Positions 1 through 46,426 of a DNA stretch of 46,426 bases are shown in pieces (position 1 is the first letter of the stretch; every line of letters begins with the position of its first letter). The stretch is from the NCBI GenBank assembly GCA_016786485.1, contig JAEUWD010000041.1:1-46426 (forward strand). Direction: 5' to 3'. The stretch comes from Bacteriovoracaceae bacterium (GTDB lineage: Bacteria > Bdellovibrionota > Bacteriovoracia > Bacteriovoracales > Bacteriovoracaceae). The translations under genes and the position numbers were made by a program. Under the pieces are notes generated by a model. It made no database searches. It saw nothing but the letters and a program-made list of their open reading frames with translations, and was not told the DNA's origin.

Positions 1-967
1 ATTTTTGATTGAGAAGAATAAAGATAATTTTATTTTCTTTGATTTCGAATACAAAGTTTATTCTTTAAGAAAATGGTCAAAGTATTTAGAAAATACTCCT
101 TATCAAGTTAAAAAATATGTCAAAGGTAAAAAGTGTTTTCTTAAAGAAGGAAACTTTTGTTGGGAATACACATTAGCGCATGCGCTTTCTTTGGTGAGTA
201 AGCGTAACATTATTGTTTTGGCACTTGCGGTAATGATTATCATTACCTTGATCACGCTGTTGTATAATAAATTGGAGCAACAACGACTCGAGGACCAAAA
301 ACGGAAACTTGCGTTGCAGGTTTTGACTCACGAGTTTCGCACACCCGTTGCGAGTTTACTCTTGCTGTCAGAGCAGTTTCAAACAAAACTTGATTTGATT
401 CCAGATGAAGATACCCAAGAGCTTTTTTTACGCCTTTCTTCTGATGTTCACCGCTTACATCGCTTAGTGGAATCAAGTAATAATTATTTAAAACTGCAAA
501 GTGGTAAAAAGCTTGTCGCATTTAAATTTAAGAAAATTCCTTCGATTAATAGTCTCTTTGAAAATATGTTAGGCCCCTATTTGGATCAAATCGAATTTCA
601 GCCACTAGAAAAGGATACAGGCTTTGTATTAGATGAGTACTGGTCGTTAATAAGTGTAAAAAACTTAGTTGAAAACGCTCTCAATCATGGAATGAAGCCC
701 GTGGTTGTTAAATTAAAAATGGCAAGCGAAAGTGAATTTCATATTATCGTAACAGACGCGGGTTATTGTGAATTTCAAAAGCTATCTGAAATCACAGCCG
801 TTTTTGCTAAGGGAAAACAGAGCGAAGGAACTGGTCTGGGAATGAATATTGTAAGTAAGGTTATTAAGGATATGGATGGAGAACTTTTATATTCACGAAA
901 TCCAACAACATTTACAATTATTTTGAAAAATCAAAAGGAAAAAAATGGAAAAGTTACTACTGGTTGA
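1..967 (+). CDS. Sensor histidine kinase, 5'-truncated by the window edge
   Basis: This is the C-terminal part of a membrane sensor kinase that would autophosphorylate on histidine and pass phosphate to the regulator encoded next. The frame is open to the first bases of the window, so the true start lies upstream. Numbering from base 5, residues 1-67 look extracytoplasmic and contain two cysteines (44, 52). A transmembrane helix follows at about 69-87. The H-box HEFRTP has the phospho-accepting His at 109. The N-box contains Asn224, and the ATP-lid glycine motifs are DAG (251-253) and GTGLGM (275-280). The last 23 bp overlap the response regulator, so the two are cotranscribed. The stimulus cannot be read from this fragment. 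Confidence 0.92.
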   Translation, partial: FLIEKNKDNFIFFDFEYKVYSLRKWSKYLENTPYQVKKYVKGKKCFLKEGNFCWEYTLAHALSLVSKRNIIVLALAVMIIITLITLLYNKLEQQRLEDQKRKLALQVLTHEFRTPVASLLLLSEQFQTKLDLIPDEDTQELFLRLSSDVHRLHRLVESSNNYLKLQSGKKLVAFKFKKIPSINSLFENMLGPYLDQIEFQPLEKDTGFVLDEYWSLISVKNLVENALNHGMKPVVVKLKMASESEFHIIVTDAGYCEFQKLSEITAVFAKGKQSEGTGLGMNIVSKVIKDMDGELLYSRNPTTFTIILKNQKEKNGKVTTG

Positions 968-1628
968 AGATGATGAAAATCTAGGGGCAAACCTTAAGCG
1001 TTTTTTAGAGAATGAAGGTTTTTCCGTTTCGCTCGCAAAAAATATTAAAGAAGCCCATGATAAATATAAAGATGATGTCATGCTCATTATTTTGGATTGG
1101 ATGTTGCCAGATGGACAAGGTATTGATTTTTTAAAAAATATCCGCAATCAAAATATTTTCAAACCAGTTATTATGTTAACCGCTCGAGGTGATTTAATCG
1201 ATAAGGTTTTAGGTTTAGAAACGGGTGCTAATGACTATATTACAAAACCTTTTGAGCCGAGAGAATTGTTGGCACGTTTACGTGTTCAATTAAGAAATCA
1301 AGGTAGCTCAAAATCCAACTCGACCACTGAACATAAGAAATTAGAATATAAAAATTTAGTTATCGACTCTGAAGCCCACGAAGTTTTTTATAATAAAGAA
1401 TTGATTACACTTACTAAAATGGAATTTGATCTTCTTTTGATATTAGCTGAAAACCCAGGGCGTGCTTTTTCCCGCGAAGAACTATTGAATAAAGTTTGGG
1501 GATTTGAAAATTATCCAACCACACGGACGGTAGACACACATATTTTACAACTCAGACAAAAGTTGGACGAAAATATGTTTGAAACGGTGAGAAGTGTCGG
1601 GTATCGCTTCAATAAAAAATTTACTTAG
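945..1628 (+). CDS. OmpR/PhoB-family response regulator
   Basis: A 227-residue two-domain DNA-binding response regulator, the partner of the overlapping histidine kinase. The receiver occupies about residues 3-115. It has the acidic pocket E8-D9-D10, the phospho-acceptor D51 in LDWMLPDG, T79 and K101 in ITKPF. A winged-helix output domain spans about 130-227 and ends in the typical RSVGYRF hairpin. The length is normal for the family. The stop overlaps the end of the convergent receiver-TPR gene by 8 bp, so no terminator fits between them. Targets are unknown. Confidence 0.95.
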   Translation: MEKLLLVEDDENLGANLKRFLENEGFSVSLAKNIKEAHDKYKDDVMLIILDWMLPDGQGIDFLKNIRNQNIFKPVIMLTARGDLIDKVLGLETGANDYITKPFEPRELLARLRVQLRNQGSSKSNSTTEHKKLEYKNLVIDSEAHEVFYNKELITLTKMEFDLLLILAENPGRAFSREELLNKVWGFENYPTTRTVDTHILQLRQKLDENMFETVRSVGYRFNKKFT

Positions 1629-2934
1629 GATTTATAATTTTATGAAACTCGTCTTTGTGTTCCGGATAAGTTTCAGTCGCCTTGGCCAAAACTTCTTGGC
1701 TTTTTTCCATACTGCCTGAAAGGTGCATAATCGTCAGAAGCATTTTGTAGAAACTAAGATTTGTAACACCATCATAAAATAGCTTTATGCCGTGGCCAAC
1801 CATTAGACCTGGTTTTTCTTTGACGGCTTTTAATAAAAAATCTGATATTGCAAAATCTTCGGTGAGCTTTTCGTCACTATCAAAACGTAATAAGATTTTT
1901 TCAGCGTGGGCGACTAAATTATTGTCGATCAGTGACTCAATCATCGCACGATAAAATTTAGTTTCACCACCAGCAGAAATAGCGATTTTATTGAAGAGAT
2001 TAATTGCCTCATCTTCTTGTTTGTTAAGCATGTAGTACTTACCTGAAACATAGAGACCAGCGCAAATATATTTAATGGTCTCTTTTTCGCGCATCTCAAG
2101 TGATTTGAAAATTTCATAGTAAAAATTCATATCTTGGAAGTTTTTTGTAACAACCGCCAAGCGAACAATACTATTAAGACGGTCAGGATTTGAAGGGAAG
2201 TACTTCGCAATATTTTTTGCCACTTCATAGGCTTCATCAAACAGTTTATCTTTCATGTAAATGTCATAGAGACCAATTTGGCACTTAAAGTGGATATTGT
2301 TAAAAGTTAATCCTTCTTTAAAATCACTTTTGGCTTGTTCTTTAATTTTTTTGAAGTAATTGGCTTGTCCAATGTAAAAACAAGCCAAGCTTGGTTTAGG
2401 ACTTAATGTTTTAGCGCTTTCAAAAATAACCATGGCCTTGTCATAGTCTCCGCTTTCCATGACTTTTTTTCCTTCCTCGATTTTGATCATATATTCTGTT
2501 GGATGGAGTTTTTCCATAAAGGCATTCATAATACCACCGGTGAGGCTTTGAATAGTATACGGCTTTATAATGAATGAATCGACGTCTTCTTCTGCAGCTT
2601 TAGCGACGGCCGATTGTGAAATATTCGAAGTGATTAAAATTAAGACAGCGGCTTTGCTTTCAGGTGTGTTTTTTTCGCGATAAATACGGAAAAGATCAAA
2701 ACCTGAACCATCCCCCAGGTGATAATCACTTAGAATGAGTGCAGGCTTAATAGTGTCCAGTGCTGCCACAGCTTCTTCATATTTCGAATACATGTGGATA
2801 TTAATTGTTTTTGCATCGTTCTCATTTAGTGTTTTGGCCAAACGCTGCCTTGATGCCGAACTTCTGTCGACAATCATAATTTTGTTTTTGAATAAAAACT
2901 CTTTAAAGAGTTTTGTTTTTTCTTTATCGTCCAT
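1621..2934 (-). CDS. Receiver domain protein with TPR-rich C-terminus
   Basis: A 437-residue cytoplasmic protein. A receiver domain covers about residues 18-140, with D23, phospho-acceptor D70 in LSDYHLGDGSG, T102/S103 and K124 in IIKPY. Only one acidic residue is visible in the usual N-terminal acidic pair. The rest (about 150-430) is helical with repeated TPR-like helix pairs, for example around KVMESGDYDKAMVIFESAKT and later units. There is no DNA-binding or enzymatic output domain, so it probably acts through protein-protein contacts. Its start overlaps the end of the upstream degenerate receiver gene by 11 bp, implying translational coupling and a shared pathway. Confidence 0.88.
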   Translation of the reverse strand: MDDKEKTKLFKEFLFKNKIMIVDRSSASRQRLAKTLNENDAKTINIHMYSKYEEAVAALDTIKPALILSDYHLGDGSGFDLFRIYREKNTPESKAAVLILITSNISQSAVAKAAEEDVDSFIIKPYTIQSLTGGIMNAFMEKLHPTEYMIKIEEGKKVMESGDYDKAMVIFESAKTLSPKPSLACFYIGQANYFKKIKEQAKSDFKEGLTFNNIHFKCQIGLYDIYMKDKLFDEAYEVAKNIAKYFPSNPDRLNSIVRLAVVTKNFQDMNFYYEIFKSLEMREKETIKYICAGLYVSGKYYMLNKQEDEAINLFNKIAISAGGETKFYRAMIESLIDNNLVAHAEKILLRFDSDEKLTEDFAISDFLLKAVKEKPGLMVGHGIKLFYDGVTNLSFYKMLLTIMHLSGSMEKSQEVLAKATETYPEHKDEFHKIINPK

Positions 2935-3673
2935 TGGCCTTCTTTATAAAATTAATCGCTTCTTTTTGTTTTACTTGTATTTTCTTTAAAAGCTCGTCCC
3001 AGTGCTTTTGGTTTTCACTGCGAATTTCGATATAAATTAGAAAACCTTCGCCCTTTTTCTCGAACGTATTGTTTTGTACATCTTTCACGGTGCCGTAAAG
3101 AATGTATTCATTAGCTTCGTTTAAGAAGTTTTTAAGTGTGAAACAATACTCTTGTTCGAGATTTAATTTTTCTTTGAGCGCTAATAATAAACCATCGTGA
3201 TGCAATTCGAGAAACTCAGCGGCGAGGCTTTTATTATCGCTCATAATATTAAGCGATAATTCTTGGTGATAGAGCTCTTTGATATTTTCTGAAATATCGT
3301 GTTCTGGATTTTCATCAACTGTGACCGTATCAGTATTTTCAATCATTTTTTGCGAGAAAATATAGAGGTCACTGTCCTCATCTTTTTTATTTTTTGAGGT
3401 AATAATTCGTGTGTTAACAATCAGATAGTTCACCGGATACTTGGACATTTTTTTGAGATATTTTTGTATTCGGTGCTTGTGTGTTTTGGGCATCGTAAAC
3501 TCAGCCAAAACCAAGTCGATGTTATGATGAGCCAAAATCTTTTCTAGTGACTCGATGGTGTCTGCGATAAAAATCTGGCCACTATTTTCAAGTTCCAAAT
3601 GCTTCTTCAAGTCCTTGGATTGAATAGGGCTATCATTGAAGATAATAATCTTTTTGTTTTTCAAATTTTTCAT
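2924..3673 (-). CDS. Degenerate (pseudo-)receiver protein with possible PilZ-like C-terminus
   Basis: A 249-residue protein whose first ~125 residues follow the receiver fold (IIIFNDSP strand, then LVLAEFTMP). Glu58 sits at the position of the phospho-accepting Asp, and only D14 remains of the acidic pocket, so it is unlikely to be phosphorylated normally. The C-terminal ~100 residues (LKNFLNEANEYILYGTVKDV and a following strand and helix) resemble the second half of a PilZ barrel, but neither RxxxR nor D/NxSxxG is seen, so this is only a suggestion. It is the first gene of a two-gene unit with the receiver-TPR protein (11 bp overlap). The function is unknown. Confidence 0.75.
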   Translation of the reverse strand: MKNLKNKKIIIFNDSPIQSKDLKKHLELENSGQIFIADTIESLEKILAHHNIDLVLAEFTMPKTHKHRIQKYLKKMSKYPVNYLIVNTRIITSKNKKDEDSDLYIFSQKMIENTDTVTVDENPEHDISENIKELYHQELSLNIMSDNKSLAAEFLELHHDGLLLALKEKLNLEQEYCFTLKNFLNEANEYILYGTVKDVQNNTFEKKGEGFLIYIEIRSENQKHWDELLKKIQVKQKEAINFIKKANGR

Positions 3674-3687
3674 ATGGCCATCGACTA

Positions 3688-3703
3688 GCTTATCGTCATA
3701 AGC
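3688..3703 (-). promoter_or_regulatory. Small hairpin in leader of the pseudo-receiver gene
   Basis: Perfect 6-bp arms GCTTAT/ATAAGC with a 4-base loop lie 15 bp upstream of the pseudo-receiver start and just after the end of the GNAT gene. There is no T-run on either strand, so it is not a standard terminator. It could be a leader RNA hairpin or a protein site. Confidence 0.3.
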
Positions 3704-3730
3704 CTGTCATAAAATGAGAACGGGTAGTGA

Positions 3731-4534
3731 TTAAGCAGCAGTTTGTTGAGCGGATTTTGCGTTTGACTTATTCGTCTTTGGCTTAATTTTACGAGTAAAT
3801 TGCTTCACTATGTATTTAGGGAAGGAAAATAAACTCAAATTAGCTACTTGGAGAACTTCATCACCATTTTCGAAATCCATACTGTTTTTGTAGAATTCTG
3901 TTAAGAAAGCTTCACGGTGGTGATAGCGCTTATCCTCTGGGTCTTTTTGAAAGGTTGTTCCTTTGACGCTACCTCTGAATATAAATTTTTCTTTATCAAA
4001 TTCAGCAGTATCGGCAATCGCAATTGGCACTCGGTATTCACGGCTAATTAATTCCGCAATTTCCAAATGTCTTTGACCGGGCTTCTTTGCAAAAGGTGAA
4101 GGGTATACTTGGTCAAAATTAAGTGCGATATTTCCAAGGCTTGAAATAACGCAAGCACAGTTGGTAACCCATAACTTTGACCAAATTTTATTTTTTAACA
4201 TGTACTGAATAATGAGCTTACTTAATAACTTGTGAGTTAAGCCACCACTGCGAGCTTCTGGACGAACACAAGTTAATCCGAGGTGGAGAATATCTTGGTC
4301 AATAAACAGTGATGAGCAGAAAGCGACTACTCGAGCATCTTTATTTTTTGCTAACATGATTACAACACGGCTAAGTTCTTCACGTTTACCAGTAAGACAC
4401 TGATAATCTGGGATTTCATCAAAACATTCCGAAGCAACATCTCGGAGGATAGAGACATAATGTTTTACTTCCTCATCAGACCAGTAACGGCCAGGACGAT
4501 CGAAGAATTCGTAACGAAGTTTTGTATTTTTCAT
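3731..4534 (-). CDS. GNAT-family N-acetyltransferase-like protein
   Basis: A 267-residue protein with a GNAT core at about residues 55-135. The stretch RPEARSGGLTHKLL (91-104) matches the acetyl-CoA pyrophosphate-binding loop and following helix. Residues after ~150 form an extra C-terminal region of unknown role, ending in a Lys- and Ala-rich tail. The start has a good upstream ribosome site (GGAG, about 9 nt before ATG). The upstream gap is very AT-rich (around 4557-4577), consistent with a promoter. The substrate cannot be predicted. It is transcribed in the same direction as lexA and the small gene, but a 95-bp gap separates them. Confidence 0.75.
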   Translation of the reverse strand: MKNTKLRYEFFDRPGRYWSDEEVKHYVSILRDVASECFDEIPDYQCLTGKREELSRVVIMLAKNKDARVVAFCSSLFIDQDILHLGLTCVRPEARSGGLTHKLLSKLIIQYMLKNKIWSKLWVTNCACVISSLGNIALNFDQVYPSPFAKKPGQRHLEIAELISREYRVPIAIADTAEFDKEKFIFRGSVKGTTFQKDPEDKRYHHREAFLTEFYKNSMDFENGDEVLQVANLSLFSFPKYIVKQFTRKIKPKTNKSNAKSAQQTAA

Positions 4535-4629
4535 AGTACCTACTCCTCGGTTGCTTTATATATATATTTATATAAAAGAAACTTTGTTTTGAATGTTAGG
4601 ATACTGTTAAAAAATGCCGGTTTTCAGAG

Positions 4630-4818
4630 CTAAATTAAGGGACCCGAGCTGTTTCCGAGTTCAATGCCGCTGAGGTAAAAAACATCTGCGAAATCTAGCG
4701 CCATTTCTGAAGCTAGATCCGGTTCGATGTCATAACGGAGAACGAGTTCATCTCTAAGTTGATTAAGAAACTCAATTTCGTTGTTCTCATGGTTGTGGTG
4801 TTGGTTGAATTTTTGCAT
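4630..4818 (-). CDS. Small acidic protein directly downstream of lexA
   Basis: A 62-residue protein of unknown function. I chose the ATG at 4818 because AAGGAGG lies 4 nt upstream of it. A longer reading beginning at 4860 would overlap lexA and lacks such a site. The N-terminus is rich in His, Asn and Gln, and the rest (ELVLRYDIEPDLASEMALDF) is predicted helical and acidic. No membrane segment or signal peptide is present. It starts 19 bp after the lexA stop on the same strand, so it probably belongs to the LexA-controlled transcript. No family was recognised. Confidence 0.7.
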   Translation of the reverse strand: MQKFNQHHNHENNEIEFLNQLRDELVLRYDIEPDLASEMALDFADVFYLSGIELGNSSGPLI

Positions 4819-4837
4819 CTGTCCTCCTTGACGATGG

Positions 4838-5431
4838 TTAGTACTGACGAAGTAAGCCAACTAAGATCCCTTTTATCTCGAAAGATTCCTCACGGATGAT
4901 AAATGGTTTCATGTTTTTATTTGCAGGGTGAAGTTCAATGTGTTGTGGTTTTTTGAAATATTTTTTAATGGTGGCTTCTTGATTGATAGAGGCTACAACT
5001 GTTTCTCCGTTCTGGGCCATATTTTGTTTTTTGATAACAACAATATCTCCATCCAAAATCCCATCATCAATCATCGATTGACCTTCAACCACTAAAGCAT
5101 AGTGCTGACCCTTTTTGATAAAAGTTTGAGGCACGGTCACCGTTTCTTGACCCTCAATGGCCTCAATAGGTAAGCCTGCTGCTACTTTACCGAGCAGAGG
5201 TATCTCCATGGTAGGGACTTTTTGTTCTGATGTGCTTAAGCCTCTAACTGCGTTGCTATCATTGTGGAGGTAGCCAGCTTGGGTAAGATAATAAATATAA
5301 TCTTGAACTGAACCCAATGATTTGAATCCGAAATGTTCTTTGATTTCAGTTTGAGTTGGGGAGTAATCATTCTGAGCAATATATTCAACAATATAGTCAT
5401 AAACTTGTTTTTGTTTTTTGGTGAGGCTCAT
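4838..5431 (-). CDS. lexA: LexA repressor, SOS regulator
   Basis: A 197-residue transcriptional repressor of the DNA-damage response that cleaves itself when activated by RecA filaments. An N-terminal winged helix-turn-helix covers residues 1-65. The S24-type protease domain contains the scissile Ala85-Gly86 in VAAGLP, the nucleophile Ser119 in VEGQSM and the general base Lys156 in ATIKKY. The recognition helix region (GFKSLGSVQDYIYYL) differs from that of E. coli, so a different operator is expected. A unique array of CCGTA repeats lies in its own promoter. The ribosome site AAGGAG precedes the ATG. Confidence 0.97.
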   Translation of the reverse strand: MSLTKKQKQVYDYIVEYIAQNDYSPTQTEIKEHFGFKSLGSVQDYIYYLTQAGYLHNDSNAVRGLSTSEQKVPTMEIPLLGKVAAGLPIEAIEGQETVTVPQTFIKKGQHYALVVEGQSMIDDGILDGDIVVIKKQNMAQNGETVVASINQEATIKKYFKKPQHIELHPANKNMKPFIIREESFEIKGILVGLLRQY

Positions 5432-5443
5432 TGATTTCTCCTT

Positions 5444-5493
5444 CCGTATGTTTTCCGTAGAAATGATAATACCGTAAATTTTCCGTAGTACAA
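5444..5493 (-). promoter_or_regulatory. lexA promoter with tandem direct-repeat operators (predicted LexA boxes)
   Basis: On the minus strand a possible -35 TTGTAC (5488-5493), 16-bp spacer and -10 TATTAT (5466-5471) lie upstream of lexA. The spacer itself is a TACGG-N6-TACGG element (5472-5487), and a second copy lies downstream (5444-5459). CCGTA half-sites on the plus strand start at 5444, 5455, 5472 and 5483. The pairs are 11 bp apart and the two elements 28 bp apart. The elements agree at 15 of 17 positions when the preceding base is included. The placement across the spacer and start region is what a repressor operator would show. LexA binding is inferred. Confidence 0.65.
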
Positions 5494-5538
5494 CTTTTTT
5501 TTCTGTTTATTTTTAAAATATCGGATTTAATATTCTTT

Positions 5539-5919
5539 ATGGACTATCAATTACCTTTCATTCTTTATGACAGTGAGTGCCAACTTTGTGTGAGGTTTAA
5601 ACAGGGCCTAGAAATGCTCGATAAAAATCATCAACTGCATTTTTACCCTCTGCAAGATGCCAAAGTTTTTACCCAATTTCCATTTCTTGATCCGCAGAAA
5701 GTCGAGCAGAAGGTGCATTTGGTAACAACAGAACAAAAGGTTTTAGAAGGTGGGGAAGTGGTGGAGTATCTCTTGAAGATGATCCCGGGAGTTGAGAAGT
5801 TCTCTTGGCTTCTCGACAATAACGTCAGTAAAAAAACGATGGGCTTTTTCTATGATACAGTCGATTTTCTAAGAAAGAATACCCATAGCTGTAACTCATG
5901 TTCGAAGGATAAAAAATGA
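5539..5919 (+). CDS. DCC-family thiol-disulfide oxidoreductase-like protein (DUF393)
   Basis: A 126-residue protein with the DCC-family signature near its N-terminus: LYDSECQLC, with Cys14 and Cys17 forming a CxxC after an aspartate. The length fits the family, which is thioredoxin-like and mostly uncharacterised. A second Cys cluster (HSCNSCSK) lies in the C-terminal tail and could bind metal or form disulfides. The gene diverges from lexA, so its promoter shares the 5432-5538 gap with the LexA operators and it could also be SOS-influenced. Its stop overlaps the next start as ATGA, coupling it to the SpoVG-like gene. Confidence 0.8.
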   Translation: MDYQLPFILYDSECQLCVRFKQGLEMLDKNHQLHFYPLQDAKVFTQFPFLDPQKVEQKVHLVTTEQKVLEGGEVVEYLLKMIPGVEKFSWLLDNNVSKKTMGFFYDTVDFLRKNTHSCNSCSKDKK

Positions 5920-6173
5920 AAGTCACTGGTTTTTCACTCAAGAAATCAACCCAAGGTACGTCACTGGCTTACGGAAAAATTGTTTTAGATAATATTATCG
6001 AGGTCGATGTTTCTATTATGAACGGGAAGAACGGATTGTTCGTTTCGTATCCAAGTAAAAAAGGAAAAGACGAGAGATGGTATCCGCAATTTAAGATTAT
6101 TGATCGTACCGTTTCAGATGAAATTCAAGCGCAAGTCATCGCTCACTATGAGTCGCAAGTTAAGAATCTCTAG
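5916..6173 (+). CDS. spoVG: SpoVG-family protein
   Basis: An 85-residue protein matching SpoVG in its central strand block. IVLDNIIEVDVSIMNGKNGL followed by FVSYPSKKGKDE corresponds to the family pattern of a conserved IxGKNGLFVxxPS segment. SpoVG-type proteins are small nucleic-acid-binding regulators in Gram-positives and spirochaetes. The role here is not known. Translation is coupled to the upstream DCC gene through ATGA, and the gene is convergent with, and overlaps by 4 bp, the next minus-strand gene. Confidence 0.8.
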   Translation: MKVTGFSLKKSTQGTSLAYGKIVLDNIIEVDVSIMNGKNGLFVSYPSKKGKDERWYPQFKIIDRTVSDEIQAQVIAHYESQVKNL

Positions 6174-6490
6174 TTTCGAATTAAATAATCGAATGATTCG
6201 TGTAATTTTTCGAGCAGATCTTCGTCTGTGATTTGGTCGCAAATATTTTCCAATTCAAATTTGGTGAAATAACATTCGGGATCGTTTTGCATTTGCTTGC
6301 ACTTTTCAAATAACTGTTTGCTGTGGGTGTCGAGTTTGGCCTCTTGCAGATAATCTAAAAGCAATTCAAGGGATGAGACTCGTTTTTTGGCATAAAAAGT
6401 AGCTATACGGCGTTTTTGATAAAGATAATAAACGTAGGCGATGAGCGAAAGCAGGCTTAGTTCGATCAATAGATTCCAAAATATCGTCAT
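6170..6490 (-). CDS. Small single-pass membrane protein, unknown
   Basis: A 106-residue protein with one N-terminal transmembrane helix (about residues 4-24) followed by a basic stretch (YQKRRIATFYAKKR) and a mostly helical, charged cytoplasmic domain containing two Cys. The ribosome site AAGGA lies 6 nt before the ATG. No family was recognised. It diverges from infA across a ~120 bp gap. Confidence 0.65.
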   Translation of the reverse strand: MTIFWNLLIELSLLSLIAYVYYLYQKRRIATFYAKKRVSSLELLLDYLQEAKLDTHSKQLFEKCKQMQNDPECYFTKFELENICDQITDEDLLEKLHESFDYLIRN

Positions 6491-6609
6491 TTTTTGTCCT
6501 TAAGGTCGCTCATAGGAATATTCTAGCACGACTTAAAACTACATCTTTTCATAAAAAATAAAAAATGTTAGATATTAGCTTATATTTACGTCACGCATTA
6601 GGGGATTCA

Positions 6610-6885
6610 ATGGCCAAGCAAGATTTGTTAGAGGTTGAGGGTGTTATTACGGAAGTTGCAGCTCACGGTAACTTCAAGGTAAGACTTAATAATGGACCTG
6701 AAATTAACGCTAAATTATCAGGCAAAATGAGAAAGTTTTTTATTAAAGTTGTTCAAGGTGACAGAGTGACTGTTGGGATTTCTCCTTATGACAAATCGCA
6801 TGGATTAATCATGTTCAGACACAACACTGCCGCTGGTGCACCACCATTTAATCCTGATGATAAGTCGAAGAACGATAAGCGATAG
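6610..6885 (+). CDS. infA: Translation initiation factor IF-1
   Basis: A 91-residue S1/OB-fold protein that binds the ribosomal A site during initiation. The start is set at the ATG of MAKQDLLEVEG, with AGGGG 5 nt upstream. An in-frame ATG at 6565 would add 15 residues foreign to the family. The core (VEGVITEVAAHGNFKVRL through GDRVTVGISPYD) is typical. After it comes an unusual ~20-residue Pro/Asp/Lys-rich tail (NPDDKSKNDKR) beyond the usual ~72-residue length. Confidence 0.93.
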   Translation: MAKQDLLEVEGVITEVAAHGNFKVRLNNGPEINAKLSGKMRKFFIKVVQGDRVTVGISPYDKSHGLIMFRHNTAAGAPPFNPDDKSKNDKR

Positions 6886-6910
6886 TGAGTATATTTCCCT
6901 CACTGATCTT
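6884..6910 (+). terminator. Possible weak terminator after infA
   Basis: AGTGAG (6884-6889) pairs with CTCACT (6899-6904) across a 9-base loop and is followed by GATCTTTTCG. The short stem and short T-run make it a weak candidate. It begins within the infA stop codon. Confidence 0.35.
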
Positions 6911-6937
6911 TTCGTTCATTTAGCATAAAATCATTTA

Positions 6938-7417
6938 ATGAGCCGATTAAATTTTGATAACCTAGATAAACTCTCGGGAATAAAACTCGTCCTAAACAAA
7001 CATCCAAAAAAAATAGCGATGGTGAGTTTGCTCATCCTGTCTCTGAGCTTGTGGAGTGGCCGTGATTTTTTTGTCCCAAATTTAAAACCAGAAAAATTGG
7101 TGATTGAACTTAAGGCCGATTCACGTTTTGGTAAAGTTGCCAATGATGAATTGGTTTCTGATCTAGCGAAAGAAATGATCATTCATGAGCAACAAGAACT
7201 AGTTGATTTGATATCAGGTGTTCCTTCGAATTATGCGTTTTTTCTTTATCACCCGAAAGCTTTACTGCTGGATTCTGGTCATCAAAAAGTAGCTTATATT
7301 TTAAATCGTTCGCTCGTGATAAAAAGAAACAATAATCAATTGGAAGTCGAAATTTTGTCTTCTCATGCTAAGGCCATCAAAAACTACTTGGAGCAATACT
7401 TCTATGAAGAAGATTAA
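6938..7417 (+). CDS. Membrane-anchored protein of unknown function, upstream of solute-binding protein
   Basis: A 159-residue protein with a basic N-terminus, one hydrophobic segment (about residues 27-43, IAMVSLLILSLSLW) and an extracytoplasmic domain rich in charged residues. No known family was recognised. Its 3' end overlaps the start of the solute-binding lipoprotein by 14 bp, so the two are cotranscribed and may act together at the inner membrane. No clear ribosome site precedes the ATG. Confidence 0.65.
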   Translation: MSRLNFDNLDKLSGIKLVLNKHPKKIAMVSLLILSLSLWSGRDFFVPNLKPEKLVIELKADSRFGKVANDELVSDLAKEMIIHEQQELVDLISGVPSNYAFFLYHPKALLLDSGHQKVAYILNRSLVIKRNNNQLEVEILSSHAKAIKNYLEQYFYEED

Positions 7418-9134
7418 TAGTTTTATTGCTATTACGGTTTTCTGCGTCGGAAGTTTTTTTCTTTTTCAAAACTGCTTTTTTGGTGGGGCCAAGTTCCAAA
7501 ATACTTTAAACCTGGCACTGGAAAACGAAGTCACAAATCTTGATCCGGCGTTGGCTTTTAACGATGAAGTGTTGATGGCCATTGGTCAGAGTTACGAACC
7601 TCTTTTGCAATATCATTATTTGAAACGCCCTTATGAGATCATTCCGCTGTTGGCAGAAGAAATGCCACAAGTGATCAACGGCGGAAAAAGTTTATTAATT
7701 AAAATAAAAAAAGGTATTCCTTATCACACGCACCCATCGTTTGGTGGAAAAACACGTTATGTGTGTGCACAAGATTTTTTAAACCAGATTAAGCGATTGG
7801 CTTTTAAACCATTAAAAAGTAGTGGTGGTTGGGTTTTTGAAAATAAATTAATTGGTTTTGATGAATTTTCAAAAAGAGTAGGTGATTCTGAAGCAAAATT
7901 TTATGCTGATACTATAGCTGGTGTAAAAGTTATTGATGAGCATACTCTGCGCCTGGATTTGAAAAAACCAGATACTGTTTTTAATAACTTTCTGACTTTA
8001 ACTTTTGTGGTGCCTTTGCCTATCGAAGTTATTCAATATGAAAAAAATAATTTAAAAGATGTGATTGTTGGAACGGGACCTTTTGAGTTTGTGCAGAAAC
8101 AAGAAAATCGTTTTATCTTTAAAAAGTTTGAGCATTATCGCAAAGATTATTACCCAACGGTTGGTGATCGTTATGCCAATGTTGAAGATTTGATTTCTTC
8201 AGGCAAACAAGAAATTCCCTTTTTGGATAAAATTACATTTGAAGTGATCGATAATCCTGATTTAAGAATTGCAAAATACAAGAACAGGGAATTAGATCTT
8301 GTTACCGTTCCAAAGGAACATCTCGATAAATTTACGAATCAAGCAAAATCAGAATTGAAAGAGGTTGGAGGAGAACTTAAGCACTTCCCAAGTCTCTCGG
8401 TGGATTGGCTGAGTTTTAATATGCGTGATCCCATTTTAGGAAAAAACCTATGGCTACGAAAAGCCGTCGCCTATGCCATTAATTACGATCAGTATTTAAG
8501 TATTATCAGCAACGGGACAAATCGTCGCGCTAATTCCATTTATAATCCAGGTATCTTTGGTTATTCTCCAAGCCATAATTTTCCCTATCGTTACGATCTT
8601 AAGCTTGCCAAAGATTATTTGGTCAAAGCCGGTTATCCCAATGGAGAAGGCTTACCGCCGATAAAGTTTTCAACACGAAGCAATGCCGGCGTTCATCTTA
8701 ACACGGCCACTTTTTTTAAAGATCAATTAGCGGCTATTGGAATTAAGGTTGAAATTGAAATTTTATCTTTCACCGAATTTTTGAAAATGAGTCGTGATGG
8801 TCAATTGCAACTTTTCCTAGATCGATGGATTTATGATTATCCAGATGCAGAAAATTTAATTCAATTACTATTGGCCAAAAATCATCCTGGTATTAATAAG
8901 AACGGCTACTCAAATAAAGAAATCGATAAGCTTTACGAAGTTTTTGTGACGACAAGTAATGAAGATAAAAAAGTTGCGGCGATGAATAAGATCGAAGAGA
9001 TTGTCGTAGAAGAGTTGCCTTGGATCATGCTGAGTTACTACAGCAATTACACACTTCATCACTCACATGTAAAAAATTTTCGTAAGTCGAGTTTTATCCG
9101 AAATTTTTTGAAATACATAAGAATACAGAACTAA
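7404..9134 (+). CDS. Family 5 extracellular solute-binding protein (oligopeptide type), probable lipoprotein
   Basis: A 576-residue periplasmic binding protein of the DppA/OppA type, which delivers peptides or similar ligands to ABC permeases. The ATG at 7404 gives a signal sequence (MKKINSFIAITVFCVGSFF). It ends at FQNC, so Cys20 or so may be lipidated although this is not a canonical lipobox. Family hallmarks follow: LALENEVTNLDPALAF, VGTGPFEF and LRKAVAYAINYDQY. No permease or ATPase genes are adjacent, so its transporter partner must be elsewhere. The 3' end overlaps the convergent exported-protein gene by 4 bp. Confidence 0.9.
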   Translation: MKKINSFIAITVFCVGSFFLFQNCFFGGAKFQNTLNLALENEVTNLDPALAFNDEVLMAIGQSYEPLLQYHYLKRPYEIIPLLAEEMPQVINGGKSLLIKIKKGIPYHTHPSFGGKTRYVCAQDFLNQIKRLAFKPLKSSGGWVFENKLIGFDEFSKRVGDSEAKFYADTIAGVKVIDEHTLRLDLKKPDTVFNNFLTLTFVVPLPIEVIQYEKNNLKDVIVGTGPFEFVQKQENRFIFKKFEHYRKDYYPTVGDRYANVEDLISSGKQEIPFLDKITFEVIDNPDLRIAKYKNRELDLVTVPKEHLDKFTNQAKSELKEVGGELKHFPSLSVDWLSFNMRDPILGKNLWLRKAVAYAINYDQYLSIISNGTNRRANSIYNPGIFGYSPSHNFPYRYDLKLAKDYLVKAGYPNGEGLPPIKFSTRSNAGVHLNTATFFKDQLAAIGIKVEIEILSFTEFLKMSRDGQLQLFLDRWIYDYPDAENLIQLLLAKNHPGINKNGYSNKEIDKLYEVFVTTSNEDKKVAAMNKIEEIVVEELPWIMLSYYSNYTLHHSHVKNFRKSSFIRNFLKYIRIQN

Positions 9135-11032
9135 TATGAGAATGGAAATTCCAAACCAACCGAGCCGCCGCGCTCTTTGAGTTTGTATTTTTCGTCGTCA
9201 AAGTTAATATCCGTGAAACGAATGATTCCACCCAGTGTAAAATAAACGTTTTTCATGATTTTCTTCTTAAATTTTGCTTCAAAAGTGCGACCGTAACCTG
9301 TCATTTCACTCCATGGATTACTTGCACTGTTCACTTGGGTGGTTACTAGTACTGGTGATAAGCGAAACGCGCCAACCATCGTAAAGTGATCAAAGATAAA
9401 TTCAGTTTCAAACTTAATCGGCAACTCATAAGTTTCAAAGCTACTTAAGGCCGTACCACCCTTGATATCAAATTTACGATAATCCAAACCAAATCCAAGA
9501 TTTATAATATACTTAAAATTTGGTGAGTATTTAATCAGACGGTATTCACTCATCAGTTCATATTCAGTATTGATTCCGCTTTTTAAAACCCCAGTGTCTA
9601 AATAACGATTATTATATCTTTCAAAATTAAATGAGACGCCCCATGATTTATTTTTTGGCCACCATTTAATATAAACGTTTGGACTCACGTCTTCTTGTTC
9701 TTCACGGGTCATAAATGGCGCAAGGGCAGGGGCCATGACTTGTTGTGAACGTTGTTCGATATCCAGGGCAACGATGAGATTTGATTCTTTTTCGGCACGG
9801 CGTTTTGTCACTTCAATCGGCTTGAACTCAGGAACTTCAAAGGTTCCAATAGGAACAATTTCATTATTGGCATTGATTTCATAAACTTCGTAGCTATCAA
9901 CATTGAGGTTTTCTAGAATTGTTTCATGCAGAATCTTTCGAGTGTCACTACCAAGTTGGTGATAATTTCCATAACCCATGAATTTTTTTGATTGAAAGTA
10001 CTTAATTTGAATATTCGGTTTAGTCGAATAGTTGTCAGCACTTAAATCAAATTTTTTCTCATGAAAGAGATAGTTAAGTGCACTATCACTGAGGTAATAA
10101 TTCACTTTATCCACTTCATAGGCGACAGTTGGTGGGGCCAATTTAATAAGGTGTGGGAAAATGGTTGAGCCATCTTCCGGGAAAAAAAATTGGCTTGATC
10201 CGTTCCAGTATTTTAAGCCTAATTCTTGAGGCCATTTTTTAGGATGCATAATTTTTTGTTCAGCAGTCACTGAGCATGTATAAAGCGAGTCTTTATCACC
10301 AGAAAAGCCACAAGATGAATTTGAACTTTCGACGAGAACTTTGAGTTCATCTTTACCAATTAAACGTTTTAAAACCTGTTTCTTTTCTCCATTGAGAATA
10401 AGATATGTTCCATTTTTTTGTTCTTGAATTTTTTCATCATTAACTAAGGCTGTATTCAAATAAAGAATTTGACCAGCGTCTCCAAAATAAATGAGTTCTG
10501 GTAGTGTAGATTTAATGAGTTCATTTTTCAGTTGTTCGCTCTGAATATTACGGAAAGAAAATTGTAAACCTTGGTCGTAGAAATGATAATTTTTTTCATT
10601 CTTAATATCTTTAAGTATCTCGCTCCATTTGGTTGACGGGTAGTAATCTTTGAGTAAGGGTCCTTTATAAACGATGTCACATTTAAGATGGTGGCAAAGC
10701 TCAAGCGCCAGCGCGTCCGATAATTCATTGGAAAGTGTGATTGATTCAAATAACAACGAAACTTGTTTGTTGTGACCAAAGAAATAACGTGTTTTGTAGA
10801 CTTCTGATAAATCAAATTTTTTATCAGAGGGAACAGACAATTCTGCACCTGCAATATTCTTAATGAGTACTTCGAGGACTTGGTTTGAGAGACCTGTTGA
10901 GGCTTGATTTAAATAATAAATTTTTCCTAAAAGAATATTTTGAGCATTTTTTAAATGGGTTACTTCTTTGTATTCCAAAGCATAGGCATTAAAGGTAAAT
11001 AAGAGAGCGAGTAGATAGCGGCTCATTTTCAT
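9131..11032 (-). CDS. Large exported protein, probable outer-membrane barrel C-terminus
   Basis: A 633-residue protein of unknown function. The ATG at 11032 is chosen because it gives a signal peptide (MKMSRYLLALLFTFNAYA, cut before LEYKEV) and has AGGA about 8 nt upstream. The middle is mixed alpha/beta without a recognised domain. From about residue 450 the sequence alternates polar and aromatic residues like beta-strands (WGVSFNFERYNNRYL, FKYIINLGFGLDYRKF) and ends in an aromatic residue (LEFPFSY), as outer-membrane barrels do. It is therefore probably surface- or outer-membrane-located. Confidence 0.75.
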   Translation of the reverse strand: MKMSRYLLALLFTFNAYALEYKEVTHLKNAQNILLGKIYYLNQASTGLSNQVLEVLIKNIAGAELSVPSDKKFDLSEVYKTRYFFGHNKQVSLLFESITLSNELSDALALELCHHLKCDIVYKGPLLKDYYPSTKWSEILKDIKNEKNYHFYDQGLQFSFRNIQSEQLKNELIKSTLPELIYFGDAGQILYLNTALVNDEKIQEQKNGTYLILNGEKKQVLKRLIGKDELKVLVESSNSSCGFSGDKDSLYTCSVTAEQKIMHPKKWPQELGLKYWNGSSQFFFPEDGSTIFPHLIKLAPPTVAYEVDKVNYYLSDSALNYLFHEKKFDLSADNYSTKPNIQIKYFQSKKFMGYGNYHQLGSDTRKILHETILENLNVDSYEVYEINANNEIVPIGTFEVPEFKPIEVTKRRAEKESNLIVALDIEQRSQQVMAPALAPFMTREEQEDVSPNVYIKWWPKNKSWGVSFNFERYNNRYLDTGVLKSGINTEYELMSEYRLIKYSPNFKYIINLGFGLDYRKFDIKGGTALSSFETYELPIKFETEFIFDHFTMVGAFRLSPVLVTTQVNSASNPWSEMTGYGRTFEAKFKKKIMKNVYFTLGGIIRFTDINFDDEKYKLKERGGSVGLEFPFSY

Positions 11033-11124
11033 TCTGTTTTTCCTGTGGTAAATAAATTTCGGTTGTCTTTGGATTTTAATATAGTTGACTAACTTAGGGG
11101 CAGAATTTTTTGCCATCGGACCAT

Positions 11125-11607
11125 ATGTTTAATATTCGTCTTATTCAGAAAACTGATAATAAAATGACAGCACATCTGATTCGTACTGTGATGACTGAAT
11201 ACGGTGCTTGTGGTGCCGGTTTCTCGATTCAAGATCCTGAAGTGGATGCTATGTTTGAAAATTACCATCGTGCTGGTCATTTTTATTTTGTAATCGAACA
11301 AGATAAAAAAATCGTTGGGGGGGCGGGTATCGGTCCGCTCGTCGGTTCAACTGATACTAAAATTTGTGAATTGAAAAAAATGTATTTCTTCCCTGAACTA
11401 AGAGGCAAAGGCTTAGGTTCCAAGCTTCTCGCGCTGCTACTTCAAAAAGCCAAAGAATCCGGATATGATAAATGCTACTTAGAAACTCTAAATTCTATGA
11501 ATGAAGCGCAGGTACTGTATCAAAAATTTGATTTTAAAAAACTTTCGAAGCCGATGGGAAATACCGGTCATTTTGGTTGTGATGCTTGGTATCTTCGAGC
11601 TCTCTAG
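11125..11607 (+). CDS. GNAT-family N-acetyltransferase
   Basis: A 160-residue GNAT enzyme, a normal length for a complete single domain. Key parts are the beta4 strand KICELKKMYFFPELR, the acetyl-CoA loop RGKGLGSKLL and the late motif YLETLNSMNEAQVLYQKFDF. The substrate is unknown; the pattern is typical of stand-alone YjgM/PA4534-like members. I took the ATG at 11125. A TTG 15 bp earlier is possible. Neither has a strong ribosome site. Its last 107 bp are also read in another frame by the start of the downstream lipoprotein gene. Confidence 0.88.
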   Translation: MFNIRLIQKTDNKMTAHLIRTVMTEYGACGAGFSIQDPEVDAMFENYHRAGHFYFVIEQDKKIVGGAGIGPLVGSTDTKICELKKMYFFPELRGKGLGSKLLALLLQKAKESGYDKCYLETLNSMNEAQVLYQKFDFKKLSKPMGNTGHFGCDAWYLRAL

Positions 11608-12148
11608 TTGTTCAATGTTTCAAGCGCCGCGGGGCCAGAGTTATACTTCGATTTCACAAATCTTATTAAATGAAAAGCCACAAGAAATACTTTTTTCTGA
11701 TGAGCGATATGGCTGGATTGATCAATATAATCCTCAATGGCTATATGAAAATAGGAAAATAGCTTTCGAGCTTTTCACATTTCATACCCAAGAAAAGACT
11801 ATTACCATCGATGTTAAATCTTATTTTGAAAGATCCGGACTGGGACAGGTCGTTTTAATTCCGACGGTTGGTTTATTCACCAGTAATGGTCAAAAACTAC
11901 CTTTAAAAAATATCTATTTCTATCTCGAGGAAGCTAGCGACTTAGAAAAGAAACATCTGCATGCTAAATGGCAGATCAAATTAGAAGCGGGTGGGAGTTT
12001 CTATTTATTGTTAGGAGCAGATGATAGGCAGGACCTTGAAATGCAATCAGGCATGACCAGTATACTCTCACCGGTTTATTATAATTTTTCCGAAAAAATC
12101 ATAGGATCGAATTCAGGAAATTATAGATTAGTTTTAGACGTGCAATAG
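11501..12148 (+). CDS. Probable lipoprotein of unknown function; start uncertain
   Basis: The translated product is 215 residues. From the ATG at 11501 it has a basic n-region, a hydrophobic stretch (IPVILVVMLGIF) and a good lipobox LSSC (Cys37), which favours export and lipidation. This start would overlap the GNAT gene out of frame by 107 bp. The next ATG (11582) leaves only ~10 residues before the Cys, too short for a signal peptide. The mature part looks beta-rich (VVLIPTVGLFTSNGQ, SFYLLLGADD). No family was recognised. A strong hairpin follows the stop. Confidence 0.65.
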   Translation: MKRRYCIKNLILKNFRSRWEIPVILVVMLGIFELSSCSMFQAPRGQSYTSISQILLNEKPQEILFSDERYGWIDQYNPQWLYENRKIAFELFTFHTQEKTITIDVKSYFERSGLGQVVLIPTVGLFTSNGQKLPLKNIYFYLEEASDLEKKHLHAKWQIKLEAGGSFYLLLGADDRQDLEMQSGMTSILSPVYYNFSEKIIGSNSGNYRLVLDVQ

Positions 12149-12163
12149 AAAAAAGATAAAAAA

Positions 12164-12193
12164 GGAACCCTCTATTCAGAGGTGTTCCTTTTT
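12164..12193. terminator. Bidirectional intrinsic terminator between lipoprotein and flagellin genes
   Basis: GGAACCCTCT (12164-12173) pairs with AGAGG-T-GTTCC (12178-12188) across a 4-base loop with one bulged T. T-runs follow on both strands (TTTTTATC on plus, TTTTTTATC on minus). It serves the convergent genes ending at 12148 and 12208. Confidence 0.85.
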
Positions 12194-12207
12194 ATCTTAT
12201 TTAGGAA

Positions 12208-13041
12208 TTAACCAATAAGTCTTAAAGCGTTTTGGCCTTTAACGTTAGCTTGAGCTAACACTGCAGTACCAGCTTGATTTAAAATGTTGTTCTTCGCATT
12301 TGTTGCTGTTTCAGCTGCGTAGTCAACGTCTCTGATTCGTGAATTTGCAGATTGTAAATTTTCATTAGAAATCTGTAAATTTTGTGAAGTCGAGATTAAA
12401 CGGTTTTGAATAGCACCTAAGTTAGCTCTGTAACCTGATACTTGTTCAATCGCTGCATCTACTACATCCAATGACTCTTGAGCACCTGATTTCTCAGAGA
12501 TATCAAGATCATCAATACCAAGTGAACCTAGACCTGAGCTAGTTTTGCCAGCATCAAATGAAATTCTGTCTTGGAATTCATTGTTATGAACACCGATTTG
12601 GAAATCATAAACTTCTCCAGAACCATCTAGAAGTTTAGAGCCGTTAAACTCAGTCACTTCTGAAATTCTTTGAAGTTCTAGCTTCAATTGTTGATATTCC
12701 ATGTTTGTAAATCCGCGCTCAACATCACCAACAGTGTCTGAAGCAGCCTGGATACCTAATTCGCGTAAGCGAGTTAAGATGTTAGCTGTTTCATTCAAGC
12801 CACCTTCGGCAACCTGAATCATTGAAATACCGTCGTTAGCGTTGCGGTCCGCTTGCATTGTTGATCTGATTTGTGATCTCAGTTTTTCTGAAATCGCCAA
12901 ACCAGCCGCGTCGTCTGCTGCTTTAGTAATACGTGAACCAGATGACAGCTTCGCCAAAGAACTTTCGCCATCTCTATTGTTGATAGAGAGCGATCTTTGT
13001 GCAGCGATGGAAGCTGTGTTGGTGTTAATACGAAAACCCAT
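12208..13041 (-). CDS. fliC: Flagellin
   Basis: A 277-residue flagellar filament subunit. The N-terminal D0/D1 part (GFRINTNTASIAAQRSL, LSSGSRITKAADDAAGLAIS) and the C-terminal D1/D0 part (ANSRIRDVDYAAETA) are both typical. The central variable D2/D3 domains are nearly absent, giving a short flagellin like those of Bdellovibrio-type bacteria. The ribosome site GGGAGG (complement of 13046-13052) is strong. A single copy lies here, with no other flagellar genes in the window. A long leader upstream suggests post-transcriptional control. Confidence 0.97.
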   Translation of the reverse strand: MGFRINTNTASIAAQRSLSINNRDGESSLAKLSSGSRITKAADDAAGLAISEKLRSQIRSTMQADRNANDGISMIQVAEGGLNETANILTRLRELGIQAASDTVGDVERGFTNMEYQQLKLELQRISEVTEFNGSKLLDGSGEVYDFQIGVHNNEFQDRISFDAGKTSSGLGSLGIDDLDISEKSGAQESLDVVDAAIEQVSGYRANLGAIQNRLISTSQNLQISNENLQSANSRIRDVDYAAETATNAKNNILNQAGTAVLAQANVKGQNALRLIG

Positions 13042-13102
13042 TGATACCTCCCGTGGCTTTTTTAGACTTCCGTGTTTCGAACTTTATCCAAGTTAAAGCT
13101 CG

Positions 13103-13120
13103 TCAAGCATCCTTACTTGA
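13103..13120 (-). promoter_or_regulatory. Hairpin with GGA in its loop in the flagellin leader (CsrA-like site)
   Basis: In flagellin mRNA sense, TCAAG pairs with CTTGA around the loop TAAGGATG, placing GGA in the loop as in CsrA recognition elements. The flagellin Shine-Dalgarno (GGGAGG) also contains GGA, giving the two-site layout known for CsrA control of flagellin in Bacillus. CsrA binding is inferred, not shown. Confidence 0.35.
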
Positions 13121-13168
13121 TGGATTCGTTATGTTGCGACCGACATGGTTGCAACAGCTCACCTTTCG

Positions 13169-13199
13169 GAGGAAAATTTTTCCACTTGAGGAAAATTTT
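13169..13199. repeat. Two direct 12-bp repeats GAGGAAAATTTT in flagellin upstream region
   Basis: GAGGAAAATTTT occurs at 13169-13180 and again at 13188-13199, 19 bp apart. The first copy extends into a near-palindrome (GGAAAATTTTTCC). This may be a protein-binding site or a leader structure. Confidence 0.5.
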
Positions 13200-13394
13200 G
13201 CCTTCGCTCGAAAAAAAATGACGCGCATCGAAAAATCTGTTCAAAGCTCATATATTTCTTATAGAGTGAGGAAGTATAAAAATTACAATCTGTAGTCGTA
13301 CAACTAAGTCGGTTTTAAGTGAGGTTTTTTGATAAAAATCTATGAATGACGCAGAGAATAGGTTATCTTCCTTGTCTGGTAAATAAGGAAAATT

Positions 13395-14594
13395 ATGGTG
13401 AAGTGCTGGAACGTTTGTTGTTTGTTACTGGTCGTGTTTTTGGCCTCTTGTGGTGAGGTTCAAAAGACTAACGACAATATCGATAAAACCAATAAAAACA
13501 TCAATGACACGAATGAGCTGATTGTCGAAACCAATGCTTTCCTTGGTGAAATTTTAGATAAATGTCTAGTGGTAGTTTTCCATCCAGAAGTTCTCGACCC
13601 TGCTGTTGATAAAAATGTAGAAAAGAAAATTCAGTTCACGGTTGGCACCAATGAATACTCTCATGTTTTTAATACTAATTCGCTTCAGACCTTTGATGAT
13701 ATCGTGAATGAAAAACAATATTACGTTGTTCCTTCGAATGTGAATCTGCCGGCCCGATTTATCGAGATGACATCAATGTCTTCTTCGATTTGTCAGAAAT
13801 TATTTTTGAAAATGGATAAAACGATTGATGATATAAAACAAGATCTCTTGAATATGTTGGTTGAGCAATCAGATGTTATTGTTGATTACAGTAAAGAAGC
13901 GATTCTCAAAGCCGATGAGCAAAAAAATGCGGCGTTATGCTTTAATTATCGCAAGCATGTTGGTGTGCTCACTGGTGAATTGGAAGTTGCTGGTAAGTTA
14001 AAATTCAAAAAACGTCGCCAATTAAAAGAAGAAATTCGTGAATATCAGTCACTTATTTCCGTCAAATGCCCTGAGTTACGAAATGAAAATGAAATTCAAG
14101 TTCAGGCCAAAGAAACAAAGGCCAGACTGGATGGAGAACTCCAAAAGTTTAAGCGAACTTGGCTTGAATATTATGAAAAATGGTTAGTGGATGAGAGTCT
14201 GGAGTTTACGGAAGAAGTGAAGGCATCGATTTATCTCCCTGAACTTAAATTGCCGGAAGTGATCGGTTTGCATAAATCAGAAGTTAAGTCTTATGCTAAC
14301 CAGATGAAAGTATTAAAATATTTTAAAAATAAATTAGTGAATACAGAGCCGGAGGAATTTCGTGCTTTTCTCGTCAAACGTGGAAAGTCATTAGTGATTG
14401 ATCCTTCAAAGCCTTTTAGTTTTGAAGAGCTTTCATCAGAGGAGTTGTTAATTCTTCAGCAGTTATTTAATCGCTTGCTTGCTCAAAGTAATTCAGAAGT
14501 AGAATCGACACGTTTACGTGATTTTATTTCAGAAGCGGTTTTCCGTTCTTATGAGAGACAACTTATTTTCCGTAAAATTAAACCAAAAAACTAA
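13395..14594 (+). CDS. Lipoprotein with N-terminal TN heptad repeats
   Basis: A 399-residue lipoprotein: signal peptide and lipobox LASC with Cys19. Directly after the Cys, residues 24-51 form four consecutive heptads of the type KTNDNID / KTNKNIN / DTNELIV / ETNAFLG. This is a clear coiled-coil pattern that could form a stalk or oligomerise, as in Lpp-like proteins. The remaining ~340 residues are helical and charged without a recognised domain. The start is supported by AAGGA 5 nt upstream. It is probably anchored in the outer membrane and facing the periplasm. Confidence 0.8.
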   Translation: MVKCWNVCCLLLVVFLASCGEVQKTNDNIDKTNKNINDTNELIVETNAFLGEILDKCLVVVFHPEVLDPAVDKNVEKKIQFTVGTNEYSHVFNTNSLQTFDDIVNEKQYYVVPSNVNLPARFIEMTSMSSSICQKLFLKMDKTIDDIKQDLLNMLVEQSDVIVDYSKEAILKADEQKNAALCFNYRKHVGVLTGELEVAGKLKFKKRRQLKEEIREYQSLISVKCPELRNENEIQVQAKETKARLDGELQKFKRTWLEYYEKWLVDESLEFTEEVKASIYLPELKLPEVIGLHKSEVKSYANQMKVLKYFKNKLVNTEPEEFRAFLVKRGKSLVIDPSKPFSFEELSSEELLILQQLFNRLLAQSNSEVESTRLRDFISEAVFRSYERQLIFRKIKPKN

Positions 14595-15364
14595 GCTTCT
14601 TTTTTTATATTATCTGGTAAGCGAGTCTTTGGTAATAAGACTTCCAGCGGTTTTACAATAGCACCTTCACCAACGATAACGTCACCAAATAAGCTCGCAT
14701 TAAGACCAATGGTTGCTTTGTTTTTAATAATGAGACGATCGATAACAAGAAATCCCTTCATCCCATAATGAGCAAGTAAAGTGGCTGAACCACCAATCGT
14801 TACATAATCACCAATTTCAATTAAACATGGGTCAGAGATGTTTGAGGTGTTGATAATTGTACCTTTACCAATTTTCATTCCCATCATTTGATAAAACAAT
14901 TTATTGAGTGGAGTCGGGGTAATGAAATCTAGAAAGGTATAGCGAACGAGATAAGTTAGAGCATTGTGATAGTACCAAGGAATAACACTGAGTGAGTACC
15001 AAGTTGCACGATGGGGACGTACTTTCAGTGGGAGAAGTTTGTTTGTCAGTGGGACAATAAAAATCAGCACCAAGCCGTAGAGGAAAAAGCTGGCGGCCAG
15101 CGAAGGACCAATCAGCATGGCCTGAACAAGAATATGTTTATTTTGAACGTATTCATAAGCTGACATAACAAGCGCGACACCAGGACTCAGCGAAACACCC
15201 ATGCAAAAAACATAAAGGATCGCAATCGGTGCTAGCATCACTGTAAAGCCCAAGGTACGAAAGCGTCGAAAGAAGCTCTCCATTAAACCTAGGAATCCAC
15301 CACGATTGGATTGGGTGGCGTTGATGTCTAAAACTTTGTTTTCCTGACCATTTTCCGGTGTCAT
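14591..15364 (-). CDS. Membrane-associated hexapeptide-repeat acyltransferase-like protein
   Basis: A 257-residue protein. The ATG at 15364 is chosen because GGGAG lies 5 nt upstream; the TTG at 15379 is less likely. Hydrophobic segments at about 30-60 and 75-105 (VMLAPIAILYVFCMGVSL, LAASFFLYGLVLIFIVPL) are followed by a left-handed beta-helix of hexapeptide repeats at about 160-245 (IGKGTIINTSNISDP, IEIGDYVTIGGSATL, IKNKATIGLNASLFG). It resembles the membrane-plus-hexapeptide C-terminal modules found on some peptide synthetases, here stand-alone. The substrate is unknown. Confidence 0.78.
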   Translation of the reverse strand: MTPENGQENKVLDINATQSNRGGFLGLMESFFRRFRTLGFTVMLAPIAILYVFCMGVSLSPGVALVMSAYEYVQNKHILVQAMLIGPSLAASFFLYGLVLIFIVPLTNKLLPLKVRPHRATWYSLSVIPWYYHNALTYLVRYTFLDFITPTPLNKLFYQMMGMKIGKGTIINTSNISDPCLIEIGDYVTIGGSATLLAHYGMKGFLVIDRLIIKNKATIGLNASLFGDVIVGEGAIVKPLEVLLPKTRLPDNIKKEA

Positions 15365-15526
15365 AGGTACTCCCTTCAAAATGAAACTGCTCTTTTATTT
15401 TAAGCTGATTGGCATCAATTTCTCTAACGATTCTTTTGCTTATGGCCAAGTATTTGAAATTACATTGATTAAAACTATCAACTTATTCGTGTAAGTTCCG
15501 AAAAAGAGGTGGGAGTGTACAAAAGT

Positions 15527-16252
15527 ATGCAATCGAAGGAAAACCGTAAGTACTATCTTAAGCCTTTGGAAAACCACCAATCGGAGGGGTTATCGAAGGA
15601 CATTGTGAAGCCCAATACACTTTTTCATTTTTGGAAAAAGGGCAAGAGTTCTATTTATAAAATGAGCTTAGCTTCGTTTACAAAAGATACTTTGAATTTC
15701 AAGCGCCCTGATATTATCGATGATGAAATGATCAATGATGTCATCGATAAACCCGTTCTGCTTAAAATCACTCAAGGTGAAAATCAATATTTTACCAATG
15801 GTGTTTTGTTATTTAATGCTGATCGCTCAGCCTTGGTTTTTAAATTAGTAGAAACGGTTTTCAAGAATGTTCAACGTAAAGACTGTCGTATTATGGTGAG
15901 TGATTTCGTGAAGGTTTCTTTTGTTGTCGATAAACAGCAGTATTCTTGTTTGGATGTTTCGGCAGGGGGGACCAGTTTCTACTGTGAACCAAAATCGGCA
16001 GAAAAATTTGAAAAAGAAATGAAGTTTGCCAATTGTGAATTAAAATTCAACGGGACCAAGTTCAAAATCCCGAATTGCCGAGTGGCGCTTAAGATTGGAC
16101 CAGATGAGACAGGCAATGTGAAAGTGGGAGTTCAGTTCTTGGATATGTCATATAAAGTTGAAGATGAGATTTGGATTTTAATAAATAAAGAAATGAAACG
16201 TGTCTATATTCAAGAAAATATCGTCGAAGAAGCACTGAAAAAAGTAAGTTAG
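15527..16252 (+). CDS. PilZ domain protein, predicted c-di-GMP receptor
   Basis: A 241-residue protein with a C-terminal PilZ domain carrying both ligand motifs: RKDCR (RxxxR, residues 117-121) and DVSAGG (D/NxSxxG, 143-148). It should bind c-di-GMP, a signal that controls motility and lifestyle switches. The N-terminal ~115 residues form a separate domain without a recognised family, possibly a YcgR-like barrel. Start codons at 15509 (GTG), 15515 (GTG) and 15527 (ATG) are all possible. The purine-rich GAGGTGGGAG could serve either of the later two. It is convergent with the cyclic-nucleotide-binding gene, with a 4 bp overlap. Confidence 0.85.
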   Translation: MQSKENRKYYLKPLENHQSEGLSKDIVKPNTLFHFWKKGKSSIYKMSLASFTKDTLNFKRPDIIDDEMINDVIDKPVLLKITQGENQYFTNGVLLFNADRSALVFKLVETVFKNVQRKDCRIMVSDFVKVSFVVDKQQYSCLDVSAGGTSFYCEPKSAEKFEKEMKFANCELKFNGTKFKIPNCRVALKIGPDETGNVKVGVQFLDMSYKVEDEIWILINKEMKRVYIQENIVEEALKKVS

Positions 16253-16596
16253 ATTTTGATTTTAGCATTCGCGCGTCTTAGTCTTTCGACCAGTGTGCGA
16301 ATGAGAAGTTGTAACCACTTTGGTTGGCCGTCAAAAATTTGCTTATAATTATCAGCTTTGATTTCTAATAATTCGCAGTCGGTAAGTGCCTTAACGCTTG
16401 CACAACGAGGCATATCATCCAAGAAAGACATTTCGCCCACAAGTTCTCCGGTGTAAACGTGACCTAGCAGGACATCGTTTTTACCTTTTTTCTTGTACAC
16501 TTCCAGTTGTCCGTCTTGTACCCAGTAAAGAGACTTACTATCTCCACCTTCAACAATTAAAGACTCGCCTTTTTTAATTTTTATTTTTGTCGCCAT
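16249..16596 (-). CDS. Single cyclic-nucleotide-binding domain protein
   Basis: A 115-residue protein consisting of only a CAP/cNMP-type effector domain. The phosphate-binding-cassette region (GELVGEMSFLDDMPRCASVK) matches the conserved GE...L...PR.A.V pattern. There is no DNA-binding helix-turn-helix, so it must signal by protein contact. Ligand identity (cAMP, cGMP or none) cannot be told. It ends against the PilZ gene and has no clear ribosome site. Confidence 0.88.
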   Translation of the reverse strand: MATKIKIKKGESLIVEGGDSKSLYWVQDGQLEVYKKKGKNDVLLGHVYTGELVGEMSFLDDMPRCASVKALTDCELLEIKADNYKQIFDGQPKWLQLLIRTLVERLRRANAKIKI

Positions 16597-16640
16597 AAAT
16601 AAATGATAGCGGATTTTGAAAGAGATGGAAGTAGGTAAAC

Positions 16641-18596
16641 TTATTCTTGTATGACGTGCTTGCGGATACCGTAGTATGCCGCTCGAGAAATCAGTTTTTC
16701 AGTAATAACGGCAACAGAAGCTGCTAAGTAGGCTTTACCTGGGTTCTGAGTATTTTTGCAAATGGTATTAAAAACATAAAGACCAACCACTACTGATTTA
16801 AAGTCTTCAATCACACCCCAATGACGTTGAAACCACCAAACATCAAAAGAGCGATAACCTGTTTTAAAATAAGAAGAAGTGTTTTCTTTTGAATCTTCGT
16901 AAACTTGTTGAGAAATAAGTTCTAGGATGGCTTCTTTGACTTCTGGTTTCTCTAAGTCTTCTTCAGTTTGAATGGCGTCGAGTAAACTCTGACCACTTGG
17001 GAGCTTTTTATCTCTGAAAACATTTTCAACTTCGTCGACAATTTGACGACCAAGTCTTTTATGTTCGAACTCTTTAACCAGTTCGCCCACTTGTTCTTTG
17101 TAGTCAGCACTGCATTTAATTTGATTAAACTTTTCTAAAGAATCCTCATCTTTTACCCCGACGAGAGCTTCATATCCAATACTGTACGGGATATCACCAG
17201 CTGTTGACGTCAGATACTTCAGCATGAATTTACTCAAGAGTGAGGTCGACTTCGCTACGACGATAGATGTACCCACTAAAGCGCTATAAACAGACCATAC
17301 GCCGTCATAAGCCACTTTCTTGTACCAATTACTGGTGATGTCACTTTTTTCAGGTGAGTCCCAATGAAAGTAGCTATACATAATGGTGGTAAGGGAGATA
17401 CCAGATAAAATTTTGAATGTTCTAAATCTTTTAGCATCACGAAGGTAATTCTGACTACGTGGACTACGTTTATCAATTCCTCGCATGTTTTTTGAACATT
17501 GGTTTAGAATTCCACGATAAAACGAAGTATCAGCATGAACTTCGCTTTCAATTTCATTCAACATTTTTTTTGTGTCAGGGCCGGCATAATACTGGCGATA
17601 CTTTTTTTCGTATTGTTTGCGAATACGATTTTCGTAGTTTTGAATTTTCTTTTCCTGACGGAAAAAAGCCAAGGTATTATCTTCGTAACCTAAACGAGTA
17701 ACAATACTAACAGGTAAGATTCTTTGCGCTAACGGTTCGGGTTTAAATCCACCTTTTAAAAGGGATTGAACATTTCTAGCGACTTTTAGGGCCTGTTCTT
17801 TTTTCATTGTTCCTAAATAGTCTAGGAAGTGACTAAAAAGTTTTACATAACCAATATAGTTGGGAAGCTCTTGTAAATTATTATCAATTGCCATCAGAAT
17901 TTCCGCATCCTGCGCCTTATATAACAGCATGGTTGACCATTCTTGCTTAAGTTCTGGAGATAAGCGACTACGTTCAATCATTCCTTCCACGATTCTAAAG
18001 AACTCTTCATTGTAATTGAGATTAAAAGAAACCTTCCTTTGAATTGGCGAAAAAGAATAAAAAACGAGCTCGTTATTTTTTGCTTCAAGAATTCGTACGG
18101 TTTGCTCATAAGACAGAATATTCTTTTCAATTAAAAGATTTGTGAGCTGAGTGAAGTTTTTATAAAAAACCAAATAATTTTCACCCAAATTTGAAAGATG
18201 TGAAATAAATCTTTCAGCTTGAGCATTGCTAAAAGTTCTTAAGATATCTGCCCAAGTAAAAGCATCGAATGTATCTCGATAAATAGAGTCAAAAGCCAAT
18301 TTAGGATCGATTCGAACTTCATGGAGTGCACTTTCCATTGAGCTTTGCATGGCCTTATCACCCAACACGCGACTTAATTTATAACTCCAATTAGTACGAG
18401 CCTCAAATGTTCTTTTCTTTTCACGGTAGATATTGGCCGCTGGTATATTTTCTAAAATTTTACGTTTAACAATGTATTGAGAATGAAGAAACTGATTACA
18501 CTCATCTCCTTGGGCCACGCTCGCTACAAGTAAAAACACTACTGGTAAGTAGAGCTTTGTGCGCGCCGCAATATTGAGTTTCGTTGTCTTTTTCAT
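16641..18596 (-). CDS. Large exported/membrane protein of unknown function
   Basis: A 651-residue protein with a long n-region and a hydrophobic signal segment (LYLPVVFLLVASVAQG, then DECNQF). It is mainly helical. Two further hydrophobic stretches lie at about 398-412 (ILSGISLTTIMYSYF) and 433-455 (VYSALVGTSIVVAKSTSLLS), and another near the C-terminus (SVVVGLYVFNTIC). It may therefore be a periplasm-facing integral membrane protein. I recognise no domain. No good ribosome site precedes the ATG. Confidence 0.7.
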   Translation of the reverse strand: MKKTTKLNIAARTKLYLPVVFLLVASVAQGDECNQFLHSQYIVKRKILENIPAANIYREKKRTFEARTNWSYKLSRVLGDKAMQSSMESALHEVRIDPKLAFDSIYRDTFDAFTWADILRTFSNAQAERFISHLSNLGENYLVFYKNFTQLTNLLIEKNILSYEQTVRILEAKNNELVFYSFSPIQRKVSFNLNYNEEFFRIVEGMIERSRLSPELKQEWSTMLLYKAQDAEILMAIDNNLQELPNYIGYVKLFSHFLDYLGTMKKEQALKVARNVQSLLKGGFKPEPLAQRILPVSIVTRLGYEDNTLAFFRQEKKIQNYENRIRKQYEKKYRQYYAGPDTKKMLNEIESEVHADTSFYRGILNQCSKNMRGIDKRSPRSQNYLRDAKRFRTFKILSGISLTTIMYSYFHWDSPEKSDITSNWYKKVAYDGVWSVYSALVGTSIVVAKSTSLLSKFMLKYLTSTAGDIPYSIGYEALVGVKDEDSLEKFNQIKCSADYKEQVGELVKEFEHKRLGRQIVDEVENVFRDKKLPSGQSLLDAIQTEEDLEKPEVKEAILELISQQVYEDSKENTSSYFKTGYRSFDVWWFQRHWGVIEDFKSVVVGLYVFNTICKNTQNPGKAYLAASVAVITEKLISRAAYYGIRKHVIQE

Positions 18597-18792
18597 TGGT
18601 CATATTTTTATCGCAGGGCCATAACGATGACAAAAAATATGTCCCTTACAGGATCAATGTTAGATAATTTAATAAAGTCCTAATAATCTAGGAAAAATAT
18701 GGGGTAATTCTTTGTTAGGATTGTGTTAATGCTTAAAAAATACTTGAAATATGCTATGGCAGCCTATGCCTCTTTTCCCTTAAACTAAAGAG

Positions 18793-19545
18793 ATGAAGGT
18801 TTTAGATTTTGACCGAAATGGGGATGAAGTACTCAATATTTATCACATCCTCAAGACCAATAAGATAGAGATATGCCTATGGCAAAAGACCAAAGACTAT
18901 CTTCATGATCGTTTACAGTATCGTTTTCACTTAGATTCCATTAATTTTGGGACTTTTGTGATGAATTTCAGCCAAGTTCAGCACCGAAAAATCAATTTTA
19001 GAATGGGGAAGATTTTTTGTTATTGCGAAGCGGAGGCTTTTATTTTTAGTGCTTCGATTATTGCCATTGGAACTTATAAAATCAGCATCGAACTTCCCAA
19101 TTATATTTATCTTTTAAATGAACATGAGGCCCATATGGTGCAAGAAAACAAGTGGGTTGAGTTGCAGTCGATTTTTAAAGAGTACAAGCGGCCAGCGGCG
19201 ACTAAAACGACGCAACGGGTTTTCACTGAAGATGAACGTTATAAAGATGTGCGTGAAACTCCTCGAGGCAAACCGAGTGAACAAAAGACAGTGGTGCTTC
19301 GTAAACTGATGGTAAATTCAAAAGTTGAACGTGAATTTAATCTGTTTGATTTGTCCCAAGGCGGCTGTGCCCTTTTGATAAAAGATCCTTTTTTCTTTGA
19401 AAAAGGAACACAGGTCGAGTTAGTACGAATAGATAACGAGTATTTTACTCCGGAATTACTGGGTGAAGTTATGTCCGTTAATCTCAATGGAGAAGGGGCA
19501 AGTCAGTACAAGGTAGGGATTAAATTCTTAGGTTCTGTTAAGTAA
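18793..19545 (+). CDS. PilZ-like protein with degenerate ligand motif
   Basis: A 250-residue protein with a PilZ-type C-terminal barrel. FDLSQGGCALL contains the D/NxSxxG motif (D186 to G191), followed by typical strands and a GIKFLG end. A canonical RxxxR is not visible ahead of it: VVLRKLMV has only one Arg, and an earlier candidate stretch reads NEHEAHM. c-di-GMP binding is therefore doubtful. The N-terminal half resembles the extra barrel seen in YcgR-like proteins. It sits upstream of the small HEXXH protease on the same strand. Confidence 0.75.
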   Translation: MKVLDFDRNGDEVLNIYHILKTNKIEICLWQKTKDYLHDRLQYRFHLDSINFGTFVMNFSQVQHRKINFRMGKIFCYCEAEAFIFSASIIAIGTYKISIELPNYIYLLNEHEAHMVQENKWVELQSIFKEYKRPAATKTTQRVFTEDERYKDVRETPRGKPSEQKTVVLRKLMVNSKVEREFNLFDLSQGGCALLIKDPFFFEKGTQVELVRIDNEYFTPELLGEVMSVNLNGEGASQYKVGIKFLGSVK

Positions 19546-19569
19546 TCAACGCTTTATTTCGATGCGGGT

Positions 19570-19585
19570 ATAGAGGGTCCTCTAT
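19570..19585 (+). promoter_or_regulatory. Inverted repeat over the ribosome site of the HEXXH protease gene
   Basis: ATAGAGG-GT-CCTCTAT is a 7-bp-arm inverted repeat that contains the AGAGG ribosome site and the first two bases of the ATG at 19584. It could be a protein operator or an RNA hairpin that masks initiation. Confidence 0.4.
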
Positions 19586-20114
19586 GCTTAGTTTATTTAA
19601 ATCTAAAAACGTCACGACTACTGCTAATACAGATTATCGTGAGTTTTTTAAATCGCAATTTTTTCAAAGTGAACATCACCATTGGATTGTAGCCAATAAG
19701 TTTATTCAAGCTAACTTCGAAGAGTTTTTTGATAAATTACCGCTCATATTAATAAAGAAATTTACTCAAGGACCCCAGCTGATTTTTTTGGCTTCTTCGG
19801 GCCGCTACAGTTGTGCCATTAATCCTTTACAAGCTCACGTTATTATTGTTTTTCCCGAACTCATGAAGCTGCTCAAATCATCGGCCACGAATCACGCGCT
19901 GGCGATTCTCGCGCATGAAATAGGGCATATTGCTCATGAGCATGGGGCAAAAGTCATAGATCCGATTGAAGCACAAGTTGAGGCTGATTTATTTGCTTGT
20001 AAATTGGGTTACGCGCTTGAAATTGAAAGTTTCTTAGAAGATCAGGTCGAGAGTCTCGAAAAGCGGATACGTCTAACGTATGTTACCGCTTATCTGCATT
20101 CAACCAATAATTAA
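19584..20114 (+). CDS. Minimal M48-like zinc metalloprotease
   Basis: A 176-residue soluble protein with the zinc site HEIGH (His111, Glu112, His115) in ILAHEIGHIAHEHG and a downstream EAD (Glu133, the likely third ligand) in QVEADLFACKLG. This order fits M48/gluzincin peptidases but without their membrane helices, so it is short for the family. There is no signal peptide, so it probably acts in the cytoplasm. Its start and ribosome site lie inside an inverted repeat. Confidence 0.75.
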   Translation: MLSLFKSKNVTTTANTDYREFFKSQFFQSEHHHWIVANKFIQANFEEFFDKLPLILIKKFTQGPQLIFLASSGRYSCAINPLQAHVIIVFPELMKLLKSSATNHALAILAHEIGHIAHEHGAKVIDPIEAQVEADLFACKLGYALEIESFLEDQVESLEKRIRLTYVTAYLHSTNN

Positions 20115-20254
20115 AGATTCTGAGCGGTTGCAAAATCGCTAATGGTGCGAATTTTCATTTTTTGCACAAAATGCATAACCAATAAAATTGGTAAAGTTAA
20201 AACGATAAAAACCAATGGTGCGATTGAGTAAAAGATATTTCTAGCGTTGAGCAC
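20111..20254 (-). CDS. 47-residue single-helix membrane protein (small protein)
   Basis: A previously unlisted short reading frame that starts with GTG at 20254, preceded by GGAGG at an ideal 5-nt spacing. The translation begins MLNARNIFYSIAPLVF and contains one strongly hydrophobic segment (about residues 8-30, with two prolines), a basic junction (QKMKIRT) and a short polar tail. This follows the positive-inside rule with the tail in the cytoplasm. It ends 4 bp into the 3' end of the protease gene on the opposite strand. It occupies the only sizeable gap here. The function is unknown. Confidence 0.7.
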   Translation of the reverse strand: MLNARNIFYSIAPLVFIVLTLPILLVMHFVQKMKIRTISDFATAQNL

Positions 20255-20395
20255 AAATGCCTCCGTCGTTAATTTTCTTTGAGTATAATATTGTTGAAAT
20301 GAAAAGAATGTTAAGATCTAGTGAAGTTTAACTTTCATGAATTTCTAAAATCGCATAAAATATTAATAATTAATCCAAAGCAAAGTGTTAACTGT

Positions 20396-20908
20396 ATGGG
20401 TCTCGTAGATTTATTCAAATTCGGTAATGAAAGTGAAAAGAAAAAATTTCATAGTCTATATGAAAAGGCCAAAGGCTATTTCCCTGATTGTAATGAAAGA
20501 GAAATTATTATTTCAACTTGCATCGCTGGCTTGTGTGCTCGTGTTGCCTACGTTGATATGAAAATTGGCCAAGATGAAGCGGAACAATTAAAAAAGACTT
20601 TAAAAGATTGGACACGTTTAGCTGATAAGAATATTGATTATCTAGGCGCCATGGCAATCGAACAAGTCAAAGATTTCTGTGGCATGGAAAATCATCTTTA
20701 TTCAGGTCCACTTAATGATATTTTGGATAAACGTGAAAAAGTGGAATTGTTGGTGGCCTTATTCGCATTATCAGCAGCAGATGGTGCTGTCAGTAATTAT
20801 GAGTCAGAAGAGATTCGTCTTATTGCCAAAAGTTTAAGACTGAATGACCAATATTATCTGGCCGCTCGTGCAACTGTTCTCAAGAAGCTTCAGGCCCTTA
20901 AGAAATAA
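20396..20908 (+). CDS. TerB-like helical protein
   Basis: A 170-residue all-helical protein resembling the TerB/DUF533-type fold. It has two related halves with the ADG-containing motif (FALSAADGAVSNYESEEIRLI) and an earlier counterpart (RVAYVDMKIGQDEAEQL). TerB-like domains are linked to tellurite resistance and membrane-associated stress systems, but isolated copies are mostly uncharacterised. I took the ATG at 20396. A GTG at 20321 would add 25 residues that look unrelated. No ter genes are adjacent. Confidence 0.75.
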   Translation: MGLVDLFKFGNESEKKKFHSLYEKAKGYFPDCNEREIIISTCIAGLCARVAYVDMKIGQDEAEQLKKTLKDWTRLADKNIDYLGAMAIEQVKDFCGMENHLYSGPLNDILDKREKVELLVALFALSAADGAVSNYESEEIRLIAKSLRLNDQYYLAARATVLKKLQALKK

Positions 20909-21673
20909 TTATTCAGCAGACAAGTAGATGATATCGGTTTGAATGAGTTTCGACTTATCGATTTCAATTTTATCTGTTCCAATATGATTTAAGCCGTTGT
21001 CATTGTTTTTGCGAAAGCTAGCGATTTCACATTTCTGGCCTGGAACTAAACTAACGGAAGATGAAACTTTTTCGGATGGCTGAGTTACCCTTTCATAAAA
21101 AACAAAGCTATTATTAATTGAAATATAAGTATCAAACTGTTTATTTTTTTCGTAAATAAATTCAACATCTATAGAGTCGCCTTGCTTCCGGCAAATAAAT
21201 TTTAAATGAGTATTATCCACACGGAGAGTGGCTTCAGAGCCTTCTTCCACATTGATGGTGGAAATCTCACTGCCCGATGATGTGGACTGAGAGTCACTCC
21301 AGTGGAGTTTAGTTGTACCGAATTGTTGTTTATTATCATGACCACGAGATTTTTTTTCCATGGTTATTCGGCACGGGTCAGCCGGCTTATTTTTTTTATA
21401 AATAGCACCATGACGAGTAGATAAAAAACTATCCCAAAAATCGAGCCGTGTCGGCTTAGGTGTTACGATATCCAGGCAGTTGTTTTCGTTATCTAGAATT
21501 TCTTCACCAGTAATTTTGAATTGAGCAAATTCTCCGCGTGCCGCTTGGTAACTTGATTGAGAATTAAAGCAAAATCTACCTAGTTCTTGGGCCAGAACGA
21601 GACTTGTCGTGAGGAAAAAAAAGGTGAAAGCTAATGCCAATCTATGCATGAATACTTTTCGGGAAAATTTCAC
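20909..21673 (-). CDS. Exported protein of unknown function
   Basis: A 254-residue protein with a clear signal peptide (LALAFTFFFLTTSLVLA, then QELGRF). The start is either GTG at 21673 or ATG at 21649; the ribosome site does not decide between them. The mature part contains several Cys (FCFNSQ, NNCLDI, PCRITM, FICRKQ, KCEIAS), suggesting disulfides in the periplasm, and is beta-rich. No family was recognised. It ends one base after the convergent TerB-like gene. Confidence 0.7.
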   Translation of the reverse strand: MKFSRKVFMHRLALAFTFFFLTTSLVLAQELGRFCFNSQSSYQAARGEFAQFKITGEEILDNENNCLDIVTPKPTRLDFWDSFLSTRHGAIYKKNKPADPCRITMEKKSRGHDNKQQFGTTKLHWSDSQSTSSGSEISTINVEEGSEATLRVDNTHLKFICRKQGDSIDVEFIYEKNKQFDTYISINNSFVFYERVTQPSEKVSSSVSLVPGQKCEIASFRKNNDNGLNHIGTDKIEIDKSKLIQTDIIYLSAE

Positions 21674-21741
21674 AAAAAATTAAAACTTGAGAGAATTACT
21701 CAGAATGTTTAGTTCAGAATGAAAACGTCGATAAGTTAGCT

Positions 21742-23583
21742 ATGCAAGTGAAATTAAAAAAAACAGAAGTGCGTAACAAAGAATTTTCTTATCATGGATT
21801 CGAACAACTTGATGGAGATCATTCATTTAAAAAGGCTGTCCCTGGTGCTTATGTTGAGTATCAAGTTCGTAAGCGCCACGGTGGTAAGGTGGTCTATTTT
21901 AATTTCGAATTAGCGCGTGAGATGGGATTAATCGAATCCAGTCACCCTGATAAATTTAGTAAAAAATTAGAATCAGTTATTTTGGATACCTTCGGCATCG
22001 TCATTATCAATGAATATGATCTGATTCATAAAACAAAATTTGCCAAAGAAGATATTAAGCCAAAAAAGTATATGGCCACTCGCTATCTCCAATTGCAACA
22101 TCCATGCCCGACAGGAAAAACTTCAGGTGATGGTCGTAGTATTTGGAATGGTGAGTTTGCGGCCCATGGCAAAGTGTGGGATGTTACCAGTTGCGGTACA
22201 GGAGCGACATGCTTGAGTCCGGCCACGCATAAATACAAAAAGTTTTTTAAAACAGGTGATCCAACTATTTCTTACGGTTGTGGTTATTCAGAAACGGATG
22301 AAGGACTTTCTACAGCTATCTTCAGTGATATTCTTCATAAAAATCAACATAGCACAGAAAGAGTGTTGGCCATTTTAGAATTCGAAAAAAATATTGGGAT
22401 TACGGTACGTGCGCACCCTTGTTTGTTACGCCCTTCGCATTTTTTTAACCACTTAAAACAAGGGAATCTTGAAGCTCTTGAGCAAATTACTGATTACTTT
22501 ATTGAAAGAATGAAAAAGAATAAATCTTGGAAAAACGTTCCAACAAATCGAACCAAGAAATACGATTACTTTCTCGAAAAAGTTTCGCATGACTTTGCGA
22601 AAGCAGCAGCGAAGTATGAAGATGACTATATTTTCTGCTGGTTTGATTGGGATGGCGATAATACTTTGATGAATGGCGGTATTATCGATTATGGTTCTAT
22701 TCGTCAGTTTGGTATGTTTCACCACGAGTACCGTTATGACGACGTCGAACGCTATTCAACTTCGATTAAAGAGCAAAAGCAAAAATCAAAATATATTGTT
22801 CAAACTTTTGTTCAGCTTGTTGATTTTTTAAAAACGGGTCAAAAGAAAAATATTACTTCTTTTAAATCTCACGCTGCTCTAAATGAGTACGAAAAAACTT
22901 TTGAATATTACAAAAACTATAACCTTATTTATAAAATTGGCTTCGCTCCCAGCAAAATTGAAGGCATTCTAAGTAATAAGAAAAACATGCATTTAGTTTC
23001 GAAGTTCAGAAGTGCTTTTACTTATTTTGAAAGAGCCAAATCACAGCGTGGCATTTATAAAGTGGCGGACGGTATTACTTGGGACGCGATCTTTTGTATG
23101 CGAGACATTTTGCGAGAGTTGCCGCAGCTTTTATTACTAAGAAACCAAGAGTATCTTTCTGCGGAAGAGTTTATCGAAATCATTCGTTCGAGCTACGCTA
23201 AGAAAAACGATTTGAAAATTGCCAAAGAACGAAAAATTAAAATTCAACAGTTTCAGAAATATTATCTCTTGCTGCTTAAAGCGGTTGGCCGTTCGTGTAA
23301 TACGAAAGTCGATAAGATGTTACTGGAAATTACCATGCGTTCGTCTATTATTAATAAGTACGAAAGAGTCACAGGGGATTCGATTACAATTATTACCGAT
23401 AAAATTTTACATACGCGTCCATCGCTACAAAATATCGAGATCTATGAAATTCTTCAAGAGTTTGGTAGCAGCCAAAATCTGAATCCGGATAAGACAAAAT
23501 CAAAGCCACGCAATGGAGTGAAACGAAGTTCTGTGCTTTATGGCATGTTCAAAATAGTGAATGATTATCGTGAGGGGATATGA
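21742..23583 (+). CDS. Divergent SelO-family pseudokinase (protein AMPylase-like)
   Basis: A 613-residue protein that follows the SelO/YdiU fold along its length. FNFELAREMGL matches the N-terminal FN.ELA..LGL region, and SGDGRSIWNGE (residues 128-138) matches GDGR..LGE. RAHPCLLRPSHF matches R.APS.LR.GHF. DNTLMNGGIIDYG places Asn307 and Asp316 nine residues apart, as in the SelO metal-binding pair. SelO transfers AMP to proteins. Here the catalytic Lys of the LKGAG loop appears replaced by Cys151 (TSCGTGA), and the following Glu by Asp196. Activity may be lost or changed. It overlaps the peptidase E gene by ATGA. Confidence 0.8.
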   Translation: MQVKLKKTEVRNKEFSYHGFEQLDGDHSFKKAVPGAYVEYQVRKRHGGKVVYFNFELAREMGLIESSHPDKFSKKLESVILDTFGIVIINEYDLIHKTKFAKEDIKPKKYMATRYLQLQHPCPTGKTSGDGRSIWNGEFAAHGKVWDVTSCGTGATCLSPATHKYKKFFKTGDPTISYGCGYSETDEGLSTAIFSDILHKNQHSTERVLAILEFEKNIGITVRAHPCLLRPSHFFNHLKQGNLEALEQITDYFIERMKKNKSWKNVPTNRTKKYDYFLEKVSHDFAKAAAKYEDDYIFCWFDWDGDNTLMNGGIIDYGSIRQFGMFHHEYRYDDVERYSTSIKEQKQKSKYIVQTFVQLVDFLKTGQKKNITSFKSHAALNEYEKTFEYYKNYNLIYKIGFAPSKIEGILSNKKNMHLVSKFRSAFTYFERAKSQRGIYKVADGITWDAIFCMRDILRELPQLLLLRNQEYLSAEEFIEIIRSSYAKKNDLKIAKERKIKIQQFQKYYLLLLKAVGRSCNTKVDKMLLEITMRSSIINKYERVTGDSITIITDKILHTRPSLQNIEIYEILQEFGSSQNLNPDKTKSKPRNGVKRSSVLYGMFKIVNDYREGI

Positions 23584-24245
23584 AGTTAGTGTTTTATGGT
23601 GGCGGTGATAACCAAGACAATAAAATACTTGATCAGACGCTCATTTCCATCAGCCCGAGCAAAAAACCAAAAATAGCTTTCATTCCATCATGTTCACATT
23701 TTGTTGATCATGAATTTGTGGATTTCATAAAAAAATATAAACGATTTAATATTTCTAAATTTCTCTACTTTCCTGTCGATGTGCCTTTTGACTCAGTTAT
23801 GCTTCGTGCCGTTATGAATTGTGATATTATTCATCTGGCCGGAGGAAACACTTTTTACTTTCTTAAGCATCTCCGGAAAAATGGACTAATCGAAATGCTT
23901 CGTAAATTTGTTGCTCGTGGCGGAATTTTAACGGGATTAAGTGCTGGAGCGATCTTGATGACTCCTTCTATTCATACAGCATCTTTGCCTGATTTCGATC
24001 GTGATGAAAATCATGATAATGTGAAAAAACTAAATTCGTTGGGTTTAGTTAATTTTGAATTTTTTCCTCACTACATTAATTCTGCTCGGTACGATCGCGA
24101 GCTTCTTCGATATTCTATGGATTTACCTTATCCACTTTACGCATCACCTGACGGTTCCGGCATAGTATTGCATGGCCGAATAATAACTTTTGTTGGAAAG
24201 AATTTTTGCTTTTATAAAGGCAAAAAAATGTCGATAAAGAGTTAA
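23580..24245 (+). CDS. Peptidase E (S51)-like protein
   Basis: A 221-residue member of the S51 class-I-glutamine-amidotransferase-like fold, which includes aspartyl dipeptidase and cyanophycinase. It has LAGGNTFYFL, the nucleophile elbow GLSAGAILM with the catalytic Ser, and FFPHYINSARYD with a conserved His. The exact substrate is not clear. It might act on Asp-X dipeptides. It is translationally coupled to the SelO-like gene (4-bp overlap), and the FMN glutamate synthase gene follows after 15 bp, so the three probably form one operon. Confidence 0.85.
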   Translation: MKLVFYGGGDNQDNKILDQTLISISPSKKPKIAFIPSCSHFVDHEFVDFIKKYKRFNISKFLYFPVDVPFDSVMLRAVMNCDIIHLAGGNTFYFLKHLRKNGLIEMLRKFVARGGILTGLSAGAILMTPSIHTASLPDFDRDENHDNVKKLNSLGLVNFEFFPHYINSARYDRELLRYSMDLPYPLYASPDGSGIVLHGRIITFVGKNFCFYKGKKMSIKS

Positions 24246-24260
24246 CTAGGGGAATTTTAT

Positions 24261-25802
24261 ATGTCAGTTTCAAGAATGTTTGTCATTTTCTCGTTCGTAA
24301 GTCTTATCGTCGTCGGCGGGCTTGGTTTTTATTATCCGCAAGTGAATTGGTTATTTGCTTTATTGGTTCCGATTTACTTAGTTGGGATTCACGATTTAGT
24401 GCAGTCGAAGCGGTCACTCTTAAGAAATTTCCCAGTTGTTGGTCATGGTCGTTATTGGTTAGAAATTCTACGCCCTAAGTTTTATCAATACTTTGTTGAA
24501 TCAGATATCAACGGCCGCCCTTTCAGTCGGATTTATCGTTCGATCGTTTATCAACGTGCAAAGAAGCAACTTGATTCAAACCCGTTTGGTACATTAGAAG
24601 ATGTTTATGAGGAAGGTCATGAATGGATCAATCATTCAATTTATCCGATTAATAAATCAGAACATCACTATGAAAGCCGCACTATTGTTGGTGGCGAAGA
24701 AACAACTAAAAAATATAACGCAAGTTTACTGAATATATCTGCGATGAGTTTTGGCTCACTTAGTACTAACGCTATCATGGCACTTAATAAAGGTGCAAAG
24801 CTTGGTGGTTTTCTTCACAATACAGGTGAAGGTGGTTTGAGTCCTTACCATTTAAAAAATGGTGGAGATATCACATGGCAATTGGGGACCGGATATTTTG
24901 GTGCTCGTGATGAGCAAGGCAATTTCTCCCCAGAACGTTTCCAAGAAAAAGCTCTATTAGAAAACGTGCGCATGATTGAAATCAAACTTTCTCAAGGGGC
25001 AAAGCCAGGTAAGGGAGGGATTCTTCCTGCTGCAAAGAACACAGTTGAGATTGCTGCTATCCGAGGTGTTAAGCCTTATACAGATGTTATCTCTCCACCA
25101 GCGCACACAGCATTTAAAGATGCGAAGGGTCTTTTGATGTTTGTGAGTCAGTTACGTAAACTTTCTGGTGGCAAACCAGTTGGTTTCAAATTATGTGTTG
25201 GTTCTAAAAATGAATTTATCGAAATCTGTGAAGAGATGGTAAAAAATAGAATTTATCCAGACTTTATTACAGTTGATGGCAGTGAAGGCGGTACAGGTGC
25301 TGCTCCACTTGAATTTACGAACTCAGTCGGAACTCCAATGAAAGATGGCTTAACTTTCGTGTATAATACGTTAGTTGGTTATGACTTAAAAAAACATATT
25401 AAGGTCATTGCTTCAGGAAAAATTGTGACAGGTTTCCATATGATTTCTGCCATCGCTCTTGGGGCCGATATGTGTAATAGTGCTCGAGGAATGATGATGG
25501 CACTTGGTTGTATTCAAGCACTTTCTTGTAATACTAATCACTGTCCAGTTGGTATTGCAACTCAAGATCCAGATCTGGTTCGAGGTTTACATGTAAATGA
25601 TAAATCAGTACGTGTTTCAAACTTTCACCATGAAACAGTGAAAAGCTTTGAAGAATTGCTAGCAGCTGCTGGTTTGAAAAATGCACAAGAATTAAAACGT
25701 GGTCACATCTATCAACGCTTGAATATGTATGAGTCAAAATCTTTTGAAGAAATTTATCCTTATACAAAGATTGGTAGCTTACTTAAGAAACGTGCTTCTT
25801 AA
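24261..25802 (+). CDS. FMN-binding glutamate synthase family protein, membrane-tethered
   Basis: A 513-residue protein. Two hydrophobic segments at about 5-24 and 28-45 anchor it to the membrane. The rest is the FMN-binding barrel of the glutamate synthase large subunit (LNISAMSFGSLS, HNTGEGGLSPYH, KLSQGAKPGKGGILP, VDGSEGGTGAAP). Cys417, Cys423 and Cys428 in GCIQALSCNTNHCPVG match the 3Fe-4S ligands. It lacks the glutaminase domain of GltB, so it would not be a complete glutamine-dependent glutamate synthase on its own. The electron donor and substrate are uncertain. GGGGA lies upstream of the ATG. Confidence 0.9.
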   Translation: MSVSRMFVIFSFVSLIVVGGLGFYYPQVNWLFALLVPIYLVGIHDLVQSKRSLLRNFPVVGHGRYWLEILRPKFYQYFVESDINGRPFSRIYRSIVYQRAKKQLDSNPFGTLEDVYEEGHEWINHSIYPINKSEHHYESRTIVGGEETTKKYNASLLNISAMSFGSLSTNAIMALNKGAKLGGFLHNTGEGGLSPYHLKNGGDITWQLGTGYFGARDEQGNFSPERFQEKALLENVRMIEIKLSQGAKPGKGGILPAAKNTVEIAAIRGVKPYTDVISPPAHTAFKDAKGLLMFVSQLRKLSGGKPVGFKLCVGSKNEFIEICEEMVKNRIYPDFITVDGSEGGTGAAPLEFTNSVGTPMKDGLTFVYNTLVGYDLKKHIKVIASGKIVTGFHMISAIALGADMCNSARGMMMALGCIQALSCNTNHCPVGIATQDPDLVRGLHVNDKSVRVSNFHHETVKSFEELLAAAGLKNAQELKRGHIYQRLNMYESKSFEEIYPYTKIGSLLKKRAS

Positions 25803-26497
25803 GCATTAAGTTCAAAAAGAATAAATTCACAATCACTTTGTGCTACAATATCGAGTTGGTTAGTCTCTAAACCCAAGCCGTCTGAATCGCTCAGAGTTTC
25901 ACCATTAACTGAAACATTTCCGCGCACAACTTGCACATAAGTTCGAGGATATTCACCTTTATGTTTCAAACTTTGATTGGTTTCCAGCGCCGAGATGTAG
26001 ATTTTAGCACGAGCATTTAAACCCATCGGCGATTTATCATTTGTATTATGTGAAGCGACCAAGCATAACTTATTTTCTTTAAGCGATTGATCAACAGAGA
26101 TCTGATCATAACTTGGTGTCAGGTTTAATTCACTTGGCATAATCCATATTTGAAAAAGATGTGTTTGTTCTTTTGCCATTCCATTGAATTCGCTATGTGT
26201 AATCCCTGTGCCCGCGCTCATTCTTTGAAATTCGCCGGCCTTGATTTCACCTTGATTACCCATACTGTCTTTATGTTTCAGCATTCCTTTGATGACGTAA
26301 GTGACAATTTCCATATCGCGATGAGGATGTGTCCCAAAACCCATACCACCTTGGATGAAGTCTTCGTTAATAACTCGCAAGTTTCCATAATGGTGGTGTT
26401 TTGGTTCATAGTATTCACCAAATGAAAAAGTGTGTGATGTTTTTAGCCAACCAAAATCTAAATTACCTCTATCTTTTGCTTTTCTTAAATATGTCAT
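25799..26497 (-). CDS. Pirin family protein
   Basis: A 232-residue bicupin of the pirin/YhhW type. The N-terminal cupin has the metal site pattern HPHRDMEIVTYVIKG with HKDSMGN and the later Glu/His segment (MSAGTGITHSEFN). Some members are quercetinases and others regulators; the role here is unknown. It is convergent with the FMN enzyme (4 bp overlap) and precedes maf on the same strand. Confidence 0.92.
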   Translation of the reverse strand: MTYLRKAKDRGNLDFGWLKTSHTFSFGEYYEPKHHHYGNLRVINEDFIQGGMGFGTHPHRDMEIVTYVIKGMLKHKDSMGNQGEIKAGEFQRMSAGTGITHSEFNGMAKEQTHLFQIWIMPSELNLTPSYDQISVDQSLKENKLCLVASHNTNDKSPMGLNARAKIYISALETNQSLKHKGEYPRTYVQVVRGNVSVNGETLSDSDGLGLETNQLDIVAQSDCEFILFELNA

Positions 26498-26505
26498 AGT
26501 GCTTC

Positions 26506-27084
26506 CTATAAAATGTTGATTTTCATTTTTTCTAAAATTTTTGTAAGTGCCATTAGCGGTAAGCCTGTAATAGCATTAAAATCTTCGCATTCAATTTTTT
26601 CAAAAAGGGTAATCCCTTTTTCTTCAATTTTATACGAACCTGCACAATCAAATGGCTTATCTTGGTTTAAATAATTAACTATTTGAGAAGTTTTTAATTT
26701 TTTCATTTTTAGTTTTGTGACATCAGTGTGTTCGTAAGTCGATTCCGGGCCACAAACATAAATACTGGTATAGAGTTGGTGATATTTGCCATTAAGCTTT
26801 GAAATTTGTTTAATCGCCTTGTTCAGCTCACCAGGTTTACTTAAAATTTCATTTTTAAGACTTACCACCTGATCACTTCCAATCACAATACAATCAGGAA
26901 ATTTTTTTTGAATCGCCAAAGCTTTCTCGCGTGCTAGAAATTGCGAAAGTTTTTTCGGATTTTTAATTTTCTTTTTTACCGCTTCTTCATCGACCTCTGG
27001 TGAGATTGATTCAAATTCAGGGAGAATCTTTTTTAAAAGCATTTTGCGATAAACAGATGAACTGGCCAAGATTACTTTTGTCAT
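26506..27084 (-). CDS. maf: Maf family nucleoside triphosphate pyrophosphatase
   Basis: A 192-residue Maf protein, a house-cleaning nucleotide pyrophosphatase that removes non-canonical or methylated nucleotides. The signature ILASSSVYRKMLL at residues 5-17 is followed by SPEVDEE, the conserved IGSDQVV and an AGSYKIEEKG segment. The first base of the ATG overlaps the deoC stop, so the two are coupled. Confidence 0.92.
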   Translation of the reverse strand: MTKVILASSSVYRKMLLKKILPEFESISPEVDEEAVKKKIKNPKKLSQFLAREKALAIQKKFPDCIVIGSDQVVSLKNEILSKPGELNKAIKQISKLNGKYHQLYTSIYVCGPESTYEHTDVTKLKMKKLKTSQIVNYLNQDKPFDCAGSYKIEEKGITLFEKIECEDFNAITGLPLMALTKILEKMKINIL

Positions 27085-27755
27085 TAGTAGGAACCACTGG
27101 CAGTTTGGCCTTGAGTAAGTGCTATCCCAGAACTTGTGCCTAAGCGGCTGGCACCAGCTTCAATCATTGCAATAGCGTCAGCATAAGTTTTAACACCGCC
27201 GCTGGCCTTAATCTTAACTTCAGATGAAACATTTTTCTTAAACAGTTCAATGTCGGCCACGGTGGCACCTCCACCAGAAAATCCTGTCGAAGTTTTAATA
27301 AAGTCAGCTTTTGCTTCACTCACCAGGCGACATGCTCGTATTTTTTCATCAGTATTTAACAAGCTGGTTTCGATAATAACTTTGCAGATTTTTTTACCTT
27401 GATGAGTCGCATTTACCACTTTTTGGATATCACTTAAAACATTTTGATCGTGACCAGCTTTCAATTCACCAATATTGAGAACCATGTCGATTTCGTCTGC
27501 TCCATCGGCAAGCGCTTGAAGCGTTTCAGCTTTTTTTATTTCTGGGTGATTAGCACCTAAAGGGAAACCAATAACAGTGCAGACTTTAACCGAACTTTTA
27601 CTCAAAAGTTTTTTACAGAATCTAACGTAGTAGGGCTGAACACACACAGCATAGAAATGATGTTCAATCGCTTCTTCGCAAAGTTTTTGAATTTGAGCTT
27701 GAATCGCATCTGGTTTGAGCAAAGTATGATCAATATATTGATTTATCTTTTTCAT
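27084..27755 (-). CDS. deoC: Deoxyribose-phosphate aldolase
   Basis: A 223-residue class I aldolase that splits 2-deoxyribose 5-phosphate into glyceraldehyde 3-phosphate and acetaldehyde, in nucleoside salvage or catabolism. Motifs are YIDHTLLKPDA, VCTVIGFPLGA, the Schiff-base Lys in DFIKTSTGFSGGGAT and KASGGVKTYADA. In a predator it would help use prey DNA sugars. It is cotranscribed with maf and stands apart from other deo genes. Confidence 0.96.
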   Translation of the reverse strand: MKKINQYIDHTLLKPDAIQAQIQKLCEEAIEHHFYAVCVQPYYVRFCKKLLSKSSVKVCTVIGFPLGANHPEIKKAETLQALADGADEIDMVLNIGELKAGHDQNVLSDIQKVVNATHQGKKICKVIIETSLLNTDEKIRACRLVSEAKADFIKTSTGFSGGGATVADIELFKKNVSSEVKIKASGGVKTYADAIAMIEAGASRLGTSSGIALTQGQTASGSY

Positions 27756-27767
27756 GTCCTCAATTTA

Positions 27768-29051
27768 TCAGAATAGGGAGAAGAAGGGAACACCCAATGA
27801 AATTCCCCACATCGACGCTTTCTGACGGTCTGCATTTTGCCACGAGATAAAATTGAGTTCCCAGAATACCTTTTTACCATAGCGTATCCAGAAATTTTGA
27901 TAATTCGCTGAATTGGCCGGGTCCACAAAACCGCCTAAAACCAGCGAGTGATTTTCAAAACCGAAAGCATGTTTGTAAATGATTTCGAGTCCTTGCGGAA
28001 AAATGGTTTCACTTACACTTGGAAAATCTGAGTTGAATCGATATTGTACAGTTTGCAAACCGAGTAGGGCCGTAATCTGTAACCTGCGATCAAAAATTGT
28101 GGTTAAATCATAAGCATAATATAAACCAAAATTATTAAAAACTGATTCATCACGAAAGACTAATGCATCAAAAAAACGCAAAGACGCCTCTTCGGTAAAA
28201 TCAAACCGGCCATAAAGCATAAGTGCGGTAGATACTTTATCTTTTATTTCTTCCACACTATTTTGTTTGAAAGTAAAACCATACGGGCCAAAACCAAAAG
28301 CTGTTTTCAAACGATGAAGTCGTTGCGGAATGGTGGCGGAAATGGTCATCTCTTTTTCTGTTTTAGTTTCATGATTAATTAAGCTCATATTAATCGGATT
28401 ATTGCTGAGGAAAACAGCAATGTAGGGAGGGGAACTTTTATCCGCCAGTTGGAAGTTCGCGCTGGTGAGGAGAATTTCCAGCATAGGTAATTCAGAACCG
28501 AAATCCCCTAGGCGTGTCATTCGACAACCGATGGAGAGGTATTCACCATCCATACCAGTAATTTTAATATTATAAGGTGAGCACGAATAATCAATCAGGT
28601 GTGTGCCAGCATCGGTAATTTTCGTTTTAGTAAAAACATTAATCGTCGCAATTTTTTGTACCTGATCATAAACTTCAATTTCCTCCGGTTGAAAAAGTGA
28701 AACATAAAATTCGACATAGGCTTCATGCTCTTTTTCCTGGAGAATAATGGATTTTTCGTTGTGTCGGATATGCAGTGTTTTCGGATCTTTTTTTATAGTA
28801 ATACCCAATCTTGCTCGAGGTGTGAGTAAAATACCTTGAACGCGTACCCACTGAATTGATCCTTTGATCAGTTCAGCTTTAACATCAACCTTGGATGAAT
28901 CGATTTTGATTTCGAAGAAGTCTTCTTTAAGTGGAATACGACTCTCGCCAATATTGACGTTACCAAATGAAATGGTACTAACCTTTTCTTCCTGCGCTTG
29001 CAGTTCTGGAAGGCCCAACAAAGTGAAAAGAAATAAGAAAATGGTCGTCAT
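27768..29051 (-). CDS. Exported protein, probable outer-membrane beta-barrel
   Basis: A 427-residue protein with a signal peptide (MTTIFLFLFTLLGLPELQAQ). The first ~200 residues are beta-rich, possibly Ig-like (VRVQGILLTPRARLGITI). The C-terminal half alternates polar and aromatic residues as in barrel strands (YGRFDFTEEASLRFFDAL, NFWIRYGKKVFWELNFISW) and ends in LGVPFFSLF, with a terminal aromatic residue. The function is unknown. It lies 12 bp upstream of deoC. Confidence 0.72.
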   Translation of the reverse strand: MTTIFLFLFTLLGLPELQAQEEKVSTISFGNVNIGESRIPLKEDFFEIKIDSSKVDVKAELIKGSIQWVRVQGILLTPRARLGITIKKDPKTLHIRHNEKSIILQEKEHEAYVEFYVSLFQPEEIEVYDQVQKIATINVFTKTKITDAGTHLIDYSCSPYNIKITGMDGEYLSIGCRMTRLGDFGSELPMLEILLTSANFQLADKSSPPYIAVFLSNNPINMSLINHETKTEKEMTISATIPQRLHRLKTAFGFGPYGFTFKQNSVEEIKDKVSTALMLYGRFDFTEEASLRFFDALVFRDESVFNNFGLYYAYDLTTIFDRRLQITALLGLQTVQYRFNSDFPSVSETIFPQGLEIIYKHAFGFENHSLVLGGFVDPANSANYQNFWIRYGKKVFWELNFISWQNADRQKASMWGISLGVPFFSLF

Positions 29052-29148
29052 TTCAATATTTTAACACTCTTTATGGGTCATTAAATGGGGGAAATATTTT
29101 AGTCTTATGTTTTGATTGGGGGATGGATATAATGGAAACGAGGTGTTT

Positions 29149-29508
29149 ATGAAATATCTAGTTTTTATTCTTATGTTTTCTACTCAGGTATGGGCCGGTC
29201 CGTGCGAAGTCGATATGGAAAAACTTTGTGCTGATGCTCCGGAAGTGCGTGGCGCTAAACAACGTTGTTTTCATAAGGCCAAAAGCGAAGGCAAACTAAG
29301 CACTGAATGTTCAGCGCGAGTGGAAATCGCCAAAACTAAAGGTCGTGAAAAAGCGGCAAAAATAAAAGAGGCGTGTACCGCTGAAATTGAGAAATTTTGT
29401 AAAAACATTGAGCCTGGTAAAATGAGAATTGTGAGATGCCTAAAAGAAAATAGTAAAGATGCGAGTTTTTCTGAAACTTGCAAAGCTTCGATGAAAAGAA
29501 AAAAGTAA
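29149..29508 (+). CDS. Exported Cys-rich repeat protein
   Basis: A 119-residue protein. The ATG at 29149 with GAGGTG upstream gives a signal peptide (MKYLVFILMFSTQVWA). The mature part has eight Cys in two copies: 19, 27, 40, 54 and 76, 84, 97, 111. The spacing is identical (8, 13, 14) with a period of 57 residues. This matches the Cys-rich GLG1/FGFR repeat type that appears in some Proteobacteria (C...LC...R..CL.....LS..C). It is probably periplasmic and disulfide-bonded. A TATAAT hexamer lies at 29128-29133. Confidence 0.82.
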   Translation: MKYLVFILMFSTQVWAGPCEVDMEKLCADAPEVRGAKQRCFHKAKSEGKLSTECSARVEIAKTKGREKAAKIKEACTAEIEKFCKNIEPGKMRIVRCLKENSKDASFSETCKASMKRKK

Positions 29509-29512
29509 TTTA

Positions 29513-30493
29513 TTATTGATAAGCTTTTTGTCTCAAATAATGATCTGCTAAAACCACTTTACACATCGCTGCAACCACAGGAACTACTCGTGGGAGAATA
29601 CATGGATCGTGTCGTCCTTCTTGTGCCATTTGACCAACAGTTGAAGGGGCACGAAACCAAACTTGGCAATAAATATCATCACCGTTTGAAATACCACCTT
29701 CGATACCACCAAAATTTTTCTTTTTAGTTGTCGCTGTCTTGCCATCTAATTTTTTGAAGTCTTCACCAATACCATAAGTAAAACCGACACAAGAACCAAT
29801 CGATATCATCGCTTTAGCGAGATCGGCTTTTAATTTATCGAAGGCGGGTTCGCCTAAACCGGCAGGAGGATTTTTAATATGAACATTAATCGTTCCACCA
29901 ACGGAATTACCATTGGTCTTGCAATCCAAAAGAAATTTTTCAATCGCTTCCCATTGTGACTTATCTGGAAATTGAAAAGGTCCAAGATCTTTTTTGGGAG
30001 CGAGATCAGTTTTAAACGGGCCTAGTTGTGAGACGTAACAGTTAACCTGCATCTTAGGTAAAATGAGTCCGGCAAAATATCCCGCAATTACGCGTGAAAC
30101 TGTTTCTCTGCCACTAGCACGACCACCGCCGCGATGGTCACGAATACCAAACTTTTTAACGGTAGTTTCATCGGCATGACCAGGACGAAGAGTCTTTTTA
30201 TATTTTTCGTAATCTTGTGAGTTCTGATTTTTATTTTCAATAATAATCGCGATCGGTGTGCCTAAAGTTTTATTTTCAAAAATTCCAGAGAGAACAATTG
30301 GCTCATCTGGCTCCTGACGAGAACTAGTCGTAGCACTGCGACCTGGAGCTCTTTTTTCTAATTCTAATTTTAATTTTTTTAAATCGATTTTTACATTAGA
30401 CGGCATGCCATCGATAACCACTCCCATGGCCGGTCCATGAGATTCACCGAAGGTGCAAAACGAAAATAATTTTCCAAAAGTATTGCCACGCAT
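29513..30493 (-). CDS. aroC: Chorismate synthase
   Basis: A 326-residue FMN-dependent enzyme that makes chorismate from EPSP, the last step of the shikimate pathway. Signatures are FGESHGPAMGVVIDGMP at residues 12-28, RPGHADETTVKKFGIRDHRGGGRASGRE in the middle (two adjacent motifs) and GGISNGDDIYCQVWFRAPST. The length is slightly short but complete. It follows lipB by 4 bp on the same strand. No other aro genes are nearby. Confidence 0.97.
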   Translation of the reverse strand: MRGNTFGKLFSFCTFGESHGPAMGVVIDGMPSNVKIDLKKLKLELEKRAPGRSATTSSRQEPDEPIVLSGIFENKTLGTPIAIIIENKNQNSQDYEKYKKTLRPGHADETTVKKFGIRDHRGGGRASGRETVSRVIAGYFAGLILPKMQVNCYVSQLGPFKTDLAPKKDLGPFQFPDKSQWEAIEKFLLDCKTNGNSVGGTINVHIKNPPAGLGEPAFDKLKADLAKAMISIGSCVGFTYGIGEDFKKLDGKTATTKKKNFGGIEGGISNGDDIYCQVWFRAPSTVGQMAQEGRHDPCILPRVVPVVAAMCKVVLADHYLRQKAYQ

Positions 30494-30497
30494 ATAA

Positions 30498-31214
30498 CTA
30501 TATTAATACCGAATTTTTTAATTCGTTAGTAAACTCCAAGTAAAATTCATCCAATAAAGCCGAAGGTTTGTTAATGATTGAGCTAATATCAGTATAGGTT
30601 TCATGAGAAAGCCCACAGGGATGTAAGCGACTCATCGCCATTTTCATCTCTTTAGGAATTTGTAAATTGATAGCAAGACCGTGAAAAGTCACAAAACGTT
30701 CAACCGCAATTCCGAGCGAACCTAGTTTCTGATTTTTTGACCAAATACCGAGTAGTTCATTTTCAATACTAATATCGGAAAGTTTAAAACATTTTTCAAT
30801 TGCGCGTTTTCCCATCGCAAGAGTTTCGTTAATTAAAATCCTCAACGTAAGTGATTCAGCATTTAATTTCACAATCGGATAAAAAACTAATTGTCCTGGA
30901 TGATGAAAAGTTAATCCTCCACCTCGAGTGATTTGATGAAGAGGAAAAGGCAGTGGAATTTTCTGTTCAAAATCGATAAGGTTTTTATCAGAAATATTTT
31001 TGCCTTTTTGTAAGCCACGTCCATTGGTAAAAACATTTGGGTGATTACAGAAAATGAAAAATTTTTTCTTAGGGTTATTCTGCACAAAATCTCGTGCCAC
31101 TAATTGAAATTTCAAAGCGTCAGCATATTCCCAATCCCATTTGGTAATAAGATAAGTGTCATCACCAATTTTTTCAATCTGATTAGTTTTGAGATTGTGT
31201 TCAAACGGAAACAT
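30498..31214 (-). CDS. lipB: Octanoyltransferase
   Basis: A 238-residue enzyme that moves octanoyl from acyl carrier protein to lipoyl domains. The ATG at 31214 is chosen because it gives the family length and only a 14 bp overlap with lipA. Motifs are ITRGGGLTFHHPGQLVFYP, the Lys-containing NQKLGSLGIAV and the catalytic Cys in HPCGLSHE. It forms a lipA-lipB unit, and lipA overlaps its start. Its ACP substrate is encoded ~14 kb away. Confidence 0.95.
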   Translation of the reverse strand: MFPFEHNLKTNQIEKIGDDTYLITKWDWEYADALKFQLVARDFVQNNPKKKFFIFCNHPNVFTNGRGLQKGKNISDKNLIDFEQKIPLPFPLHQITRGGGLTFHHPGQLVFYPIVKLNAESLTLRILINETLAMGKRAIEKCFKLSDISIENELLGIWSKNQKLGSLGIAVERFVTFHGLAINLQIPKEMKMAMSRLHPCGLSHETYTDISSIINKPSALLDEFYLEFTNELKNSVLI

Positions 31215-32106
31215 GAGATTGGCTTTCTTCGATGTAGTTAAGATAATCACCAGCTTTATATGAACTGCGAACTAGTGGGCCGGAAGCCACAAACTTAAAT
31301 CCGAGTTTATACGCCATACGTTTTAGCTCTTCAAATTCATCTGGAGTGTAGAAGCGTTCAACTGCCAAGTGCCGACGTGTGGGTTGTTGGTACTGACCAA
31401 AGGTCACGATATCACAACCGACTCTACGTAAGTCTTCGAGAGTTTCTTGTAATTCCATCCACGTTTCGCCAAGGCCAACCATAATCGAAGTCTTGGTTGA
31501 AATATGTGGATAATTCTTTTTATAAAAATCGAGACACTGAAGAGTTGTTTCGTAACTGGCACGGCGATCACGAACTGGATGAGTAAGTCGCTTCACCGTT
31601 TCCATATTCTGAGCGATGACGAAAGGCTGACTTTGCGCTAGCGCATGCATGAATTGTTCATGCCCGCCAAAATCTGGAATAAGCACTTCAATTTTTGTTT
31701 TTGGATGATCTTGTTTGACACGTGTGACTACCGCTGCAAAGTGAGCGCTACCATGGTCAGCAAGATCATCACGATCAACGCTGGTGATGACAACATAATT
31801 GAGTGACATTAACCCAACCAAGTGTGAACTGTTGGCGATCTCTTCATGATTAATAAAGCCTTTGGGATTCCCCGTTTTCACGTGACAAAATTTGCAAGCA
31901 CGTGTGCAGGTATCACCGAGAATCATTAAGGTTGCAGTTTTAGCTTCCCAGCATTCAGAAATATTAGGGCACTTAGCTTCTTCGCAGACCGTAGAAAGTC
32001 CACGCTCACGAAGTTCGCTTTTGATTTTATTGAAATTCCCACCCTTAGGAAGTTTTACCTTAAGCCATTCTGGCTTCTGGATACTGATTGAATGTTCAAC
32101 GGCCAT
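31201..32106 (-). CDS. lipA: Lipoyl synthase
   Basis: A 301-residue radical-SAM enzyme that inserts two sulfurs into octanoylated lipoyl domains. The auxiliary cluster Cys are 41, 46 and 52 (CEEAKCPNISEC). The radical-SAM Cys are 67, 71 and 74 (CTRACKFC). The essential C-terminal serine motif RSSY is at 280-283. It follows the small membrane protein by 3 bp and overlaps lipB. Together with LipB it supplies lipoyl groups for 2-oxoacid dehydrogenase complexes, such as that of the E1 encoded at 38.6-40.6 kb. Confidence 0.97.
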   Translation of the reverse strand: MAVEHSISIQKPEWLKVKLPKGGNFNKIKSELRERGLSTVCEEAKCPNISECWEAKTATLMILGDTCTRACKFCHVKTGNPKGFINHEEIANSSHLVGLMSLNYVVITSVDRDDLADHGSAHFAAVVTRVKQDHPKTKIEVLIPDFGGHEQFMHALAQSQPFVIAQNMETVKRLTHPVRDRRASYETTLQCLDFYKKNYPHISTKTSIMVGLGETWMELQETLEDLRRVGCDIVTFGQYQQPTRRHLAVERFYTPDEFEELKRMAYKLGFKFVASGPLVRSSYKAGDYLNYIEESQSHVSV

Positions 32107-32109
32107 TAA

Positions 32110-32229
32110 CTACTTTTTCTTAGTTTTTTGAGAAGTATTACCAAGCCACATAAGCAAAGGGAAGAGCAGAAAAGCACTCACAAGTGAAATCGGAATAATG
32201 TATGAAGCGATTGAATTTGATAAGTTCAT
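32110..32229 (-). CDS. 39-residue single-helix membrane protein leading the lip operon
   Basis: A previously unlisted short reading frame with ATG at 32229, preceded by a G-rich ribosome site (GGGGGA, 4 nt upstream). The product has a short polar N-terminus (MNLSNSIAS), one hydrophobic helix (about 10-29, with two prolines) and a strongly basic tail (SQKTKKK). That predicts one membrane pass with the tail in the cytoplasm. It ends 3 bp before the lipA ATG, so it is likely the first gene of the lip transcript. The function is unknown. Confidence 0.65.
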   Translation of the reverse strand: MNLSNSIASYIIPISLVSAFLLFPLLMWLGNTSQKTKKK

Positions 32230-32259
32230 TAGGTCCCCCGTAATATTAAATATATAAGC

Positions 32260-32288
32260 ATAATAATCCTTTTCGGGACTATAGGCAA
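32260..32288 (-). promoter_or_regulatory. Predicted sigma-70-type promoter for small protein-lipA-lipB
   Basis: In minus-strand sense, -35 TTGCCT (32283-32288), a 17-bp spacer and -10 TATTAT (32260-32265). It lies ~30 bp upstream of the small membrane protein gene and starts a unit separate from the upstream ABC/MFS/ast genes. Confidence 0.5.
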
Positions 32289-32308
32289 TTCATACTAAGT
32301 ACCTGAAA

Positions 32309-33322
32309 TTAAACAGGTGGGAGGGAGATAATATCTCTTAAATCGCAGCTGATTTGCGCAGAATGTCCCAGCTTTAACGAACTGGTGAGACTCAAAGGAG
32401 CTTCGGAAGATATTTGGGCCTGATAGAGATATTGCGGTCCTTGAAAGGTTGATTTTACAATTTCGACTTCCAGATTGATGCCGTCTTTGGATTTGTGGTT
32501 TATTTTCCAGCTTTCAGGGCGAATTGCTAGGCACGCCTTATTTTCGTTGAGTGTGTACTCATACTTAAAATTTTCGAGCTGAAAAAGTGCGTGAGAGAAT
32601 TTCTTTTGGACTAGGTCATACTGGCCAATAAAAATATTTATCGGTCCGAAAAATTGGGCACTAAAAAGACTATTTGGTTTTAAGTAAAGATCTTCAGGCG
32701 AACTGAATTGAACTTTTCTTCCTGCGTTTAATAATAAAACTTGGTCTGAAAATTCGAGGACTTCATACGGCTCATGTCCTACCCATAAACAAGTGATTTG
32801 TTTCTGTTTTAGAAAAGCAAAAAATTCTTGCATAATGGTGTTACGTAATAATTTATCGAGATGGGCAAAGGGCTCATCGAGTAATAGTAATTCAGGTTGA
32901 TTCACCAGCGTTTTACAAAGAAGCACTCGTTGGTATTGTCCTTGAGATAAGGTACTTACTTTATCCTTGATATAAGTCGTGAGTTCAAAAGCACTTAGCA
33001 CATCTCGTACCAGATTCATTTTTTGTTCTGAGTCTTTGGTAATATGGACGGCATTAACGAGTGTATCCCAAACCGTTTTTGATGAGTCATTAATTTGAAT
33101 TTTTTCAAAAAGCTGAACGCGTTCAGCTTGGCAGGAAACAGTTTTGTCTTTGCTCGCGATTTTTTTTTCGATAGTTCTTAAGAGTGTCGATTTACCACAG
33201 CCACTTGGACCTAAAATGCCCACGATCGTTCCTTGTTGGCAATCGAATGCGATATTATAAATTCCAGAAATTTTTCGACTTTCAAATGATTCAGAAAGTG
33301 AATGGACGCTTAAATAACTCAT
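32309..33322 (-). CDS. ABC transporter ATP-binding protein without a partner permease
   Basis: A 337-residue ATPase of the importer type. It has Walker A GPSGCGKST (38-46), signature LSQGQ (124-128), Walker B LLLLDEP (144-150) and the switch His in WVGHEP. The ~110-residue C-terminal extension (ACLAIRPESW onward) looks like a TOBE-type regulatory domain, as in CysA/PotA-like ATPases. No ABC membrane or binding-protein gene is adjacent. It overlaps the MFS gene by ATGA, an unusual pairing of two transporter classes. Confidence 0.92.
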   Translation of the reverse strand: MSYLSVHSLSESFESRKISGIYNIAFDCQQGTIVGILGPSGCGKSTLLRTIEKKIASKDKTVSCQAERVQLFEKIQINDSSKTVWDTLVNAVHITKDSEQKMNLVRDVLSAFELTTYIKDKVSTLSQGQYQRVLLCKTLVNQPELLLLDEPFAHLDKLLRNTIMQEFFAFLKQKQITCLWVGHEPYEVLEFSDQVLLLNAGRKVQFSSPEDLYLKPNSLFSAQFFGPINIFIGQYDLVQKKFSHALFQLENFKYEYTLNENKACLAIRPESWKINHKSKDGINLEVEIVKSTFQGPQYLYQAQISSEAPLSLTSSLKLGHSAQISCDLRDIISLPPV

Positions 33323-34530
33323 AGTTTTTTCTTAATCAATTTTAGTGCCATCACAAAGGCCAGCAAACTGATGAAGACAGAAATATAACCACAGTAACGA
33401 TAATTCAATAATTTCCCATCGGCGTTTTCAGAAAGAATGGTACCGGCCAAAAAGGTAGCAAGGCCAACTGAAAATTGTTGGAAAGAGGAAGAGATAGTCA
33501 TAAAGCTACCACGAATATTATTGGGAATCATTGATAGAACAAGTGTGATGCCTGGAACATTACGACCTGAAACAATCGACATAAAACAACACGTGACGAG
33601 CACTACCACCCAGAACGGAAGATTAGTAAGATGCGTGATAAGAATAATAGGAATTAATGAAAGGAGCAGGACCCGTTTAAAAACTCGGATTGGCGTATAT
33701 TTATCCGCCATTTTTCCCAACCAACGAGAAGTGAAGAAAGTCAGTGAACCTGAAAAAAGATAAATAATGGGTAATTGATTTTCTGTCACACCTAAATTTT
33801 TAACAGTGTATGGACTGATAAATGGAATAACGAAAAAAATCGAGAACATGAGAAGTTGGATAAACAACATTGCGTTTAAGTAATATGAATTGAGCAGAAT
33901 TTTTTTGTAGATTCCAAACCCGCCATTACCAGCTTCGACTTGATTGTTCACTTTTGGTAAAACAAACCCACAAATGATCAGAAATAAAGTACTAAGTGCT
34001 CCTAGAAATAAGAAAGGAGTTTGCCAGTTATATTGATTTGCTAAGTGAAGTCCGACAGGCACACCTAAAACCGATGCAATTGGGAAGGCTGAAAGAATAA
34101 TTCCCATCGCTGTTCCACGGCGATAAGCCGGCACATAATCTCCCACCATCGCGAGTACGGTTGCTCCCATGATTCCACCAAAGCCACCCGCTACGATCCG
34201 TGCGAAAAGTAGTGTTTCATAACTAGTTGCAAAACCGCAGAAAAAAGTTCCAACGACAAAACCTGTATATAAAACGAGAAGAATATATTTGCGTTCAAAG
34301 CGATCCATAAAAGCAGAGCCCAGAAAACTGAAAATACCTGCACTGAACGTGTAGGCTGAAACCAGAACACCAAACTGTGCTGGAGAAATCGTCAGTAGTC
34401 GCATCAATTTTGGACCTAGTGGCATCATGATGACAAAATCCACAACGTGCACAACTTGTGCGAGAAGTAGCATAAGAATAGCGAGTTTTTCTTGTTTTAC
34501 GGTGTGGCCAGTTTCTGAGATTGTGTTCAC
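33319..34530 (-). CDS. MFS transporter, DHA1-like
   Basis: A 403-residue membrane protein with about 12 hydrophobic helices. The N-terminal half has the DHA1-type pattern (VVDFVIMMPLGPKL, FLGSAFMDRFERKYIL, with the D-R-x-x-R/K loop motif) and the LFARIVAGGFGGIMGA segment. DHA1 members are usually proton-driven exporters. It lies between astD (4 bp overlap) and the ABC ATPase (4 bp overlap), so it is likely part of arginine/ornithine metabolism or product transport. The substrate is unknown. Confidence 0.9.
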   Translation of the reverse strand: MNTISETGHTVKQEKLAILMLLLAQVVHVVDFVIMMPLGPKLMRLLTISPAQFGVLVSAYTFSAGIFSFLGSAFMDRFERKYILLVLYTGFVVGTFFCGFATSYETLLFARIVAGGFGGIMGATVLAMVGDYVPAYRRGTAMGIILSAFPIASVLGVPVGLHLANQYNWQTPFLFLGALSTLFLIICGFVLPKVNNQVEAGNGGFGIYKKILLNSYYLNAMLFIQLLMFSIFFVIPFISPYTVKNLGVTENQLPIIYLFSGSLTFFTSRWLGKMADKYTPIRVFKRVLLLSLIPIILITHLTNLPFWVVVLVTCCFMSIVSGRNVPGITLVLSMIPNNIRGSFMTISSSFQQFSVGLATFLAGTILSENADGKLLNYRYCGYISVFISLLAFVMALKLIKKKL

Positions 34531-36026
34531 GTTTTTAGTCCAATAATGCTGTCTATTTTTGATCCGTGGTCGAGGGTCTCAAGCGAAGAAATCATGCTCA
34601 CACATGAATCAATCATCGAAACCGCAGCGGGATGATGATTGCCTGAACTCTTAACACCACCGAAAGGTAGACGGGCACTGGCACCAACGGTTGAACGGTT
34701 TAAATTAATGAGTCCTGAATCGATATCTAAGATACATTTTTCGTAAAAGTTTTTATCGTGTGTGAAAACAGAAGCCGCCAATCCATATTCAGTCATATTG
34801 GCAATCTGAATCGCTTCTTCTTGTTCTTTATAAGGGATGAAAGTACAATTTGGTCCAAAGATTTCAGTTTGGAGATATTCAGAATTCATCTTGGCTTCTT
34901 TCATATAATAAATCGATGGAGTTACGTAATGTCCGTCGTATTTACCTTTATAGTTTTCGGCTTTGATTAAAATTTCCGCACCTTCTTCCTCGCCCAAGCG
35001 ACAAATATCGAGGTACTTATCGACGGCCATTTGATCAATCAGCGGCCCCATAAATGGTGGAATGGTATATTTCGTCGGATGGTCGATAAGAATTTTTTTA
35101 CTTATTTCTACAAAGCGATCCATTAATTCGTCTTGGATACTATGATGAACCGCAATCAGTGAAGTGCTCGTGCATCGCTGACCGGTGCTTAAAAAGCATG
35201 AACGAATAAGTTCAGTGAGCGAATGTTCAATGTGTGCATCTTTATGAATAATGGTGGTATTTTTCCCACCCAGTTCAAGTGCGACCAGTTTTCCAATCTG
35301 TGAATGAGTTTTTTCTAAAATTTTTAATCCTACATTTTTTGAACCAGTAAAGAAGACACCTTTAATATCAGGATGAGCTGCTAGTGTAGAAGATGTTTTT
35401 CCAGTACCATTGATCAGGTTGATAACCCCAACTGGAAAGTTAGCTTCAGCTAAACACTCAAACATTAATTGTGATGAATAAATGGTCTTTTCTGATGGTT
35501 TAAAAATAACACTGTTTCCAGTTAATAAAAGAGCAATGATTTGGGTATTGGCCAGATGGCATGGAAAATTAAAGGGGCCGATAACCAGTGAAGGACCAAG
35601 TGGTTTATAAATGGTGTGCCCACTAATTTGTGGCATAACATTGGCGATCGTTTGATTTTGAACGCGCTTTAAAGAATCAGCGATAGTTACTTCGACTTTA
35701 TTTCCTAGGGCCGCCGCTTCCGTTTTTGATTCCCATAATGGTTTTCCTGTATCAAGCGCAATTGCCATCGCAATTTCTTCAGAACGTTTACCGATAATCT
35801 CTTGAAATTTTTTAAGATAAGTAATTCTTTCTTCGAGTTTAGTTTTTTTCCAAACTTGGAAACCTTGTTGAGCGGACTCGACCACTTTTTCGATGTGAGC
35901 ATAGGTGACATGAGATTCCCATAACTTTTCTGAAATTTCGCCTGGTGAGAATTTCTCAATGAATTCATCGCCTTTTTTAACTGAGTGAAATTTCCCCGAA
36001 AAGAAATCGCCTTTAGTTTGAAACAT
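34527..36026 (-). CDS. astD: Succinylglutamate-semialdehyde dehydrogenase
   Basis: A 499-residue aldehyde dehydrogenase that oxidises N-succinylglutamate 5-semialdehyde to succinylglutamate. Catalytic Glu lies in LVALELGGKN and catalytic Cys in STGQRCTST. AstD-like segments are GPFNFPCHLANTQII, FKPSEKT and the end pattern PFGGVKSSGNHHPAA. AAGGA precedes the ATG by 6 nt. Its position after astA supports the assignment over other aldehyde dehydrogenases. Confidence 0.88.
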   Translation of the reverse strand: MFQTKGDFFSGKFHSVKKGDEFIEKFSPGEISEKLWESHVTYAHIEKVVESAQQGFQVWKKTKLEERITYLKKFQEIIGKRSEEIAMAIALDTGKPLWESKTEAAALGNKVEVTIADSLKRVQNQTIANVMPQISGHTIYKPLGPSLVIGPFNFPCHLANTQIIALLLTGNSVIFKPSEKTIYSSQLMFECLAEANFPVGVINLINGTGKTSSTLAAHPDIKGVFFTGSKNVGLKILEKTHSQIGKLVALELGGKNTTIIHKDAHIEHSLTELIRSCFLSTGQRCTSTSLIAVHHSIQDELMDRFVEISKKILIDHPTKYTIPPFMGPLIDQMAVDKYLDICRLGEEEGAEILIKAENYKGKYDGHYVTPSIYYMKEAKMNSEYLQTEIFGPNCTFIPYKEQEEAIQIANMTEYGLAASVFTHDKNFYEKCILDIDSGLINLNRSTVGASARLPFGGVKSSGNHHPAAVSMIDSCVSMISSLETLDHGSKIDSIIGLKT

Positions 36027-36044
36027 AACTGGTCCTTAGAGTAT

Positions 36045-37067
36045 TTATTTTAATTTTACGTAGCGAATTTTATCACCAATTTTAAGTTTTAAAGCGCTGG
36101 CCGTTACATCAGGAATGGTGACGCCATTTTTCCCTAATTTTAAACCTGAAACACATGCTCGAAATTTTTCATCAGTTCGACTGATAATAAAAGGAGCATC
36201 ACTAATATCATTAGCATTCAATACTTCACAAACTTCACCCATTTTACTTTCGATGATGGTACGAATGTTGTTCACTTTCGTTTTGATAACAGGACCTGGT
36301 TCAAAAACTCCAACCCAACCTGAGAAAGTAAAACCTTCACTTTCTAAAATTTTCAAAGCGGGTATGGTTTGCTCATGAACTTCAGCCACCACTTCTTGAG
36401 CTGCTTGTGGCAGAAGGTTTACAACGATTGGATATTTAGGAAGTAATTCCTCAATAAACTTTTTACTCTTCATCGTTAAATAATCAGCCGTTGGAAAATC
36501 AATTTTAAAAAAGTGCGCACCGACAGCGTCCCAGAAGGGCGAGTGACCTGAATCACTGACACGCCCGCGCATTTCAGCAATGAGATCTTCTTCAAAATAT
36601 TTGCGATTATCGGCAATAAATAAAAATCTTGAAAGTGAGAGGAGGCGACCGTTTTTTGCATTTCTAAAATTTGGGTCTAGGTAAAGCGAACAAATTTCTG
36701 CTGGCCCTGAGTGAACCGCTTCTAAGTGTAAACTTCGAATGTGATTATTCACTCCCAGCATTTCTGATTTATGCTCGTTAGTCTCAAGACGGTAGAAGTA
36801 ATATGGTTGAAAACCGCCAATCTTTGAAACGATGCCACTGATACCAACAATTTTACCCGTGAAAAGTTCTTCCATTACGAAAAGATAAGACTGACCTGAT
36901 GGTCCTTCTGGCCAAGCTTCATTATCAAAACTTTTTTCTGAGTGCATGATTCGACGTCGCAAGATTTCGCGATCTTTTGGCAAAGTCGTAAGCCCGTGAC
37001 CGGCGCCTTTTAAAAGCTCCATCAAGGCTTCAAGATCATCTTGTCGAATAGGTCGAATAACAAACAT
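36045..37067 (-). CDS. astA: Arginine/ornithine N-succinyltransferase
   Basis: A 340-residue enzyme that succinylates arginine (or ornithine) with succinyl-CoA, the first step of the AST pathway. The start at 37067 is chosen because MFVIRPIRQDD matches the family start. It shares one base with the preceding aminotransferase stop (TAATG). Family stretches include GLTTLPKDREIL, EICSLYLDPNFRNAKNGRLL, SLSRFLFIA, AEMRG and SPFWDAVG, then ALKILESEGFTF. The length equals known AstA. No astB is present next to it, so ornithine may be the real substrate. Confidence 0.92.
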   Translation of the reverse strand: MFVIRPIRQDDLEALMELLKGAGHGLTTLPKDREILRRRIMHSEKSFDNEAWPEGPSGQSYLFVMEELFTGKIVGISGIVSKIGGFQPYYFYRLETNEHKSEMLGVNNHIRSLHLEAVHSGPAEICSLYLDPNFRNAKNGRLLSLSRFLFIADNRKYFEEDLIAEMRGRVSDSGHSPFWDAVGAHFFKIDFPTADYLTMKSKKFIEELLPKYPIVVNLLPQAAQEVVAEVHEQTIPALKILESEGFTFSGWVGVFEPGPVIKTKVNNIRTIIESKMGEVCEVLNANDISDAPFIISRTDEKFRACVSGLKLGKNGVTIPDVTASALKLKIGDKIRYVKLK

Positions 37068-38449
37068 TAATTCATCTCGTTTAGCGTTTTCTCTAGGATG
37101 ACACAAACATCATCGATATGTTTTTCTTTAATCGCACCAATAGGCATTAAGAAACGAACACGAGTAGGGGCGGAACCAGCAATAAAGCTCATAACACCGT
37201 TATCAAAAAGTTTCATGGTGAAAGCTTTTGATTTGTCTGCATCACCGTTAAATAAAGTCATCCCTACCATCGCACCAATGCCGTAAGGACCTTTGATTTT
37301 GTCTGGATATTTTTTGGTTAACTGTTCAAGTTTCGCTTTGAAATATTGGTGGAAATGATTAATTTTTCCATTTTTACCCAAATATTCTTTTTCTAAAACT
37401 TCGTTAATGATGTAGTAACCAGCTGAAATAGCTGCCGTACTTGAAGTGAAAGTTTGACTGATCAGACCAGGGCGGGGTTTATGATCTTCACCAAAAAGGG
37501 TGGCACAAACTTGGCTGTTTTTACCAATGGTTACGATATCAACTTCTTTATCTAATTTGAAATATTGGAAAGCATAAAGTTCTTCTGTGCGCATGAAAGT
37601 TTGAACTTCATCGACCATAACAGTAATATTATTTTCCTTACAAACATCGATGATAGCTTTGAAGAATTCCGTGTGACCAGGAAATGACCCCGCTTCACCT
37701 TGAATTAATTCCATACACATCGCTGCGTATTCTTTTGGGCGATGTTTAATATGACTCTTTAAAACGGCAACGGTATTTTTAATACTGCCCGCATGATCTT
37801 CTGGGTTGTAGAATGGAATATAATCCACAGCAAGTGTTTGCGGTAGACCTTCACGGTAAGCTGCTTTATCAGTAATTTGCGCTAGTGCTAAAGTTCTTCC
37901 CATAAAACATCTTTCAAAAGCTAAAACACGGTGAGCTGGATAGCGTTTTTGAAATGCCATTTTCAAAGCATTTTCACACGCCATCGCACCACTTGAAGCA
38001 AGTAAACAGTGTTTTAATTTCGCCCCATTTTTTACAGCTTGTGAAACAATCAAATCAACGAGCTTGGCTGAATCAACATTTTGTTGAAGATGTCCGTGCA
38101 TCGTCGTGTTCGCTAGTGCTGAATCAACGAGTGCGCTCATAAGACCAGTGTGATTGTGACCGAAATAATGAACGCCAATTCCTGTGATGAAATCATATTT
38201 TACACTTCCGTCAGCCAGTTCAACCAATGGACCATTTCCAATTCCGCTACCAAGATAATTATAAAATAAAGCTCCACCACGATTTTCACCGAAAGATTTT
38301 AGCAATTGCTGATACTCATCTTTAAGTTCTGGGTTGGCTGGTTTTACTTCAGTTAATTTACTTGAATGATCGAGCATCGCTTCTTTTAATAATTGCTTAG
38401 CTTTTTCAATTCTTGGATCACGATAGAGTTCGGTCGACTTGGTCGCCAT
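37067..38449 (-). CDS. Class III aminotransferase, probable succinylornithine transaminase role
   Basis: A 460-residue PLP enzyme. The fold-type I large domain has SSGAMACENALKMAF, CMELIQGEAGSFPG, MVDEVQTFMRTE and the PLP Lys in VTIGKNSQV. It is longer than, and divergent from, AstC/ArgD (about 400 residues). The loop around the Lys is more like lysine 6-aminotransferases than AstC. Its place as first gene before astA and astD suggests it converts succinylornithine to the semialdehyde, but this is inference from context. The ribosome site GGAGG precedes the ATG. Confidence 0.85.
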   Translation of the reverse strand: MATKSTELYRDPRIEKAKQLLKEAMLDHSSKLTEVKPANPELKDEYQQLLKSFGENRGGALFYNYLGSGIGNGPLVELADGSVKYDFITGIGVHYFGHNHTGLMSALVDSALANTTMHGHLQQNVDSAKLVDLIVSQAVKNGAKLKHCLLASSGAMACENALKMAFQKRYPAHRVLAFERCFMGRTLALAQITDKAAYREGLPQTLAVDYIPFYNPEDHAGSIKNTVAVLKSHIKHRPKEYAAMCMELIQGEAGSFPGHTEFFKAIIDVCKENNITVMVDEVQTFMRTEELYAFQYFKLDKEVDIVTIGKNSQVCATLFGEDHKPRPGLISQTFTSSTAAISAGYYIINEVLEKEYLGKNGKINHFHQYFKAKLEQLTKKYPDKIKGPYGIGAMVGMTLFNGDADKSKAFTMKLFDNGVMSFIAGSAPTRVRFLMPIGAIKEKHIDDVCVILEKTLNEMN

Positions 38450-38481
38450 AAGGGCCTCCTAACTAATTACTAAGTGCATAC

Positions 38482-38510
38482 ATTATAGGATTTTCCCTAT
38501 GAAATGTCTT
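38482..38510 (-). promoter_or_regulatory. Predicted promoter of the ast-type operon with inverted repeat over the -10
   Basis: In minus-strand sense, -35 AAGACA (38505-38510), 17-bp spacer and consensus -10 TATAAT (38482-38487). An inverted repeat ATAGG-N6-CCTAT (38485-38500) overlaps the -10 and spacer and may be an operator for a regulator. Confidence 0.55.
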
Positions 38511-38514
38511 TTTT

Positions 38515-38544
38515 TTGGTCAATTAATCTGGCTTGGGTTATATT
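38515..38544 (+). promoter_or_regulatory. Possible promoter of the fused E1 gene
   Basis: TTGGTC (38515-38520), an 18-bp spacer and TATATT (38539-38544) precede the E1 start by ~37 bp. It is divergent from the ast operon promoter. The match is moderate. Confidence 0.4.
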
Positions 38545-38580
38545 ATCATTTCGAAAATTACTAAGAAGGACTAAAGCGGC

Positions 38581-40620
38581 ATGAAAATCGAAAACTTTTT
38601 TGATCTTAAAAAAACCGATAAAAAAACCATTAAGCATTGGTATGAAATCCTCGTTTTAGGCCGGATGCTAGATGATCGTGCTCCAAATTATTTAAAACAG
38701 GCACTTGGCTGGTCATACCACGCTCCTTGCGCAGGGCATGATGCGATTCAATTAGCGATTGGTCAGGTCTTTGATCGCAAAACTGATCACCTTTTTCCAT
38801 ACTACCGTGACATGATGACCTGTCTTTCAGCTGGCTTAACGGCTGAGGAAATTATTTTAAACGGCCTTTCAAAAGCGACTGATCCGGCCAGCGGTGGACG
38901 ACACATGTCGAATCACTTTGCGAAATCTGAGTGGAATATCCATAACGTTTCTTCATGTACCGGTAACCATACTCAGCATGCCGCTGGTTTGGCCCGTGCC
39001 TTAAAAACATATAAGCAAAAAGGCGTTGTTATTAGTTCACAAGGTGAGTCTTCAGTTTCTGAAGGTTACTGCTATGAATCGATTAACGGTGCTTCTCGTG
39101 AAAAGTTACCAGTCATTTTTGTTTTCCAAGATAACGGTTATGGTATTTCTGTTCCAAAATGGGAGCAGACTGCCAATGAAAGAATTTCAGATAACTTCCG
39201 CGGATTTAAAAATCTCAGAATTATTCAGTGTAATGGAAAAGACGTTTTTGAATCAATGAATGCGATGTTCGAAGCAAAGAAACACGTCCTTGAAGTCGGT
39301 GAGCCCGTTATCGTTGATGCTGAGTGTGTGCGTATGGGAAGTCACTCGAACTCAGATAAACATGAACTTTACCGTGATGAAAAAGAAATCGCAGCAGCAC
39401 AGGCACAAGATCCTATTCCTAAATTTAAAGAATTATTGTTAAAAAATAAAATTCTGACTGAAAAAGAAATGGTCGAGATTGAAGAGAAATCAAAAGCCGT
39501 TTTGATGGATGCACATAAAAAAGGTGTCTCTGCGCCAAATCCAACTCCTGAAAGTATTTTTGATTATGTACTTCCAGAAGCTCATGAATGTAAAAAATTT
39601 CCAGATGGGACACATCAAGCTTCAGGGGAAGAAATCAAATTCATCGATGCTTTAAATCAAACTTTAAAAGAAGAATTCCGTCATAATCCTGATACTTATT
39701 TTTGGGGTCAAGACGTCGCCAATAAAGAAAAAGGTGGAATCTTTAACGTTTCCAAAGGGATGCAGCAAGAATTTGGTCGTGCACGTGTTTTCAATGCGCC
39801 GATTGCAGAAGACTTTATCGTTGGTACGGCCAACGGATTCAGTCGCTACAATGATAAAATTCGCGTGGTGGTTGAAGGTGCAGAATTTGCTGACTACTTC
39901 TGGCCAGCAATGGAACAGTTGATTGAATGTTCTCATGAGTATTGGCGAACAAATGGAAAATTTTCTCCAAATATTTTAATTCGAATTGCTTCAGGTGGTT
40001 ATATCGGCGGTGGTTTGTATCACTCGCAAAATATTGAAGGCTCGCTCACTCCGATTCCTGGCATCCGTGTTGTGGCCCCAGCTTTTGCGGACGATGCGGC
40101 TGGTTTAATCAGAACTGCTATGCGCAGTCGCGGAGTCACGGTTTACTTAGAGCCAAAGGCCCTCTATAACGCAAAACAAGCTATGACTGTGGTCCCGGAA
40201 GATTTCGAAGTTCCTTTTGGAAAAGCACGTATTCGTCGCGAAGGTAAAGATTTAAGTATGATCACTTTTGGAAATACCGTGCACTTCTGCTTAGAAGCGG
40301 CGGAGCAATTACAGGCTGAAGGATATAGCGTTGAAGTTCTGGATTTACGTTCACTTAGTCCATTAGATGAAGACGCAATTCTTGAAACAGTAAAGAAAAC
40401 AAATCGTGCTTTGGTCGTTCATGAAGATAAAATTTTTGGTGGATTCGGTGGGGAAATTTCAGCGCTGATTATGACTAAAGGTTTTGAACATTTAGATGCA
40501 CCAGTGGTTCGCGTTGGTTCAACCTTTACGCCAGTAGGGTTTAATCGAATTCTTGAAAAAGCGGTTTTACCGGATGCGAAGAAAATCTTTACTGCTGCTT
40601 TGGACTTGCTTCGTTATTAA
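38581..40620 (+). CDS. Fused alpha-beta 2-oxoacid dehydrogenase E1 component
   Basis: A 679-residue thiamine-diphosphate enzyme in which E1-alpha (about 1-330) and E1-beta (about 345-679) are one polypeptide. The alpha part has YHAPCAGHDAIQLAIG, GGRHMSNHF and the ThDP motif from GES (155) to DNGYGIS (184-190), where the usual GDG is GES. The beta part has VFNAPIAEDFIVGTANG, VEGAEFADYFWPA and the C-terminal transketolase domain (VEVLDLRSLSPLDEDAI, VVHEDKIFGGFGGEI). It is most likely a branched-chain 2-oxoacid dehydrogenase E1, but pyruvate cannot be excluded. No E2 or E3 gene is adjacent. Confidence 0.9.
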   Translation: MKIENFFDLKKTDKKTIKHWYEILVLGRMLDDRAPNYLKQALGWSYHAPCAGHDAIQLAIGQVFDRKTDHLFPYYRDMMTCLSAGLTAEEIILNGLSKATDPASGGRHMSNHFAKSEWNIHNVSSCTGNHTQHAAGLARALKTYKQKGVVISSQGESSVSEGYCYESINGASREKLPVIFVFQDNGYGISVPKWEQTANERISDNFRGFKNLRIIQCNGKDVFESMNAMFEAKKHVLEVGEPVIVDAECVRMGSHSNSDKHELYRDEKEIAAAQAQDPIPKFKELLLKNKILTEKEMVEIEEKSKAVLMDAHKKGVSAPNPTPESIFDYVLPEAHECKKFPDGTHQASGEEIKFIDALNQTLKEEFRHNPDTYFWGQDVANKEKGGIFNVSKGMQQEFGRARVFNAPIAEDFIVGTANGFSRYNDKIRVVVEGAEFADYFWPAMEQLIECSHEYWRTNGKFSPNILIRIASGGYIGGGLYHSQNIEGSLTPIPGIRVVAPAFADDAAGLIRTAMRSRGVTVYLEPKALYNAKQAMTVVPEDFEVPFGKARIRREGKDLSMITFGNTVHFCLEAAEQLQAEGYSVEVLDLRSLSPLDEDAILETVKKTNRALVVHEDKIFGGFGGEISALIMTKGFEHLDAPVVRVGSTFTPVGFNRILEKAVLPDAKKIFTAALDLLRY

Positions 40621-41014
40621 GCGGTTCGAATTTAAAATCAGGAAAATTCTTTTTTAGCTTGGCGATATGGTCGCTACCATTTTTGGTATCGTCCAGAATT
40701 AAAATCTTTTGACCTTTTTCTGAAAACCCTTGGGTTAATTTCATCATTTCTTTGATTTCGTTATAGTCAGTATTGTTATCTGAAATTTGTCCCACAAAAA
40801 ATGGATGACCAAATTGTGTAGAATAAAAGAAATTATTTTTTTGAATTTTTTGTTCACGATTCGCTAATTTGCTAACCAATAAACCATTTAAAATATAATT
40901 AAATTCTTGGAAATGTTTAGAAGTCTCAGAAAGTTCTGAAGATAAGAACCAAAAAACTCCTGCGACATCTGGAGTGATTCTTTCGGCAATAAGATGATTA
41001 ACGTTTGAACTCAT
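40589..41014 (-). CDS. Protein of unknown function downstream of nusB
   Basis: A 141-residue soluble protein with mixed secondary structure. A segment ILILDDTKNGSDHIAKLKKN and a polar C-terminus are visible, but I recognise no family. It starts 9 bp after the nusB stop and is probably cotranscribed with it. Its last 32 bp overlap the 3' end of the convergent E1 gene, so transcription from both sides meets without a terminator. Confidence 0.65.
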   Translation of the reverse strand: MSSNVNHLIAERITPDVAGVFWFLSSELSETSKHFQEFNYILNGLLVSKLANREQKIQKNNFFYSTQFGHPFFVGQISDNNTDYNEIKEMMKLTQGFSEKGQKILILDDTKNGSDHIAKLKKNFPDFKFEPLNNEASPKQQ

Positions 41015-41023
41015 AGTTCTAAT

Positions 41024-41464
41024 CTATAGGCTTTTTTGAAATTTGTCCAAAAGGGCATTGATCAGACCGGCAGATTCCTTAGTGGCAAACTTTTTAGCGA
41101 TTTCCACGTATTCATTAATAAGAACTTTTGCTGGAATATCAGTTGTGTACATGCCTTCAAAAAATGCTGCAAGTAGAATGGTTTTATCTATCGAATGTGG
41201 CTTCTTTTTGCTACTAGCTAAAAATGACGTAATTTTTTCGTCAATCTTAGCGTAATTCTCTAAAACACCTAGAATAATTTTTTTCGCATATACCAATGTT
41301 TCTTTTTTGACATCATTATCCAGTGATTCTTTAAAATTCTGAATATCGTAATCGAGTTCAGCCTTATTTTCGGCAGCACTGTATTTTTCTAAAGCTTCTT
41401 TGAAAACCGGTAATTGGAGGTGAAATAAAAACTGAATAGCGAATTCGCGGGCTTCTCTTCTCAT
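41024..41464 (-). CDS. nusB: Transcription antitermination factor NusB
   Basis: A 146-residue helical protein that acts with NusE/S10 on ribosomal RNA transcription. It has the N-terminal RREAREFAIQFLFHL (arginine-rich helix and Q-F-L pattern) and a C-terminal NEYVEIAKKFATKESAGLIN, which matches the family end motif. The start overlaps the nrdR stop (ATGA). The length is normal. Confidence 0.93.
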   Translation of the reverse strand: MRREAREFAIQFLFHLQLPVFKEALEKYSAAENKAELDYDIQNFKESLDNDVKKETLVYAKKIILGVLENYAKIDEKITSFLASSKKKPHSIDKTILLAAFFEGMYTTDIPAKVLINEYVEIAKKFATKESAGLINALLDKFQKSL

Positions 41465-41961
41465 AACTTGGCTGAATTTTCATCAGGACGATTGAGGAAA
41501 ACATTTTGAAAAGTACTCTTTTCTTCTTTAAGACCTTTCACGAATTCATCAACATCATGAAAGTTAATATAAACTGAAGCAAAACGTACGTACGCCACAG
41601 GATCAAGATGTTTAAGATACATCATAACGAGATGGCCGATATCACGTGTTCGTACTTCTTTATCTCCAATATCCATCACTGATTTTTCAATATTGGTGAT
41701 AATGCGATCAATTTGTGAACTTGAAACAGGACGTTTTTGGCAAGCACGTTGAATACCGAGAAGAATTTTTTCTTTTGAATATTCTTCGCGACGACCATCG
41801 TTTTTAATGACCATTGGCATATCAATTTCGATATTTTCATAAGTCGTAAAACGCTTTTCGCAGATTTCACATTTACGACGACGGCGAACGGTATACTCTT
41901 CTTGGAGATTGCGTGAATCTAAAACTTTAGTATCTGTTGCTTGGCAAAACGGACAATTCAT
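41461..41961 (-). CDS. nrdR: Transcriptional repressor NrdR
   Basis: A 166-residue repressor of ribonucleotide reductase genes. The zinc ribbon has Cys3, Cys6, Cys31 and Cys34 (CPFC ... CEIC) with the RRRRKCEICEKRFTTYE stretch. The following ATP-cone (VIKNDGRREEYSKEKI onward) senses ATP/dATP. It is coupled to nusB. No nrd gene is in the window. Confidence 0.97.
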   Translation of the reverse strand: MNCPFCQATDTKVLDSRNLQEEYTVRRRRKCEICEKRFTTYENIEIDMPMVIKNDGRREEYSKEKILLGIQRACQKRPVSSSQIDRIITNIEKSVMDIGDKEVRTRDIGHLVMMYLKHLDPVAYVRFASVYINFHDVDEFVKGLKEEKSTFQNVFLNRPDENSAKL

Positions 41962-42028
41962 TCCGCTAATGTACTTCTTTCATTAACTTTTGGCAAATAT
42001 CTGAAATTATTGCGAATGATGGATTGGG

Positions 42029-42319
42029 TTATTCGGCTTTTTCGTCCATGCCGTCGTCGTGAATAACAGCACTTTCATCCATTTCGGTTGGTTCATCCGA
42101 AACAGCGGCACACTCGCCTTCGCTACCAACTTGAACGTTAGCACACTGGGCTTCACAAGCGTTTCCGTAAGTTCTACCGTCTTCACCGCAAACCGGAACA
42201 TATTCCTTAGTACAGATACAATCTGCTTGTACTGGAGCTGGGTTTGTCGTCTGTGTGTTATCTGCTGTATTACAAGCAAAAGCTAAAAGAAGAAGACTTA
42301 AAACGGCCAAACGGTACAT
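42029..42319 (-). CDS. Kazal-type protease-inhibitor lipoprotein
   Basis: A 96-residue lipoprotein. A signal peptide with lipobox AFAC (Cys16) is followed by a linker and one Kazal domain with six Cys at 34, 36, 44, 55, 59 and 70, containing VPVCGEDGRTYGNACEAQC. The spacing fits Kazal inhibitors of serine proteases. The tail is very acidic (DEPTEMDESAVIHDDGMDEK). AAGGA precedes the ATG. It lies between glyA and nrdR. In a predator it could shield the envelope from prey or self proteases, which is inference. Confidence 0.9.
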   Translation of the reverse strand: MYRLAVLSLLLLAFACNTADNTQTTNPAPVQADCICTKEYVPVCGEDGRTYGNACEAQCANVQVGSEGECAAVSDEPTEMDESAVIHDDGMDEKAE

Positions 42320-42330
42320 AGGAAATCCTT

Positions 42331-43590
42331 TTATTTTTTATAAACTGGAAACGATTTACACAATTCTCCCACATTATTCTTCAATTTTGAAATGAGTTTT
42401 TCATTTTTTGGGTCTTTGAGCCCTTGAATCATCATCTGGGTAAGTTCTTTGGTTTGGTTTTCTTTCATCCCTCGGGTGGTAATAGCGGGTGTTCCTAAGC
42501 GAATACCAGAAGTCACAAACGGTGATCGCTTATCACCTGGAACCATATTTTTGTTACATGTCACATGAATTTTTTCAAGGAACTCTTCGGCTTCTTTACC
42601 TGACATTCCGAATGAATCTGTTTTTACTAAAACAAGGTGGTTATCTGTTCCACCGCTGACGATTTCAATGCCTTCTTTACTTAAGGTGTCTGCCATGATT
42701 TTGGCATTTTTCACCACTTGTTTTTGGTAATCCACAAATTCTGGCTGAAGCGCTTCATGGAAACAAACCGCTTTTGCTGCAATAACGTGCTCTAGTGGGC
42801 CGCCTTGGATACCCGGGAAAATATTTGAATTTAATTTTTTCTCCCACTGTTCTTTATCTTTCGACAGGATAATTCCACCGCGAGGACCACGTAATGTTTT
42901 ATGTGTGGTCGAAGTGACAACATCAGCATAAGGAATTGGAGAAGGGTGAACGCCAGCTGCGACTAAGCCTGCGATGTGGGCCATGTCCACAAATAAAGTG
43001 GCACCAACTTCTTTAGCAATATCAGCAAAAATTTTGAAATCAATAAAACGTGGGTAAGCTGAAGCTCCGGCTATGATCATTTTAGGTTTTTCTTTCTGTG
43101 CGATTTCTCGCACTTTATTGTAATCAATCGTTTCTGTTTTTGGATCGAGACCGTAGTGTATCGCTTGAAATAATTTTCCAGAGAAGTTTACCGGACTACC
43201 ATGGGTTAAATGGCCACCTTGGCTTAAGTCCATACCTAAAATTTTATCGCCATGATTTAAAACGGCGAAATAAACCGCCATATTAGCTTGAGAACCCGAG
43301 TGAGGTTGAACGTTAGCGTATTCCGCCCCAAAGATTTTTTTCAAACGCGAAATGGCCAAAGCTTCAATTTGATCGACGTAAATACATCCACCGTAATAAC
43401 GTTTATTTGGATAACCTTCTGCATATTTATTAGTAAGGATCGAACCTTGTGCTTCCATCACCGCTTGCGAACAATAGTTTTCAGAAGCAATCAGTTCAAT
43501 GCCCGTTTCTTGTCTCGTATCTTCTAGACCAATAATATTAAATATTTCAGGGTCCATAGATTTTAAGCTATGTGAGTTTTTGTGTAGCAT
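42331..43590 (-). CDS. glyA: Serine hydroxymethyltransferase
   Basis: A 419-residue PLP enzyme that interconverts serine and glycine with tetrahydrofolate and supplies one-carbon units. Signatures are [62 protein letters not shown] and the PLP Lys in [19 protein letters not shown] precedes the ATG. It follows fabF closely in the cluster. Confidence 0.98.
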
Positions 43591-43600
43591 GATGAGCTCC

Positions 43601-44842
43601 TTAGATTTTTTTTAGTAACAAACTACTATTTGTTCCGCCGAAACCAAACGAATTATTTAGCGCATATTGAAAATCTTTTTTGGTCATTTTGTGAGCGCTG
43701 TAATTTAAATCACACTCAGCATCTGGAGCGTCGAGATTGATAGTCGGAGGAATTTTTCCCGTTTTAAGTGCCATAGCACAAATAATGGTTTCTAATCCAC
43801 CCGCTGCACCCAATAAGTGACCGGTCATCGACTTAGTTGAACTTACGACTAACTTATAAGCATGATCTTTAAAAACATTTTTAATGGCCTTTGTTTCAAT
43901 CACATCGCCTTGCGGAGTCGATGTTCCGTGGGCATTAATATAACCGACTTCATTGGGAGAAACGTTAGCTTGCTCTAAACATTGGTTAATAGCTTGAATC
44001 GCACCAGCTGCCTCTGGATGAGGTGAGGTTATGTGATTGGCATCTGCACTCGCACCGAAACCAACTAATTCAGCAATAATATGGGCACCGCGAGCTTTGG
44101 CTTTTTCTAAATTTTCAATAACTAAAATACCCGCACCTTCGGCCATAACAAAACCGTTACGATCTTTATCAAAAGGACGTGAAGCTTTGGTTGGTTCATC
44201 ATTTCTTTTTGAAAGTGCCTTCATCGAAGCAAATCCTGAGATAGTTAAATTGGAAATAACACTTTCTGAACCACCCGTAATCATAACGTCTTGGCGGCCT
44301 AACATGATTTCTTGAGCGGCGACTTGAATGGCGTGTGCACTCGAAGCGCAAGCACTTGAGATTGTATAATTAATTCCCTTAAAGCCACGTTGTATAGAAA
44401 TCAATCCGCTCGACATATTTGGGATAACTGACGGAATAAAAAAGGGAGAAACACGACGAGCACCTTTTTCCATGAAAGTACTGTGGGTTGTTTCAATTCC
44501 TGGAAAGCCACCCATGCCTGTACCTAAAATACAGCCAATTTTTTCAGCTTTGTAATCTTCTTCTGCAATACCAGATTGTTTCCAAGCCTCAGCAGTTGAA
44601 TGAAGGGCCAAGTGAATAAAGCGATCAAATTTATCGTGATCTTTTTCGATTAGTAATTCAGGACTCAGTTTAAAGTTTTTGATTTCCCCAGCTATTTGTA
44701 CCGGCAATTGATCCGTATTTAATAATTCAATTTTAGAAATCCCAGATTTGCCTTCAATTAAATTATTCCAAATTTCGTTGAGATTGTGACCCAGACCACA
44801 GATAGCACCCATCCCAGTAATCGCCACTCGCTGAAGGGCCAT
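43601..44842 (-). CDS. fabF: 3-oxoacyl-ACP synthase II
   Basis: A 413-residue condensing enzyme of fatty-acid elongation. The catalytic triad is Cys in [12 protein letters not shown], His in [11 protein letters not shown] and His in [12 protein letters not shown]. The end [13 protein letters not shown] is typical. AAGGAG lies upstream of the ATG. It is separated from acpP by a strong terminator, so some of its transcription may start separately or read through. Confidence 0.98.
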
Positions 44843-44861
44843 GTTTGCTCCTTTAAACCGT

Positions 44862-44891
44862 ATAATAAAAAAAGCCTCCCAGAGGAGGCTT
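44862..44891 (-). terminator. Intrinsic terminator between acpP and fabF
   Basis: In minus-strand sense, AAGCCTCC pairs with GGAGGCTT across a TCTG loop (44872-44891) and is followed by TTTTTATTATA. The 8-bp GC-rich stem and T-run are classical. It lies just after the acpP stop. Confidence 0.88.
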
Positions 44892-44896
44892 CTTAT

Positions 44897-45130
44897 TTAG
44901 TTAGCTTTCGCTTCTAGATATGAAACGACATCTTTAATGCTTTTTAAATTCTCAGTATCATCTTCTGGAATTTCTACGCCGAACTCGTCTTCCATCTTCA
45001 TCATAAGTTCAACCATATCAAGTGAATCAAGATTAAGATCATCAACAAATGTTGTATCAGATTTGATATTTGCGACATCAATCTTAGTTGCTTCACTTAC
45101 TAGTTTAATTACTTTGCTTTGTAGTTCCAT
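44897..45130 (-). CDS. acpP: Acyl carrier protein
   Basis: A 77-residue acidic four-helix protein that carries acyl chains on 4'-phosphopantetheine. The attachment Ser36 lies in DLNLDSLDMVELMM. The start is the ATG at 45130 with GGAGGAG upstream; an upstream in-frame start would run into fabG and is not credible. It sits in the standard fabD-fabG-acpP-fabF order and is followed by a strong terminator, which should make it abundant. Confidence 0.97.
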   Translation of the reverse strand: MELQSKVIKLVSEATKIDVANIKSDTTFVDDLNLDSLDMVELMMKMEDEFGVEIPEDDTENLKSIKDVVSYLEAKAN

Positions 45131-45158
45131 TTTTTTCTCCTCCAGAGGAAATGTATTT

Positions 45159-45917
45159 CTAAATATAAAGCCCACCGTCAATTTTAATTACCGAACCTGT
45201 TATGTACGAAGAAGATTGACTCATCAGAAAACAGATTAAATCTGCCACATTATCAACCGTCCCAAACCGATTTAGCGGTATATGAGAAAGATACTCCTGT
45301 TGGGTTTTCTCTGGCAAGTCCTGAGTCATTTCCGTCGAGATAAATCCTGGGCATACGGCGTTGCAGCGAATATTTCGCGAAGCCAATTCCTTTGCCACAG
45401 ATTTCGTAAAACCAATCAAACCAGCTTTTGAAGCTGCATAAGTCGCTTGTCCGACGTTGCCCATCATTCCCACAACGGAACTCATATTTACAATCGAAAC
45501 ATGTTCAGCTTTTAAAAATGAGCGTGATAAATGTGAAGTTAAAAGCATGCTTGCTTTTAAATTGGTATTCAAAATTTCATCGATATCCGCTTCCTTGATT
45601 CTTAATAGTAGCTGATCTTTACTGATTCCTGCATTATTAATTAAACCGGTGATAACGCCGTGTTCTTTCGTAAAAAGATCCAATTGAGTTTTCACTTGTT
45701 CAAACTGGTTCAGATCAAATTGCAGGCTTGTTGCTTTTCCGCCGAGGGTCTGAATTTCGCTCTCAAGTTGTTTCGCGATTTGTGGGTCTTTTCGATAATT
45801 AAACACGACATGCGCACCTTGTTTCCCGAGACTAAGCGCAATCGCTCGACCAATTCCACGGGTAGCACCAGTAATCAAAATAATTTTACTTTTTAAATCA
45901 GGATAGATAACACTCAT
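45159..45917 (-). CDS. fabG: 3-oxoacyl-ACP reductase
   Basis: A 252-residue NADPH-dependent short-chain dehydrogenase. It has cofactor motif TGATRGIGRA, NNAGIS, catalytic Ser in NMSSVVG and YAASK with Tyr and Lys. The C-terminus SSYITGSVIKIDGG is typical FabG. The start overlaps the fabD stop by 4 bp. Confidence 0.96.
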   Translation of the reverse strand: MSVIYPDLKSKIILITGATRGIGRAIALSLGKQGAHVVFNYRKDPQIAKQLESEIQTLGGKATSLQFDLNQFEQVKTQLDLFTKEHGVITGLINNAGISKDQLLLRIKEADIDEILNTNLKASMLLTSHLSRSFLKAEHVSIVNMSSVVGMMGNVGQATYAASKAGLIGFTKSVAKELASRNIRCNAVCPGFISTEMTQDLPEKTQQEYLSHIPLNRFGTVDNVADLICFLMSQSSSYITGSVIKIDGGLYI

Positions 45918-46426
45918 GAGTTTGCTCCAAAAAGATGATCCAATTCGCTATAAGCGGTGGCGGTATCGAGTGCAATAATTTTGGCCATCGGTTTAATTTT
46001 TTTTATTAAGCCGCTCAACACACTGCCAGGACCCACTTCAATAAAAATGGAATCGTTTGAAATGTCTTGAATACTTTGTGTCCAGTAAACACTACCGCAA
46101 ACTTGTTCATACAAATTGTGACGAAGAGTTTTGGCTTCTGTTTTAGCGGGATAAATTTTGGCATCGATATTAGCTATGTAGGGAATACTTAAAGGTTTGA
46201 TTTCAATTTTTTCTAGGTATTGAGCTAATTTTTCAGCCGCTGGTTGCATTAAACTTGAATGAAAAGGAGCAGAAACGTTAAGTTCAATTGCGCGGAATTT
46301 TTCTTTATAGTTTTCATTTAACCATTTCACGGCTTTTTCACAGGCTTCGCGATGACCTGAAATAACAATTTGAGATGGTTCGTTATAATTGGCCACCATG
46401 ACTTGCGAATTATCATCGGAAGCATT
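45914..46426 (-). CDS. fabD: Malonyl-CoA:ACP transacylase, N-terminal part outside the window
   Basis: The C-terminal ~170 residues of FabD, which loads malonyl onto ACP. The frame runs unbroken to the window end. The pattern VANYNEPSQIVISG, catalytic His in SAPFHSSLMQPA and FIEVGPGSVLSGLIKKI are family hallmarks. The active-site GHSLG serine lies beyond the edge. It is coupled to fabG by a 4-bp overlap. Confidence 0.95.
   Translation of the reverse strand, partial: NASDDNSQVMVANYNEPSQIVISGHREACEKAVKWLNENYKEKFRAIELNVSAPFHSSLMQPAAEKLAQYLEKIEIKPLSIPYIANIDAKIYPAKTEAKTLRHNLYEQVCGSVYWTQSIQDISNDSIFIEVGPGSVLSGLIKKIKPMAKIIALDTATAYSELDHLFGANS

Follow-up and report, generated by a model that had tools for sequence, protein, structure and literature searches.

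In E. coli and other Gammaproteobacteria, the LexA box is CTGT-N8-ACAG, at which a canonical LexA represses its own gene as well as the same core targets that are considered here. LexA boxes vary widely among phyla, 17 having been reported by 2021 (PMC8565304), and boxes built as direct repeats are known from the Alphaproteobacteria and, with gel shifts, from the Balneolaeota, in which the motif is TTACACATATTTTWTACATA and the regulon comprises lexA, recA, polymerases IV and V, a radical-SAM protein and an SOS peptidase (PMC7739468). For Bdellovibrio bacteriovorus the box was published as a TTAC-N3-GTAA palindrome (Campoy 2005, as quoted in PMC8565304). A search of the open-licence literature for LexA together with Bacteriovorax, Bacteriovoracaceae or Halobacteriovorax returned no earlier description. 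Here we report that TACGG direct repeats in the lexA promoter of a member of the Bacteriovoracaceae are almost certainly the LexA operator (SOS box) of this lineage, as judged from comparative sequence analysis, and that the same layout appears to govern DNA-damage genes throughout the family and to extend to Bdellovibrio.

The window, that is, the whole stretch of 46,426 nucleotides that was analyzed, contains a lexA gene at 4838..5431 on the minus strand. Its product of 197 amino acids has a LexA DNA-binding domain and an S24 peptidase domain, based on Pfam, NCBIfam and alignment to solved LexA chains, and its score against the NCBIfam lexA equivalog TIGR00498 (186.8 bits, cutoff 110.95) marks it as an authentic lexA gene. 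By sequence this is plainly a canonical two-domain LexA, and alignment with E. coli LexA placed the cleavage site at A85-G86 and the catalytic residues at S119 and K156, whose roles we take to be those generally known for LexA. The nearest named relatives of the protein are records from Bacteriovorax, Halobacteriovorax and the Bacteriovoracaceae. Read in the sense of lexA, on the minus strand, the promoter runs TTGTAC-TACGGAAAATTTACGG-TATTAT-CATTTC-TACGGAAAACATACGG-AAGGAG-AAATCA-ATG, with the ATG at 5431. The probable -35 hexamer TTGTAC (5488..5493, minus strand) was identified by consensus match only, although its position is conserved in relatives, and the probable -10 hexamer TATTAT (5466..5471, minus strand), 16 bp past the -35, likewise by consensus match only. 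Predicted operator element 1, TACGGAAAATTTACGG (5472..5487, minus strand), occupies the whole of the 16-bp gap between these hexamers, a position that is the same in relatives, and predicted element 2, TACGGAAAACATACGG (5444..5459, minus strand), starts roughly where transcription is predicted to begin and runs up to the probable ribosome-binding site AAGGAG (5438..5443, minus strand), which it touches. Both elements are exact matches to TACGG-N6-TACGG with a period of 11 bp, they are offset from one another by 28 bp, and between their ends and the lexA ATG there are 40 bp for element 1 and 12 bp for element 2. The earlier note had described four half-sites forming two pairs of 11-bp period, one of them filling a possible -35/-10 spacer, and had seen no other such cluster in the window; all of this held, there being no further exact match in the 46 kb. 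The TTAC-N3-GTAA palindrome does not occur in the window lexA promoter. Divergent from lexA, at 5539-5919 and about 50 bp from element 1, is a gene for a DCC1-like thiol-disulfide oxidoreductase (Pfam), which might be co-regulated.

In the whole genome of 2.98 Mb there are five exact copies of TACGG-N6-TACGG: two at lexA, one at recA and one at each of two umuDC operons, and all five start with TACGGAAAA. The recA site is 78 bp upstream of the gene and in the opposite orientation relative to it, which shows that the sites do not always lie in a -35/-10 spacer. The remaining two sites precede, by 17 and 29 bp, genes for small S24 peptidases, each with a Y-family polymerase gene immediately after it. 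From this arrangement we identified the gene pairs as umuDC operons; at one of these a SRAP gene is divergently oriented, 17 bp from the site. Beside this umuDC/SRAP operator there is a third TACGG half-site at another spacing (L005:1490-1516, minus strand TACGG-N6-TACGG-N4-TACGG). When up to three mismatches to a longer consensus were allowed, the genome yielded 105 matches versus 112 for the reversed-pattern control, which is no excess. A wider regulon in this genome is thus unsupported, and the detectable regulon comprises four promoters and, in addition, the SRAP gene in divergent orientation.

The repeat was conserved among relatives, in keeping with the suggestion in the earlier note of a lineage-wide operator. 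A lexA match was present in 93 of 115 family genomes, from which 97 lexA genes and their upstream DNA were extracted, and TACG-N7-TACG was exact in 95 of the 97 upstream regions, the remaining two matching at 7/8 bases. The commonest form is TTGAC-TTACGC-N5-TTACGC-N-TAnnnT, in which the repeat again fills the -35/-10 spacer; in most relatives TTGAC is found immediately 5' of the repeat, where the window lexA has TTGTAC. In four genomes the site is ~190-220 bp upstream, ahead of a short reading frame that precedes lexA. No TTAC-N3-GTAA was found in the named Bacteriovoracaceae lexA promoters that were scanned.

Beyond lexA, the motif was also found at SOS genes. Across the 115 family genomes, TTACGS-N5-TTACGS had 243 matches versus 91 for the reversed pattern, and an SOS gene lay within 600 bp at 72 of the 85 motif loci that were read, versus none of 30 reversed-pattern loci. 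The neighbors were members of the LexA/UmuD/UmuC group (36), RecA (31), SRAP (8), radical SAM (2), UvrA (2) and an ImuA-like protein (1), the last named from its sequence, with no Pfam or NCBIfam match. The other 13 loci have no recognized SOS gene nearby, and part of them are chance matches. For the TACGG-type genomes the raw count of TACGG-N6-TACGG was only weakly above the control (111 versus 88), and the evidence there consequently lies in position and in the spacer, which is strongly A-rich (first base A in 97/111 sites); 23 of 30 loci adjoin lexA/umuDC or recA, and one more recurrent site is upstream of a recN-like gene. The expectation in the earlier note of further sites upstream of SOS genes was therefore borne out, by recA and two umuDC operons in the own genome and, in relatives, also by imuA-like, uvrA, recN, SRAP and radical-SAM genes. 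Three loci (L145 in G104, L259 in G122 and G134:C254:154-192) carry four TTACGC half-sites at 11-bp steps, equivalent to three overlapping direct repeats, and the runs of L145 and L259 are located upstream of recA. In addition, genomes of a single genus conserve TTACGCACGACTTACGC close to a protein predicted to be secreted (L269, L274 and L275), with no recognized SOS gene near; these sites are possibly a lineage-specific target.

The family promoters fall into two classes, TTACGC and TACGG/T, and the class follows a residue of the LexA recognition helix. Residue 44 in the numbering of the window protein, which aligns without gaps to residue 45 of E. coli LexA, is D in the TACGG/T class, including the window (D44); in the TTACGC class it is R or K, or at times A or Q. 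Among lexA genes of the D type, 39 of 41 have mostly non-C half-sites and two are ties, whereas 50 of 56 non-D genes have mostly C half-sites and six are ties; none of the 97 genes contradicts the match. Three genomes (G006, G073 and G067) encode both LexA types, and the operator class matches each lexA, with one site mixed. In these paralog pairs (L045/L209, L196/L211 and L207/L231, respectively) the D-type genes have TACGG- or TACGA/G-type sites and the R- or Q-type genes TTACGC-type sites. Such genomes may represent an intermediate stage in a switch of operator through duplication. In a tree from which the helix columns had been excluded, each trait changes once, both on one well-supported branch. 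Statistical support from repeated covariation was thereby ruled out, and the shared branch is a suggestive coincidence rather than independent repeated covariation. We infer that R44 or K44 contacts the G opposite the C of the half-site, and that D44 contacts the C opposite the G.

The lexA types also differ in the number of elements, since 29 of the 41 promoters of the D type have two, compared with 6 of 36 R-type promoters and none of 18 K-type promoters. The repeat of the pairs after 28 bp, to which the earlier note had drawn attention, is correct for the window lexA but does not generalize, the offset being 28-36 bp in D-type promoters with two elements. A fixed 28-bp phasing was ruled out on this basis, and the variable offset indicates that the two elements are probably occupied independently.

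A phylum-wide search also supplied the lexA promoters of a family (f6) that we take, from sequence, to be the Bdellovibrionaceae, because its promoters hold TTACACTGTAA and that of L359 matches the promoter of the named Bdellovibrionales record L073. These promoters have the form TTGAC-TTACAY-N5-TTACAC-TGTAA, in which an 11-bp direct repeat, positioned as in the Bacteriovoracaceae, overlaps the palindrome. Exact TTAC-N7-TTAC was present in 26 of 30 promoters read; two genomes in this set belong to another family, and in one of these the direct repeat occurs without the palindrome. Across 14 f6 genomes, TTACAY-N5-TTACAY was found 66 times versus 12 for the reversed pattern, and the palindrome TTACASTGTAW 69 times versus 52 for its control, which is no clear enrichment. 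Thirty direct-repeat loci were read, and these included lexA (8), imuA-like genes (6), dinB (8), recA (2) and a radical-SAM repair gene (1), the polymerase, RecA and radical-SAM fragments being named from protein-family matches. The palindrome was beside the direct repeat at seven of the eight lexA loci and at all six imuA-like loci (L393, L394, L406, L409, L410 and L412), but at none of the dinB (L392, L395, L396, L398, L403, L407, L408 and L415), recA or radical-SAM sites. This distribution identifies the direct repeat as the element common to the SOS promoters, and the published palindrome may be a partial reading of the operator, a view that does not contradict the published experiment. 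The earlier note was right that the Bdellovibrio box had been reported as a different palindrome, yet the promoters of that family share TTACAY-N5-TTACAY as well, and the SOS operator of the window lineage, although distinct in sequence as the note proposed, is not isolated. In other families of the phylum, the lexA start regions of L242, L243, L245 and L247 have palindromic-looking sequences of approximately ACCATACA-NN-TGTATGGT.

Three alternatives to a LexA operator were considered. The exact fit of element 1 between the -35 and the -10 is what would be expected if the repeats were promoter sequence, either an extended -35/-10 or a chance A-rich run, but element 2 and the recA site are outside such a spacer, the five exact sites of the genome are all at SOS genes, and SOS loci were 72 of 85 for the motif against 0 of 30 for the controls; we regard this alternative as vanishingly improbable. 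LexA might instead read a palindrome that overlaps the repeat or is concealed in it, comparable with TTAC-N3-GTAA of Bdellovibrio, the direct repeat being incidental. The overlap of the two at lexA and imuA-like promoters of the Bdellovibrionaceae gives this idea some basis; however, a scan of lexA promoters from named Bacteriovoracaceae did not find the palindrome, and a strict 11-bp direct repeat is common to 97 lexA promoters, which makes such a reading very unlikely.

It could also be argued that another regulator of SOS genes binds the repeats and that LexA uses a different, unseen site, given that the case for LexA in this lineage is comparative. Against this, the half-site shifts together with the recognition helix of LexA, genomes with two LexA types pair each lexA with the matching operator class, and the sites are at lexA itself, the usual place of autoregulation, in all family genomes tested. 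We therefore give a separate regulator very little credence and regard LexA as almost certainly the protein that binds the repeats.

With LexA as the binding protein, each element is a tandem, non-inverted pair of half-sites with a period of 11 bp, or one turn of the helix, of the form TACGG-AWAA-NN-TACGG in the window and TTACGC-N5-TTACGC in most of the family. Each would probably take one LexA dimer whose two DNA-binding domains lie on one face of the DNA, the flexible linker allowing one domain to turn relative to the symmetric arrangement. Judging by its position in the promoter spacer, element 1 should prevent binding of RNA polymerase, and element 2, which covers the leader and the region of the start, should keep the polymerase from initiating or escaping and so tighten autorepression. 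Upon DNA damage, activated RecA would bring about self-cleavage of LexA at A85-G86, as the conserved residues suggest, with derepression of lexA, recA and the two umuDC operons.

Taking the two families together, we lean towards a TTACR-type 11-bp direct repeat as the LexA operator of both the Bacteriovoracaceae and the Bdellovibrionaceae, perhaps ancestral in this part of the phylum, with TTAC-N3-GTAA overlapping it at some promoters only. The box and regulon of Bdellovibrio would then need revision, with dinB and the radical-SAM gene added, and the change between R/K44 and D44 would have accompanied both the switch between TTACGC and TACGG and the doubling of the lexA operator. For a family with predatory bacteria among its members, these results give a candidate LexA operator together with a predicted SOS regulon. 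They also make the published Bdellovibrio box testable anew, in that what the SOS promoters of that group have in common is the direct repeat rather than the palindrome. Given the large differences in box between phyla, how LexA specificity changes is an open theme, for which the R/K-type and D-type proteins, at times in one genome, provide a natural two-state case.

The lexA promoters of other phyla place this operator in a wider context. The same scan recovered the GTTC repeat in alphaproteobacterial lexA promoters, in line with the statement in the earlier note that direct repeats one turn apart are used there. Direct repeats of 11 bp with related half-sites were also found, far above shuffled sequence, in lexA promoters of Acidobacteriota, of Patescibacteria-type genomes, of some Gammaproteobacteria and of one Neomarinimicrobiota. 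Repeats of the TTACGA or TTACGC type with an 11-bp period are present at lexA in L081 (Neomarinimicrobiota) and L068 (the Proteobacteria MAG SZUA-204). In view of these and of the described direct-repeat boxes, the window operator follows a known architecture and is new in its sequence. It shares with GTTC-N7-GTTC of the Alphaproteobacteria the direct repeat, the 11-bp period, a canonical two-domain LexA and SOS targets, but differs in its half-site (TTACGC or TACGG), its A-rich spacer, its phylum and, in the clade of the window, its doubled lexA operator. CTGT-N8-ACAG of E. coli and other Gammaproteobacteria differs in being an inverted repeat with another half-site. The Balneolaeota box is likewise a direct repeat, with a TTACA-like half-site and a similar regulon; however, that phylum is a different one, the period is 13 by our own count on the written consensus versus 11 here, and A follows TAC where the Bacteriovoracaceae have G. 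The box of Bdellovibrio bacteriovorus, although published as a short palindrome and with TTACAY in place of TTACGC/TACGG, has in common the phylum and the TTAC half-site, and the Bdellovibrionaceae have an 11-bp direct repeat at the same position, with sites at recA only in two genomes outside the main genus.
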